Source of the DNA: an uncultured Pelagibacteraceae bacterium
GTDB lineage: Bacteria > Pseudomonadota > Alphaproteobacteria > Pelagibacterales > Pelagibacteraceae
Assembly (NCBI GenBank): GCA_902612345.1
Contig: CACMDE010000008.1
Location: forward strand, 1 to 55,011
Reading direction: 5' to 3'
DNA: 55,011 nucleotides
Position 1 is the first letter of the stretch; every line of letters begins with the position of its first letter. The notes beneath the pieces were generated by a model, which was given only the letters and a program-made list of their open reading frames with translations, ran no database searches and was not told the DNA's origin. Shown in pieces: positions 1 to 55,011 of this stretch. A program made the translations under genes and the position numbers.

Positions 1-1
1 T

Positions 2-787
2 GGTTGGAATTTAATTTCAAAAGAAATAGATAAGTATAAAACAGAATTTATACCTGTTGATTCTGAACATTTTTCAATATTTAAACTGACCAATAATATT
101 GCAAAAGAACAAATTAAAAAAATAATAATTACAGCTTCTGGTGGCCCATTTCTTAATAAAAAAACAACTAAAAAAAAAATAAGAATTATTGATGCACTTA
201 AACATCCAAATTGGAAAATGGGAAAAAAAATTTCTATAGACTCATCAACTTTAATGAACAAAGTGTTTGAAGTAATCGAAGCAAAAAAAATTTTTAATAT
301 AAATTACAATCAAATAAAAATAGTTATAAACCCAAATTCATACATTCATTCAATTGTTATTTTCAAAAATGGAACAATTAAAATTTTGGCCCATGAACCT
401 GACATGATTATACCAATATATAATTCACTATATGCTGATGAAAATAAAAATTTTTTTAATACTAAAGATCTTGATTTAAATAAAATTAATAATTTAAATC
501 TATCAAATCCAAACCTAAAAAAATTTAAAGTATTAAAAATATTAAAAATTATACCATCTAAAGATACCTTATATGAAACAATACTTATTTCGATAAATGA
601 TGAGTTGGTTGATATGTTTTTAAATAAAAAAATTGAACATAAAGACATATCATTTTATTTGTTAAAAATAATTAATTTTAAATTTTTTAAAAAATATTGT
701 AATGTAAAGCCAGTATCAGTGGATCAAATTTACAGAGTAAGGAATCTAGCAAAACAATTTGTTAAAGATTATATGAAATATGATTAA
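2..787 (+). CDS. dxr: 1-deoxy-D-xylulose 5-phosphate reductoisomerase, C-terminal part
   Basis: This is the C-terminal two thirds of Dxr (IspC), which converts 1-deoxy-D-xylulose 5-phosphate to 2-C-methyl-D-erythritol 4-phosphate with NADPH in the MEP isoprenoid pathway. The frame is open from base 2, so the gene starts before the window. Family motifs are clear: IPVDSEH, TASGGPF, then HPNWKMGKKISIDSSTLMNK, which carries substrate and metal contacts. A methionine codon at 218 lies inside the conserved core and is not the start. The stop overlaps the bamA start by 8 bases, so the two are probably co-transcribed. In many alphaproteobacteria the protease gene rseP lies between dxr and bamA; it is absent here. 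Confidence 0.95.
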   Translation, partial: GWNLISKEIDKYKTEFIPVDSEHFSIFKLTNNIAKEQIKKIIITASGGPFLNKKTTKKKIRIIDALKHPNWKMGKKISIDSSTLMNKVFEVIEAKKIFNINYNQIKIVINPNSYIHSIVIFKNGTIKILAHEPDMIIPIYNSLYADENKNFFNTKDLDLNKINNLNLSNPNLKKFKVLKILKIIPSKDTLYETILISINDELVDMFLNKKIEHKDISFYLLKIINFKFFKKYCNVKPVSVDQIYRVRNLAKQFVKDYMKYD

Positions 788-3023
788 AAATTTTTTTATT
801 AAATTAATAATTATTTTTTTATTTAATCTTAATTACTCATATGCTGAGAAAATTAAGAAATTTGAAATTACAGGAAATGATAGAATCTCCGATGAAACTA
901 TAATTTTGTTTAGTGAGTACAATATTAATGATGATATTAATCAATCAAATTTAAATGAAATTATTAAAAATTTATATCAAACATATTTTTTTAAAAATAT
1001 TGATATTGATTTTAATAACAATATTTTATTCATAAATGTTTCTGAAAATCCTCTTATTCAATCTGTAACATTTTCAGGTATTAAAAGAACTTCATTAACC
1101 GATCAAATGAAGAATATTATTTTGCAAAAAGAAAAATCATCTTTTGTCGAAAACAAAATAAAAGAAGATCAAAATAGAATATTAAATTCTTTAAGAGTAA
1201 GTGGATATTATTTTTCCGAAGTTTCAGTAAATGTTAAAAGAAATGATAATAATACAGTTGATATTATTTATCAGATAGATTTAGGAAAAAAAGCTTTAAT
1301 AAAAAAAATAAAATTTATAGGAAACAAAATTTATAAAGATAATAAATTGAGAAAAGTTATAGTTTCTGAAGAAGATAAATTTTGGAAATTTATTTCGTCA
1401 AAGAAAAATGTAGATCTTAAAAGGTTTGAATTAGACAAAAGTCTTCTAGAAAATTTTTACAAAAATAAAGGTTATTATAAAGTAAAAATAAATAGCTCAT
1501 TTGCACAGATAATTAATGACGAGTATTTTGAGGTTATTTTTAATATTGATGCAGGAGAAAAATATTATTTTAATAAATTAGCTTTAAATTTACCAATTGA
1601 TTATAATAAACAAGATTTTATTGAACTTGAAAATTTAATTAAGAATCTTGAGAACAAACCATATTCTTTGAAAAATATAGAATATATTCTAGATGAAATT
1701 GATGAGATTGCATTAAACAATAATTATCAATTTGTTAGTGCATCTTATGATGAAAAAATAATTAAAAAAAATAAAATAAATTTATCAATAAATTTAAATG
1801 ATGCTGAAAAGTATTATATCGAAAAAATTAATATAACTGGAAATAACATAACATCCGAAAATGTAATAAGAAATCAGCTTTTAGCTGATGAAGGAGACGC
1901 ATACAATGAGTTGTTAGTAAATAAATCATACAACAATATAAGAGCTCTACGTTTATTTCAAAATGTAAAATCAAGTGTAGAAACTTCAGATAAAAAAATG
2001 AGTAAAATAATTAATATTGATGTTGAAGAAAAAGCTACAGGTGAAATTTTTGCTGGTGCTGGCACAGGAACTAGCGGTTCCAGTTTAAGTTTTGGTATAA
2101 GTGAAAATAATTATCTAGGAGAAGGTATAAGATTAGGAACCGATTTAACGATATCTGATAAGTCTATTACAGGTACATTTTTTATGAATCAGCCAAATTA
2201 TAAAAATTCTAATAGATCATTTAATAGAGGGTTTGAAAGAAAAGAAGAAGATAACTTATCAACATTTGGTTATGAACTTAAAAAAACAGGATTTAGTTTT
2301 GGTACTTCTTATGAACAATATAAAAATGTCCTGTTTTCTCCAACATTCAAAACAAATTATGAGCAGTTAACAACTACTTCAAAGGCTACAGCTGCTAAAA
2401 AAAAGCAGGAAGGAAACTATCTTGACGCTATTTTAGATTATTCTATTTCGTTGAATAAGCTAAATCAGAATTTCAATCCTACAGATGGTTTTTTATTTAC
2501 TTTTTCTCAAGAACTACCAATTTACAGTGAAGATTACACTTTAATAAACCGAGTTAACTATTCAAAATATTTTGAAACAGATAATAATAATGTTTATTCG
2601 TTTTCTATTTTTACCGCAACTGCTAATTCTTTATCGAACGATGATGCTAGAATTACAAAAAGAATATTTATTCCTCAGAGAAAACTTAGAGGTTTTGAAC
2701 CAGGCAAAATTGGTCCAAAAGATCAAGGTGAATATGTAGGAGGAAACTATGGAGCGGCTGTTAACTTTGCATCGACATTACCAGGTTTATTTACAAATTT
2801 ACAAGATTTAGATTTTAGTTTCTTTTTAGATGCAGCAAATGTATGGGCTGTTGACTATAGTTCTTCAGTAGACGATAACAGTAAAATTAGATCCTCAACA
2901 GGAATTGCTTTAGATTGGTTCACACCAATCGGTCCTTTAAGTCTTTCTTATGCTTTGCCACTGACAAAAGCTTCAACAGATACAACAGAAAAATTAAGAT
3001 TTAATATAGGTACTACATTTTAG
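780..3023 (+). CDS. bamA: Outer membrane protein assembly factor BamA
   Basis: BamA is the Omp85-family barrel that folds and inserts beta-barrel proteins into the outer membrane. The 747-residue product begins with a short basic and then hydrophobic signal peptide ending near residue 22 (NYSYA). About 400 residues of POTRA repeats follow (for example IKKIKFIGN and IEKINITGN), and then a beta-barrel. The barrel shows the conserved lid-loop motif as LRGFEPGKIGP and ends in a terminal phenylalanine (NIGTTF), the usual outer-membrane targeting signal. Length is near the family norm of 750 to 800. It overlaps dxr and shares one base with the skp start codon, consistent with one envelope-biogenesis operon running to lpxB. 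Confidence 0.96.
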   Translation: MIKNFFIKLIIIFLFNLNYSYAEKIKKFEITGNDRISDETIILFSEYNINDDINQSNLNEIIKNLYQTYFFKNIDIDFNNNILFINVSENPLIQSVTFSGIKRTSLTDQMKNIILQKEKSSFVENKIKEDQNRILNSLRVSGYYFSEVSVNVKRNDNNTVDIIYQIDLGKKALIKKIKFIGNKIYKDNKLRKVIVSEEDKFWKFISSKKNVDLKRFELDKSLLENFYKNKGYYKVKINSSFAQIINDEYFEVIFNIDAGEKYYFNKLALNLPIDYNKQDFIELENLIKNLENKPYSLKNIEYILDEIDEIALNNNYQFVSASYDEKIIKKNKINLSINLNDAEKYYIEKINITGNNITSENVIRNQLLADEGDAYNELLVNKSYNNIRALRLFQNVKSSVETSDKKMSKIINIDVEEKATGEIFAGAGTGTSGSSLSFGISENNYLGEGIRLGTDLTISDKSITGTFFMNQPNYKNSNRSFNRGFERKEEDNLSTFGYELKKTGFSFGTSYEQYKNVLFSPTFKTNYEQLTTTSKATAAKKKQEGNYLDAILDYSISLNKLNQNFNPTDGFLFTFSQELPIYSEDYTLINRVNYSKYFETDNNNVYSFSIFTATANSLSNDDARITKRIFIPQRKLRGFEPGKIGPKDQGEYVGGNYGAAVNFASTLPGLFTNLQDLDFSFFLDAANVWAVDYSSSVDDNSKIRSSTGIALDWFTPIGPLSLSYALPLTKASTDTTEKLRFNIGTTF

Positions 3024-3550
3024 TGAAAAAGTATAAAAATTTTTTTCTAATATTTATATTAGTCAATGTAACTACCTACAGTTATTCTCAAAACATTGTT
3101 TATGCTAATTTAGATTATATACTTCAAAATTCAATTGTTGGAAAAAAAATAATAAATCATTTTGAAAAATTAAATCAGAAACTATCAAATGAAATTAATA
3201 ATGATAAAAAAATAATTTTAGAGAAAGAAAAATCTCTTATATCGAAAAAAAATATTTTAGATGAGGAAGAATTTACAATTGAAGTTCAAAATTTACGAAA
3301 TGAGCTAAACTCTATTAATAATGTTAATAAAGAAAAACTTATTAAAATAAATAGTAATAAAGATAGAGTAAGCAAATCTTTCATGAATCAAATAAATACT
3401 ATTTTAAAAGAATTTGCAGAAACTAATAATATAGATATAATAATATCATCCAAACAAATGTTAATCGGCAAATCAAATTTAGATGTAACTGATGATTTGA
3501 TAAAAATAGTTGATAAGAAAATCAAAAAATTTGAAATTAAAAATGACTAA
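3023..3550 (+). CDS. skp: OmpH/Skp-family periplasmic chaperone
   Basis: The product is a 175-residue secreted protein of the OmpH/Skp family, which holds unfolded outer-membrane proteins in the periplasm before BamA inserts them. It starts with GTG, whose first G is the last base of the bamA TAG stop. A signal peptide covers about residues 1 to 22 (KKYKNFF, a hydrophobic stretch, then YSYSQ). The conserved beginning IVYANLDYILQNS is followed by a long charged coiled coil (about residues 45 to 110) typical of the Skp tentacles. Its position directly after bamA is the conserved arrangement. Sequence divergence is high, as usual for Skp, so the call rests on architecture plus context. Confidence 0.88.
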   Translation: MKKYKNFFLIFILVNVTTYSYSQNIVYANLDYILQNSIVGKKIINHFEKLNQKLSNEINNDKKIILEKEKSLISKKNILDEEEFTIEVQNLRNELNSINNVNKEKLIKINSNKDRVSKSFMNQINTILKEFAETNNIDIIISSKQMLIGKSNLDVTDDLIKIVDKKIKKFEIKND

Positions 3551-3992
3551 CAAACTTAATAAAGAACAAATCATTGATCTTCTTCCACATAGAGAGCCAA
3601 TGCTTTTAATTGACGAACTTATAAATATAAAAAAATTATTTTCAGCTACAGCGATTGTTAATGTAAAAAAAGACAGTTTCTTTGTTCAAGGACATTTTCC
3701 TGGTCAACCTGTAATGCCAGGTGTTTTAATTGTTGAAGCCTTTGGTCAAGCAGCCGCTGCTTTAACAGCTGCAGGAATAGATAAGAATGAATATGAAAAT
3801 AAACTAGTTTTTTTAATGAGTGTTGAAAAAGCTAGATTTAGAAATCCAGTAATTCCTAATTGTAGATTAGAATTAAATATAGAAGCCATAAGATCTCATG
3901 GAAGAGTTTGGAAATACAAAGGCCAAGCTTTTGTTGATGGAAAAAAAATGGCTGATGCACAGTGGTCTGCAACGATTGTAGATAGGAAATAA
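3543..3992 (+). CDS. fabZ: 3-hydroxyacyl-[acyl-carrier-protein] dehydratase FabZ
   Basis: FabZ removes water from 3-hydroxyacyl-ACP in type II fatty acid synthesis and competes with LpxA for the hydroxyacyl substrate. The protein shows LLPHREPMLLID at the N-terminus and the catalytic histidine in GHFPGQPVMPG, followed by the acidic catalytic residue in VEAFGQAAA. I place the start at ATG 3543 (MTNKLNKEQ, 149 residues). An upstream in-frame start at 3510 would add an unconserved tail lying inside skp. The chosen start overlaps skp by 8 bases. Here fabZ precedes lpxD; many proteobacteria have lpxD-fabZ-lpxA. Confidence 0.95.
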   Translation: MTNKLNKEQIIDLLPHREPMLLIDELINIKKLFSATAIVNVKKDSFFVQGHFPGQPVMPGVLIVEAFGQAAAALTAAGIDKNEYENKLVFLMSVEKARFRNPVIPNCRLELNIEAIRSHGRVWKYKGQAFVDGKKMADAQWSATIVDRK

Positions 3993-4046
3993 TTAGCAAT
4001 AAATCTTGATAAGCATTTAAAATAAGTTTTGATATTAAACTTATTA

Positions 4047-5024
4047 ATGTCAAATCCTTTTTTTAAAAATACAGGCCCTTATGAAATAAATGATTTGTTA
4101 AAATTAATTAATTTAGACAATCAATCATTTCCTACTGAAAAAATATTTGATATTAAAGATCTTAACTCCGCTAAAAATGGAGAAATCACCTTTTTTCATT
4201 CGAAAAAATATAATGATCTGGCTAAAATTACTAAGGCATCTTATTGTTTAACCACAGAAAACCTCAAATCATTTTTACCAACAAATTGTAAGCTTGTAAT
4301 AACAGATAAAGTTTTATTGCATACAGCTAAAATTACAAAAATTTTCTATCCTGATTCTGTAAATGATAATTATGACAATACCGCTGTTGAAATTGATCAA
4401 ACTGTTTATAAAAATAAGGTAAAACATGGCAAAAATGTTCTAATTGGTAAAAATGTAAAAATTGGTGCAAATTGTTTAATAGGTCACAACTCTATCATCG
4501 AAAGAAATGTGTCTATAGGTGATAATTGTTCTATAGGATCAAACGTGATCATTCGTAATTCAATAATTAAAAACAATGTTCATATTTTAGATAGCTGTGT
4601 TGTAGGAAAAAAAGGATTTGGTTTTTTTCCTGACAAAAACTCTAATTTTAGATACCCACAAGTTGGTATAGTTATAATCGAAGATAACGCAGAGATTGGA
4701 TGTGGATCAACAATAGATAGGGGCTCGCTATCAAATACGATAATTGGAAAAAATACCTACTTAGATAATCAAATACATATAGCTCATAATGTTAAAATAG
4801 GAGAAAATTGTATAATTGCTGGTCAAGTTGGATTTGCAGGTAGTTCAACATTAGGTAACAATGTAATGATAGGTGGTCAAGCTGGAATTTCTGGACATCT
4901 TAAAATTGGAAATAATGTACAAATTGGTGGAGGTAGTGGTGTAATCAAAAATATACCAGATAACTCAAAGGTCATGGGATATCCAGCAAGAGATTTAAAA
5001 AATTTTATTCGAGAAAACAAATGA
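4047..5024 (+). CDS. lpxD: UDP-3-O-acylglucosamine N-acyltransferase LpxD
   Basis: LpxD adds the second 3-hydroxyacyl chain, at the 2-amino group of UDP-3-O-acylglucosamine, in the third step of lipid A synthesis. The 325-residue protein has the N-terminal uridine-binding domain (for example GEITFFHSKKY) and then a left-handed parallel beta-helix of hexapeptide repeats (IGKNVKIGANCLIG and similar). The catalytic histidine is in IHIAHNVKIGENC and the C-terminal part has GGQAGISGHLKIG. I prefer ATG 4047 (MSNPFF) over an in-frame TTG at 4029. The 54-base gap after fabZ is the largest in this cluster. The gene overlaps lpxA by 4 bases. Confidence 0.95.
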   Translation: MSNPFFKNTGPYEINDLLKLINLDNQSFPTEKIFDIKDLNSAKNGEITFFHSKKYNDLAKITKASYCLTTENLKSFLPTNCKLVITDKVLLHTAKITKIFYPDSVNDNYDNTAVEIDQTVYKNKVKHGKNVLIGKNVKIGANCLIGHNSIIERNVSIGDNCSIGSNVIIRNSIIKNNVHILDSCVVGKKGFGFFPDKNSNFRYPQVGIVIIEDNAEIGCGSTIDRGSLSNTIIGKNTYLDNQIHIAHNVKIGENCIIAGQVGFAGSSTLGNNVMIGGQAGISGHLKIGNNVQIGGGSGVIKNIPDNSKVMGYPARDLKNFIRENK

Positions 5025-5806
5025 TTGATAAAACTGCTATTATAAATAAAAAAGCAAAAATTCATTCATCTGCAAAGGTTGGCCCTTTTACAGTAATTGG
5101 TCCCAATGTTGAGATAGGTGAGAATGTTACGATCCACTCTCATGTTAATATTTCTGGCTATACGAAAATAGGAAGCGGAAATATTTTTTATCCATTTGCA
5201 TCAATTGGTAATGACCCACAGGATTTAAAATATGATGGTGAACAAACGTTATTAGAAATAGGAGATAACAACAAATTCAGGGAGTATGTTACAGTTAATC
5301 CAGGTACAGTTGGCGGGGGAGGAATTACAAAAATTGGTAATAATTGTCTTTTTATGATTTCATCACATATTGCACACGACTGTAATGTTGGGAGTAATGT
5401 TATAATAGCAAATAATGTGCCTTTAGGCGGACATGTAACTATTGAAAATAACGTTGTGATAGGTGGAAATTCAGCAGTACAACAATTTACTAGAATTGGA
5501 GAGATGGCAATGATTGGAGGAATGACAGGAGTATTACATGATGTAATTCCTTATGGATTATCAGTTGGAAATAGAAATTATTTACAAGGTTTAAATTTAA
5601 TTGGTCTAAGAAGAGCAAATTTTGAAAATAAATATATATTGGGCCTTTCAGAAGCTTATAAAGAAATATTTGCAACTAAAAATCTTACAGAAAATTTAAG
5701 TAAACTTAATGGAGCTTTTAAGGAAAATCCGTTGGTAAAAAATGTTATTGAATTCATAAATAAGGATAAGAAAAGATCTATTTGTACACCTTTTTCAAAG
5801 GAGTAG
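5021..5806 (+). CDS. lpxA: UDP-N-acetylglucosamine acyltransferase LpxA
   Basis: LpxA carries out the first, reversible step of lipid A synthesis: 3-O-acylation of UDP-GlcNAc from hydroxyacyl-ACP. The 261-residue protein is built of hexapeptide repeats (IGPNVEIGENVTIHS). It has the catalytic histidine in HIAHDCNVGSNV, the loop GGMTGVLHDVIPYGLSVGNR and a C-terminal helical domain. Length matches the family (about 260). It overlaps lpxD by 4 bases (ATGA) and lies one base before lpxI, so translation is probably coupled. Confidence 0.96.
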   Translation: MIDKTAIINKKAKIHSSAKVGPFTVIGPNVEIGENVTIHSHVNISGYTKIGSGNIFYPFASIGNDPQDLKYDGEQTLLEIGDNNKFREYVTVNPGTVGGGGITKIGNNCLFMISSHIAHDCNVGSNVIIANNVPLGGHVTIENNVVIGGNSAVQQFTRIGEMAMIGGMTGVLHDVIPYGLSVGNRNYLQGLNLIGLRRANFENKYILGLSEAYKEIFATKNLTENLSKLNGAFKENPLVKNVIEFINKDKKRSICTPFSKE

Positions 5807-5807
5807 T

Positions 5808-6605
5808 ATGATTGGCTTAATATTTGGTGAAACTAGTTTTCCAATAGAAATACTAAAGAAAATAAAGAAAAAAAACATTAAATATTTAATTATAGATTTA
5901 ACAAAAAAATCAACAAAATTTAAAAAAGATAAAAACTCTTATAAAGTTTCAATCGGACAATTCGGTAAAATAATTAAAATTCTTAAAAAAAATAAATGTA
6001 AAAAAGTGTTATTTGCTGGAAAAGTTACAAAACCTAATTTCTCAAAACTTAAGCTCGATTTAAAAGGAATTTATTATATTCCAAGGATTGTTAAAGCATC
6101 AAATCTTGGGGATGCAGCCATACTTAAAGAAGTAATAAAAATTTTAAATGAGCAAAATATAAAAACTATTAGTTCGCTGACATTTAATCCTGAATTGACT
6201 TTAAAAAAAGGTAATTATTCGAAAATAAAACCTAGTAGTGAAGACAAAAAAAACATTAAAAAAGCAATTAGAACATTAAACAGCTTAGGAAAATATAATT
6301 TTAGTCAGGGAACTATTGTAAGAAATAATAAAGTAATAGCAATTGAAAGTAAAGGAGGAACTGAACAAATGTTAAAAAAATGTAAATCTAGTAATTTTAA
6401 AAAAAATGGCGTTTTAGTTAAATATCCAAAAAAAAAACAGGACTTACGTATTGATTTACCAACTGTTGGGTTAAAAACTTTTCAATTAACCAAGAATGCT
6501 GGCCTTAAAGGAATAGTATTAAAAAATAAACAACATGTCTTCTTAGAAAAAAAAGCATGCATTAATTATGCAAATAAATATAAAATGTTCATTAGTATCA
6601 AATGA
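5808..6605 (+). CDS. lpxI: UDP-2,3-diacylglucosamine diphosphatase LpxI
   Basis: LpxI is the alphaproteobacterial replacement for LpxH and cleaves UDP-2,3-diacylglucosamine to lipid X and UMP. The 265-residue protein starts IGLIFGETSFPIEI and carries the family core: LFAGKVTKPNFSKLKLDLK, GDAAILKEVIKILNEQ, the acidic or basic segment around VIAIESKGGTEQML, and DLPTVGLKTFQLTKNAG near the C-terminus. It sits between lpxA and lpxB, its standard location in alphaproteobacteria, and overlaps lpxB by 4 bases. No LpxH-like gene is visible in the window. Confidence 0.92.
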   Translation: MIGLIFGETSFPIEILKKIKKKNIKYLIIDLTKKSTKFKKDKNSYKVSIGQFGKIIKILKKNKCKKVLFAGKVTKPNFSKLKLDLKGIYYIPRIVKASNLGDAAILKEVIKILNEQNIKTISSLTFNPELTLKKGNYSKIKPSSEDKKNIKKAIRTLNSLGKYNFSQGTIVRNNKVIAIESKGGTEQMLKKCKSSNFKKNGVLVKYPKKKQDLRIDLPTVGLKTFQLTKNAGLKGIVLKNKQHVFLEKKACINYANKYKMFISIK

Positions 6606-7738
6606 AGAAAATTTTTATTTTAACTGGAGAACCTTCAGGAGATAAACTAGCCTCTACAGTTATTTCTAAATTAAACGAAAGTCACAATAACATAGATTAC
6701 CTAAGTGTAGGAGGTACACATTTAAATAAACTAGGTATTAAATCAATATATGATTTAAAGGAGATAACTTATATAGGTTTTACTAATGTATTTATTAATT
6801 TGTTTAAGATAAGAAGTAAAATTAATGAAACTGTTAAAAAGATAATTGAATTTAAACCCGATATTCTTTTTAGTGTAGATAGTCCTGATTTTACTTTAAG
6901 AGTTGCTGAAAAAGTAAAGAAAATCAATCCTAATATTAAAACAATCCATTATGTTGCTCCACAAGTGTGGATTTGGAGAGAAGGGAGAATAAAAAAATTT
7001 AAAAAATTTTTAGATCATGTTCTATTATTATTTAATTTTGAAAAAAAATATTTTGATAAAGAAAATATTAAAAATACTTTTGTTGGCCACCCTTTACTTG
7101 AAAATAAAGAAAATATTAAAACAAAATTATCTAACTTAATTAAAAATGATAAAAAAATTATATCTTTATTTCCTGGAAGTAGATTGTCAGAAATATCAAT
7201 TCTTTTACCAATATTGATAGACTTTGTAATACTTATGAATAATAAGTTTAACGAATATCATTTTGTATTTCATTCGACTGATCAAAATAAAAATTTAATT
7301 AAGGAAAAATTAAAAAAATTTAATTTTGAAAACCTTGATGTAATATCAGATGAAAATATTAAATCTCAAATCTTATTTAATTCAAAATTTGCTGTAGCTA
7401 AATCTGGGACTGTATCATTAGAAATTTGCAATTTTAAAATTCCATCAATAATAATTTATAAAATGAATTATTTAAATTTTATGATTATTAAGTCTTTAGT
7501 AAAAACAAAATATGCAAATATAATAAATATAATAAATCAGAAAGAAATTATTCCTGAACTTATTCAAAAAGAATGTAATGCAAAAGAAATTTTTAGATCT
7601 GTTGTTTATTTTCTTAAAAATCCTGAACTTATGGATAAGCAAATAAATCTTATTACTAATACCTTAAATGATATTAGATCTAAAACTTCTTCATCTAAAG
7701 AAGCTTCTGCTGTTATCTCAAGTTATCTTGGCGCTTAA
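6602..7738 (+). CDS. lpxB: Lipid-A-disaccharide synthase LpxB
   Basis: LpxB is a GT19 glycosyltransferase that joins lipid X to UDP-diacylglucosamine to form the lipid A disaccharide. The 378-residue protein shows the N-terminal ILTGEPSGDKLAS, then DSPDFTLRVAEKVKK, HYVAPQVWIWREGRIKK, FVGHPL, the P-loop-like FPGSRLSEI and the donor-site segment AKSGTVSLEI. It closes the lipid A cluster. Its last 21 bases overlap the 3' end of gltX on the other strand, leaving no room for a terminator between them. Confidence 0.96.
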   Translation: MKKIFILTGEPSGDKLASTVISKLNESHNNIDYLSVGGTHLNKLGIKSIYDLKEITYIGFTNVFINLFKIRSKINETVKKIIEFKPDILFSVDSPDFTLRVAEKVKKINPNIKTIHYVAPQVWIWREGRIKKFKKFLDHVLLLFNFEKKYFDKENIKNTFVGHPLLENKENIKTKLSNLIKNDKKIISLFPGSRLSEISILLPILIDFVILMNNKFNEYHFVFHSTDQNKNLIKEKLKKFNFENLDVISDENIKSQILFNSKFAVAKSGTVSLEICNFKIPSIIIYKMNYLNFMIIKSLVKTKYANIINIINQKEIIPELIQKECNAKEIFRSVVYFLKNPELMDKQINLITNTLNDIRSKTSSSKEASAVISSYLGA

Positions 7739-9115
7739 TCTTTTTTTAACTTCTTCTTTTCCAAGAGAAATAATTATATCATATATACCAGGACCAAATT
7801 TCGATCCTGTTAATATAATTCTAAGTGGCTGACCAACACCTTTGAAATTCGTTTTATTTGATTTTATCAGGTTTTCTACAATTGGCTCTAAGTTAATTCT
7901 TTCAAATTTATCTAATTTATCAATATTGCTTGAAAATTCTGAAATAATTTTTTTAGCATTATCATCTATTAATTTAAGATCATCCTTATTAAAACTGACC
8001 ACATCTTCAATTATATATGTCGAGTTATTATAAATATCTTCTAAAGTTTTAGCTTTGTTTTTAAGAAAGTTTAATGATTTTTTAATTTTATCTGATTTTT
8101 CGTTTGGTATATTATTTTTATATTTATTACAATAATATTCAAATTGACTGTAAAGTTCATTTTCACTCATATTTTTAATATAGTGTTCATTCATAGACAA
8201 AATTCTACTCATATCTAGCTTAGAGGGTGATTTTCCAATTCCGTCTAAATTAAAATATTTAATACTTTCATCTATGGTAAAAATTTCCTTATCTTTATAT
8301 GACCAACCTAATCTTAAAAGGTAATTTCGCAATGCCTCTGGCATAATTCCTATCTTTGAATAGTCATCTAATGTTGATGCTTTATCTCTCTTTGATAGTT
8401 TTTTTCCTTCTGTTGTGTGTATTAGAGGTATATGTGCAAAGGATGGCAATTCCCATTTCATTGCTAAATAAATTTGCATTTGTTTAAATGTATTAATTTT
8501 GTGGTCATCACCTCTAATTATATGTGTAATATACATTTGATGATCATCAACGCATGCTGATAAGTTATATGTTGGTGTTCCATCATTTCTTAAAATAATA
8601 AAATCCTCAATAGTATTATTTTCTATTTCTACATCACCTTGCACCAAGTCTTTTAATATTGTAGTTCCTTCAATTTTACTTTTAAATCTAATAGTAGGTT
8701 TTAAATCTTTAGGAGCTTCTGCTTCACTTTTATTTCTCCATTTTCTATCATAAATATATGGAATTTTTTTTTGCTTTGCTCTTTTTTTCTGTTCTTCAAT
8801 TTCTTCACTTGAGCAGTAGCATTTATATGCATGTCCATTTTTTAATAATTCATTTGCAATATTTATATGATCATCAATCTTTTTTGATTGAATATATTCT
8901 TCCCCATCATTTTGTACACCAATCCAATTAAGTGAATTTATAATTTGAATTTTGTATTCATCTTTTGATCTTTCTTTATCAGTATCTTCAATTCTTAAAT
9001 AAAAAGATCCATTTTTATTTTTTGAATAAAGCCAATTAAACAGAGCAGTCCTAACTCCTCCAATATGCAATGGTCCCGTAGGTGAGGGTGCAAAACGAGT
9101 TGCAACTTTTTTCAT
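7718..9115 (-). CDS. gltX: Glutamyl-tRNA synthetase
   Basis: This class I aminoacyl-tRNA synthetase charges tRNA-Glu. The 465-residue protein begins with TRFAPSPTGPLHIGGVRTAL, containing the HIGH-type motif at residues 17 to 20. It has the class I KMSKS-type motif as KLSKRDKAS and the conserved CVDDHQMYITHIIRGDDH. The C-terminal anticodon-binding domain is present. Some alphaproteobacteria carry a second GltX that misacylates tRNA-Gln for amidation; sequence alone does not tell which specificity this copy has. It lies 19 bases downstream of lexA on the same strand. Confidence 0.95.
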   Translation of the reverse strand: MKKVATRFAPSPTGPLHIGGVRTALFNWLYSKNKNGSFYLRIEDTDKERSKDEYKIQIINSLNWIGVQNDGEEYIQSKKIDDHINIANELLKNGHAYKCYCSSEEIEEQKKRAKQKKIPYIYDRKWRNKSEAEAPKDLKPTIRFKSKIEGTTILKDLVQGDVEIENNTIEDFIILRNDGTPTYNLSACVDDHQMYITHIIRGDDHKINTFKQMQIYLAMKWELPSFAHIPLIHTTEGKKLSKRDKASTLDDYSKIGIMPEALRNYLLRLGWSYKDKEIFTIDESIKYFNLDGIGKSPSKLDMSRILSMNEHYIKNMSENELYSQFEYYCNKYKNNIPNEKSDKIKKSLNFLKNKAKTLEDIYNNSTYIIEDVVSFNKDDLKLIDDNAKKIISEFSSNIDKLDKFERINLEPIVENLIKSNKTNFKGVGQPLRIILTGSKFGPGIYDIIISLGKEEVKKRLSAKIT

Positions 9116-9134
9116 ATATATTTTGTAGACTATT

Positions 9135-9812
9135 TTAGTTAAAGTTTCTATATAAAGATATTAGAACGCCTTGGACTTTAACTCTGTCTGGGCCAAAGAT
9201 TTTTGTTTCGTAATTTCTGTTAGCACTTTCTAATGCAACAGTTTTTCCTTTGATTCTTATTCTTTTTAACATTGCTTCATGATCATCTATTAGAGCAACT
9301 ACAATTTTTCCATTTTCTGCTCTATCAGCTTTTTTAATTATTACTGTATCACCGTCATTGATACCAGCTTCTATCATTGAATCACCTTTTACTTTCAATC
9401 CAAAAAATTCACCATTATTTTCAATATTTGAAGGCAGGGGAATTCTAGAAACTTCGTTCTGAATTGCTTCTATTGGTGTTCCAGCTGCAATACTTCCTAA
9501 TACAGATATTTCATTTTTTTTAGATTTATTCATTTCACTTAATCCACCTTTAATTACGCTGGGTGAAAAAGAATTATAAATATCATTTGCAGAAGCTGTT
9601 TCTGGTAATTTTACTACTTCTAATGCACGAGCTTTATGAGCTAATCTTTTAATAAATCCTCGTTCTTCTAATGCACTAATTAGTCTATGAATACCGGATT
9701 TAGACTTTAAATTTAAAGAAGATTTCATTTCCTCATAAGAAGGAGACACACCACTATTTCTAATTTTTTTATTTATAAAAAGTAACAGGTTTTTTTGTTT
9801 TTTTGTTAGCAT
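9135..9812 (-). CDS. lexA: SOS response repressor and autopeptidase LexA
   Basis: LexA represses DNA-damage genes and cleaves itself when RecA filaments form. Starting at ATG 9812 (MLTKKQ) the protein has 225 residues. It has an N-terminal winged helix with the alphaproteobacterial pattern SGVSPSYEEMK and KSKSGIHRLISALEERGF. The cleavage site is Ala110-Gly111 (SIAAGTPIEA), and the catalytic dyad is Ser145 (GDSMIEAG) and Lys183 (EAMLKRI). An upstream in-frame start at 9863 would add 17 unconserved residues and place the LexA box inside the coding region, so I reject it. A perfect GAAC-N7-GAAC box ends 23 bases upstream of this start. No Shine-Dalgarno is evident. It lies between trpC and gltX. 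Confidence 0.95.
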   Translation of the reverse strand: MLTKKQKNLLLFINKKIRNSGVSPSYEEMKSSLNLKSKSGIHRLISALEERGFIKRLAHKARALEVVKLPETASANDIYNSFSPSVIKGGLSEMNKSKKNEISVLGSIAAGTPIEAIQNEVSRIPLPSNIENNGEFFGLKVKGDSMIEAGINDGDTVIIKKADRAENGKIVVALIDDHEAMLKRIRIKGKTVALESANRNYETKIFGPDRVKVQGVLISLYRNFN

Positions 9813-9834
9813 AGAACAAATCAAGTACATCTTT

Positions 9835-9849
9835 GTTCTATAAAAGTTC
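9835..9849 (-). promoter_or_regulatory. LexA (SOS) box of lexA
   Basis: On the gene strand the sequence reads GAACTTTTATAGAAC, an exact match to the GAAC-N7-GAAC direct-repeat operator known for alphaproteobacterial LexA. It lies 23 bases upstream of the chosen lexA start. It contains TATAGA, a plausible -10 element preceded 15 bases upstream by a weak TTGTAT, so bound LexA would block the promoter. Another GAAC occurs at the far side of an imperfect inverted repeat (9814-9838), right before the start codon. The inference is autoregulation of lexA, independent of the trp genes upstream. Confidence 0.8.
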
Positions 9850-9896
9850 TTGCTTAAATACAACCAAAAAAAGGCTTATAAATAAAGGGTTTTTGA

Positions 9897-10688
9897 CTAA
9901 AGAACTGAAAATATTGAGTTACTTTCTAAGTTTTTTAATAATGATTCACCAATTAGAAAAGTTTTAATATTTGTTTGATTGGAAATTTTTAAAACATCAT
10001 CCTTATTTTTTATACCACTCTCAGAAACCAATATTCCATTAAAGCTATTTAAAGTTTTATAAATTTCAAAAGTGATATTTAAATCAGTTTTAAGTGTTTT
10101 TAAATTTCTATTATTTATACCTATTATTGCATTTTTAAAACTAGCAATTCTATTTGCCTCTTCAACAGTATGAACTTCAATTATTATAGACATTTTGTAT
10201 TCTAAAGCTGTATTATAGAGTTCTTCTAGTTGATTTTGACTTAAAGCAGCAACAATCAAAAGTATAGCGTCAGCGCCGAAACTTTTTGCTAATGGAATTT
10301 GAAATTTATCAATAAAAAAATCCTTACATAATACAGGTAGATTTACCTGTTCTTTAATTTTAGAAATATGTTCTAAACTACCATTAAAAAAATCTTCTTC
10401 AGTTAAAACTGATAAACATGTTGCTTTATGTTTCTCATATATTTTAGCTATATTCACAGGGTTATAATCTTCAATTATAACACCCGCAGAAGGGCTTTTT
10501 TTTTTAATTTCAGCTATTATAGAAAATTTTCCATTTGAGTAATTTGAATGTATTTTTTTTTTAAAATCTAGGTATTTATCAAATTTATCAATTTTGTGTT
10601 CTAAATCCTCTATTTTTAATTTATTTTTTAATAAATTTAATTTTTCTATTTTTTTATTTATGATTTTATCTAGAGAATTAGATGCCAT
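9897..10688 (-). CDS. trpC: Indole-3-glycerol phosphate synthase TrpC
   Basis: TrpC closes the indole ring from carboxyphenylamino-deoxyribulose phosphate in tryptophan synthesis. The 263-residue TIM barrel shows IAEIKKKSPSAGVI (catalytic lysine), LSVLTEEDFFNGS, VLCKDFFIDKFQI (catalytic lysine), GADAILLIVAAL, IIEVHTVEEA, IGINNRNLKT and VSESGIK. It is monofunctional, with no TrpF domain fused. It overlaps the trpD 3' end by 11 bases. In many alphaproteobacteria moaC and moeA sit between trpC and lexA; here lexA follows directly. Confidence 0.96.
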   Translation of the reverse strand: MASNSLDKIINKKIEKLNLLKNKLKIEDLEHKIDKFDKYLDFKKKIHSNYSNGKFSIIAEIKKKSPSAGVIIEDYNPVNIAKIYEKHKATCLSVLTEEDFFNGSLEHISKIKEQVNLPVLCKDFFIDKFQIPLAKSFGADAILLIVAALSQNQLEELYNTALEYKMSIIIEVHTVEEANRIASFKNAIIGINNRNLKTLKTDLNITFEIYKTLNSFNGILVSESGIKNKDDVLKISNQTNIKTFLIGESLLKNLESNSIFSVL

Positions 10689-11673
10689 TTTGAATTTTTT
10701 CTAAATGGTTGAAAGCTTTTCCTGACAAAATATGATCTCTTGCTTTTTGATAGGCTTCTTTAAAGTTATTTTTATCTTCAGAAACGATCAATCCTGCTGC
10801 AGCATTTAAACATACTGCAATTGAAAAATCATTATCTTCACCTTTAAAAATATTAATAATTTTTTTTGAATTATAATTTGAATCTTCACCTAAGATAGTA
10901 TCAAAACCTTTAGTCTTTATGTTTAATTGACGTGGATCAATTGTAATATTTGATATTTCTCCATTTTTTAATTGACAAACATTAGTAGTTGCATAGGGTG
11001 AAATTTCATCTAGTCCGTCATCACTATTAACAATCCATGCGTTTGTAATTTTTAAATCTTTCAATGCATTTGCAAAAATATTTAAAAGCTTTTTATCAAA
11101 AACACCAACAACTTGCTTTTTAACTAGTGCAGGGCTGCTTAACGGACCGATCATATTAAATATAGTTCTTTTGCCAATTTTTTTTCTTACTGGTCCAACA
11201 TATTTCATCGCCAAATGATAATTTGGAGCAAACATAAAACCAAAATTAAATTTGTTAATATTATTCTCCACAGATTTTGCATCTAAATTAATATTTATAT
11301 TTAATTTTTCCAAAACATCTCCTGAACCACATTTTGATGAAACTGCTTTATTTCCATGTTTTGCAACTTTAATACCCATGGAAGCCAATAAAAGTGCAGA
11401 TGCAGTTGAAATATTCAGAGTATTTTTTCCATCACCTCCAGTGCCACATGTATCGATTGCATCCGCAACATTAACTCTTGTAGATTTATCTCTTAAAACA
11501 TAAACACCAGCTGCAATTTCAGTTGATACTTCACCTTTATTAGATAACAGTGTTAGAAATTGATAAATCTCATCCTCAGAGATTTCTCCGTTCATTATTT
11601 TTGTGAATATGTCCTTTGTCTCTTCAAAATTAAGATCAATTTTATCTTTTAATTTTTTAAGAGAGTTTTTCAT
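10678..11673 (-). CDS. trpD: Anthranilate phosphoribosyltransferase TrpD
   Basis: TrpD transfers phosphoribose from PRPP to anthranilate. The protein shows the PRPP-binding CGTGGDGKNTLNIST, then KHGNKAVSSKCGSGDVLE, FAPNYHLAMKYVGPVRK and GPLSSPA. I place the start at ATG 11673 (MKNSLKK, 331 residues), one base after the trpG stop. An in-frame start at 11688 would overlap trpG and add five residues. It is a stand-alone domain, not fused to TrpG. Confidence 0.96.
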   Translation of the reverse strand: MKNSLKKLKDKIDLNFEETKDIFTKIMNGEISEDEIYQFLTLLSNKGEVSTEIAAGVYVLRDKSTRVNVADAIDTCGTGGDGKNTLNISTASALLLASMGIKVAKHGNKAVSSKCGSGDVLEKLNININLDAKSVENNINKFNFGFMFAPNYHLAMKYVGPVRKKIGKRTIFNMIGPLSSPALVKKQVVGVFDKKLLNIFANALKDLKITNAWIVNSDDGLDEISPYATTNVCQLKNGEISNITIDPRQLNIKTKGFDTILGEDSNYNSKKIINIFKGEDNDFSIAVCLNAAAGLIVSEDKNNFKEAYQKARDHILSGKAFNHLEKIQNGI

Positions 11674-11674
11674 T

Positions 11675-12244
11675 TTATATTTTAACAAAATTTTCTATAA
11701 TTTTCATACCAACTTTCGTATTAATGCTTTCAGGATGAAATTGTACACCATGAATTTGATATTTATTATGCATTAAACCCATTATTATGTTGTTATCTGT
11801 TGTAGCTGTTACTATTAAATCCTTAGATAAACTAGCTTTGTCTACAATTAGACTATGATATCTAGTAGCTGTAAATTTACTCTTTATTCCCTTTAATACA
11901 CCAAGTTTCTTACTTTTTATTACACTTGTTTTTCCATGCATAAGTTTTTTGGCTTGAACAATTTTTGATCCAAAAACTTGTCCAATTATTTGATGACCTA
12001 AACAAACTCCTAAGATTGGAATTTTGTTATAAAACTCTTTTACAATTTTTAAACAGTTTCCTGCTTGATTAGGATTTCCAGGTCCAGGTGAAATTATTAT
12101 TTTTTTATATTTATTTTTAATTATATCTTTTGAATTTACTATATCATTTCTTTTAACATCAACATTTTTATTAAATGAAGAAACATAATGATAAAGGTTA
12201 TATGTAAAACTATCATAGTTATCAATTAAAAGTATTTTTGACAC
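11675..12244 (-). CDS. trpG: Anthranilate synthase component II (glutamine amidotransferase) TrpG
   Basis: TrpG hydrolyses glutamine to supply ammonia to TrpE. The 189-residue class I amidotransferase shows the nucleophile in GVCLGHQIIG, the oxyanion region ISPGPGNPNQAG, the C-terminal catalytic His-Glu in VQFHPESI, and the N-terminal LLIDNYDSFTYNLYHY typical of TrpG/PabA. It lies 4 bases after trpE, supporting an anthranilate rather than aminodeoxychorismate role. It may also serve PabB, as happens in other bacteria. Confidence 0.94.
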   Translation of the reverse strand: MSKILLIDNYDSFTYNLYHYVSSFNKNVDVKRNDIVNSKDIIKNKYKKIIISPGPGNPNQAGNCLKIVKEFYNKIPILGVCLGHQIIGQVFGSKIVQAKKLMHGKTSVIKSKKLGVLKGIKSKFTATRYHSLIVDKASLSKDLIVTATTDNNIIMGLMHNKYQIHGVQFHPESINTKVGMKIIENFVKI

Positions 12245-12248
12245 TTAT

Positions 12249-13703
12249 TTACTCCATTGCTTTTATTAAAGCTTTAGCTTTGTTTTCAGTTTCAATATAT
12301 TCTTTTATGGGCTCACTATCTGCAACTATTCCAGCACCAGCTTGTGCATATAATAAACCATCTTTAACAACAGCTGTTCTTAAAGCTATACAGGTATCAA
12401 ATTCACCTGCTGCAGTAAAATATCCTATTCCACCAGCATAAACCTTTCTTTTAGTAGTTTCTAACTCATCAATAATTTCCATCGCACGTATTTTTGGAGC
12501 ACCAGATACAGTTCCTGCCGGAAAACCAGACAACAAAGTATCAAATTTACTATATTTATTATTAAATTTTCCAATTACATTTGAAACTATATGCATCACA
12601 TGAGAATATCTTTCTATTTTAAATTTTTCAGTAACTTTAACAGTATTAATTTGGGAAACTCTTCCAGCATCATTTCTGCCCAAATCTAAAAGCATTAAAT
12701 GTTCAGCTAGTTCTTTTTTATCTTTCAATAGATCTTTTGCATAAAAAATATCTTGTTTTTTATTTTTACCCCTAGGTCTTGTTCCTGCAATAGGTCTTAT
12801 AGTTATTTTACCGTCTCTTAATCTTACAAGTATTTCAGGACTTGCTCCTATGATTTGAAAATCTTTAAAGTTAAAAAAATACATGAAAGGAGAAGGGTTT
12901 GTAACTCTAAGTTTTTTATAAACTTCAAGAGGATCCTTTTGTAATTTTGCCTCAAATCTTTGACTTAGAACAACTTGAAAAATATCACCTTTTTTGATGT
13001 ATTTTTTAGCTTTAATAACATTATTCAAAAATTTTTGTTTACTAATATTTGATTTAATTTTTACTTTTAATTTTTTTTCTTCTTTCTCATAATAATTTTT
13101 ATTATTTGCAAGAAGTATTAAATTTTCAATATCAGATTTAGAATTCTCATATGCTTGAAAATAATTTTTAACCTTCTCTTCCTTAAAAAAATTTCTAATA
13201 AAGTGAATTTTTTTTTTAAGATTATCAAGAATAATCAGTGATTTTGGTCTAATTATTCTAACATCTGGAATGTTTAGATCGTCCCTGCATTTGTTAGGAA
13301 TTTTCTCAATATAACGAATTATATCATAAGAAAAATATCCAGAAATTATAGAACATATGTTAGGTAATTCTTTAGGTGTGTCAAATTTAAAATTTTCAAT
13401 AATTCGATCAATAATATTTTTTGGAGAATTTTTTAATATTTTAATTTTATTATTAATGATTTGTTTACATTTATTTCCTTGAAATTCCCAAATACAATCT
13501 GGGCTTCTCCCTAATATTGTATATCGGCCTTTAATTTTAGCTTTTTCAACTGATTCAAATATAAAACTATTTTTTTCAATTAAAAAATTATTAATTAAAT
13601 TTTCAGTCTCTTTAATCCCATTTGAATTAATTGTGTGAAATAAAATTTGATTTTTTTTATTTATATGATCTCTTTTAAATTCAGAAATTGTTTTATTTAG
13701 CAT
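12249..13703 (-). CDS. trpE: Anthranilate synthase component I TrpE
   Basis: TrpE converts chorismate and ammonia to anthranilate. The 484-residue protein has the chorismate-binding fold with IAGTRPRGKN, DLGRNDAGRVS, FPAGTVSGAPKIRAMEII and GIGYFTAAGEFDTCIALRT, ending AGAGIVADSEP. The N-terminal part keeps a tryptophan-feedback-like segment (FIFESVEKAKIKGRYTILG). Its ATG overlaps the stop of the preceding ppiD-like gene as TAATG, so the trp genes are probably read from a promoter upstream of that gene. I saw no trp leader peptide or attenuator. Confidence 0.95.
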   Translation of the reverse strand: MLNKTISEFKRDHINKKNQILFHTINSNGIKETENLINNFLIEKNSFIFESVEKAKIKGRYTILGRSPDCIWEFQGNKCKQIINNKIKILKNSPKNIIDRIIENFKFDTPKELPNICSIISGYFSYDIIRYIEKIPNKCRDDLNIPDVRIIRPKSLIILDNLKKKIHFIRNFFKEEKVKNYFQAYENSKSDIENLILLANNKNYYEKEEKKLKVKIKSNISKQKFLNNVIKAKKYIKKGDIFQVVLSQRFEAKLQKDPLEVYKKLRVTNPSPFMYFFNFKDFQIIGASPEILVRLRDGKITIRPIAGTRPRGKNKKQDIFYAKDLLKDKKELAEHLMLLDLGRNDAGRVSQINTVKVTEKFKIERYSHVMHIVSNVIGKFNNKYSKFDTLLSGFPAGTVSGAPKIRAMEIIDELETTKRKVYAGGIGYFTAAGEFDTCIALRTAVVKDGLLYAQAGAGIVADSEPIKEYIETENKAKALIKAME

Positions 13704-15112
13704 TATCTAAAATTATTTTTTAATCTCTCAATAGTATTTTGAAATACTTTAATTTCATATTTTTCACTTAAGTAAATATCATAACTTGAGTAAAGAGTAT
13801 CTCTAATTTCACTATTTGATTTTAATAAATAATTTTTTAAATCATCTTGTGTAATTTCAACACTATAATTAATTTTTTTAATATAGGCTAAATAAATATT
13901 ATTCAAAGCATCGTTGATAAGAACGAAGGAATTTTCTGGTAAAGAATAAATTAATTTAATTGCATCAGTTGAAAACTTACTATTATCATTAATTGAGTTT
14001 ATTGATAGATTTTCTGCAGACTTTGTATTGGAAAAACTCTTTAGATCGTCATATTTTAAATTTTTATTCTGTATATCTTCTAAAAGTTTTTTATTGTATT
14101 CAAATCTGAACTGATTTCTAAGGCTTAAATTAATTTCTTCTCTAAATTGATTTGAATTTATATCTGGTAACCTATTTTCAAGTTTGTTTATCTTAAATAA
14201 TATATAATGATCATTATTATCGATTAAATTTACTTGCTCGATATTATTTTTTTTTGAATAAATTAATTCAAATTCTTTATCATAAGGATAATAATTATTA
14301 ATTATTTCTAGTTTCAAATTGTACTGACTAGCTATCAAATCTATTTTTTCATTATTTAAAACTTTATTGTCTATATCATCTATAATCTTAAAAAACTCAT
14401 CATTATATTCATCAGTATCAAGTAAATTTTTCGGTGTTATTTTGACATAACTAAAATTAATAAAATCTTTTTTTAGTTTATCTTCATTTAAAGATATATA
14501 TTCATCTATTTCCTCAGAGCTAAAATCTTTCTTATATTTTTCTTGAAGGTTTACAAAATCAACTTCAATTATTCTATTTTCGTTAGCAAATCTCTTATCA
14601 ATCAAAAATTTGGGTACGACCAATCCACCGTTGATATAATTAAACAAAATTTTTTGAAGCTCATTTGATTTTAACCTATTTTCAAATTGAGCTGCAGAAA
14701 GGTTATTTTCTAATAAAAATTTTTCATATTTAGTTCTTGAGAAATTATTTTTATCATCGAGAAAATTTTTGTTATTTATAATTTTATTTTTTAACGTTTG
14801 ATCTGAAAAATTAAGATTAAGATTTTCAATTTCCATTTTCATTAGTTCTAGAGATATAAGCTGACTTAATAATTCTTCAAAAATATTATTATCAAGATTT
14901 TCTCTAATTAAATTTTCATTTAATCCAGATTCATTAACATGATTTATAAAATCAGTAACCGAAATTGTATTATTGTTAATTTTAGCAACATTGTTTGTAT
15001 TTCCTCTTGTAAATACATCTCCCATTCCCCAGAATACAAAAGGTATTGCAATAAGAGCTACAATTACCCATGAAATTTTAGAGTTTGTTAGGCTTTTAAA
15101 TTTACTAATCAT
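13703..15112 (-). CDS. PpiD/SurA-like membrane-anchored periplasmic foldase
   Basis: This 469-residue protein has one N-terminal membrane anchor (about residues 13 to 34, ISWVIVALIAIPFVFWGMGD) preceded by a short cytoplasmic stretch. A SurA_N-like chaperone domain follows (VAKINNNTISVTDFINHV). This layout, and its location before the trp genes and divergent from tpiA, match alphaproteobacterial PpiD. It is shorter than typical PpiD (about 620), and I cannot find the parvulin rotamase motifs in the middle, so a chaperone-only role is possible. It is divergent from tpiA across 61 bases. Confidence 0.75.
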   Translation of the reverse strand: MISKFKSLTNSKISWVIVALIAIPFVFWGMGDVFTRGNTNNVAKINNNTISVTDFINHVNESGLNENLIRENLDNNIFEELLSQLISLELMKMEIENLNLNFSDQTLKNKIINNKNFLDDKNNFSRTKYEKFLLENNLSAAQFENRLKSNELQKILFNYINGGLVVPKFLIDKRFANENRIIEVDFVNLQEKYKKDFSSEEIDEYISLNEDKLKKDFINFSYVKITPKNLLDTDEYNDEFFKIIDDIDNKVLNNEKIDLIASQYNLKLEIINNYYPYDKEFELIYSKKNNIEQVNLIDNNDHYILFKINKLENRLPDINSNQFREEINLSLRNQFRFEYNKKLLEDIQNKNLKYDDLKSFSNTKSAENLSINSINDNSKFSTDAIKLIYSLPENSFVLINDALNNIYLAYIKKINYSVEITQDDLKNYLLKSNSEIRDTLYSSYDIYLSEKYEIKVFQNTIERLKNNFR

Positions 15113-15131
15113 ACGAAAAAATCTTTATTTA

Positions 15132-15161
15132 TTGATTTTTTAAAAAACAAATCTATAGATT
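15132..15161 (+). promoter_or_regulatory. Candidate tpiA promoter overlapped by a perfect palindrome
   Basis: TTGATT at 15132-15137 and TATAGA at 15154-15159, separated by 16 bases, make a reasonable vegetative promoter ending 15 bases before the tpiA ATG. The -10 lies inside AATCTATAGATT (15150-15161), a perfect 12-base palindrome in the 61-base divergent region shared with the ppiD-like gene. In such AT-rich sequence a 12-base palindrome can occur by chance. Confidence 0.4.
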
Positions 15162-15173
15162 AAAATATCGTTT

Positions 15174-15920
15174 ATGACAAATAATATATATTTTATTGCT
15201 AATTGGAAAATGTACGGAAGTACATCATCTCTTAATTCTTTAAATAAATTAATTAATTTAAGTAAATTAAAAAAGTATAGAAATGCTAAAATTATATATT
15301 TTCCACCTTTTACCCTTATTCAGAGTTTTATTAATAAATTTAAAAATACAAAAATTTATGTAGGAGGACAAAATTGTCATCACATTGAAGATTATGGATC
15401 ATTTACAGGCTCCATAAGTCCGAAAATGTTAAAAGAACTCGGTTGCAAATATGTTATTCTAGGACATTCAGAAAATAGGATTGCCGGTGAAACAGATGAA
15501 GATATAAATAAAAAAATTCACTCAGCCTTAAATAAAAATTTAAAAGTTATATTTTGCATTGGAGAAACCTTAAAAGAAAAAAGAAAGAAAATTACTTTTT
15601 CAGTTTTAAAGAGACAGATTAATAAAGGACTTAAAAGTATAAAAAATTTTAATAATATTTTGATTGCCTACGAACCTGTATGGTCCATTGGAACAGGAGT
15701 GATACCAAAAGATAAAGAGCTAGAATTTAATGTTAGCAAAATAAAAAGAATAATATCAAAAAAAACCAGATATAAATTACCCATACTTTATGGAGGCTCT
15801 GTAAATAACAAAAATATATCAAATCTTAAAAATATAATTGGTATTAAAGGCTTTTTAATAGGTTCTGCCTCACAAAGTTCAAAAAAATTCATTGATATAA
15901 TAAAAAAAACAATTAATTAG
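15174..15920 (+). CDS. tpiA: Triose-phosphate isomerase
   Basis: TpiA interconverts dihydroxyacetone phosphate and glyceraldehyde 3-phosphate. The 248-residue TIM barrel has the substrate Asn and Lys in ANWKMYGS, the electrophilic histidine in LGHSENR, the catalytic glutamate in AYEPVWSIGTG, and the phosphate loop LYGGSVNNKN. It starts a plus-strand cluster with secG, pyrG, kdsA and eno, a conserved alphaproteobacterial order. A candidate promoter lies just upstream. Confidence 0.97.
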   Translation: MTNNIYFIANWKMYGSTSSLNSLNKLINLSKLKKYRNAKIIYFPPFTLIQSFINKFKNTKIYVGGQNCHHIEDYGSFTGSISPKMLKELGCKYVILGHSENRIAGETDEDINKKIHSALNKNLKVIFCIGETLKEKRKKITFSVLKRQINKGLKSIKNFNNILIAYEPVWSIGTGVIPKDKELEFNVSKIKRIISKKTRYKLPILYGGSVNNKNISNLKNIIGIKGFLIGSASQSSKKFIDIIKKTIN

Positions 15921-15925
15921 TTCGC

Positions 15926-16228
15926 ATGGAAAATACTTTGCTAGTCATAAACATCATTTTGGCTGCTGTTTTAGTAGTTTTAGTTCTAATTCAGAAATCT
16001 GAAGGTGGAGCGCTTGGAATTGGTATATCTCAGGATAATTTTATGTTTTCAAGATCTGCTGGTAATTTTTTAACAAAATCAACAGCGGTAATTGCAACTT
16101 TATTTATAATTTGCAGTCTTTCCTTAACTATAATTTCAAGAAGCGAACTCGAACCTACAGGTTCAGTGCTGGATAAAATAGAGGAAAATCAAGAAGAGAC
16201 ACCAAAAATTCCTGAAAATAATAATTAA
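15926..16228 (+). CDS. secG: Protein translocase subunit SecG
   Basis: SecG is the small, non-essential stimulator of the SecYEG channel. The 100-residue protein has two membrane segments (about residues 4 to 22 and 51 to 70). Between them lies the conserved cytosolic loop VLIQKSEGGALGIG followed by SRSAGNFLTKSTAV. A charged tail follows (EENQEETPK). It is located between tpiA and pyrG, the normal place in this class, starting 5 bases after tpiA. Confidence 0.93.
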   Translation: MENTLLVINIILAAVLVVLVLIQKSEGGALGIGISQDNFMFSRSAGNFLTKSTAVIATLFIICSLSLTIISRSELEPTGSVLDKIEENQEETPKIPENNN

Positions 16229-16268
16229 TTCTTTGAAATTAAATAATATCGGTCTATAACATAATTCC

Positions 16269-17891
16269 ATGGCGCGATATATATTTGTCACTGGCGGCGT
16301 GGTTTCATCCTTAGGTAAAGGTCTTTCTTCAGCCTCGCTAGCATATCTATTACAATCTAGAGGATTTAAAGTCCGATTAAGAAAATTAGATCCGTATTTA
16401 AATGTTGATCCTGGAACAATGAGTCCTTTTCAGCATGGAGAGGTTTTTGTAACAGATGATGGTGCTGAAACAGATTTAGATTTGGGTCACTACGAAAGAT
16501 TTTCTGGAATAACAGCAAAGAAAACTGACAATATAACAACAGGAAAAATTTATAATGATGTATTAAAAAAAGAAAGAAAAGGAAAATACCTTGGTAAGAC
16601 TGTTCAAGTAATACCACACATTACAGATAGAATAAAAGAATTCATCAAACATGATACATCAAAAGAAGATTTTATTATTTGTGAAATAGGTGGAATAGTC
16701 GGAGATATTGAAAGCTTACCATTTGTAGAAGCTATAAGACAACTTGCAAATGATGTAGGAAAAAAAAATGCATTATTTATTCATTTAACTTTAGTTCCAT
16801 ATTTAAAAGCATCTGACGAAATAAAAACGAAACCAACTCAACATTCTGTTAAAGAGTTGAGAAGTATTGGTATTCAGCCCGATATAATTATTTGTAGATC
16901 TGAAAGATCAATTCCCTTAGAACATAGAAAAAAAATATCTTTATTTTGTAATGTAGATATCAAAAATGTTATAGAGACAGTTGATGTTAAAACAATATAC
17001 GAAGCACCAATTAGCTTTGCTAATGAAAAATTAGATATTCAAGTATTAAATTATTTTAAAATAAAATCAAAAAATTCTAGCAATTTAGCTCCATGGCGAA
17101 AAATAAATAAAATTATTCTTAACACTAAAAAACAAGTCAACATTGCCATTATTGGAAAATATGTTGAATTAAAAGATGCTTATAAATCTTTGGATGAAGC
17201 ACTTACTCATGGTGGAATAGCAAATAATATTAAAGTAAATCTTGTTAGGATAGACTCTGAAAAATTGAAACCTTTGGAAATAAAAGCGAAGTTAAAAAAT
17301 ATCTCAGGAATTTTAATACCAGGAGGATTTGGAAAAAGAGGCACAAGTGGTAAAATTGAGTCTATAAGATTTGCAAGAATTAATAAAATACCATTTCTTG
17401 GAATTTGTTATGGTATGCAAATGTCAATAATTGAATTTGCTAGAAATAAATTAAAAATAAAAAATGCAACTTCAAGTGAATTTGATAAAAAAGGAATTTC
17501 TATTGTTGGATTAATGAATGAATGGGATAAAAATGGTAAAAAAATCAAGGGAACTGACAAAGATTTAGGTGGCACTATGAGACTTGGGTCATATGATGCA
17601 AAATTAAAAGAAAATACTTTAATTAGAAAAATTTATAAATCAAAAATAATTAAAGAAAGACACAGACACAGATATGAAGTTAATATTTCTTATAAAGATG
17701 AATTTGAGAAAAATGGACTTATTTTTTCAGGTTTATCCCCCGATAATAGACTTCCTGAAATCATAGAGCTCAAAAACCACCCGTGGTTTATTGGGGTACA
17801 ATTTCATCCTGAATTTAAATCTAGACCTTTTAATCCACATCCTTTATTTTCATCTTTTATCAAAGCTGCTAAAAAAAAATATGCAAAATAA
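16269..17891 (+). CDS. pyrG: CTP synthase
   Basis: PyrG aminates UTP to CTP using glutamine. The 540-residue protein has an N-terminal synthetase domain starting [20 protein letters not shown], with HYERFSG and [16 protein letters not shown]. The C-terminal amidotransferase domain has the nucleophile in [10 protein letters not shown] and the His-Glu pair in [11 protein letters not shown]. Length matches the family. A 40-base gap separates it from secG, and it overlaps kdsA by 11 bases. Confidence 0.97.
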
Positions 17892-18708
17892 AATTGTAAA
17901 TTGTAACGGTATTGAAATAGGTAATAATAAAAAAATAACTTTAATTGCTGGACCATGCCAGCTTGAGTCCGAACAACATGCAATGGATATATCAGGCAAA
18001 ATTAAGGAAATTGCATCAAAACTGAAAATTGGCTTTGTTTACAAAACATCCTTTGATAAAGCAAATAGAACTAGTCTTAAGGGAAAAAGAGGAGCGGGAT
18101 TAGAAAGTTCTTTGCCAGTATTTGATAAGATTAAAAAAGAATTGAATGTTCCAATTTTAACTGATGTTCATAATGAAAAACATTGTGAGGTAGTTTCTAA
18201 ACATGTTGATATTCTACAAATACCTGCTTTTTTATGCAGACAAACAGATCTATTGATTGCAGCTGCAAAAACAAAAAAAATAATTAATGTAAAAAAAGGC
18301 CAGTTCTTAGCCCCGTGGGATATGGTCAATGTAACAAAAAAAATTTCAGATTCAGGAAACGATAATATTCTGGTTACAGAACGTGGTGCTAGCTTTGGAT
18401 ATAATACACTGGTATCCGATATGAGATCAATTCCAATAATGATCAAAAATGGGTATCCAGTTGTTTTTGATGCTACGCATTCAGTGCAACAGCCAGGTGG
18501 ACTTGGAGAAAAGAGTGGAGGACAAAGAGAATTTGTAGAGTACTTAGCCCGTGCAGCTTCAGCAGTTGGTGTAGCAGCTATATTTATTGAGACTCATCAA
18601 GATCCTGATAATGCACCATCAGATGGTCCAAATATGGTTCCTTTGAATAAGCTAGAAGATCTTTTAACTCAAATTATAGAAATTGATAAATTAGTTAAAA
18701 ATTTTTGA
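17881..18708 (+). CDS. kdsA: 3-deoxy-8-phosphooctulonate synthase (Kdo-8-phosphate synthase)
   Basis: KdsA condenses phosphoenolpyruvate with arabinose 5-phosphate on the way to Kdo, the inner-core sugar attached to lipid A. It shows [57 protein letters not shown] and the C-terminal [17 protein letters not shown] use ATG 17881 (MQNKIVN, 275 residues), which overlaps the pyrG stop; a start at 17791 would lie deep inside pyrG. With lpxABDI and lpxB it shows that this organism makes a Kdo-containing lipid A core. Confidence 0.96.
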
Positions 18709-19964
18709 TGGGTAAAATTACTAAAGTAATTGCAAGACAAGTTTTTGATAGCAGGGGCAATCCAACAGTAGAAGCAGAAGTTTTTTCAAAAAAAATTAGT
18801 TCATCATCAATTTGTCCATCAGGTGCTTCAACAGGAAGTTTTGAAGCTTATGAAAAAAGAGATAAAAATAGAACTGATTATAATGGGAAAAGTGTATTTG
18901 CAGCTGTAAAAATAATCAATTCTATAATTTCAAAAAAATTAAAAAATCATAATGTACATAACCAAGAAAAAATTGATCATATTCTTTTAAAATTAGACGG
19001 TACAAAACAAAAAACTAAACTTGGAGCAAACAGTATGCTTGCGGTTTCAATGGCAGTAAAAAAATTATCTTCTAAAATAAAGAAAATTCCACTGTATAAA
19101 AATTTTTTAGTTAAAAATAATTTTTCATTACCTTATCCATTGATGAATATTATAAATGGAGGTGCGCATGCAAATAATGGACTTCAAATTCAAGAATTTA
19201 TGATTAGACCTGATAGTGCAAAATCATTTACTCAAGCTATGAAAATGTGTTTTTTGGTAATTAATAATTTAAGAAAAATATTAAAGAATATGAATTTATC
19301 TACATCAGTGGGAGACGAAGGTGGATTTGCACCAATGATTAGTAGTAACTCTCAAGCTTTAAACTTAATAGTTAAAGCTATAAAAAAATCAGGGTTTATA
19401 AATGGAAAACATATATCAATATGTTTGGATGTTGCTGCAAATGAATTATTTAAAAAAAATAAATACGCTATACATTCAAAAAAATTTGAGACTGTTAGTA
19501 AATCAATTTTAGATTATAAAAAAATGATAAAAAAATATAAAATCAAATCCATTGAAGATCCTTTTGCTGAAAATGATTGGTTGTCTTGGAATAAATTTAT
19601 GAATGAAACTAGTAATAAAATTCAAATTGTTGGTGACGATTTGTACGTTACAAATCTTGAAAGATTAAAGATTGGATTTTTAAATCAATCATCTAATTCA
19701 ATTTTAATTAAATTAAATCAGATAGGCACTGTAACAGAAACTATAGAGGTTATTAAATTTGCACAAAATATAGGTTTTAGCACAATAATTTCTCATAGAT
19801 CAGGAGAATCTGAGGATACATTTATCGCTGACTTATCAATTGGAACAAACTCAAATCAGATAAAATCTGGCTCTTTATGCAGATCTGAAAGAGTTGCAAA
19901 GTATAATCAAATACTGAGAATAGAAGAGAGTTTGGGCAAAAATGCTAAAATGAGCAAGTTATGA
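18708..19964 (+). CDS. eno: Enolase
   Basis: Enolase interconverts 2-phosphoglycerate and phosphoenolpyruvate. The 418-residue protein has ARQVFDSRGNPTVEAEV, the flexible loop CPSGASTGSFEA, the catalytic glutamate region SVGDEGGFAP, metal ligands in SIEDPFAENDW and GDDLYVTN, and the active-site lysine in LIKLNQIGTVTET followed by SHRSGESEDTFIADL. I use ATG 18708, which overlaps the kdsA stop (TGATG), rather than the TTG one codon earlier. The protein directly precedes an FtsB-like gene with an ATGA overlap. Confidence 0.97.
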   Translation: MGKITKVIARQVFDSRGNPTVEAEVFSKKISSSSICPSGASTGSFEAYEKRDKNRTDYNGKSVFAAVKIINSIISKKLKNHNVHNQEKIDHILLKLDGTKQKTKLGANSMLAVSMAVKKLSSKIKKIPLYKNFLVKNNFSLPYPLMNIINGGAHANNGLQIQEFMIRPDSAKSFTQAMKMCFLVINNLRKILKNMNLSTSVGDEGGFAPMISSNSQALNLIVKAIKKSGFINGKHISICLDVAANELFKKNKYAIHSKKFETVSKSILDYKKMIKKYKIKSIEDPFAENDWLSWNKFMNETSNKIQIVGDDLYVTNLERLKIGFLNQSSNSILIKLNQIGTVTETIEVIKFAQNIGFSTIISHRSGESEDTFIADLSIGTNSNQIKSGSLCRSERVAKYNQILRIEESLGKNAKMSKL

Positions 19965-20269
19965 TTGAAAAAATTAAAAAAAATTATCTTTTTGTTATTG
20001 GGACATTTTTGTTTTTGTATTTTTTCTTTAATCTATTAGATGGTGAAAGAGGTTTTATTTCCCTTATTAAAAAAGAAAATTTGTTAAACCAATTGAAAAT
20101 TGAAGAAAAGCAATTAAATGAAACAATAACTGATTTAGAATTTAAAAATTCTTTATTAAGTAAAAATATAGATAAAGATTTTATTGAAATACTAATAAGA
20201 GAAAAATTAATTTATAGTAAAAAAGGTGAGAAAATATACGTATTAAAAAATAATGAAAAATCAAATTAG
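19961..20269 (+). CDS. FtsB/DivIC-family septum formation initiator
   Basis: This 102-residue protein has a single membrane segment near the N-terminus (about residues 9 to 25, [17 protein letters not shown]). A leucine-rich coiled coil follows (about 38 to 70) and then a short domain ending [19 protein letters not shown], the DivIC/FtsB pattern. FtsB bridges FtsL and FtsQ in the divisome. The gene between eno and the pdh/lip genes is a standard FtsB location in alphaproteobacteria. It overlaps eno by 4 and lipA by 17 bases. Confidence 0.85.
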
Positions 20270-21185
20270 ACCTAGACATCCTGAAAAAGTAAAAAATCCA
20301 ATTAATCCTATAAAAAAAAAACCAGATTGGATTAGATCTAAACTAATTAACAGTAAGGAATTTTTTTTAACAAAAACTTTAGTTAATAAAAGTAATCTTG
20401 TTACTGTTTGCCAGGAAGCAAATTGTCCAAATATAACTGAATGTTGGAGTAAAAGACATGCAACCTTTATGATTATGGGGGACACATGTACTAGAGCTTG
20501 TGCCTTTTGTGATGTAAAAACTGGTAAACCAGAAAAACTTGATCCATTAGAGAATATAAAAATAGCTAATGCAGTTCGCAAATTGCAATTAAAACATGTA
20601 GTTATAACCTCAGTAGATAGAGACGATTTAAGTGATGGAGGATCAAACCATTTTAAAAAAGTTATAGAAACAACACGATTAAAAAACCCAAACACTACAA
20701 TTGAAGTTTTAACTCCAGACTTTTTGAGGAAAGGAGATTCTTATAAAAAAATATTAGAAGCAAATCCCGATGTATTTAATCATAATATTGAAACTGTTCC
20801 TAGTTTGTATGTAAAGGTTAGACCTGGTGCTAGATATTTTGCATCTCTTGAACTTTTGAAAAATGTAAAACAAAATAATAAAAAAGTTTTTACAAAATCT
20901 GGAATTATGGTTGGTATGGGGGAAGAATATGATGAAATTATGCAAGTTATGGATGATTTGAGATCTGCCGATGTAGATTTTATAACAATTGGTCAGTATC
21001 TACAGCCTTCAGTTAAGCATTATCCTCTTGTGAGATATTACCATCCAGATGAATTTAAAAAGTTAGAGTTAATAGCAAAATCAAAAGGTTTTTTATTGGT
21101 CTCATCTTCGCCTTTAACCAGATCATCATATCATGCCGATGAAGATTTTGCAAAACTACAACAAAATAGAATAAATATTTATTAA
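20253..21185 (+). CDS. lipA: Lipoyl synthase
   Basis: LipA is a radical SAM enzyme that inserts two sulfurs into octanoyl groups on lipoyl domains. The 310-residue protein has the auxiliary-cluster cysteines in [13 protein letters not shown] and the radical SAM CX3CX2C motif in [13 protein letters not shown]. It also has DRDDLSDGG, the conserved IMVGMGE, and the C-terminal serine motif in [12 protein letters not shown]. In many relatives the pyruvate dehydrogenase genes sit between the FtsB-like gene and lipA; here the two genes overlap by 17 bases. Confidence 0.97.
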
Positions 21186-21640
21186 TGCCCAAAGCTTCAA
21201 TTAAGAGATTAATTGAATGCAAAAAAGATGATCTAATTAAATTAGTTTTAGATATTGAAAAATATCCAGAATTTATTCCATTTTGTTATGATGCAAAAAT
21301 CCATCAAAAAAAAAATATAAATAATTCTTTAAAAATAATTGCTGATCTTACAATAGGTAAGGGGCCTTTTAAGGACACTTATAAAAGTGACGTTGAATTT
21401 AACAAAAAAGACAACTGTATCCATGTAACAAATATAGATGGTCCATTAAATCATCTTACAAATAAATGGTCATTTATTGAACGAAATAACCAAACAGAGG
21501 TAACCTTTGATATAGATTTTGAAATCAAAAATAAATTTTTAAACACCATAATGGAAGCATCATTCAAATTTGGTTTAGAAAAAATAGCTAATGCTTTTCA
21601 GAAGAGAGCTGAGGAGTTATTTAACGATACTAAGAACTAA
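21185..21640 (+). CDS. COQ10/RatA-type START-domain protein
   Basis: This 151-residue polyketide-cyclase/START-fold protein has the family pattern DIEKYPEFIPFCYDAKI, FKDTYKSDVEF, IDGPLNHLTNKWSFIE and VTFDIDFEIKN. Eukaryotic COQ10 binds ubiquinone and the bacterial RatA relatives were linked to ribosomes; a ubiquinone role is the better guess in alphaproteobacteria, where it follows lipA. The start shares a base with the lipA stop. Its 3' end overlaps pncC on the other strand by 24 bases. Confidence 0.85.
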   Translation: MPKASIKRLIECKKDDLIKLVLDIEKYPEFIPFCYDAKIHQKKNINNSLKIIADLTIGKGPFKDTYKSDVEFNKKDNCIHVTNIDGPLNHLTNKWSFIERNNQTEVTFDIDFEIKNKFLNTIMEASFKFGLEKIANAFQKRAEELFNDTKN

Positions 21641-22078
21641 ATTTAATACTTTTTTTACTGTAGCTTTTTGTATAGAGGATCTTTTTTTACTCTTAAACAA
21701 ACACTTATTAATGTATATTTTATTACCTTTTTTTACACCTATATAGACAAGACCCACTGGTTTATTTTTAGTGCCACCCTTTGGACCAGCAATGCCAGTT
21801 ATAGAAACGTTAATATTTGCTTTTGAAATTTGAGATAAATTATTTACCATTGCAAAACAACATTCATGACTCACAGCACCGTATTTCCTTATAATATTTT
21901 TATTTATTTTTAAAATTTTAATTTTGGCTTGATTAGAATACGTTACAAATCCTAAATCAAATATTTTTGATGCACCACTAATTGATGTAACACGACTTGC
22001 TAACAATCCTCCACTACAAGATTCTGCAAATGAAATTTTGAGTTTTTTATTAGATAATATTTTTATTAAGGATTTCAT
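21617..22078 (-). CDS. pncC: CinA C-terminal family nicotinamide-nucleotide amidase PncC
   Basis: The 153-residue protein consists only of the CinA C-terminal domain, which deamidates nicotinamide mononucleotide and so recycles NAD breakdown products. It has the catalytic-serine region AESCSGGLLASRVTSISGAS, the segment GFVTYSNQAKIKIL, and GIAGPKGGTKNKPVGLVYIG. The N-terminal CinA (MoCF-like) domain is absent, as is common in this class. It is 4 bases downstream of pgpA and overlaps the preceding plus-strand gene end to end. Confidence 0.92.
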   Translation of the reverse strand: MKSLIKILSNKKLKISFAESCSGGLLASRVTSISGASKIFDLGFVTYSNQAKIKILKINKNIIRKYGAVSHECCFAMVNNLSQISKANINVSITGIAGPKGGTKNKPVGLVYIGVKKGNKIYINKCLFKSKKRSSIQKATVKKVLNLVLSIVK

Positions 22079-22082
22079 TAGA

Positions 22083-22580
22083 TTAAATATTACTTAAAAC
22101 CATAAAACAAATAAAAGATAAAACAACATAAAATCCTGCACAAACATCATCCATAATTACTCCAAAGCTATTTTTAAAATTTTTATCAAAATAATTTACA
22201 GGAAATGGTTTAATTATATCGAAAAATCTAAATAACACAAAGCTAACACAATAAAAAATTAATGCTTCGTAGTTTGATTTTTCAGTGCCATGGGAAATCT
22301 CATATAGATAAATTGGTATAGACTGACCGATTAATTCATCAACAATTATCTCGTTAGGATCTTTATTTTCTTTATTTTTTATATGTGCAGCAACCGCAAA
22401 AAAAGAAATAATAAAAATAATAATTAAACAAAACAATATTATTTGAGAGGATAAATTAAATATTTGAAAAAAAATGTAAAGTATAATTGCTGTAACTAAT
22501 GATCCAAGAGTACCAGGTATTTTTGTAATTTTACCTAAACCAAACATTGTTACAAATAGAGAATTTATTTTTTTAATCAT
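22083..22580 (-). CDS. pgpA: Phosphatidylglycerophosphatase A
   Basis: PgpA dephosphorylates phosphatidylglycerol phosphate in the inner membrane. The 165-residue protein has FGLGKITKIPGTLGSL, then membrane segments (about residues 28 to 45 and 47 to 66), DPNEIIVDELIGQSIP with acidic catalytic residues, and FDIIKPFPVNYFDK followed by GVIMDDVCAGFY. It overlaps the ispDF 3' end by 8 bases and is followed by pncC, a conserved trio in alphaproteobacteria. Confidence 0.95.
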   Translation of the reverse strand: MIKKINSLFVTMFGLGKITKIPGTLGSLVTAIILYIFFQIFNLSSQIILFCLIIIFIISFFAVAAHIKNKENKDPNEIIVDELIGQSIPIYLYEISHGTEKSNYEALIFYCVSFVLFRFFDIIKPFPVNYFDKNFKNSFGVIMDDVCAGFYVVLSFICFMVLSNI

Positions 22581-23682
22581 ATTTAGAAATTGAAATTATA
22601 ACTTCACAAGCAATAGCCTTTTCTTTTCCTATTAAACCTAATTTTTCAACCGTTTTACCTTTTAAGTTAATTAAATCTTTGTCTAGATTAGTGAGCTTTG
22701 ATATTGATTTAATTATTCTGTATCGGTATTTTGAAACTTTTGGATTTTCACATATTAAATTAATATCAAGATTATTAATATAAAAATTAGATTTAACTAG
22801 GTTTTTTAAAATAGGTTTTAACATCTTTGTTGATTTTATATTTTTAAATTTTTTTACGTTAGGAAAATATGTACCAATATCTTTTTTCCTTATAGCCCCT
22901 AAAATTGAGTCTATAATAGCATGCAATATAACATCCCCGTCGGAGTGACCTTTAAGACCTGAATGAAAAGGGATTTTTATTCCACCTAGATAAAGTTTTT
23001 TATTTTTAATCAATCTATGAATATCAAAACCTATTCCAAAAAAATTTTTTGTAGTTTTAAGATCTTCAAAATAAGTAATTTTTATATTTTTTTGTTCACC
23101 AAGTATAAATTTAATATTTTGATTATTATTTATAAACAGTGACGCCTCATCTGTAATATCTTCTTTTTGTTTTATTGCTAGATTATACAAATTTTTAAAT
23201 ATAAATGCTTGAGGAGTTTGAGTTAAATTAACATCTTTTCGTTTTAGATTTAGGTATTTATTTCCAACTTTATACTTTACTGAATCTTTTGATTTTATAT
23301 ATGGAATAACTGCAACGTTGTCTTTTAAATGTTTTATCAAGTTTTTTAACATTTTTATTGAAAAATTTGGTCTAGCAGCGTCATGAATAAGAATATTGGT
23401 TGGTTTCAATTTTTTTATAGCTTTTATTGCTTTTAATGATGAGTCTTTGCGTTCCTTTCCACCAAATAAAAATTTTATTTGTTTTTTTTTATATTTAACT
23501 TGTAATTTTTTGTTTTTTTTTGAAATTACAACAATAATTTTTTTAAACAATTTTGATTGAAGTGCTTTGTCAATTGAATGTTCGATTAAAAGCTTACCTT
23601 TATAATTAAAATACTGTTTAGGTTTATTTTGAGAGAATCTACGACCTTTTCCAGCTGCAAGTATTATAAAATAGTTATTCAT
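22573..23682 (-). CDS. ispDF: Bifunctional MEP-pathway enzyme IspDF
   Basis: This 369-residue fusion joins IspD (2-C-methyl-D-erythritol 4-phosphate cytidylyltransferase, about residues 1 to 210) to IspF (MECDP synthase, about 213 to 369). The IspD part shows ILAAGKGRRFSQNKPKQY and LIHDAARPN. The IspF part shows GIGFDIHRL with its metal ligands, GLKGHSDGDVILHAIIDSIL, and GKEKAIACEVII at the end. The fusion is usual in alphaproteobacteria. With dxr at the window start, two MEP steps plus this double enzyme are encoded here. It is divergent from ntrY across only 37 bases. Confidence 0.96.
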   Translation of the reverse strand: MNNYFIILAAGKGRRFSQNKPKQYFNYKGKLLIEHSIDKALQSKLFKKIIVVISKKNKKLQVKYKKKQIKFLFGGKERKDSSLKAIKAIKKLKPTNILIHDAARPNFSIKMLKNLIKHLKDNVAVIPYIKSKDSVKYKVGNKYLNLKRKDVNLTQTPQAFIFKNLYNLAIKQKEDITDEASLFINNNQNIKFILGEQKNIKITYFEDLKTTKNFFGIGFDIHRLIKNKKLYLGGIKIPFHSGLKGHSDGDVILHAIIDSILGAIRKKDIGTYFPNVKKFKNIKSTKMLKPILKNLVKSNFYINNLDINLICENPKVSKYRYRIIKSISKLTNLDKDLINLKGKTVEKLGLIGKEKAIACEVIISISKYD

Positions 23683-23719
23683 GTGTTTATTTTAGAAAAA
23701 ATTACTATATTTTGAGATT

Positions 23720-25483
23720 ATGTTTGAATTCATAAAAAGAAATATATTCATTTTAGTAATATTTTTTACAACATTATTGCTAGGATTCATAACGTTTTTC
23801 ACTTTTTTAGATATTGGTTTTGTTAATTTAAGCCAGCAAAATTTAAAGTATCTCCTATATGCAAATATTATTTTTTTAATTTTATTTTTCATATTAATTT
23901 TTAGAGAAATTTCGAGTTCTATTAAATCAAATATTAATGTAAGAGGTTCAATTGCTAACAGAAAATATATTATTTTTTTTTCATTATTTACTTTGATACC
24001 ATCTATATTAATATCTGTATTTTCATTATTTATTTTTTCCTTTGCATTAGATAAATATTTTGATCAAAAAATTACTACGGCAGTAAATAATTCTTATCAG
24101 CTTGCAAAAGACTATGTTAATGAAAAAAGAAATAAAATAGAGTCTGATATTATTTTGGTAGCATTTGATTTAAATCAAAATTTTAAATTATCAAATAATA
24201 AAACAGTATTTCAAAATTATTTAAATAATCAAAGAGTATTAAGAAATCTAGATCAACTGCATTTAATTAATGAGAAGAAAGAACTGATCATGACAGCCGA
24301 AGGAACAGATTATATACCTATAGATGATCGTGCAATTAAAATGGTTTTAAATGACGATCGTCCACTAAAAATAATTAATGCTTTTGAAAACTATTCCGGA
24401 GCTATAATTAAATTACCACAGTATAATAATATTTTTTTATATGTTGTTAGATATCTTGATGAAGATATATCTAAATATTTACAAGACTCTGAGGAAGCTG
24501 TAAATTTCTATTATACTGTAGAAGATCAGAGCACTGGTATAAAATTTTCTTTTGCTTTAATTTATGTTATTTTAGTAACGTTATTATTATTTCTATCTAT
24601 TACAATTGCAATAAGATTTTCTTCAAGATTTTTTGTATCTATAAACAATTTAATTACAGCGTCTGAAAAAATTGGAAAAGGTGATTTAAATACAAAAGTT
24701 CCTGATATTAAAACTGACATTGAAATGGAAAAACTAATTTCAAACTTTAATTCCATGATAACGAAACTTAAAGATCAACAACAAAAATTACTTAATACTG
24801 AAAGATTAGAAGCCTGGGAAACAATAGCTAGAAAACTTGCTCACGAAATAAAGAATCCGTTAACTCCTATTCAGTTGACGATAGATAATTTAAGATCAAA
24901 ATACTTAAAAGATATTAAAGACTCGGACAAAGAAAAATTTGAAATTAATTTAAAGACAATCAATAATCAAATAAATCAAATTGAAAGTTTAGTAAATGAA
25001 TTTTCTGATTTTGCCAGAATGCCAAAACCAGTTTATAAAGATAATGACTTAAAGGATGTAGTTTTATTAAATGTAGAATTGTTAAAAAAATTGGATAGCC
25101 AAATTAAATTTAATCTTGATTATAAAAAAAATATTAGATTTAAATTTGATTATGAGCAAATCAGTAGAGTTTGTTTCAATCTTATTAAAAACTCGGTAGA
25201 AAGTTTGATTGAAAAAGGTCAAAAAATGCCTAATTCTAATAAAAATATAGATATAGAAATACTGGATCATATTGATTATATATCATTAACAATAATTGAT
25301 ACAGGTTTGGGTTTTAAAAATATAAAAACAAGTGAATTAACAAAACCATATTTTACAACAAAAGCAGATGGAACAGGTCTTGGACTATCAATAGTTAGTA
25401 AAATAATAAACGATCATAATGGTATTATTACATTCACAAATTTAAATGAAGGTGCAAAAGTAGATATTAAATTTTATAAATAA
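23720..25483 (+). CDS. ntrY: NtrY-type sensor histidine kinase
   Basis: This 587-residue membrane kinase is the likely partner of the NtrX gene that follows after 2 bases. Three membrane segments lie in the first 111 residues. An extracytoplasmic region runs to about 275, a fourth membrane segment covers 278 to 300, and a HAMP linker covers about 300 to 352. The phospho-accepting His375 (RKLAHEIKNPLTPIQL) and the HATPase motifs (NLIKNSVESL, DTGLGF, GTGLGLSIVSKI) follow. NtrY in other alphaproteobacteria is longer (about 750) with a PAS domain between HAMP and the His domain; here HAMP runs straight into it. NtrYX senses nitrogen status or redox in relatives; the signal here is unknown. Confidence 0.9.
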   Translation: MFEFIKRNIFILVIFFTTLLLGFITFFTFLDIGFVNLSQQNLKYLLYANIIFLILFFILIFREISSSIKSNINVRGSIANRKYIIFFSLFTLIPSILISVFSLFIFSFALDKYFDQKITTAVNNSYQLAKDYVNEKRNKIESDIILVAFDLNQNFKLSNNKTVFQNYLNNQRVLRNLDQLHLINEKKELIMTAEGTDYIPIDDRAIKMVLNDDRPLKIINAFENYSGAIIKLPQYNNIFLYVVRYLDEDISKYLQDSEEAVNFYYTVEDQSTGIKFSFALIYVILVTLLLFLSITIAIRFSSRFFVSINNLITASEKIGKGDLNTKVPDIKTDIEMEKLISNFNSMITKLKDQQQKLLNTERLEAWETIARKLAHEIKNPLTPIQLTIDNLRSKYLKDIKDSDKEKFEINLKTINNQINQIESLVNEFSDFARMPKPVYKDNDLKDVVLLNVELLKKLDSQIKFNLDYKKNIRFKFDYEQISRVCFNLIKNSVESLIEKGQKMPNSNKNIDIEILDHIDYISLTIIDTGLGFKNIKTSELTKPYFTTKADGTGLGLSIVSKIINDHNGIITFTNLNEGAKVDIKFYK

Positions 25484-25485
25484 TT

Positions 25486-26844
25486 ATGGCTAATGAAATA
25501 TTAATTGTAGATGATAATCCTGATATAAGAAATATTTTAAATGAATTAATATCAGACCTTGGTTATCAGACTAGATTGGCTGCTAATTATCAGCAAGCAT
25601 TAGCTGAAATCGACAAAAAGCTACCAGACGTGGCTTTGATTGATGTTAAATTAAGTAATACTGAAAATAACGAAGGTTTAAAACTTTTACATCATATAAA
25701 AAATAAAAACAAAGATATACCAGTTATTATTATATCTGGTCATGCAAATATTGAAATGGCTGTAGATTCATTAAGATTGGGTGCATTTGAATTTATACAA
25801 AAACCATTTGATAAAAACAGGTTAACTAATTTTATTAATAGAGCTGTAGAAAATCATAATCTTAAAAAAGAAAATAAAACTTTAAACGATAAATTATTTA
25901 ACTCATTTGATATTATTGGTGAAAGCAAGAATATTACTAATTTGAAAGATCAAATTAACCATCTTTCATCTTCAGATAGTAGAATTTTTATAACCGGTCC
26001 AATTGGTAGTGGTAAGGAGCTTGTAGCTAGAAAAATTCATCTCATATCTAATCGTAAAAATAAACCTTTTGTAATTATTAATGGAGCACTTCTTAATTCA
26101 GAAAAATATGAAAAAGAATTATTCGGCGAAGAGTCTGTTGATGGTTCAATAATTTATGGCGCATTAGAAAAAGCCTCAGGTGGAGTTTTATTAATTGATG
26201 AAGTGACTGAAATACCACTTGAAACTCAATCAAAAATATTACGTGTACTTACAGATCAAAAATTTAAAAGAATAAATGGAAAACATGATATTAATGTAAA
26301 TGTAAGAATTATTTGTTCTACAAATAAAGATTTAACTCACGAAATTCAAATTGGAAATTTTCGTGAAGACTTATATCATAGACTTAATGTCTTTAATATT
26401 AAACTAGAGCCGTTAAATAAAAGAGTAAAAGATATACCATTATTGGTTGATTATTTTATGAAAAAACTTTCAGAAATCTATAATATTAAAAAAATTCAAA
26501 TTAAAGATTTCAACTTTCTTTTGAATTATGATTGGCCTGGTAATGTAAGAGAATTAAGAAATTTAGTAGAAAGAATAATTATTTTATCACCTGGTCAAAA
26601 CCAAGATAAAATAAATGAAATAATTAAAGAGTCTTTATCAAAAAATTCAACGCACGAATTTAATATTTCTGAAAATCTTTCATTTACTTTAAGAGAGGCA
26701 AGAGAAAATTTTGAGAGAGAATATTTATCTTCACAATTAAAAAAATTCAGTGGAAATATATCAAAAACTGCTAAATTTGTTGGTATGGAAAGGTCTGCTT
26801 TACATAGGAAACTTAAACTTCTAGGAATAAAAGAATTTAATTAA
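25486..26844 (+). CDS. ntrX: NtrX-type response regulator
   Basis: This 452-residue response regulator has a receiver domain (Asp53 in LIDVKLSN, Lys106 in FIQKPF). An AAA+ domain follows (Walker A GPIGSGKE near 171 to 178, Walker B LLIDEV near 235 to 240, NWPGNVREL-type box as DWPGNVREL), and the protein ends in a Fis-type helix-turn-helix (FSGNISKTAKFVGMERSALHRKL). The sigma-54 contact loop GAFTGA is missing: the segment after ELFGEE reads SVDGSIIYGALEKASGG. That is a known trait of NtrX and suggests it works without sigma-54. It abuts trkA with no spacer. Confidence 0.93.
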   Translation: MANEILIVDDNPDIRNILNELISDLGYQTRLAANYQQALAEIDKKLPDVALIDVKLSNTENNEGLKLLHHIKNKNKDIPVIIISGHANIEMAVDSLRLGAFEFIQKPFDKNRLTNFINRAVENHNLKKENKTLNDKLFNSFDIIGESKNITNLKDQINHLSSSDSRIFITGPIGSGKELVARKIHLISNRKNKPFVIINGALLNSEKYEKELFGEESVDGSIIYGALEKASGGVLLIDEVTEIPLETQSKILRVLTDQKFKRINGKHDINVNVRIICSTNKDLTHEIQIGNFREDLYHRLNVFNIKLEPLNKRVKDIPLLVDYFMKKLSEIYNIKKIQIKDFNFLLNYDWPGNVRELRNLVERIIILSPGQNQDKINEIIKESLSKNSTHEFNISENLSFTLREARENFEREYLSSQLKKFSGNISKTAKFVGMERSALHRKLKLLGIKEFN

Positions 26845-28218
26845 ATGAATATTATTATTTGTGGAGCCGGCAGGGTAGGATCTACCATAGCAAAATTACT
26901 CAGTGAGCAAAATCACTCTATTACTGTAATAGATCAATCTAGTGATGATATTCAGAAAATAAATGAAACGCTAGATGTAAAAGCCATAGTTGGAAAAGCA
27001 ACGTCACCAGTAATACTTGAAAAAGCAAATATAGCTGAAGCAAATATGATTATCGCCGTAACAAGAAATGATGAAATTAATATGTTAATTTGTCAAATAG
27101 CCCATTCTTTGTTTAAAACACCAAAAAAAATAGCAAGAATTAGAGCTCAAGAATATTTAGACCCTAAATTTTCTCAATTATTTAATAAAGAAAATTTACC
27201 AATTGATTTTGTAATATCACCGGAAATAGAAATTGCTAAATCTATACATCGAAAACTTGAGTCTCCAGGTGCCACAGATAATGTCCCTTTTGCTAATAAC
27301 AATATACGTTTACTCGAAATACTTGTAGACCAGAGATGCCCAATTAATAATATTAAATTAAACGATCTAACTAAAAAATTTCCAAGATTGAATGCAAATA
27401 TTCTTGGTGTTGTTAGAGAAAATGAATTTATTTTTCTTAAGAAAAATGATGTAATGAAAATGAATGATAAGGTCTATGTAGCTATCAATGCCTCCCAAAT
27501 TAAAGAAACTCTAGAGGCTTTTGGTCATAATGATCCAATATCAAAAAAAATTCTTTTAATTGGAGGGGGCAATATTGGCTTTAACTTAGCAAAATATATT
27601 GAAAGTTCACCAAATGATACAAGATTAAAGATTATAGAAAAAAATAAAGAGCGTGCAGAATTCTTAGCAGCTGAATTAAGCAATTCTATTATAATTAATG
27701 GAAATGGCTTAGATGAAGAAGTTTTAAAAGAAGCAAATCTTGAGGAAACAGAAACAGTTATTGCTTTAACTAACGACGATGAAGATAATTTAATGGTAGG
27801 TGTTCTCGTGGAAAAATTTTCTCAGAATAAAAGAACTATGGTATTAACTACAAAACCTAATTATAGCCTTTTACAATCATCTTTAAACATTGATGATCTT
27901 ATTGATCCTAGAATGAATACTGTATCAAGCATTTTAAAACATGTACATAAAGGCACTATTGAGTCAGCTTATTCAATTTTAAATGGAGAATATGAAGTAA
28001 TTGAAGCTGAGATTATTGAAACATCTGATTTAATTAATAAAGAACTTAAAAACGCAGATCTTCCAGAAGAAATTAAAATTGGAGCAGTATTGAGAGAAAA
28101 AGAAGTAATTATACCAAGGTCTAACTATATATTTAAAAAAAATGATATGATAGTTTTTATTGCTAAAAAAGATCAAATACCTCTTGTTGAAAATATATTT
28201 AGAATTAGCGCTGTATAA
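26845..28218 (+). CDS. trkA: Trk potassium uptake regulator TrkA
   Basis: TrkA is the cytosolic NAD/ATP-binding gating ring of the Trk potassium channel. The 457-residue protein is a tandem of two RCK units. The first starts IIICGAGRVGSTIAKLL and the second ILLIGGGNIGFNLAKYI near residue 232; each is followed by a TrkA_C domain. The GxGxxG dinucleotide motifs and acidic residues (VIDQSSDD, IIEKNKE) are intact. Location after ntrX is conserved in alphaproteobacteria. It is followed after 6 bases by trkH. Confidence 0.96.
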   Translation: MNIIICGAGRVGSTIAKLLSEQNHSITVIDQSSDDIQKINETLDVKAIVGKATSPVILEKANIAEANMIIAVTRNDEINMLICQIAHSLFKTPKKIARIRAQEYLDPKFSQLFNKENLPIDFVISPEIEIAKSIHRKLESPGATDNVPFANNNIRLLEILVDQRCPINNIKLNDLTKKFPRLNANILGVVRENEFIFLKKNDVMKMNDKVYVAINASQIKETLEAFGHNDPISKKILLIGGGNIGFNLAKYIESSPNDTRLKIIEKNKERAEFLAAELSNSIIINGNGLDEEVLKEANLEETETVIALTNDDEDNLMVGVLVEKFSQNKRTMVLTTKPNYSLLQSSLNIDDLIDPRMNTVSSILKHVHKGTIESAYSILNGEYEVIEAEIIETSDLINKELKNADLPEEIKIGAVLREKEVIIPRSNYIFKKNDMIVFIAKKDQIPLVENIFRISAV

Positions 28219-28224
28219 TTTTTA

Positions 28225-29628
28225 ATGTTTAAACTTAGCTTTATTTATTTAGGATCTTTTTGTTTTGTTCTGTCGTTACTTTCTTTTTTTAATATAATTT
28301 ATTCTTACTATTTTGAAATTCATTACAACATTGAAATTTATATATATACACTTGTAATCTCATCAATATTTTCTTTACTTTATTTTCTCAAAAAAAATGA
28401 GTTCAAAAAAATATCAGTTTACGAAAAAATTATTGCTGTAACATCAGGTTATTTGATTTTACCAATAATAATTTCAATACCTTATTATTTTGGTTTAAAT
28501 TATTTATCTTTTTATGATAGCTATTTTGAATCTATATCTGGTTTCACATCCACAGGTTTTACTGTTTTTGAAAATGTTAAATATCTAGATCAAAGTTTAT
28601 TATTATGGAGGTCAACATCACAATGGTTTGGTGGATTATATTTTTTAATATCAATACTTTTTTTAATAGATATTTATGATGAGAATTACAAAAAAATTCT
28701 CACTAACTTCATTTCATTAGATATTGATGAAATAATTAAGCAATCAATTAAAATTGCTTTAGTTTATACTACTATAACTTTATTTTTGTTTATAATTTAT
28801 AAAGTTATTAATTTAAGATCTTTTGATGCATTTAACCTTTCATTAACAGTTATATCCTCAGGTGGTTTTTTAATTGTGAATGATATAAGTGAAATATTTC
28901 AATCAAATTATCAAATTTATATATTCTCATTATCAATGCTGATTTCTTTTTTTGGGATTTTTCTTCCATACAATGTTTTTTTTCTTAAAAAAAAAGAATT
29001 ATTAGTTTTTACAGAAGATTATTATCTTCTTATATACTTTACTTTTTTAGTTGGTTTATTTTTTATTTTCTTTAATCAAGATAATAATTTTGCCATTACT
29101 TTTTTTTCAGTAATAAGCAGCATTTCAAATATTGGAATTTCACCTGGTTCGGTGACTCAAAATAATTTTCTTTTTTTTGTTTTGGTAATAATCGGTGGAT
29201 CTTTAGTTTCAACTAGTTCTGGATTGAGATTTTTTAAAATTTTTTTATTAACAAAATTTTCATTAAATGAGCTTGTTTCACACGCAAAACCAAAACATAT
29301 TTTGTTAAACAAAGTTCTGTTTTCTAAAGTTAAAATTGAATCTAATGATATAAGTAAATATTTCTTCACAGTAATAATTTTTATTTTATCTTTTATGCTT
29401 CTTGTAAGTTTGCTAACTTTATTCAACATTAATTTTACCGATGCATTTAAACTATCTATTTTAACTTTAATGAACACAGTCAACTCAAACTTGTATGGTT
29501 TGGAAGATTTAAATTTTTTTGAATTTTCTCTTCCTTTAAAATTTATTTTAATTATATTTATGATTATTGGTCGAATAGAGTTTATTTCTATTTTAATTTT
29601 AATTAAAAAATTTGTATTTAAAAATTAA
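28225..29628 (+). CDS. trkH: Trk potassium channel subunit TrkH
   Basis: TrkH is the membrane pore for potassium (or sodium-coupled) uptake. The 467-residue, very hydrophobic protein keeps the four P-loop regions: SISGFTSTGFTVF, VISSGGFLIV, ISNIGISPG and LMNTVNSNLYGL. It forms a unit with TrkA. The gene ends 22 bases before tRNA-Arg. Confidence 0.94.
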   Translation: MFKLSFIYLGSFCFVLSLLSFFNIIYSYYFEIHYNIEIYIYTLVISSIFSLLYFLKKNEFKKISVYEKIIAVTSGYLILPIIISIPYYFGLNYLSFYDSYFESISGFTSTGFTVFENVKYLDQSLLLWRSTSQWFGGLYFLISILFLIDIYDENYKKILTNFISLDIDEIIKQSIKIALVYTTITLFLFIIYKVINLRSFDAFNLSLTVISSGGFLIVNDISEIFQSNYQIYIFSLSMLISFFGIFLPYNVFFLKKKELLVFTEDYYLLIYFTFLVGLFFIFFNQDNNFAITFFSVISSISNIGISPGSVTQNNFLFFVLVIIGGSLVSTSSGLRFFKIFLLTKFSLNELVSHAKPKHILLNKVLFSKVKIESNDISKYFFTVIIFILSFMLLVSLLTLFNINFTDAFKLSILTLMNTVNSNLYGLEDLNFFEFSLPLKFILIIFMIIGRIEFISILILIKKFVFKN

Positions 29629-29641
29629 ATGTTGTAATAAT
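29612..29641 (+). promoter_or_regulatory. Candidate promoter of tRNA-Arg
   Basis: TTGTAT at 29612-29617 (inside the end of trkH) and AATAAT at 29636-29641 are separated by 18 bases. The -10 ends 9 bases before the mature tRNA 5' end, so a very short leader would be produced. The match is moderate and AT-rich sequence yields many such pairs; read-through from trkH is the alternative. Confidence 0.3.
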
Positions 29642-29650
29642 TCTATTTTT

Positions 29651-29727
29651 GCGCCCTTAGCTCAGCTGGATAGAGCAACGGTTTTCTAAACCGTGGGTCG
29701 GAGGTTCGAATCCTTCAGGGCGCGCCA
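29651..29727 (+). tRNA. tRNA-Arg(TCT)
   Basis: A full cloverleaf folds. The acceptor GCGCCCT (29651-29657) pairs with AGGGCGC (29717-29723), the D-arm is GCTCAGCTGGATAGAGC, and the anticodon stem ACGGT/ACCGT frames loop TTTCTAA with anticodon TCT at 29685-29687. The T-arm contains GGTTCGAATCC. Discriminator G and an encoded CCA follow. It decodes AGA, the dominant Arg codon in this AT-rich genome. A short hairpin (AAAGT-CGT-ACTTT, 29729-29741) follows but lacks a good T-tract. Confidence 0.96.
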
Positions 29728-29767
29728 TAAAGTCGTACTTTCATTGATTTACTTGTATAAATTTAGA

Positions 29768-29796
29768 TTGATCAGTATTTAACTTTCTGTTTTAAT
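29768..29796 (+). promoter_or_regulatory. aapJ: Candidate aapJ promoter
   Basis: TTGATC (29768-29773) and TTTAAT (29791-29796), 17 bases apart, form the best vegetative promoter I see in the 133 bases between tRNA-Arg and aapJ. It would give a leader of about 57 bases containing both palindromes downstream. Confidence 0.4.
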
Positions 29797-29806
29797 TTAA
29801 TTAATT

Positions 29807-29840
29807 CAAAATTAATTTTGGATTATTTGTTAACAAATAA
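29807..29840. promoter_or_regulatory. Two adjacent perfect palindromes in the aapJ leader
   Basis: CAAAATTAATTTTG (29807-29820) and TTATTTGTTAACAAATAA (29823-29840) are perfect palindromes of 14 and 18 bases separated by two bases. The second ends 10 bases before the aapJ Shine-Dalgarno. Dyad symmetry without a loop suggests protein binding more than RNA hairpins. They could be operators for the downstream XRE regulator, NtrX or another factor. AT-richness makes short palindromes common, but an 18-base perfect one is rarer. Confidence 0.45.
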
Positions 29841-29860
29841 ATATAAATTAAGAGGAGATA

Positions 29861-30898
29861 ATGTTTAAAATCAAACAAATAACTTCTTTGCTAGCAGTTG
29901 TTGCGGTCCTATTTGGATTTGCTACTGAATCTTTTGCAGCAAAGAAATCTAAAACTCTAAAAAACACAATTAAACAAGGTTTTGTTAAGTGTGGTGTTTC
30001 TCAAGGTCTTCCTGGATTTTCAAACGCTGATGCATCTGGAAATTGGACAGGTGTCGACGTTGACGTATGTAGAGCTGTAGCTGCTGCAGTACTAGGTGAT
30101 GCGAACAAAGTTAAGTTCACACCACTAAGTGCTAAAGAAAGATTTACTGCACTGACTTCAGGTGAGATTGATGTTTTATCAAGAAACACAACTTGGACTT
30201 TGTCAAGAGACGCTGACATTGGATTAACTTTCGTTGGAGTTAACTTTTACGATGGTCAAGGATTCATGGTTAGAAAAAATTCAGGAATGACATCTGTGAA
30301 TGATTTCAAAGATGGTATTTCTGCATGTACTAACATTGGAACTACTACCGAGTTAAACATGAGAGACTTCTTTAACTCTAAAGGAATTTCTTATGAGCCA
30401 GTTGCTTTCGAAAAAGCTGATGAAGTCGTAGCTGCGTATGATGCTGGAAGATGTGATACATACACAACTGACAAATCTGGTTTAGCAGCTCAAAGAACTA
30501 AAATGTCTAATCCTGACGATCATATAGTATTACCTGAAACTATTTCTAAAGAACCTTTAGGACCAGTTGTAAGACAAGGTGATGCAGTATGGGAAGATAT
30601 CGTAAGATGGTCTTTAAATACTATGATTGAAGCTGAAGAGTACGGAATTAATTCTGGAAATGCAGATTCATTGAAAACTTCAGATAATCCTGCTGTAAAA
30701 AGAATAGTTGGTGCAGAAGGTGAAATGGGTGCAGCTTTAGGTCTAGACAACGACTGGAGTTTAAGAATTATCAAACAAGTTGGTAACTATGGTGAAAGCT
30801 ATAAGAGAAATATTGCTGACACAGGTATTTTACCAGATAGAGGTCCAAACGAAATTTGGACTAACGGTGGACTATTATATACTCCTCCAGCAAGATAA
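29861..30898 (+). CDS. aapJ: General L-amino acid ABC transporter, substrate-binding protein
   Basis: AapJ/BztA-type periplasmic receptor that captures L-amino acids for the AapQMP permease. The 345-residue protein has a signal peptide of about 26 residues (ending ATESFA), then the SBP_bac_3 fold with VKCGVSQGLPGFSNAD, WTGVDVDVCRAVAAAVLGD, DVLSRNTTWTLSRD and CDTYTTDKSGLAAQR. It has a strong Shine-Dalgarno, AGAGGAGA, just upstream. Its codons are visibly less AT-extreme than those of the neighbours, with many C-ending and GGA/GCT choices, as expected for a very highly expressed SAR11 binding protein. A stem-loop with a T-tract follows, before aapQ. Confidence 0.95.
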   Translation: MFKIKQITSLLAVVAVLFGFATESFAAKKSKTLKNTIKQGFVKCGVSQGLPGFSNADASGNWTGVDVDVCRAVAAAVLGDANKVKFTPLSAKERFTALTSGEIDVLSRNTTWTLSRDADIGLTFVGVNFYDGQGFMVRKNSGMTSVNDFKDGISACTNIGTTTELNMRDFFNSKGISYEPVAFEKADEVVAAYDAGRCDTYTTDKSGLAAQRTKMSNPDDHIVLPETISKEPLGPVVRQGDAVWEDIVRWSLNTMIEAEEYGINSGNADSLKTSDNPAVKRIVGAEGEMGAALGLDNDWSLRIIKQVGNYGESYKRNIADTGILPDRGPNEIWTNGGLLYTPPAR

Positions 30899-30917
30899 TT
30901 GCTTAAATAAATAGATT

Positions 30918-30952
30918 AAAAAGGGGCTAGATTTTTCTAGCCCTTTTTTTTT
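30918..30952 (+). terminator. Stem-loop with T-tract between aapJ and aapQ
   Basis: GGGCTAGA (30924-30931) pairs perfectly with TCTAGCCC (30936-30943) around a TTTT loop. It is preceded by an A-run and followed by nine Ts, the classic intrinsic terminator pattern. It lies 25 bases after the aapJ stop, with aapQ starting 30 bases beyond the stem. In binding-protein operons such elements act as partial terminators or RNA-stabilising ends, giving far more receptor than permease. Confidence 0.9.
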
Positions 30953-30972
30953 AAAAGATTTATAAATCCTTT

Positions 30973-32124
30973 GTGAACGCCAAATTCAAAAAAATTATTC
31001 CACAGTTATTAACACTAGCTTTTGTAGCTTTGGTGTTTGGGTTCTTTAGTTACAATGCCCAACTTAACATGGAGAACAGAGGTATTTCTTTTGGTTATGG
31101 TTTCCTTTCGCAGGAGTCTTCGTTTGATGTTCAGTTTTCTTTAATTGAATATGACGGTTCACATTCATATTTTAGAGCTTATTTAGTTGGTTTACTTAAC
31201 ACCATTTTAGTTTCTGTTATTGGAATAATTTTTGCAACTATAATAGGAGTAATTGTTGGTATAGCAAGACTTTCTACAAATTTATTAATTAACAGAGCGG
31301 CAGCATATTACGTTGAATTTTTCAGAAATATTCCTTTGCTTTTACAAATATTCTTTTGGTACTTTGCAGCTTTAAGAGCGCTTCCTCTGCCAGAAGACGC
31401 CGAACCTATTTTTGGAGTTATATTCTTAACTATTAAAGGATTATTTATTCCAGCCTTTGTATGGAATAATTTAGATATTTTTTTATATTCATTATTAGCT
31501 GCAATAATTGCAACAATTGTAATTAGATCATATTCAAAAAGATTGAGAGAAAATGAGGGAAAACATATACCTGTTTTATACATATCATTAGGATTAGTTA
31601 TAGGCTTACCAATATTAAGTTTTTTAATTGGTGGTGTTAAGTTAAGCTTTGAAATACCAGAATTAGTTCAGTTAGCTAAAACATCTTTTAGATTTAATGG
31701 AGGATTAGGACTACCCCCTGAATTAATAGCATTAACATTAGCCTTAGCTTTATATACTGCTACATTTATAGCAGAGTGTGTTAGAGCGGGCATTCAAGGT
31801 GTAAGCAAAGGTCAAAAGGAAGCTGCTGCATCAATAGGCTTAACTCCTAATCAGGTTTTAAAACTTGTGATTATGCCTCAAGCTTTAAGGATAATTATAC
31901 CTCCAACTACAAATCAATATTTAAATTTAACTAAAAATTCATCTTTAGCTGCTGCTATTGCATATCCTGATTTAGTCTTAGTTTTTGCTGGTACAGCATT
32001 AATGCAAACCGGAAGAGCTATTGAAATTGTTTCAATAACAATGTTAACTTATTTGACATTAAGTGTTTCAATTTCAATATTGATGAATTGGTATAACAAG
32101 AAAATAGCTATCAAAGAGAAATAA
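30973..32124 (+). CDS. aapQ: General L-amino acid ABC transporter, permease AapQ
   Basis: This 383-residue inner-membrane permease starts at GTG 30973 (MNAKFKK). It has an N-terminal membrane segment, an extended periplasmic region, then the HisM-type core with VEFFRNIPLLLQIFFWYF, ECVRAGIQGVSKGQKEAAASIGLT (EAA loop contacting the ATPase), and NQYLNLTKNSSLAAAIAYPDL. It pairs with AapM and is energised by AapP. It lies 2 bases before aapM. No clear Shine-Dalgarno is visible, so translation may be weaker than that of aapJ. Confidence 0.93.
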   Translation: MNAKFKKIIPQLLTLAFVALVFGFFSYNAQLNMENRGISFGYGFLSQESSFDVQFSLIEYDGSHSYFRAYLVGLLNTILVSVIGIIFATIIGVIVGIARLSTNLLINRAAAYYVEFFRNIPLLLQIFFWYFAALRALPLPEDAEPIFGVIFLTIKGLFIPAFVWNNLDIFLYSLLAAIIATIVIRSYSKRLRENEGKHIPVLYISLGLVIGLPILSFLIGGVKLSFEIPELVQLAKTSFRFNGGLGLPPELIALTLALALYTATFIAECVRAGIQGVSKGQKEAAASIGLTPNQVLKLVIMPQALRIIIPPTTNQYLNLTKNSSLAAAIAYPDLVLVFAGTALMQTGRAIEIVSITMLTYLTLSVSISILMNWYNKKIAIKEK

Positions 32125-32125
32125 T

Positions 32126-33559
32126 ATGAAAATTGTAAATATTACTAAAGATAACTTTAATAATTACCTGTACTCAGGGATATTGTTAATTTTTATATCT
32201 ATTTTAGATGTTTTTTTAAATTCTTTTTTTTCAATAAATACTACTTCATTCTTGCCTGATTTTTTAAGCTTTGTTTTACCTTTAATAGTTGGATTTATAG
32301 GTCTTTATTTTATAAGAGTTGAACATTCAGGGATTAAAAATCTTGATATTATAAACAAAAATATAAATACCAATAATTTTAATGCTGTTCTAACTTTATT
32401 AATAATTTTTGTAATAATAAAATCATTACCTCCTTTTTTAAGTTGGTTTATTATTGATGCTAATATAGCAGGTGATTCAAAAGAATCTTGTACTGGCACA
32501 GGTGCATGTTGGACATATATAAAAATATGGCTAAGAAGATTTATTTATGGAATGTACCCTAACGCAGAGCAATGGAGAATAAACCTGTCCTTTATTTCAT
32601 TAACCGCTTTAGGTCTTGTTGGTTTTTTTGCAACTGAAAAATATAAGAAATATTTAACTTTATATTATGTTGTAATTTATCCATTTATCTCATTTTTATT
32701 TATATATTTTTTTATTTCAGGAGGTAGAATTTTCTTTGATTTTTCTTATGGAATTATTGCTGCAGCAGTATCAATAATATTAGGATTTTTTATTCCCAAT
32801 AAATTTAAGTTGTATTATTTTTTAATAGTACCGATAACTTTATATATTTTACTTAAATATGTATTTTTCTTTGAAGAATATATTGAACTTGGTATGATCG
32901 AAGGTCTAGTATGGGTTGAAACAGGTGCTTGGGGAGGATTATCTTTAACATTTATAATTTCTTTTTTCTGTTTAATATTTTGTTTTCCAATTGGAATGGC
33001 TCTTGCATTAGGAAGGAGATCTGATTTTCCGCTTATAAGATACATATGTATAGGTTTTATAGAATTCTGGCGTGGAGTTCCATTAATCACAGTATTATTT
33101 ATGTCATCAGTTATGTTTCCAATGTTTTTACCGCAAGATGTTTATGTAGATAAATTAGTCAGATGTATAATTGCTATTTCTTTGTTCGAAGCTGCTTATG
33201 TAGCTGAAGTTATAAGAGGGGGCCTACAAGCTTTACCAAGAGGTCAATATGATGCTGCAAAATCTTTAGGTATGGGATATTGGAAAATGCATATTTTTGT
33301 AATTTTGCCTCAAGCATTAAAACTTGTTATCCCTGGAATTGCTAATACATTTTTAGCATTAGTTAAAGATACTCCATTAATATTTGTGGTTGGATTGTTA
33401 GAAATTGTTGGAATGCTAAATTTAGCTAAAACTAACCCAGAATGGTTGGGATTTGCAATGGAGGGCTATGTCTTTGCAGCAATTATTTTCTGGATAATTT
33501 GTTATGCAATGAGTAAATATAGTTATAATTTAGAAATTAAATATAAAACAGAAAGATAA
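32126..33559 (+). CDS. aapM: General L-amino acid ABC transporter, permease AapM
   Basis: This 477-residue permease has a long N-terminal extension with several membrane segments, larger than the usual AapM of about 385. The C-terminal HisM-type core shows [38 protein letters not shown] (EAA loop) and [19 protein letters not shown]. The segment [13 protein letters not shown] in the middle is typical of AapM. It lies 5 bases before aapP. Confidence 0.93.
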
Positions 33560-33564
33560 AGACA

Positions 33565-34299
33565 ATGTCCGATCCGATAATTCAAATTAAAGATGTAAAC
33601 AAATGGTTTGGAGAGTTTCAAGTCTTAAAAAATATTAATTTAGAGGTAGAGAAAAATAAGAAAATTGTAGTTTGTGGTCCCTCAGGTTCAGGAAAGTCAA
33701 CTTTGATAAGATGTATAAATAGACTTGAAGAACATCAGGAAGGTCAAATAGTTGTTGATGGTAATGAATTGAGTGAAAATACAAAAAATATTGAACAAAT
33801 AAGAGCAGAAGTAGGTATGGTTTTTCAACAATTTAACTTATTTCCTCATTTATCAATTCTAGATAATTGTACATTGGCACCTATTTGGGTAAAACAAATG
33901 CCAAAAAAAGATGCAGAAGAATTGGCAATGCAACATCTTGAAAAAGTTCAAATTTCAGATCAAGCATTCAAATATCCCGGTCAACTGTCAGGAGGTCAAC
34001 AACAAAGATGTGCAATAGCTAGAGCTCTTTGTATGGAGCCAAAGATAATGCTTTTCGATGAACCAACATCAGCTTTAGATCCTGAAATGATCAAAGAAGT
34101 ATTGGATGCAATGGTTAATTTAGCTAAAGCTGGAATGACAATGATAGTTGTTACACATGAGATGGGATTTGCAAAAGAAGTTGCAGATGAAGTTATCTTT
34201 ATGGATGAAGGGATGATTGTTGAAAGAGCTGAAACAAAAGAGTTTTTTGCTAACCCTAAGAGTGATAGAACTAAATTATTCCTCAGTCAGATTTTATAA
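33565..34299 (+). CDS. aapP: General L-amino acid ABC transporter, ATP-binding protein
   Basis: This 244-residue ABC ATPase has Walker [10 protein letters not shown], the Q-loop [14 protein letters not shown], signature LSGGQQQR, Walker [15 protein letters not shown], and the switch histidine in VTHEMGFA. It is the GlnQ/HisP/AapP class for polar amino acids and completes the aapJQMP operon. The next gene is 155 bases on. Confidence 0.95.
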
Positions 34300-34334
34300 A
34301 AGTTCTAAACTACCTTGTCTAAAATGCACAAATT

Positions 34335-34351
34335 AAAGCTTGACAGCTTTT
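34335..34351 (+). terminator. Weak stem-loop after aapP
   Basis: AAAGCT (34335-34340) pairs with AGCTTT (34345-34350) around a TGAC loop, followed by only a short T-run. It could be a weak terminator of the aap operon. The loop region also spells TTGACA (34340-34345), a perfect -35 hexamer, but no good -10 follows at the right distance. Confidence 0.25.
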
Positions 34352-34454
34352 AAAATTACATAAAAAAGCCAAAAAATAAAAAATTTTATCTCTTGCATTA
34401 AATCTCTAAATACACTTAACTTAGGCCTACGGAAATTAATTGAGGGGTCAAGTA

Positions 34455-34823
34455 ATGGAAGATAATTTTAATAAACATTTAGGGAATAAACTTAAATTAA
34501 GAAGATTGGCATTAGGTTTAACACAAACAAAAGTTGCTAAAGCAATAAATGTAACTTTTCAACAAATACAAAAATACGAAAAAGGAACTAATGGAGTAAG
34601 CTCACTACGTTTACTTCAACTTTCAAACTATTTAAAAGTACCTATAAACTATTTCTTTGAGGATTTTTCAGAATATTTAATCAATCTAGAAAAATCTAAA
34701 GAAGGGCATATGAATGTAAATTATAATTTTTTAGTTAAACTTTATTCTGAGTTAACAGAGGATCAAAAGACTAAATTTTCTAAAAATTTAAATATAAATT
34801 CGGCAATTTCGAAAGTTGGATAA
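34455..34823 (+). CDS. XRE-family helix-turn-helix transcriptional regulator
   Basis: This 122-residue DNA-binding protein has an N-terminal Cro/CI-type helix-turn-helix (about residues 8 to 62: GNKLKLRRLALGLTQTKVAK, NVTFQQIQKYEKGTNGVSS) and a short helical C-terminal part (LVKLYSELTEDQKTKFSKNL). This form resembles small alphaproteobacterial regulators of the PsrA/SinR-like XRE type. ATG 34455 follows a GAGGGG Shine-Dalgarno at 34442-34447; an in-frame TTG at 34440 is less likely. It lies downstream of the aap operon and next to two tRNAs. The target is unknown. Confidence 0.85.
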   Translation: MEDNFNKHLGNKLKLRRLALGLTQTKVAKAINVTFQQIQKYEKGTNGVSSLRLLQLSNYLKVPINYFFEDFSEYLINLEKSKEGHMNVNYNFLVKLYSELTEDQKTKFSKNLNINSAISKVG

Positions 34824-34828
34824 TAATT

Positions 34829-34904
34829 TGGCTCCTCGGGCAGGACTCGAACCTGCGACCAATTGATTAACAGTCAACTGCTCTACCAACTGAGCTACCG
34901 AGGA
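34829..34904 (-). tRNA. tRNA-Asn(GTT)
   Basis: Read on the minus strand, the acceptor TCCTCGG (34904-34898) pairs with CCGAGGA. The D-arm is GCTCAGTTGGTAGAGC, the anticodon loop CTGTTAA gives GTT, and the T-arm contains GGTTCGAGTCC. Discriminator G and encoded CCA end at 34829. It is convergent with the XRE gene, whose stop is only 5 bases away. Confidence 0.96.
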
Positions 34905-35056
34905 ATGTTACAAAAGCCTGAATTAAATATAACATCTAAGTTCAACTGTAAATCAAAATAGTGAATTTTTTATCACTTGAATTCTAAAATACAAATCATT
35001 TAACCTTCCTTACTAACAAAGTTATATATTCTATAAAATTTTATAAAATGCTTTTT

Positions 35057-35130
35057 TGGAGGCAACGCCCGGAATCGAACCGGGATACAAGGATTTGCAA
35101 TCCTCTGCGTAACCATTCCGCCACGTTGCC
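35057..35130 (-). tRNA. tRNA-Cys(GCA)
   Basis: Read on the minus strand, the acceptor GGCAACG pairs with CGTTGCC. The D-arm contains GGCGGAATGGTTACGC, the anticodon stem AGGAT/ATCCT frames a loop with GCA, and the T-arm is CCCGGTTCGATTCCGGG. Discriminator T and encoded CCA end at 35057. It lies 152 bases upstream of tRNA-Asn on the same strand. Confidence 0.96.
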
Positions 35131-35155
35131 ATAATGAAAGGTCCTTTGATGACCT

Positions 35156-35183
35156 TATATAGTTGATTTTGCAAATTAGTCTA
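35156..35183 (-). promoter_or_regulatory. Candidate tRNA-Cys promoter
   Basis: On the minus strand TAGACT (35183-35178) and TATATA (35161-35156) are 16 bases apart and end about 26 bases before the tRNA-Cys 5' end. On the other strand a perfect TATAAT (35182-35187) could serve valS but has no -35 at 16 to 18 bases. A short inverted repeat AAGGTC/GACCTT (35138-35143, 35151-35156) lies between the candidate and the tRNA. Confidence 0.3.
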
Positions 35184-35246
35184 TAATTTTAATATTTAAA
35201 TTGGATATTGTTTATTAAATTTGATTAATTTATAAAACATAAATCA

Positions 35247-37874
35247 ATGAGTTCTGATAAATATATTCATACAGAAGTAGAAAATAAGATTTATTCTTAT
35301 TGGGAAAAAAATAATTTATTTAAACCAAAAAAAAATAGCAAAAAATTCTCAATTGTAATTCCACCTCCAAATGTAACTGGTAGTTTACATATGGGTCATG
35401 CTTTAAATAATTCGATACAAGATTTGCTTACTAGATTTCATAGAATGAATAATTTCGAAACATTGTGGCAACCCGGAACCGATCACGCAGGAATTGCTAC
35501 TCAGGCACTTGTTGAAAAAAAATTATCAAAGGAAGGCATTATAAAAGACCATATTGGAAGAGCAAAATTCATTGAAAAAGTATGGGAATGGAAAAAACAG
35601 TATGGCGATATAATCATTAATCAACTAAAAAAACTTGGATGTTCTTGTGATTGGTCAAGAAATGCGTTTACGATGGATGAGAAACTATCGGAGTCCGTTA
35701 GAAAAGTTTTTGTAGAATTATATAAAAAAGGCTTAATCTTTAAATCAAAAAAACTTGTTAATTGGGATACAGTTTTAAAGACAGCAATTTCAGATTTAGA
35801 AGTTGATCAAAGAGAAGTAAGCTCTAAAATTTATTATATAAGATATCAGATAGAAAATTCAAAAAAATTTATAACAATTGCAACTACCAGACCTGAAACT
35901 ATGTTAGGTGATACTGCAATAGCTGTAAATCCATCTGATGAGAGATATAGAAATATAGTTGGTAAAAATGTAATAATTCCAATAGTAGGTAGAAAAATTA
36001 AAATTATAGAAGATGAATATGCAGACCCAGAACAAGGAACAGGTGCAGTAAAAATTACACCAGCGCATGATTTTAATGACTATGACGTTGGTCAAAGAAA
36101 TAATCTAGAGATAATAAACATTTTTACTGAAGAGGGTAAAATTAATGAAAATGCGCCTCGGCAATTTTTCGGATTAGATAGATTTGAAGCCAGAAAAAAA
36201 TTAATTAAATTACTTATTGAAAAAGATTATTTTGTTAAAGAAGAAACTATTAAAAATAAAGTTCCTTATGGAGACAGATCAAATTCGATTATCGAACCAT
36301 ATTTAACAGAACAATGGTTTGCTGATGCTAAAAAATTATCTATTAAAGCTAAGGAAATTGTAAAAACAAAAAAGATAAATTTTTTTCCAGAAAACTGGTC
36401 TAAAACATATTTTCAATGGATGGATAATATTGAACCCTGGTGTGTTTCTAGACAATTATGGTGGGGTCATCAAATACCTGCATGGTATGGTCCAGATGGA
36501 AAAGTTTTTGTAGAAGAGAACGAAGAAACAGCTAAGTTAAAAGCAAAAGATTTTTATCATAAAAAAGTAGAATTAAAAAGAGATGAAGATGTTTTGGATA
36601 CTTGGTTTTCATCAGGGTTGTGGCCATTTGCAACATTAGGTTGGCCTAAAAAAAATGAATATCTAGATAATTTTTATCCAACAACTGTTTTAGTTACTGG
36701 TTTTGATATAATTTTTTTCTGGGTAGCAAGAATGATTATGCTTGGAATGGAATTTTTGGATAAAGAACCTTTCAAGGACATATATGTACATGCTTTAGTT
36801 AGAGATGAGAAAGGTCAAAAAATGTCTAAATCTAAAGGCAATGTTATTGATCCACTTGAGTTAATAGATAAATATAGCGCTGATGCTTTAAGATTTACTT
36901 TGCTGTCAATGGCATCCCCTGGTCGTGATGTTAAACTTTCAGAAGACAGAGTTAAAGGATATAGAAATTTTTTAAATAAAATTTGGAATGCTAATAACTT
37001 TCTCATTCAAAATAGTTGTGATTTTATAAATGTAAATAAACCTGAAAATATTAATGAAAATATTAATAAATGGATAATTACTGAATTTTTATTAATTAAA
37101 GAAGTCATTCAAAGAAATATATACAATTATAGATTTGATGAGGCTGCAAAAAATGCATATCAATTTGTCTGGAATTCATTTTGTGATTGGTACATAGAGC
37201 TTTCTAAAACAATATATTATTCAGATAATCAAAATTCCAAAGATGAAACAAGAAGGGTTTCGTCTTATATATTTAGGGAAATACTTATCTTATTACATCC
37301 ATTTATTCCATTTATTACTGAAGAAATTTGGTTGAAGAATAAATTAGATAAAAATAGCAAAGATTTCTTGATGTTTGCAAACTGGTCACAGGATAAAGGA
37401 ACAACTGATAAATCATATTTGGAAGTTAATAAAATTATATATTTTATAACATCAATTAGATCTTTTAAAAATGAGCTAGGCGTACCTCCTGGTTCACTCG
37501 TTGATGTTTCAATAGAAAAAACTAATAGTGAAATTAAAACTTTTTTTAACAATAATAAAACAATTTTGATGAAATTAGGGAGAATTAAAAATATAACTTC
37601 TAAGAATCTTGATAAATCTTCAGCTTCTTTAGTATTAGACGGTGAACAATTTAAAATTTATTTTGATGAAGATATTGATCTTGATCGAGTAAAAGATACG
37701 CTTAAAAAAAAATTAGATAAATTAAATAAAGAAATGGATAAAATAAATAAAAGACTGGCAAATAAAAATTTCGTAGAAAAGGCACCAACAGAGCTTATTG
37801 ATCAAGAAAAAACTAACTTTAATAATTTAGAAAAAGATGTTAAAAAAATACAACTAACCTTAGAAAATTTATAA
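35247..37874 (+). CDS. valS: Valyl-tRNA synthetase
   Basis: This class I synthetase charges tRNA-Val. The 875-residue protein has the HIGH motif as [15 protein letters not shown] (residues 48 to 51 HMGH), the editing domain ([26 protein letters not shown]), the zone [15 protein letters not shown] as [15 protein letters not shown], and [12 protein letters not shown] near residue 525. The C-terminal tRNA-binding coiled coil rich in lysine is also present. Length is normal. It shares its last base with the ilvD start. Confidence 0.97.
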
Positions 37875-39592
37875 TGAAAAAATTTAACAAAAGAAAATTA
37901 CCTAGTAGACATACAACCTTAGGTCCTGACAAAGCATTTCAAAGATCTTTTTATTATGCAATGGATTTAACCGAAAAAGATGTTGCAAAACCTTTTGTCG
38001 GCGTCGTTTCAACCTGGAACGAAGCAGCTCCATGCAATATTGCTTTAATGAGACAAGCTCAGTCTGTCAAAAAAGGAGTTTATCAATCAGGTGGCACACC
38101 AAGAGAATTTTGTACAATAACAGTAACTGACGGCATAGCAATGGGTCACGAGGGAATGAAATCATCTTTAATTTCAAGAGATGTGATAGCAGATTCTACT
38201 GAATTAACAGTTAGAGGACATTGTTATGATGCATTAGTTGGATTGGCAGGATGTGATAAATCATTACCAGGATTAATGATGTCTATGGTTAGACTTAATG
38301 TTCCAAGTGTTTTCATTTATGGTGGTTCAATTTTGCCAGGTAGATTTAATGGTAAAGATGTAACCGTTGTTGATGTAATTGAAGGTGTTGGCAAATATCA
38401 TTCTGGTAAAATGTCATTGCATGCACTTAGAAAATTAGAACTTAAAGCTTGTCCAAGTGCTGGAGCTTGTGGTGGACAATTTACTGCAAATACTATGGCA
38501 TGTGTGTCTGAAGCTATTGGATTAGCTTTACCTTATTCAGCAGGAACCCCTGCACCTTATACCAAGAGAGACAAATATGCAGTTGATAGTGGTAAAGCAG
38601 TTATGAATTTATTAGCAAAAAATATAAGACCAAGAGATATAGTGACAAGAAAATCTTTAGAAAATGCTGCTACAATTGTTGCAGCCACAGGTGGATCAAC
38701 AAATGCAGCACTTCATCTTCCGGCAATTGCTAATGAAATAGGAATTAAATTTGATTTAATGGATGTAGCAAAAATTTTTAAAAAAACTCCTTACTTAGCA
38801 GACCTAAAACCTGGTGGAAAATATGTTGCTAAAGATATGTGGCTTGCTGGTGGTGTACCTATGTTACTTAAAACATTATATGAAGGTGGATTTATACACG
38901 GCGATTGCATGACTGTTACAGGAAAATCAATGAAAGAAAATTTAAAAAAAATTAAATTTAATCCAAATCAAAAAGTTATGAGAAGTTATAATAAACCGTT
39001 ATCGCCTGATGGTGGGGTAGTAGGGTTAAAAGGAAATTTAGCACCAGATGGTGGTATTGTAAAAATTGCTGGACTTAAAAAACTTCAATTTACAGGAAGA
39101 GCAAGATGTTTTGATAATGAAGAGTCAGCATACAAAGCAGTAAAAAATAAAAAATATAAAGAAGGAGATATAATAATTATTAGATATGAGGGCCCCAAAG
39201 GAGGTCCTGGCATGAGAGAAATGTTGCAAACCACAGGAGCAATTTATGGTCAAGGAATGGGTGAAAAAGTTGCTCTTATTACAGATGGAAGATTTTCAGG
39301 AGCTACAAGAGGTTTCTGCATAGGACATGTAGGTCCAGAAGCTTCGGTAGGTGGACCAATTGCACTTCTACGTAATGGAGATATTATTGATATTGATGCA
39401 AAAAAAGGGACAATAAATGTTCGACTTACAAAAAAACAATTAGCTGTACGTAAAAAAAAATGGAAACCTAAAAAAATAAATTTTGGAAATGGAACACTTT
39501 GGAAGTATGCGCAAACAGTTGGCCCAGCATATCTAGGAGCACCAACACATCCAGGTGGAAAAAATGAAGTGAAAGTTTACGCAGATATTTGA
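37874..39592 (+). CDS. ilvD: Dihydroxy-acid dehydratase
   Basis: IlvD is an iron-sulfur enzyme that makes 2-keto acids for isoleucine and valine, and thus pantothenate and leucine. The 572-residue protein shows [39 protein letters not shown] (cluster cysteine), [19 protein letters not shown] (cluster cysteine), [16 protein letters not shown] and [20 protein letters not shown]. It overlaps both valS and the next gene by one base, so the three are probably co-transcribed. Confidence 0.96.
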
Positions 39593-40797
39593 TGAAAATT
39601 AGACCCATTATCCTTTGTGGAGGAGCTGGAAGTAGACTTTGGCCAGATCAAAAAAATTATCAAGCAAAACAATTTATAGATTTTGGTGGTTGGACGCTTA
39701 TAAGTAAAACACTTGAAAGAATAAAAAACCCAATTTTTGATTATCCTATAATTAGTACTAATCTAAAATATTTAAAAGATGTCAGAAAACATTTAAAAAA
39801 AAATAAAATCAAAAAATATAAAATTGTTTTAGAGCCAGAGAAAAAAAATACTGCACCTGCTATTTTGGCAGCATCATTAATAGATGAAATACCTTTAAAA
39901 CAACCACTTATATATTTTGCAGCTGATCATATAGTCGAAAAATCAAATATCTTAAATAATTCTATTAATAAAAATAAATCATATTTAAATCATGAAAATA
40001 TATTTATATTTGGTATTAAACCAAGAAATCCATCTAGTGAATATGGTTATTTTTTAACAAAAAAAATAAAAGATAATATAGATAAAGTTTCAAAGTTTAT
40101 CGAAAAACCAAAATCAATATTAGCAAAAAAAATAATCAAACAAAAAGGTTATTGGAACACGGGCATATTCTTTCTGAGAAAAGATTCTATTATTAACAAT
40201 TTTAAAAAGTATCAGCCTAAAACCTTTAAATCTTGTAACCTGGCTGTAAAAAAATCTAAATATAAAAATAATACTTACTATTTAAACAAAAGTGAATTTT
40301 CTAAATCAATAGAGAAATCTTTTGATTATGCAATTTTAGAAAAAACAAAGAAAATTAATGCTATTAAACTTGATTTACCTTGGTCAGATTTAGGTAGTTG
40401 GAGAGAAATTTCTAATATCTTTAAAAAGAGTAAAAATAAATATTTTAAAAAATCGAACGTTTACTACAGACCATGGGGTAAATATGTCAATTTATTTGAG
40501 GGCAAAAACTTTCTGGTTAAAGAATTAACTGTAAATTCCAAATCTTCAATAAGCCTTCAAAAGCACAATTTTAGATCTGAGCATTGGATGATAACAGATG
40601 GAACACCAATGATTACAATCAACAAAAAAAGATTTTATAAAAAACCAAATGATTCTGTATTTATTCCAAGAGGTGCAATACATAGAATTGAAAATAATTA
40701 TAATAAACCAGTTAAAATAATTGAAGTACAAACAGGTCCAATTCTAAAAGAAACAGATATAATTCGATTTCAAGATGTTTATGGAAGGGTAAAATAA
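39592..40797 (+). CDS. manC: Mannose-1-phosphate guanylyltransferase (ManC-like)
   Basis: This 401-residue protein makes GDP-mannose from mannose 1-phosphate and GTP. The N-terminal nucleotidyltransferase shows PIILCGGAGSRLWP, FAADHIVEK, FIEKPK and GYWNTGIFFLRKDSI. The C-terminal cupin (about residues 295 to 395) has YRPWGKYVNL, ISLQKHNFRSEHWMI and DSVFIPRGAIHRIEN, as in the type II mannose-6-phosphate isomerase fusion. It is shorter than the roughly 470-residue ManC/AlgA proteins. The start ATG overlaps the ilvD stop; the TTG one codon earlier is less likely. It supplies GDP-sugars for surface polysaccharide. Confidence 0.88.
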   Translation: MKIRPIILCGGAGSRLWPDQKNYQAKQFIDFGGWTLISKTLERIKNPIFDYPIISTNLKYLKDVRKHLKKNKIKKYKIVLEPEKKNTAPAILAASLIDEIPLKQPLIYFAADHIVEKSNILNNSINKNKSYLNHENIFIFGIKPRNPSSEYGYFLTKKIKDNIDKVSKFIEKPKSILAKKIIKQKGYWNTGIFFLRKDSIINNFKKYQPKTFKSCNLAVKKSKYKNNTYYLNKSEFSKSIEKSFDYAILEKTKKINAIKLDLPWSDLGSWREISNIFKKSKNKYFKKSNVYYRPWGKYVNLFEGKNFLVKELTVNSKSSISLQKHNFRSEHWMITDGTPMITINKKRFYKKPNDSVFIPRGAIHRIENNYNKPVKIIEVQTGPILKETDIIRFQDVYGRVK

Positions 40798-40801
40798 TTT
40801 T

Positions 40802-41800
40802 ATGACTACTGTGAACCTTTCTCTAGATGAAATTTATAATTTGGCAAAAAAAACTTTATTATCAAATGGTTGTGATCCTGAAACAGCTTCTATATTGGCC
40901 GATTTAATAAGAAATGCAGAGAGAGACGGATCAATATCTCATGGTTTGTTTAGACTTCCTGCATATGTAAGTGGATTAAAAAGTGGCAAAATTAATGGAA
41001 ATGGTAGACCAGAAATAAAAAAAATTACTCAATCAGTAATAAAAGTTTCAGGAAATAATTGCTTAGCGCCTGTAGTACTTAACAAAAGTTTACCAGAGCT
41101 TGTTAATGCAGCAAAAGATAATGGGGTAGCGGTTCTTGCAATTACTAATTCTCACCATATGGCTGCTATGTGGCCTGAAACAGAAAAACTCGCCGAAGAG
41201 GGTTTAGTTGCTTTTGCTTGCACATCTTACAAGCCTGCTGTAGCGCCAGCAGGTGCAATTAAACCATTATTTGGTACTAATCCAATTTCATTTGCTTGGC
41301 CAAGATCTGGTAAAACACCAGTTGTATATGACATGGCCACCGCATCTATGGCTATGGGTGAAGTACAAGTTGCAAAAAGGGATGGTCATAAAGTTCCTAT
41401 TGGAACAGGATTAACTAAAGAAGGAAAAGAAACAACTGATCCTGGAGAAATTGCTGATGGAGGTGTGTTATTACCTTTTGGTGGCTACAAAGGTTCAGCT
41501 ATATCAATGATGGTTGAATTGATGGCGGGTGCTTTAGTAGGAGATAATTTTAGCTACGAAACTTCTGCTAAAGACAATAATGATGGAGGACCACCAAGTG
41601 GAGGAGAATTTATTATAGCAATTTCCCCAGAAAAAACTTCAAACAATAATTGGGATAAGCATGCAGAAGAATTTTTTAAAAAAATGAAATCAATGGGTAC
41701 TGTTAGATTACCAGGAGAAAGAAGACACAAAAATAGACTAGACAAAGGTCCAAGAAAAATTAATGAAGAATTAATTAATAAAATTAAATCTTTAAGTTAA
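40802..41800 (+). CDS. Malate/L-lactate dehydrogenase-family (Ldh_2) oxidoreductase
   Basis: This 332-residue NAD(P)-dependent dehydrogenase belongs to the Ldh_2 family (malate, ureidoglycolate, sulfolactate and piperideine-2-carboxylate reductases). It shows the N-terminal ISHGLFRLPAYVSGLKSG, VLAITNSHHMAAMWP with the catalytic histidine, FGTNPISFAWP, VYDMATASMAMGEV and LLPFGGYKGSAISMMVELMAG. The substrate cannot be read from sequence. The gene follows the ManC-like gene after 4 bases and overlaps xthA tail to tail by 9 bases. Confidence 0.85.
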   Translation: MTTVNLSLDEIYNLAKKTLLSNGCDPETASILADLIRNAERDGSISHGLFRLPAYVSGLKSGKINGNGRPEIKKITQSVIKVSGNNCLAPVVLNKSLPELVNAAKDNGVAVLAITNSHHMAAMWPETEKLAEEGLVAFACTSYKPAVAPAGAIKPLFGTNPISFAWPRSGKTPVVYDMATASMAMGEVQVAKRDGHKVPIGTGLTKEGKETTDPGEIADGGVLLPFGGYKGSAISMMVELMAGALVGDNFSYETSAKDNNDGGPPSGGEFIIAISPEKTSNNNWDKHAEEFFKKMKSMGTVRLPGERRHKNRLDKGPRKINEELINKIKSLS

Positions 41801-42568
41801 TTTAATTTCAATTGGAGTATGATCAGAAGGTTTTTCACGACCTCTAGGATCTTTGTTAATATTAACTGATTTAATTTTATCTATTAGTGAATTAGATACT
41901 AAAAAATGGTCAATTCTCATCCCATTATTTTTTTGCCAAGCACCCCTCATATAGTCCCAAAAAGTATACCCTTCTTTTGTTTTATTAAAATGTCTGTAGA
42001 CATCATTGAAACCAAGATTAATCATTTCTCGTAGTTTTTTTCTTATTTCAAGTCTAAATAGAGCGTCATCCTCAAAACTCTTTGGATTATAAACATCTTC
42101 CGAAGATGGAATAATATTAAAATCTCCACCTACAATTACATTAGGATTTTTTTTTATAATTGATTTTAATTGTCTAATTAAATGATCTAGCCATTTTTTT
42201 TTATATTCATATTTTTCTGTATCAACTGGATTACCATTTGGAGTATAAATATTAATTAAATGGATTTTTTTATTTTTAAAATTAACTTCAGCTGAAATTA
42301 TTCTTGCTTGTTTTAATTTATCTTGAATTAAATTAATTTTTATATTTTGTAATTTATTTTTAGAAATTATAGCTACTCCATTGTAACTCTTTTGACCATA
42401 TACATGACTCTCATAACCTAAAGATGAAAATTCCTCATAAGGGAAATTAACATCCTCTGTCTTTATTTCCTGCATCATGAGAATGTCGGGTTTATATTTT
42501 AAAAGATAGCTTTTTATATTTTCAATACGAGCACGCACAGAATTTACATTCCACGAGGAAACTAGCAT
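41792..42568 (-). CDS. xthA: Exodeoxyribonuclease III
   Basis: XthA is the AP endonuclease and 3' exonuclease of base excision repair. The 258-residue protein starts VSSWNVNSVRARIEN, with the metal ligand in MQEIKTED, the catalytic tyrosine region IHLINIYTPNGNP, VGGDFNIIPSSEDVYNP, MRGAWQKNNGMRIDHFLVS and the C-terminal SDHTPIEIKL. I use ATG 42568, which shares a base with the erpA stop; an in-frame ATG at 42592 would lie inside erpA and adds unconserved residues. Pairing with erpA is common in alphaproteobacteria. Confidence 0.95.
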   Translation of the reverse strand: MLVSSWNVNSVRARIENIKSYLLKYKPDILMMQEIKTEDVNFPYEEFSSLGYESHVYGQKSYNGVAIISKNKLQNIKINLIQDKLKQARIISAEVNFKNKKIHLINIYTPNGNPVDTEKYEYKKKWLDHLIRQLKSIIKKNPNVIVGGDFNIIPSSEDVYNPKSFEDDALFRLEIRKKLREMINLGFNDVYRHFNKTKEGYTFWDYMRGAWQKNNGMRIDHFLVSNSLIDKIKSVNINKDPRGREKPSDHTPIEIKLT

Positions 42569-42885
42569 TACAGAGAAAATGAAACACCACAACCACAGGA
42601 CGATTTAGATTGTGGATTAGTAATCTTAAATTGAGAACCAATTAATTCACTAACATAATCAACTTCTGAACCTCTTAAAAGATCTGCTGATGTTTTGTCT
42701 ATTAATATATTTTCATAGTTTAAATCATCTTCTGCTTTAGAATTATCTATAGTAAATTCATATTGAAAACCCGAACAACCACCTCCTTTGATAGCGATTC
42801 TAAAAAAAGATCCCTCACCTTTTTTGGACAACAGATTATTTATCTGTTTTAGTGCTTTATCTGTAAATTTAATTTCTTTAATCAT
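42568..42885 (-). CDS. erpA: A-type iron-sulfur carrier, ErpA-like
   Basis: This 105-residue HesB/IscA-type protein carries iron-sulfur clusters to target enzymes. It has the three conserved cysteines: one in GGGCSGFQYEF and two in SSCGCGVSFSL. In alphaproteobacteria the copy located before xthA is usually ErpA-like. It is divergent from dgt across 50 bases. Confidence 0.88.
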   Translation of the reverse strand: MIKEIKFTDKALKQINNLLSKKGEGSFFRIAIKGGGCSGFQYEFTIDNSKAEDDLNYENILIDKTSADLLRGSEVDYVSELIGSQFKITNPQSKSSCGCGVSFSL

Positions 42886-42907
42886 TATTGATCACTGATA
42901 ATACTAA

Positions 42908-42913
42908 TATAAT
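42908..42913 (+). promoter_or_regulatory. Perfect -10 element upstream of dgt
   Basis: TATAAT lies 22 bases before the dgt start in the 50-base divergent erpA/dgt region. The best -35 candidates are TTGATC at 14 bases spacing, which is short, or TTATTG at 17, which is poor. It may depend more on the -10. Confidence 0.4.
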
Positions 42914-42935
42914 ACTTAATATTTTATTTTAAAGT

Positions 42936-44054
42936 ATGAAAAAATACTCAAAAATTGGATTATTCAAAAGCAAAGGAAGAATTATGAAGGAACCTATATC
43001 AAAGTATAGATCTCCCTTTCAAAGAGATAGAGATAGAATAGTACACAGTGCATCATTTAGAAGACTTAAGCACAAAACTCAGGTTTTTGTTAATACTGAA
43101 GGTGATCATTATAGGACTAGAATAACGCATTCAATGGAAGTTGCACAAATTGCACGTTCAATTTCAAAATATTTAAATTTAAATGAGGATCTTGCTGAAA
43201 CTTTAAGTTTGGCACATGATTTAGGTCATACGCCATTTGGTCATGCAGGAGAAGAATCTCTAAATGAAGAGATGAATTTACATGGTGGTTTTGATCATAA
43301 TTTGCAGACATTAAGAATAGTTATGTTTCTAGAAAATAAATATCTTAAATTTAATGGCTTAAACCTCTCAATAGAAACCCTTGAAGGACTTCTTAAACAT
43401 AATGGACCAGTAGAAAATTTAATCTTAGTTGACAAATTAATTGGAATTAAAAATTTTAAAAATATGATTAATTTTAAAACATATCCATATTTGGAGGCCC
43501 AAATATCAGCAATATCAGATGATATAGCTTATAATAATCATGATATACAAGATGGCATTAATGCAAATTTATTCAAATTAGACGAATTGATTGAAATTAG
43601 TTTTTTCAATCAGATTTATAAAAAATATAAAAGCAAAATTAATAAAAATAATTATAAAATTGCTACATATCAAATTATAAGAGACTCAATTGATTTAATG
43701 ATTAAAGATTTAATAAAAAATACTAATATAAATTTAAAATTTAACAAAATAAAGAAATTAGATAATATAAATAAATCTAAATTCCTTATGGTAGATTTTT
43801 CAGATAAAATTCAACATTCAGTAAATGAAATTAGATCATTTTTAAAAATCAAAATGTATAATAATAAAATTGTTCTGAAAAAAAATAATGAAGGAAAACT
43901 TATAATTAAAAAGTTGTTTATTGAAATAAAGAAAAATCCGCAAAAATTTATTTCAAAAAAAATACTTCAAATTGATAAATATAGAGCAATTTCTGATTTT
44001 ATATCTGGAATGACTGACAGATATGCTATTAACTTATACAAAAGTTTTAAATGA
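42936..44054 (+). CDS. dgt: dGTPase-like HD-domain phosphohydrolase
   Basis: This 372-residue deoxynucleotide triphosphate hydrolase is of the dGTPase-like subfamily. It starts with SPFQRDRDRIVHSASFRRLKHKTQVF. The HD metal site is in RITHSMEVAQIARSI and LAHDLGHTPFGHAGEE, with the later acidic ligand in AISDDIAYNNHDIQDG. It probably controls dNTP pools. It lies next to argS, overlapping by 4 bases, as in other alphaproteobacteria. Confidence 0.93.
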   Translation: MKKYSKIGLFKSKGRIMKEPISKYRSPFQRDRDRIVHSASFRRLKHKTQVFVNTEGDHYRTRITHSMEVAQIARSISKYLNLNEDLAETLSLAHDLGHTPFGHAGEESLNEEMNLHGGFDHNLQTLRIVMFLENKYLKFNGLNLSIETLEGLLKHNGPVENLILVDKLIGIKNFKNMINFKTYPYLEAQISAISDDIAYNNHDIQDGINANLFKLDELIEISFFNQIYKKYKSKINKNNYKIATYQIIRDSIDLMIKDLIKNTNINLKFNKIKKLDNINKSKFLMVDFSDKIQHSVNEIRSFLKIKMYNNKIVLKKNNEGKLIIKKLFIEIKKNPQKFISKKILQIDKYRAISDFISGMTDRYAINLYKSFK

Positions 44055-45781
44055 ACATTTTTGAAAATTATTTAGATAAATTAAAAAAAATTCTATTAGA
44101 TTTATCCAAAAAAGGCGATTTAATTTTGCCTGATAACATGGATGGTATAACTTCTGAAATTCCACCGTCTAAATTTAAAAGTGATATTTCAACTAATGTT
44201 GCAATGATTTTGTCTAAAATAAATAAAAAACCACCAATGGAATTAGGTCAAGCATTAGCTGATCAAATAAAAAAATCTGATAAAAAAATAGATGAAATAC
44301 AAGTAGTAAAACCAGGTTTCATAAATATAAAATTTAAACCAATATTTTGGACAAATTTTGTTGAACAAATAATTAAAAATTCTGAAACTTTTGGGATCAA
44401 TTTATCTGAAAAAAAGAAAAATTATTTAGTAGAATTTGTATCTGCTAATCCTACAGGACCATTACACGTTGGACATTGTAGAGGTGCTATTTTAGGAGAC
44501 GTAATCTCAAATATACTAACTTTCAATAAACATAAAGTTACTAGAGAATATTATATTAATGACTACGGCCAACAAATAAATAATTTTACTAAATCTGTTT
44601 ATTTTCGAATAAGGGAAATTGTTTACAATGAACCATTTCCAAATGATGATGATTTATATCCTGGTGATTATATCATTAGTTTTGCACAAAATATAATTCA
44701 ATCAAAAAAAAAATTAGACTTTAAGAATTTTGAAAATATTTCTGAAGAGTTAACACTTTTATCTATCGATGAGGCATTACAGTTGATAAAAAACAACTTA
44801 AAAAGCATTGGAATTAAACATGATAGTTTTGTTAGTGAAAAAAATCTTGTTGCTAATAATGAAGTAGAAAAAGTTGTTAAATTCCTTCAGCAAAATAAAT
44901 TTGTCTATAAAGGAAAAATTAATGCACCTGTAGGTGAAAATAACGAACAATGGATTGAAAGAGAGCAATTGCTTTTCAGATCAACTGATTTTGGTGATGA
45001 TAAAGATAGAGCTTTGCAAAAATCCGATGGCTCTTGGACTTATTTTGCTAGTGACGTTGCTTATCATAAAAACAAACTTGATAGAAAGTTTGATTATTTA
45101 ATTAATATATTGGGAGCAGACCATGCGGGTTATATAAAAAGAATTTCATCCTCTGTTGATGCTTTATCTAACACTGAAGGAAAATTAATTTGTAAAGTTA
45201 GCCAATTGGTTAAATTAATTAAAGATAAAAAACCTTTTAAAATGTCAAAAAGAAAAGGAGACTATATCACATTAGATGATTTAATTAAGGAAGTTGGAAA
45301 AGATGCTACAAGATTTATTATGTTAAACAGAAGCAGTGATGCTGAGCTCGATTTTGATTTTAACGATGTTGTAGAAAAAACTAAAGATAATCCACTTTAT
45401 TATGTGCAATATTGCTACGCAAGAATATGTTCTGTTTTCAGATATATAGAAAAAGATATAAAAAATGAAATTAATATTAAAAGTTATAATTTTGATTATT
45501 CAGATGATGAAATAAAAATTCTAAAAAAATTATCTGAGTGGCCTAAATGTATAGATTTGTCCAGCAATAAACTTGAGCCACATAGAATACCAACATATTT
45601 ATATGAATTAGCTTCATTATTCCATTCTTATTGGAACTTAGGCAAAGATGAACCAAAAAAAAGATTTATCAATGAAAAAAAAAATATTTCAGATGATAAA
45701 TTAGTTTTTTTAAAAGCTATTTCAAATGTTATTAAATCAGGAATGAATATAATTGGTGTGTCAACTCCAGAAAAGATGTAA
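44051..45781 (+). CDS. argS: Arginyl-tRNA synthetase
   Basis: This class I synthetase charges tRNA-Arg. The 576-residue protein has the N-terminal Add1 domain, HIGH motif as SANPTGPLHVGHCRGA, NDYGQQINNF, the core DVAYHKNKLDR and ILGADHAGYIKR, a KMSKS-type motif FKMSKRKGDYITLDDL, and the C-terminal anticodon-binding DALR domain (YVQYCYARICSVFRY). It ends by sharing a base with the start of the following small gene. Confidence 0.96.
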   Translation: MNIFENYLDKLKKILLDLSKKGDLILPDNMDGITSEIPPSKFKSDISTNVAMILSKINKKPPMELGQALADQIKKSDKKIDEIQVVKPGFINIKFKPIFWTNFVEQIIKNSETFGINLSEKKKNYLVEFVSANPTGPLHVGHCRGAILGDVISNILTFNKHKVTREYYINDYGQQINNFTKSVYFRIREIVYNEPFPNDDDLYPGDYIISFAQNIIQSKKKLDFKNFENISEELTLLSIDEALQLIKNNLKSIGIKHDSFVSEKNLVANNEVEKVVKFLQQNKFVYKGKINAPVGENNEQWIEREQLLFRSTDFGDDKDRALQKSDGSWTYFASDVAYHKNKLDRKFDYLINILGADHAGYIKRISSSVDALSNTEGKLICKVSQLVKLIKDKKPFKMSKRKGDYITLDDLIKEVGKDATRFIMLNRSSDAELDFDFNDVVEKTKDNPLYYVQYCYARICSVFRYIEKDIKNEINIKSYNFDYSDDEIKILKKLSEWPKCIDLSSNKLEPHRIPTYLYELASLFHSYWNLGKDEPKKRFINEKKNISDDKLVFLKAISNVIKSGMNIIGVSTPEKM

Positions 45782-46044
45782 TGTTAAAAGAAGTTAAGTA
45801 TTTAATTTATATTTTAATAATTTCTTTTTTCATTTTTTTTTCAGTAAAATTCTATATTTCAGACGAAAACAAGAAAAAAACTTTTAGAAATTTAAGTTCT
45901 ATTGATAAAAATATTAGTACTTATGAAATTAAATTGCCAATTATTTCAAATGATACTGATGATATAGTTGTATATTTAAACAATGATGACGATTCAAAAA
46001 AAAAAAATTTTTCTTTTTGGGGTCTATTAAAAAGAGATGATTAA
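45781..46044 (+). CDS. Small single-pass membrane protein of unknown function
   Basis: I do not recognise this 87-residue protein. It has one membrane segment near the N-terminus (about residues 7 to 26, YLIYILIISFFIFFSVKFY) and then an acidic and polar tail rich in Asp and Asn, ending FSFWGLLKRDD. In many alphaproteobacteria the slot between argS and nagZ holds a SPOR-domain (peptidoglycan-binding) membrane protein; this could be its remnant lacking the SPOR domain. The start overlaps the argS stop by one base and the end overlaps nagZ by 8, supporting it as a real translated gene. Confidence 0.7.
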   Translation: MLKEVKYLIYILIISFFIFFSVKFYISDENKKKTFRNLSSIDKNISTYEIKLPIISNDTDDIVVYLNNDDDSKKKNFSFWGLLKRDD

Positions 46045-46987
46045 ATTAAGAAAATCTTTTATATGTGGTATTAAAGGAACAAAGTTATCAAATAAAGAAT
46101 TTATATTTATTAAAAAGTATAAACCATGGGGTATTATACTTTTCCAAAGAAATATCAAAAGTATAGCTCAAACAAATATGCTAACAAAATCAATAAGAAA
46201 AATTTTTCAAGACTCACAATATCCAATATTGATTGATGAAGAAGGTGGTAGAGTTAGTAGGTTAAAAAATATTGTAGATACTTCTATTTTTACAGGAAAT
46301 TTTTTTGGAAATTTATGTACCAAAAATTTAAGTAAATTTAATCTTTATCATAAAGTTTATATTGATCAGATTTCTTATGTTTTAAATTTAATTGGTGTCA
46401 ATGTAAATACAGTTCCAGTTCTTGATTTAAGGAGAAAATTTACACACAAAATTATAGGTGATCGTTCATATTCATTTAATAAAAAAATAGTAAATAAAAT
46501 AGGAAATTTAACCATTAAAGCATTTAATCAAAAGAGAGTTGGAACAGTTATAAAACATATTCCTGGTCATGGTTTATCAAAAAAAGATACTCATTTAAAA
46601 CTTCCATATATTTCTAACAAATTAAAATATTTAGAAAATAATGATTTTTCCTTATTTAAAAATAAAAAATCTACATTGGCAATGACTGCACACATAACTT
46701 ATGAAGCAATAGATAAACATAACTGTATCACACACTCAAAAGAAGGAATTAAATATATTAGACATAAAATTGGTTTTAAAAATTTGATCCTATCAGATGA
46801 TATTTCGATGAAGGCGTTAAGATATAGCTTTATTGAAAATGTTCAGAAAGCGTATAATTCTGGATGCAACTTAGTCTTGCATTGTAACGGCAATTTAAAT
46901 GAAATGCATAAATTAGCTAAAATTTCTCCAAAGGTAAATTCTTTTATAATTAAAAAAACATCTGAATTTTACAAAATTTTGAGATAA
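46037..46987 (+). CDS. nagZ: Glycoside hydrolase family 3 beta-N-acetylhexosaminidase, NagZ-like
   Basis: NagZ removes GlcNAc from muropeptides during peptidoglycan recycling. The 316-residue protein has WGIILFQRNI, LIDEEGGRVSRLK, the NagZ signature KHIPGHGLSKKDTHLKLPYI with the general-acid His of the mobile loop, and the nucleophile in LILSDDISMKALRY. It lies in the conserved argS-nagZ-scpA-scpB context and overlaps the upstream small gene. The length matches GH3 single-domain NagZ. Confidence 0.93.
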   Translation: MIKLRKSFICGIKGTKLSNKEFIFIKKYKPWGIILFQRNIKSIAQTNMLTKSIRKIFQDSQYPILIDEEGGRVSRLKNIVDTSIFTGNFFGNLCTKNLSKFNLYHKVYIDQISYVLNLIGVNVNTVPVLDLRRKFTHKIIGDRSYSFNKKIVNKIGNLTIKAFNQKRVGTVIKHIPGHGLSKKDTHLKLPYISNKLKYLENNDFSLFKNKKSTLAMTAHITYEAIDKHNCITHSKEGIKYIRHKIGFKNLILSDDISMKALRYSFIENVQKAYNSGCNLVLHCNGNLNEMHKLAKISPKVNSFIIKKTSEFYKILR

Positions 46988-46995
46988 GCTAAATT

Positions 46996-47736
46996 ATGTC
47001 GGATTTTGATTCAAATGAGTTTTTAATAGATCTTACAAATTTTTCTGGATCCTTAGATTTACTTTTGGAACTAGCTAAATCTCAAAAAGTAAATTTAGAA
47101 GACATATCTATAACAAAACTTGTTGATCAATTTAATAATTATATAACCAAAACTAAGAATCTTAATCTTGAAATTGCATCAGAATATCTTCTTATGGCAA
47201 CATGGCTTACTTATTTAAAATCAAAATTACTTCTTCCACTGGACGATGAAGAAGAATTTAAAGCTATTGAAATTGCTGAAAGTCTTAAGTTACAGCTCAA
47301 AAAATTAGAGTTAATAAGACTTCTCTCAGATCAAATGCTTAAAAGAAAAAGACTAGGAAGAGATATATTTATGAGAGGAATGAACAACAAAATAAAATCA
47401 AATAATATTTCGCAGTATTCTTTAAAACTTTTTGACATATTAAAAGCATATGCAACATTTATATCTACAAAAGATTTTCAACAAATTAATATTCCTAAAT
47501 TACCAGTTTTTACAATGGAGGAGGGCATGAATAGAATTAAAGAACTACAAAAAGAACTTTCTGACTGGAAAAATTTAAAAGATCTGATTCCTAAAATATT
47601 TAAGAATAATAAAAAAATGGAGAAAACAGGCAATGCCGGTATTTTTGCTGCCTCTCTAGAACTAGTTAAAGAAGGGAATGTTAAATTAAAGCAAGAAAAG
47701 ATATTTGGAGATCTTTATATACGCAATAATGAATAA
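46996..47736 (+). CDS. scpA: Segregation and condensation protein A
   Basis: ScpA is the kleisin that links the Smc heads in chromosome condensation. The 246-residue protein has the N-terminal FSGSLDLLLELAKSQKVNLEDISITKLVDQF and EYLLMATWLTYLKSKLLLP, a middle helical region, and a shorter C-terminal winged-helix part than usual. It overlaps scpB by 8 bases. Confidence 0.94.
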   Translation: MSDFDSNEFLIDLTNFSGSLDLLLELAKSQKVNLEDISITKLVDQFNNYITKTKNLNLEIASEYLLMATWLTYLKSKLLLPLDDEEEFKAIEIAESLKLQLKKLELIRLLSDQMLKRKRLGRDIFMRGMNNKIKSNNISQYSLKLFDILKAYATFISTKDFQQINIPKLPVFTMEEGMNRIKELQKELSDWKNLKDLIPKIFKNNKKMEKTGNAGIFAASLELVKEGNVKLKQEKIFGDLYIRNNE

Positions 47737-48445
47737 ATTAAAAAAAAATAATATTGTAAAATTTCCTGAAAATAAGATTACTGATCAGGAAAAGGAAATT
47801 GAAGCAATAATATTTGCATCAAATACACCATTAGATATTAATGCTATCGAAAGTAAAATAACAAAAAAAATAAATGTACCAAAAACTCTCGAGAAGTTAC
47901 AAAAATTTTATTTAAACAGAGGTATAAATTTAGTTTGTTTATCAAACAAATGGTCTTTCAGAACTTCAGAAAAATTATCAAAGTTATTTTCACAACAAAA
48001 AACTATTGAAAAAAAACTCTCTAAAGCTGCAATAGAGACATTATCAATTATTGTGTACCATCAACCTGTTACAAGAGCTGAAATAGAAGATATTAGAGGT
48101 GTTGCATTTGGTACGAATACATTAGAAATATTAATGGAATTAAACTGGGTAAAACCAGGAGGACGAAAAGATGTTCCTGGAAAACCTATTCAATATGTTA
48201 CTACAGAAGATTTTTTAAGTCATTTCAATCTTCAAAAACTTTCAGATCTTCCAACAGTTGACGAATTAGGAGCCGCAGGATTAATTGATATTTCTTCTAT
48301 TGAAAGATCAATATTTGGAACGGGAAAGTTTTATAAAGAAAAACAGGATGAAAAAAAGGAAGATATTTACACCAATATAGATGAAATGCTCCAAGACACT
48401 TTGTCAGAAGATGAAAATTCTGAAAAAGATCCTTTAAAAAAATAA
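47729..48445 (+). CDS. scpB: Segregation and condensation protein B
   Basis: ScpB is the dimeric winged-helix partner of ScpA. The protein has IEAIIFASNTPLDINAIESKI, then a second winged helix with KLSKAAIETLSIIVYHQPVTRAEIEDIRGV and WVKPGGRKDVPGKPIQYVTT, and an acidic tail. I use ATG 47729 (MNKLKKNN, 238 residues); an in-frame start at 47705 would add residues inside scpA. Confidence 0.94.
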   Translation: MNKLKKNNIVKFPENKITDQEKEIEAIIFASNTPLDINAIESKITKKINVPKTLEKLQKFYLNRGINLVCLSNKWSFRTSEKLSKLFSQQKTIEKKLSKAAIETLSIIVYHQPVTRAEIEDIRGVAFGTNTLEILMELNWVKPGGRKDVPGKPIQYVTTEDFLSHFNLQKLSDLPTVDELGAAGLIDISSIERSIFGTGKFYKEKQDEKKEDIYTNIDEMLQDTLSEDENSEKDPLKK

Positions 48446-48467
48446 ATATTAAGTATATAAACATCGT

Positions 48468-48668
48468 ATGAGCATCGGTTTTTGGCAGATAGCAGTTGTT
48501 GTGATTTTAGTTGTCCTCTTATTCGGAAGAGGCAAAATTTCCAGTTTAATGGGTGATGTAGCTAAAGGTATTAAAAGCTTTAAAAAAGGAATGGCTTCAG
48601 ATGCCGTTGAAGACAATCAACCTAAAGACGTTTCCGAAGAAAATAAAGATACAAAAGATAGTAATTAA
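48468..48668 (+). CDS. tatA: Twin-arginine translocase subunit TatA
   Basis: TatA forms the size-adjustable pore of the Tat pathway for folded proteins. The 66-residue protein has a short N-terminal membrane helix (residues 4 to 19), the hinge [26 protein letters not shown], and a charged tail. It is the first gene of tatABC, 22 bases after scpB. Confidence 0.95.
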
Positions 48669-48673
48669 CTCCA

Positions 48674-48916
48674 ATGCCACAAATTGGCTGGTTAGAAATT
48701 TTAATAATAGTTTCAATAGCAATAATTATTGTTGGACCAAGAGATTTTCCAATAATGTTAAAAAAAATAGGCAGCTGGATTGGATCAGTAAAAAGATATG
48801 TTTCCAATGTTCAAAATGAAGTTACATCTATTCAAGATGATGCAAAAAGTATTGATGAAAGTAGTAAAAATAAAACTATTCAAAATCAAAATATAAAAGA
48901 AAAAAAAGATGTCTGA
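48674..48916 (+). CDS. tatB: Twin-arginine translocase subunit TatB
   Basis: TatB binds Tat signal peptides together with TatC. The 80-residue protein has the N-terminal helix IGWLEILIIVSIAIIIVGP followed by the TatB-type hinge GPRDFPIMLKKIGSWIGSVKRY and a polar tail. The Gly-Pro hinge and Glu in the membrane helix distinguish it from TatA. It is short for TatB (often 100 or more). It overlaps tatC by 8 bases. Confidence 0.92.
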   Translation: MPQIGWLEILIIVSIAIIIVGPRDFPIMLKKIGSWIGSVKRYVSNVQNEVTSIQDDAKSIDESSKNKTIQNQNIKEKKDV

Positions 48917-49685
48917 TAGAGAAACAGGTTTTATAAGTCATTTAACTGAATTAAGACAAAGATTAATTCATACAATTATTTTTTTAGCAATTCTTTTTGT
49001 AGTGTGTTATTTCTTTTCAGATAGTATTTATGGTTTTTTAGTTGAACCGTATGCTAATGCAGTTAAGAATGATGCTGTAGAAAGGAGATTAATTTTTACT
49101 GCTCTGCAAGAAACTTTTCTAACTTATTTAAAGGTTTCATTTTTTGCTGCATTTTTTGCCACAAGCCCTTTTATTCTTATTCAGGTTTGGAAATTTATCG
49201 CACCAGGTCTATATAAACATGAAAAAAAAGCAATTATGCCTTATTTAGTATTAACACCAATATTATTTTTATTAGGAGGAATGTTGGTTTACTATTTAAT
49301 AATGCCATTGGCTATTAAATTTTTTCTTTCTTTTGAAAGCGCAGGATTAAATACAAATCTACCAATACAATTAGAAGCTAAAGTAAATGAATACTTATCA
49401 CTAATAATGAAATTAATTTTTGCATTTGGTATAAGTTTTCAATTACCTATAGTCCTAAGTTTATTGGCCAGAGTTGGTTTTATTGATGCAAAATTTTTAA
49501 AAGAGAGAAGAAAGTATGTAATTGTAATTATTTTTGCAGCTGCAGCAATACTTACACCTCCAGATCCTATTACTCAAGTCGGCTTAGCAATCCCATTATT
49601 ATTATTATATGAATTGTCAATATTATCGGTAAATATTATAGAAGCAAAAAATTCAAAACGACAAAGAGAAGAAGAAAATGCATGA
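48909..49685 (+). CDS. tatC: Twin-arginine translocase subunit TatC
   Basis: TatC recognises twin-arginine signal peptides. The 258-residue protein has six membrane segments, the N-terminal FISHLTELRQRLIHT, the conserved WKFIAPGLYKHEKKAIMPY and AILTPPDPITQ before the last helices. It overlaps serS by 8 bases. Confidence 0.96.
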   Translation: MSDRETGFISHLTELRQRLIHTIIFLAILFVVCYFFSDSIYGFLVEPYANAVKNDAVERRLIFTALQETFLTYLKVSFFAAFFATSPFILIQVWKFIAPGLYKHEKKAIMPYLVLTPILFLLGGMLVYYLIMPLAIKFFLSFESAGLNTNLPIQLEAKVNEYLSLIMKLIFAFGISFQLPIVLSLLARVGFIDAKFLKERRKYVIVIIFAAAAILTPPDPITQVGLAIPLLLLYELSILSVNIIEAKNSKRQREEENA

Positions 49686-50943
49686 TATTAAATATATAAG
49701 AGATAATTTTGAAACTTTTAAAAAAAAAATATCAAATAGAAATAATACAGCAAAACTTGATAACTTACTAAATATTGATAAAGAAAATCGAAATTTGATT
49801 CAAGAAAAGGAAACATTAGAAAAACAAAAAAAAGATATATCTAAATCAAAAGACGAAAAAATGTTTCAAAAATCAAAAGAAATATCTGTAAAAATTAAAG
49901 AATTATTGGATGATCAATTAAAAGCCAAATATCAGCTAGATACTATTCTGTCATCTATACCTAATATACCTAATGATGATGTTCCCATAGGATCTGATGA
50001 AAAATCTAATAAAGTTTTAGAAACAAAGGGTGAAATAAAATCTAAAAGTTTCAAAGAAAAATCTCATCACGAACTTGGTGAAAAATTAGGTATGTTAGAT
50101 TTTGATTTGGCGTCAAAAACTACTGGTTCAAGATTTGTTTTTGTTAAAGATAAATTGGCTTTAATGGAAAGAGCTTTATCAAATTTTATGATTGATATAC
50201 ATACATCAAATAATGGATACAACGAAATATCACCTCCATTGATGGCTTCCGAAAATACAATGTTTGGAACTGGACAATTGCCAAAATTCGAAAATGATCA
50301 GTTTGAAATTAAACTAGATAAAAATGATGAGAGAAAATTTCTTATACCTACTGCCGAAGTAATTCTAACTAATATAGTAAAAAATCAGATATTAAAACTT
50401 AGTGATTTACCATTAAGATTTGTCGCATCAACTCCTTGTTTTAGAAAAGAAGCTGGAAGTTATGGTAAGGATACTAAAGGCATGATACGTCAACATCAAT
50501 TTTATAAAGTAGAATTGGTTAGTATTGTTGAGAATGATCATTGTTTGAAAGAACTTGAAAGAATGACTAACTGCGCGACAATGATTTTAGATAGACTCAA
50601 ACTTCCCTACAGAAAAATTATTTTATGTACTGGTGATATGGGTTTTAGTGCTGAAAAAACATATGATATTGAAGTTTGGCTGCCATCAGAAAAAAAATAT
50701 CGTGAAATTTCTAGCTGTTCATCATGTGGAACATTTCAATCTAGAAGAATGAATTCTAGATATAAAAACGTAAAAAATGAAAATGTATTTACGGGCACAT
50801 TAAATGGTAGTGGTCTAGCCATTGGAAGAACATTAATTGCGGTAATGGAAAATTATCAGGATGAAGATGGATCTATAATTATTCCTGACGCTTTAAGACC
50901 ATATATGAATAATATGGAGAAAATTTCACCAATTAAGAGTTGA
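49678..50943 (+). CDS. serS: Seryl-tRNA synthetase
   Basis: This class II synthetase charges tRNA-Ser. The 421-residue protein has the long N-terminal coiled coil (about residues 25 to 100) that grips tRNA, motif 2 as TPCFRKEAGSYGKDTKGMIR followed by HQFYKVE, the EISSCSSCGTFQSRRMN segment, and motif 3 GSGLAIGRTLIAVMENYQ. In many alphaproteobacteria surE, pcm and a peptidase M23 gene lie between serS and yajC; here only 46 bases separate them. Confidence 0.96.
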   Translation: MHDIKYIRDNFETFKKKISNRNNTAKLDNLLNIDKENRNLIQEKETLEKQKKDISKSKDEKMFQKSKEISVKIKELLDDQLKAKYQLDTILSSIPNIPNDDVPIGSDEKSNKVLETKGEIKSKSFKEKSHHELGEKLGMLDFDLASKTTGSRFVFVKDKLALMERALSNFMIDIHTSNNGYNEISPPLMASENTMFGTGQLPKFENDQFEIKLDKNDERKFLIPTAEVILTNIVKNQILKLSDLPLRFVASTPCFRKEAGSYGKDTKGMIRQHQFYKVELVSIVENDHCLKELERMTNCATMILDRLKLPYRKIILCTGDMGFSAEKTYDIEVWLPSEKKYREISSCSSCGTFQSRRMNSRYKNVKNENVFTGTLNGSGLAIGRTLIAVMENYQDEDGSIIIPDALRPYMNNMEKISPIKS

Positions 50944-50966
50944 GAAATTTAATTATTTGGTATAAA
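50940..50966 (+). promoter_or_regulatory. Candidate promoter of yajC-secDF
   Basis: TTGAGA (50940-50945, overlapping the serS stop) and TATAAA (50961-50966) are separated by 15 bases, slightly short. It would give a leader of about 17 bases with the AGGAGA Shine-Dalgarno (50981-50986) before yajC. Confidence 0.35.
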
Positions 50967-50989
50967 GAATTTTATTAATTAGGAGATTT

Positions 50990-51274
50990 ATGGATTCAGG
51001 AATAGCGCAATTTATACCATTAATATTAATATTCGTAATTTTTTATTTTTTCTTGATTAGACCTCAACAAAAAAAGGTTAAAGATCATAAGTTAATGGTT
51101 GAAAATTTGAAAAGAGGAGACAAGGTTGTCACTTCTGGTGGAATTGTTGGAACAATTGAAAGAATAATTGATGCTGAGAAAGTTGAGGTTATAATTTCAG
51201 ATAATGTTAAGGTTGAAATTGTTAAAGCAACTGGAATACAAGCATTAGTAAATAATCAAGAAGTTAAAAAATAA
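50990..51274 (+). CDS. yajC: Sec translocase accessory subunit YajC
   Basis: YajC associates with SecDF. The 94-residue protein has one membrane segment (about residues 5 to 22) followed by the family signature FFLIRPQQKKVKDHKLMVENLKRGDKVVTSGGIVG, given here by its parts RPQQKK and GDKVVTSGGIVGTI. A clear Shine-Dalgarno (AGGAGA) lies 4 bases before the ATG. It heads yajC-secD-secF. Confidence 0.95.
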   Translation: MDSGIAQFIPLILIFVIFYFFLIRPQQKKVKDHKLMVENLKRGDKVVTSGGIVGTIERIIDAEKVEVIISDNVKVEIVKATGIQALVNNQEVKK

Positions 51275-51289
51275 TATAAATTTTTTTAA

Positions 51290-52843
51290 GTGTTATATTT
51301 TTCTAAAATCAAAATTATAACTGTTTTTTTAATTACATTAGCTTTTGTATATTTATCTTTTTCAAATTTATTTAAATTTGATGACAATTTTTTAAAAAAT
51401 AAAATTAATCTTGGTTTAGACCTTCAGGGAGGTTCTTACCTATTATTAGAAATAGATAATCAACCAATTATTTCTCAAACCTTACAAAACAAACTTATTG
51501 AACTAAAAAAATCTTTTAATGAAAATTCTTTAAAAGTAAAAAATTTTTCTATTTCTAATAATACTATTATGTTTGAGAGTGATAATCTGTCTATTGATCA
51601 AGTAGAGAAAATTCTTTTAGATAAAGAGAGTGAATTAAATCCATATTTTGAAAAATTTAAAACTCACCAATTTGTTGTTGAAAATAATGCAAATTTTTTT
51701 TCTATGTATTTATCGGATTATGGAGTTGTTTTGCTAAATTCATCTTCCCTTGATCAAGCTGTTGAAATAGTAAGAAGGAGGGTCGATGAAACTGGCACAA
51801 ACGAACCAAACATATTAAAGAGAGGTAATAACCGAATTTTAGTTGAGTTACCGGGGTTAGATGATCCAGCTAGAATAAAATCTCTGTTAGGAAAGACTGC
51901 TAATTTAACTTTTCAGTTTGTATCGAATAATGAGAAAGATAGTTTTGGAACAGAAATATTAAAATTTGATAATGACCTTGAAGAGGCAATAGTTAGTAAA
52001 AGGATTATATTAAATGGTGATAATCTTATTGATGCGAAACCAAGAATGGACACACAAAATAATGAAACTATAGTATCATTTACCCTAGATAGAGTAGGGT
52101 CTAAAAAATTTGGAAAAGCTACTTCAGAAAATGTTGGAAAACAATTGGCAATAATTTTAGATGGAAAAATTATTAGCGCGCCTTCAATTAGAGAACCTAT
52201 TCTTGGAGGATCCGGGCAAATTTCTGGAAACTTTACATTTCAAAGTGCAACAGATTTAGCACTACTACTTAGATCCGGAGCTTTACCTGCACCTATGAAC
52301 ATTATTGAAGAAAGATCAGTAGGCCCAGATTTGGGTAAAGACTCAATTAAAGCTGGAATTATCTCATTAATAGTAGGTTTTTGTTTGGTAGTAATTTTTA
52401 TGATTTATAAGTATAAAATTTTCGGCTTAATAGCTAATTTTGCACTAATAACCAATTTATTATTATTAATTGGTTTATTAACATTATTTGGTGCAACATT
52501 AACTTTACCTGGTATTGCTGGAATTATACTAACAGTTGGTATGGCTGTAGATGCTAATGTATTAATTTTTGAAAGAATTAAAGAGGAAACAAGGAAAGAA
52601 AATAATAAAATTTTAGCTTTTGACAGTGGTTACGTGAAATCAAGAACTGCTATTATTGATGCAAATATTACAACATTAATAGCAGCTGCAATATTATTTT
52701 TGATGGGATCTGGACCAGTAAAAGGATTTTCTGTAACATTAGGAATAGGAATAATCACTACACTTTTTTCAGTATATTTCATTGCTCGATTATTTACCTC
52801 AATTTATGTTAGAGCAAATAAAGATAAGGGTAATTTATTATAA
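51290..52843 (+). CDS. secD: Protein translocase subunit SecD
   Basis: SecD uses the proton gradient to pull proteins through SecYEG on the periplasmic side. The 517-residue protein starts at GTG 51290. It has an N-terminal membrane segment and the signature LGLDLQGGSYLLLEID. A large periplasmic domain with VEIVRRRVDETGTNEPNI and GQISGNFT follows, then five C-terminal membrane segments with the conserved TVGMAVDANVLIFERIKEE. It is directly followed by secF. Confidence 0.96.
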   Translation: MLYFSKIKIITVFLITLAFVYLSFSNLFKFDDNFLKNKINLGLDLQGGSYLLLEIDNQPIISQTLQNKLIELKKSFNENSLKVKNFSISNNTIMFESDNLSIDQVEKILLDKESELNPYFEKFKTHQFVVENNANFFSMYLSDYGVVLLNSSSLDQAVEIVRRRVDETGTNEPNILKRGNNRILVELPGLDDPARIKSLLGKTANLTFQFVSNNEKDSFGTEILKFDNDLEEAIVSKRIILNGDNLIDAKPRMDTQNNETIVSFTLDRVGSKKFGKATSENVGKQLAIILDGKIISAPSIREPILGGSGQISGNFTFQSATDLALLLRSGALPAPMNIIEERSVGPDLGKDSIKAGIISLIVGFCLVVIFMIYKYKIFGLIANFALITNLLLLIGLLTLFGATLTLPGIAGIILTVGMAVDANVLIFERIKEETRKENNKILAFDSGYVKSRTAIIDANITTLIAAAILFLMGSGPVKGFSVTLGIGIITTLFSVYFIARLFTSIYVRANKDKGNLL

Positions 52844-53743
52844 ATGAAAACAATTGAATTTAATAGATATTATAAAAAATTTGGTTATTTGTCATTAATA
52901 TTGATTTTTATTTCTTTGTCCCTTTTAATCTTTAAAGGTTTAAATTATGGAGTAGATTTTAAGGGTGGAACTTTGATTGAAATTAGAATTCAAAATTCAG
53001 ATCATTCTGTTTCTAAAGTAAGAGATGTCTTTAGCGATTCAAATTTACCAAATTTAACGGTAAAAAATTTTGGTAACGATACAGATTATATTATTAAATT
53101 TCAGAAACAAAATTTAGATAATCCGGAATATATAAATGATTTGAAAAACGAGGTTTTAAAATCATTTCCAGATATAAACTTTAGAAGAGTCGAAAATGTT
53201 GGTCCAAAAGTAAGTTCAGAACTATTAAAATCTGGAATTATAGCTATTTCTCTTTCTTTAGCTGCAATGTTATTTTATATTTGGATAAGATTTGAATGGC
53301 AATTTAGCTTAGGAGCAATATTGGCATTATTTCACGATGTTATTCTTACATTGGGTGTATTTTCTTTATTATCCCTAGAAATTAATTTATCAATTGTAGC
53401 AGCTGTATTAACTATAGTTGGATATTCGATGAATGATACAGTTGTAATTTATGACAGAATACGTGATAACCTAAAAAAATATGCAGATGTAAATATTTTT
53501 GAATTGTCAAATCAATCTATAAATGAGACTTTATCGAGAACAATTTTAACATCTGTAACTACTTTATTAGCCTTGTTATCAATATTTTTTCTTGGTGGTG
53601 AAATATTAAGAGGATTTTCTTTAGCAATGATTTTAGGTGTAATTGTAGGCACATATTCATCCATTTATATTGCCAATCCTACTTTAGTTAGATTAAACGT
53701 CAGTCATGACACAGTAGTTAAAAAAGAAGAAGAAAAAAATTAA
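52844..53743 (+). CDS. secF: Protein translocase subunit SecF
   Basis: SecF pairs with SecD. The 299-residue protein has the first membrane segment, GVDFKGGTLIEIRI, a small periplasmic domain ending VGPKVSSELLKSG, and five membrane segments with TIVGYSMNDTVVIYDRIRDN and LSRTILTSVTTLLALLSIF. It starts with no spacer after secD and overlaps the next gene on the other strand by 4 bases. Confidence 0.96.
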   Translation: MKTIEFNRYYKKFGYLSLILIFISLSLLIFKGLNYGVDFKGGTLIEIRIQNSDHSVSKVRDVFSDSNLPNLTVKNFGNDTDYIIKFQKQNLDNPEYINDLKNEVLKSFPDINFRRVENVGPKVSSELLKSGIIAISLSLAAMLFYIWIRFEWQFSLGAILALFHDVILTLGVFSLLSLEINLSIVAAVLTIVGYSMNDTVVIYDRIRDNLKKYADVNIFELSNQSINETLSRTILTSVTTLLALLSIFFLGGEILRGFSLAMILGVIVGTYSSIYIANPTLVRLNVSHDTVVKKEEEKN

Positions 53744-54342
53744 TACAAATTTTGAGCCGCAACCATTGACAACAACATTGGCAATGAAAGCAAAGTGTTA
53801 GTTCTAGAGAACAACATAGCAGTTTTTGCTGATTTAGCTTTAGTATCTGGATCTACATCTATTATTCCCAAAGCTCTTTTTTGATTAGGCCAAATAACAA
53901 ACCAAACATTGAATGCCATAATCAAACCTAACCACATCCCTATACCTATTGCTGTGCTTTTACCTCCACCACTTGTTATGCCTAAAGTCATTGCATCATG
54001 AACATATCCATTTATATAGGCTAAAATTAAGCCCGACAATATTGTCAGAAGAGCAGCCCATCTAAACCAAAATAGTGCTGATGGGGCTATTACCTTCCCA
54101 ATTGCTGGTTTTTGTTCGTCAGGTATCTTTGACATATTTGGAATTTGTACAAAATTAAAATACCACAATAAACCTATCCACATTATTCCTACCACCACGT
54201 GAATATATCTAAATAACCAACTCCAAAAAAGAGTATCAATATCAAAACCCCCATTTAAAAAATAGAGACCAGCAAACAGTATTATTGCTAATGCTAATGA
54301 AAAATGAATTGTTTTAGATAAAGATTGCAGTATTCCTGACAT
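53740..54342 (-). CDS. PuuD-like (urate oxidase N-terminal family) membrane protein, no cytochrome c domain
   Basis: This 200-residue membrane protein has about five hydrophobic segments (near residues 12-31, 44-68, 91-112, 131-151 and 182-200). FRYIHVVVGIMWIGLLWYFN and the segment ending APSALFWFRWAALLTILSGL resemble the N-terminal membrane domain of the urate hydroxylase PuuD, whose full form is about 400 residues with a C-terminal cytochrome c. Here the cytochrome and several helices are absent, so function as a urate oxidase is uncertain. A CopD-like membrane protein is an alternative. It follows uvrA by 26 bases on the same strand. Confidence 0.65.
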   Translation of the reverse strand: MSGILQSLSKTIHFSLALAIILFAGLYFLNGGFDIDTLFWSWLFRYIHVVVGIMWIGLLWYFNFVQIPNMSKIPDEQKPAIGKVIAPSALFWFRWAALLTILSGLILAYINGYVHDAMTLGITSGGGKSTAIGIGMWLGLIMAFNVWFVIWPNQKRALGIIDVDPDTKAKSAKTAMLFSRTNTLLSLPMLLSMVAAQNLY

Positions 54343-54368
54343 AATTAAATATACTATGAATTATAATA

Positions 54369-55011
54369 TTAAGCAATTTTTTTATATTTAGAAATTAAAA
54401 GTGGAGCTAAATATTTACCTGTGTAACTAGTATTTACTTTTACTATTTCTTCCGGTTTTCCCTCTGCGATAATTTCTCCACCTTTCACGCCTCCATCAGG
54501 TCCTATATCTATTATATGATCTGCAGTTTTTATGACGTCAAGATTGTGTTCTATTACAATTACTGTATTTCCTGTAGCTACAAATGTATGGAGAATTTCT
54601 AATAATTTTTTTATATCATGCTGATGAAGACCGGTTGTAGGCTCATCTAAAATATAAACCGTTCTTCCTGTAGATCTTTTAGAAAGTTCTTTTGCAAGCT
54701 TGATTCTTTGTGCTTCACCACCTGATAAGGTTGTAGCTTGTTGACCAATTTTAATATATCCTAAACCAACTTTTTTAAGTGTTAGAAGTTTTCCTCTTAT
54801 GGTATTTATATTTTCAAAGAAATCACAACCCTCATCAACAGTCATATTTAAAACATCTGAAATATTTTTACCTTTAAATTTTATTTCAAGAGTTTCACGA
54901 TTATATCTACTTCCTTTACATTCATCGCATGTAATATAAACATCAGGAAGAAAGTGCATTTCATATGTAATAACTCCGTCACCTTCACATGCTTCACATC
55001 TGCCACCTTTT
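54369..55011 (-). CDS. uvrA: Excinuclease ABC subunit A, C-terminal part
   Basis: This is the C-terminal end of UvrA, the damage-sensing ATPase of nucleotide excision repair; its start lies beyond the window. The frame is open to the window edge, so a methionine at 54959 is internal. The visible part has the C-terminal zinc finger with two CxxC pairs ([11 protein letters not shown] and [12 protein letters not shown]), the ABC signature [15 protein letters not shown], Walker [16 protein letters not shown] and the H-loop [22 protein letters not shown]. Confidence 0.96.

Follow-up and report, generated by a model that had tools for sequence, protein, structure and literature searches.

How are two perfect palindromes, lying two bases apart between the promoter and the ribosome binding site of a strongly expressed transporter gene, to be read: as operators of a dimeric protein, as RNA structure, or as a by-product of AT-rich sequence? 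The question is raised by the aapJ (yhdW) leader in a 55,011-nt stretch of contig CACMDE010000008.1 from an uncultured Pelagibacteraceae bacterium (assembly GCA_902612345.1), the whole of which is called the window below. According to the available part of PMC5069720 (Table 2), AapJ (YhdW) ranks among the most heavily read SAR11 transcripts at sea, and PMC13198564 (available in part) considers SAR11 to be very poor in transcription regulators. A preliminary description of this DNA took both dyads for protein operators and proposed as binder either the XRE-type dimer encoded after aapP or NtrX. The two palindromes, two bases apart and upstream of the Shine-Dalgarno sequence, are confirmed here, in the reverse of the order in which they had been listed. 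In what follows, g1 is the set treated as the window's genus, and g5 and g6 are two sister genera. The features of the locus are as follows.

25486..26844, + strand: ntrX, gene of a regulator named in the preliminary description
29651..29727, + strand: tRNA-Arg (TCT), upstream neighbour of the aapJ leader (ARAGORN and Rfam)
29768..29796, + strand: predicted sigma-70 promoter of aapJ (TTGATC, 17 nt, TTTAAT; TG one base 5' of the -10 box)
29802..29803, + strand: predicted transcription start of aapJ, transferred to the window from HTCC7211 yhdW
29802..29825, + strand: hairpin 1, predicted 5'-terminal RNA stem-loop containing palindrome 1; loop 29812-29815; one U-G wobble (29806-29821)
29807..29820, no strand: palindrome 1, CAAAATTAATTTTG, seen in the sequence
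29823..29840, no strand: palindrome 2, TTATTTGTTAACAAATAA, whose outer bases overlap hairpin 1
29827..29836, no strand: TTGTTAACAA core of palindrome 2, common to livK and invariant in the g1, g5 and g6 aapJ leaders read
about 29850..29857, + strand: Shine-Dalgarno sequence AAGAGGAG of aapJ, seen in the sequence
29861..30898, + strand: aapJ (yhdW), amino-acid ABC transporter substrate-binding protein (SBP_bac_3), ATG at 29861
30973..34299, + strand: aapQ, aapM and aapP (permeases, ATPase), with domain evidence for the first permease and the ATPase
34455..34823, + strand: XRE-type regulator gene 3' of aapP

The names aapQ, aapM and aapP are presumed on the basis of homology. The best NCBIfam model for AapJ is that of lysine/arginine/ornithine binding, with a score below the model cut-off. 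Between positions 20000 and 42000 of the window Rfam reports tRNAs only, the leader having no match above the gathering score.

Counts alone place the palindromes near chance. At the window's 73% AT, perfect palindromes of 18 bp or longer average 1.55 per dinucleotide shuffle (60 shuffles), and the real sequence holds 2; a lone 18-mer therefore does not stand out. What is rare is an 18-mer with a 14-mer no more than 5 nt away, a combination that came up once in the same 60 shuffles. Sequences within 2 mismatches of TTTGTTAACAAA number 33 in the window against a mean of 25, a count reached by 9 of 100 shuffles and not significant. The exact 12-mer occurs once in the window's own assembly (1.07 Mb, 83% complete), and the 10-mer TTGTTAACAA 5 times against 11 for its backward-read control; there is therefore no genome-wide excess. 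When up to 3 mismatches are allowed, near matches in the own assembly number 22 against 15 for the control, and two of them that were examined both lie inside ORFs. In 75 kb of the own genome, 61 ORFs of 160 aa or more were compared, and the two longest palindromes in the 70 nt before their starts are those of aapJ (18 bp) and livK (14 bp).

What sets the aapJ palindromes above chance is their conservation. The g1 set consists of 81 aapJ leaders, namely the window and the best 80 of at least 588 relatives, picked by AapJ protein alone. All 81 contain ATTTGTTAACAAAT, and 80 contain the full 18-mer, the exception (L018) differing at one outer base. Pairwise identity is 0.999 for the 18-mer, as compared to 0.45 for blocks upstream, 0.50 for the promoter spacer and 0.58 for the sequence 3' of the dyad. 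Among the 74 of the 81 sequences with the same CDS length, the longest invariant run is 17 nt in the leader vs. 8 nt in the aapJ CDS, and fourfold-degenerate sites of the CDS have a pairwise identity of 0.74. In the sister genera, TTGTTAACAA is found in 30 of 30 protein-selected aapJ leaders, 29 times as TATTGTTAACAATA, in which the first flanking base is altered on both sides together. The aapJ orthologues of genera g2, g3 and g4 and of the second family do not contain TTGTTAACAA (0/13, four weak paralogues being excluded from this count).

Of 297 genomes searched by pattern within the order, 167 contain ATTTGTTAACAAAT, and by our own tally 159 of these belong to g1. Eight g1 genomes that lack ATTTGTTAACAAAT were checked and show no aapJ in the assembly, one of them having only a 24% identical paralogue. 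Loci selected by the motif itself, together with the pattern-selected livK set, were not used as conservation evidence; 7 of 30 and 7 of 45 such loci in the two sets read are not at aapJ. In one genome (G125, C29, 5300-6000; L339) the tRNA-Arg runs into an aapP-like start, both palindromes are absent, and aapJ, aapQ and aapM seem to be truly lost. The aapJ leaders of the second family (L134-L137) carry AATTTAATTAAATT-type or TTAATTAATTAATTAA-type palindromes.

In the leader alignment the dyads are much more conserved than the sequence around them, an outcome that the preliminary description had named as support: the palindromes exist and are strongly selected. The idea that they are a functionless by-product of AT composition could draw on the chance-level count of 18-bp palindromes and on the lack of an excess of TTGTTAACAA, but it is already refuted by conservation in every leader of the three genera against strongly diverged flanks, to which the recurrence at livK is added, and we give it practically no credence.

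Where the palindromes stand relative to the transcript can be judged from HTCC7211. PMC5069720 mapped Red Sea mdRNA-Seq reads to this Pelagibacter strain, and the available part of its Table 2 gives gene coordinates. These are taken here as start-site-extended, because tuf, which has no start-site reads, is given as the exact CDS while other genes reach upstream. Genome G013 is taken to be HTCC7211 because the coordinates of all five genes fit. By these coordinates the extension 5' of the ATG is 60 nt for yhdW, 34 nt for PB7211_130, 25 nt for potD and 28 nt for tauA, and the aapJ transcript starts at ATATTCAAAATACG / ATATTCAAAATACGTTTTGAAT. Hairpin 1 then begins at +2/+3, within the few nucleotides of +1 expected of a 5'-terminal stem-loop, and TTGTTAACAA lies at +26 to +35. 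On this reading of the partly available table, both palindromes are inside the HTCC7211 transcript.

The promoter predictions agree with the HTCC7211 start site. The +1 of yhdW is the sixth base after TTAAAT, the -10 box seen most often in g1 leaders, and a similar predicted layout is found in most relatives. Hairpin 1 is predicted 3-8 nt after the -10 box in 79/81 g1, 25/25 g5 and 5/5 g6 leaders, and the distance from the -10 box to the core is 29-31 in 79/81 g1 leaders and 28-32 in 109 of all 111, with the reservation that promoters were picked by best score near the hairpin, a choice that favours such agreement in spacing. Consensus scoring could not fix the livK promoter, several candidates being mixed; for this reason the published start of PB7211_130, the livK gene of HTCC7211, was used, which puts the core at +11 to +20 of that transcript (from the same part of the table).

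For palindrome 1 an RNA hairpin at the mRNA 5' end is a better explanation than an operator, because its loop is variable and non-palindromic, the window has a U-G wobble in the stem, and the arms are replaced together between genera. In g1 the arms are approximately ATTCAAA..TTTGAAT, around a loop that varies in both length and sequence; in g6 they are AATTACA..TGTAATT, and in g5 mostly TTTTGAATT..AATTCAAAA or TTTTGAAAC..GTTTCAAAA. The 32 nt holding hairpin 1 fold better than shuffles, with mean z of -3.2 (g1), -3.2 (g5) and -4.2 (g6). Matched halves give means of -5.0 (g1), -4.3 (g5) and -5.4 (g6) kcal/mol; when halves are swapped between genera, the values are -0.2 to -1.9 kcal/mol. Since matched halves fold and the swaps fold poorly, the structure has been kept while the sequence was replaced. 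The minimum free energy (MFE) structure of the whole leader at 37 °C contains hairpin 1 in 73/81 g1, 25/25 g5 and 5/5 g6 leaders. In the window's own leader it is absent from the MFE structure at 37 °C (probability 0.45) and present at 18 °C (0.71); at 37 °C this leader has a z of -0.83, and 35 of 200 shuffles fold as well. Compensatory changes, which the preliminary description had named as support, are found in the arms of hairpin 1, and none was seen inside the TTGTTAACAA core.

Palindrome 2 behaves differently from palindrome 1 in that its core, centre included, is unchanged in all g1, g5 and g6 aapJ leaders read. The own genome has five copies of TTGTTAACAA: one at aapJ, one 5' of the Shine-Dalgarno sequence of livK, which encodes a binding protein of the branched-chain type (Peripla_BP_6), and three inside ORFs. 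A search of 12 g1 genomes yielded 11 protein-selected livK orthologues, 9 of which have the core 5' of the Shine-Dalgarno sequence; of the two exceptions one (L295) has a single change in the core and the other (L296, in G005) has TTTTAATTAATTAAAA instead. The same core was seen at livK in 18 further genomes, which were pattern-selected. It is absent at livK from one close g6 orthologue and from three second-family orthologues. The available part of PMC5069961 names HTCC1062 SAR11_1361 livJ2, which is likely the counterpart of the own-genome livK. Among the matches listed for 46 genomes of the genus, with 20 stretches read, no gene other than aapJ and livK was recognised with the core followed by a Shine-Dalgarno sequence and a start, and in these 46 genomes a core-then-ATG pattern is no commoner than its backward control. 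In g5, TTGTTAACAA also stands 5' of the Shine-Dalgarno sequence of a gene that looks by eye like a ribonucleotide reductase gene, in three of six genomes (L344, L345, L346).

A search upstream of other transporter genes had been proposed in the preliminary description, and its outcome is that the core of palindrome 2 recurs before livK. Of its claim that the zero-spacer dyads are protein operators, the part on palindrome 2 is supported in so far as palindrome 2 looks like a sequence-specific dyad shared with livK, but palindrome 1 fits an RNA hairpin better. The aapJ leader is a 5' RNA hairpin followed by a dyad common to two amino-acid uptake genes. In line with a homodimer operator, palindrome 2 is a perfect conserved inverted repeat and recurs at one further gene; its centre is symmetric and does not vary, as a homodimer site would predict.

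The composite reading that we prefer, at somewhat less than even confidence, is that palindrome 1 acts as a 5' RNA hairpin and palindrome 2 as a DNA dyad read by a dimeric regulator or DNA-binding protein, also at livK. The aapJ leader would form a 5' UTR of about 60 nt that opens with a hairpin built around palindrome 1, and this hairpin probably shields the mRNA 5' end from decay. Palindrome 2, that is TTGTTAACAA with its symmetric A/T flanks, would be read by a putative dimeric regulator, the same at livK. A protein bound at about +26 to +35 (aapJ) or +11 to +20 (livK) may limit promoter clearance or elongation, and two amino-acid uptake systems could in this way be tuned together through a common dyad.

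The main competitor assigns both palindromes to RNA. Tandem 5' hairpins, the second being AUUUG-UUAA-CAAAU, would determine how stable the mRNA is or how it is translated, the UUAA loop or the stem sequence being recognised post-transcriptionally, and the palindromes of other binding-protein genes would be the same device. An RNA role of palindrome 2 is conceivable because hairpin 2 is in the MFE structure of many whole leaders at 37 °C (55/81 g1, 22/25 g5, 4/5 g6); both hairpins occur together in 53/81 g1, 22/25 g5 and 4/5 g6, and both palindromes lie in the transcript as mapped by the part of the table used here. The available part of PMC13198564, citing a 2013 paper, states that YhdW protein and transcript levels are uncoupled, which would suit such regulation. 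On the other hand, palindrome 2 alone is worth only -2.3 kcal/mol and the livK hairpin -1.0 kcal/mol, the constant core offers no covariation, and a hairpin does not need a self-complementary loop, yet the palindrome centres are symmetric.

Further evidence for a role in RNA comes from other binding-protein genes. The available part of PMC5069720 Table 2 has 28 genes with start-site reads, 24 of which were examined (glcB, PB7211_885, PB7211_1419 and ftsH were left out). All six binding-protein leaders, those of potD, tauA, opuAC, dctP, livK and aapJ, are 25-60 nt long and hold a perfect palindrome of 10 bp or more (10-18 bp), where mononucleotide shuffles of the same leaders give an expectation of 0.45; four of the six palindromes begin at +1 or +2. 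The other genes have such a palindrome in 2 of 15 cases (0.85 expected), other transporters in 0 of 2 and a membrane protein in 0 of 1. Several of the others start at or near the ATG; when only genes with a real leader are compared, by hand count, the result is 6/6 binding-protein genes vs. 2/7 others (Fisher 0.02). All these counts refer to the same part of the table.

Palindromy in these leaders is kept while the sequence and the spacing of the half-sites change. The potD palindrome ACGTTAACGT corresponds to CGTTTAAACG in relatives (three genomes with 72-73% protein identity, two of the leaders being nearly the same), and the opuAC palindrome ATTAATATATTAAT to CTTAATATTAAG, the own-genome match being 75% identical over 32 residues. 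The amt leader has no palindrome over 6 bp in three genomes. The different palindromes at other binding-protein genes, with the replacement at livK in G005, look like selection for palindromy rather than for the site of one protein. Over 155 kb of the own genome, 5 of 9 signal-peptide-like genes have a palindrome of at least 12 bp before them vs. 2 of 55 others (Fisher 0.0003), where signal-peptide-like is defined by a crude home-made rule and one of the five matches is by eye not a binding protein. In relatives the figures are 4/17 vs. 9/124 (Fisher 0.053), near-identical leaders being counted twice.

Folding gives a mixed picture. In favour of RNA structure, bases 2-4 of the tauA and opuAC mRNAs are 70-82% paired at 18 °C, and the proteorhodopsin leader of HTCC7211 folds like that of aapJ, with two abutting hairpins, the second of which is the perfect 16-bp palindrome TAGTTTATATAAACTA (L370, G013:C1:529536-529736). 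Against it, the potD, tauA and opuAC leaders have an MFE of 0 at 37 °C and of 0 to -1.2 kcal/mol at 18 °C, and the 18 °C MFE structure of the potD, dctP and livK leaders is not the palindrome hairpin. Taking both sides together, we regard the purely RNA-based explanation as possible but somewhat less likely than the composite reading.

A/T-rich perfect palindromes near +1 and next to the Shine-Dalgarno sequence were also seen at L361, L362, L365, L373 (G013), L384, L385 (own genome C2), L387, L396, L397 and L399; the genes at these loci are potD, tauA, opuAC, dctP and, by eye, ProX-like and RbsB-like genes, and the sequence differs from gene to gene. Other binding-protein genes of g5 and g6 (L303-L309) have TTAATTAATTAA-type palindromes 5' of the Shine-Dalgarno sequence. 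We tentatively suggest, with clearly less than even confidence, a wider rule: SAR11 binding-protein mRNAs may be marked by a perfect, mostly A/T palindrome from near the first transcribed base to the Shine-Dalgarno sequence, a general expression device for the most abundant proteins that would replace gene-by-gene regulators in Lrp-less lineages, with palindromy kept while sequence and spacing drift and with the double form of aapJ as the most elaborate.

As to which protein might bind the dyad, the regulator encoded 3' of aapP is presumably a PraR/CdxA orthologue. As a dimeric helix-turn-helix type lying about 4.6-6.1 kb 3' of aapJ in those g1, g5 and g6 genomes that have both on one contig, it is a natural candidate, and palindrome 2 would be its operator. 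In g3 and g4, too, the gene and aapJ are no more than 10 kb apart, and a match was found in none of the four second-family genomes. However, g2, g3 and g4 have no dyad in their aapJ leaders and yet share the XRE stretch TFQQIQKYEKGTNGVSS, taken as the recognition helix, without any change. The sequence preceding the XRE gene, read over up to 160 nt in the window and 21 relatives, contains no TTGTTAACAA, one g6 leader (L163) having AGTTAACT. The published PraR consensus is CAAC-N5-GTTG (PMC5527310) or TTGCAA (PMC4149787), and neither palindrome fits either form as given in the available parts of these papers. The XRE-type dimer put forward in the preliminary description is hence very unlikely as the binder.

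An argument that the dyad persists without XRE was dropped. Genomes G042, G056, G066, G117 and G120 keep the livK core and show no aapJ or XRE matches, with no full NtrX in four and one near a contig end in G042; a probable assembly gap accounts for this, contig ends at the locus break being confirmed for G042 and G117. In these two and similar assemblies the ntrX-aap-xre locus lies at contig ends, and its apparent absence there is probably a gap.

NtrX, the other binder suggested earlier, would couple uptake to nitrogen status. The ntrYX genes are 3 kb upstream of the leader, and the available part of PMC13198564 presents NtrX as regulator of the SAR11 nitrogen-limitation response. Its site, CAAN2-5TTG in the part of PMC9223101 used here, is nevertheless unmatched, palindrome 2 being TTG-N4-CAA and palindrome 1 CAA-N8-TTG, and the latter becomes TTTTGAA..TTCAAAA in g5. 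All NtrX proteins read from g2, g3, g4 and the second family, where the dyad is lacking, have the helix stretch GMERSALHRKL in unaltered form, and one g1 protein (L322) has T for S. We consider NtrX highly improbable here. The motif mismatch lowers both candidates, although the specificities of the SAR11 XRE and NtrX proteins may differ from those of the relatives in which the sites were described.

AsnC/Lrp (PF01037) was found in 0 of 9 genomes of g1, g5 and g6, whereas 8 of 8 genomes of the order's other genera have one. Each of the nine Lrp-lacking genomes has the dyad, at aapJ in eight and at livK in G020, so Lrp cannot read it. The dyad marks genera without Lrp; if g1, g5 and g6 form one clade, this match is one event. 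Among the regulators examined (XRE, NtrX and Lrp) no binder fitted. From the nucleotide evidence assembled here, an operator-like palindrome 2 appears to be the most likely reading, without a wide margin over an RNA-level role.

Among the matches listed in literature searches on Pelagibacter palindromes, regulators and structured RNA, the element is undescribed as judged by title and the start of the abstract, and those listed for TTGTTAACAA include none on SAR11 by title. The screen for structured RNAs in Pelagibacter (PMC2704228) describes cis elements in SAR11 leaders. In the available part of that work it covers GC-enriched regions over 100 bp and omits regions with tRNA or rRNA from its table, and its main text does not contain aapJ, yhdW or SAR11_0953; the aapJ leader was probably missed because of this scope. 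Sites of the PraR/CdxA type resemble the aapJ dyad in being palindromic and alphaproteobacterial, and NtrX sites in being short palindromes with CAA/TTG half-sites; the former differ from TTGTTAACAA in sequence and the latter in half-site order and spacing, as far as the parts of the papers cited above for the two motifs go.

An element of the leader whose invariant run exceeds any in the coding sequence, and which two uptake systems share, offers a testable handle on how transporter levels are set, and if the palindromes of other binding-protein genes are the same device, a general rule for the SAR11 group would follow. Two known classes come closest. Simple homodimeric-repressor operators placed just downstream of +1 are a general bacterial class. 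The aapJ dyad is like them in being perfect, spacerless, located between promoter and Shine-Dalgarno sequence, strictly kept and present at two functionally related promoters; it differs in that the aapJ leader also has an RNA hairpin and that the corresponding position in related genes is taken by other palindromes. The other class is that of 5'-terminal mRNA stabilising stem-loops of the ompA type. Hairpin 1 differs from these in being AU-rich, weak and directly followed by a sequence-constrained dyad, with stabilisation putative in its case, but like them it starts from +2/+3 of the mRNA of a strongly expressed envelope protein and keeps its pairing while its sequence changes.
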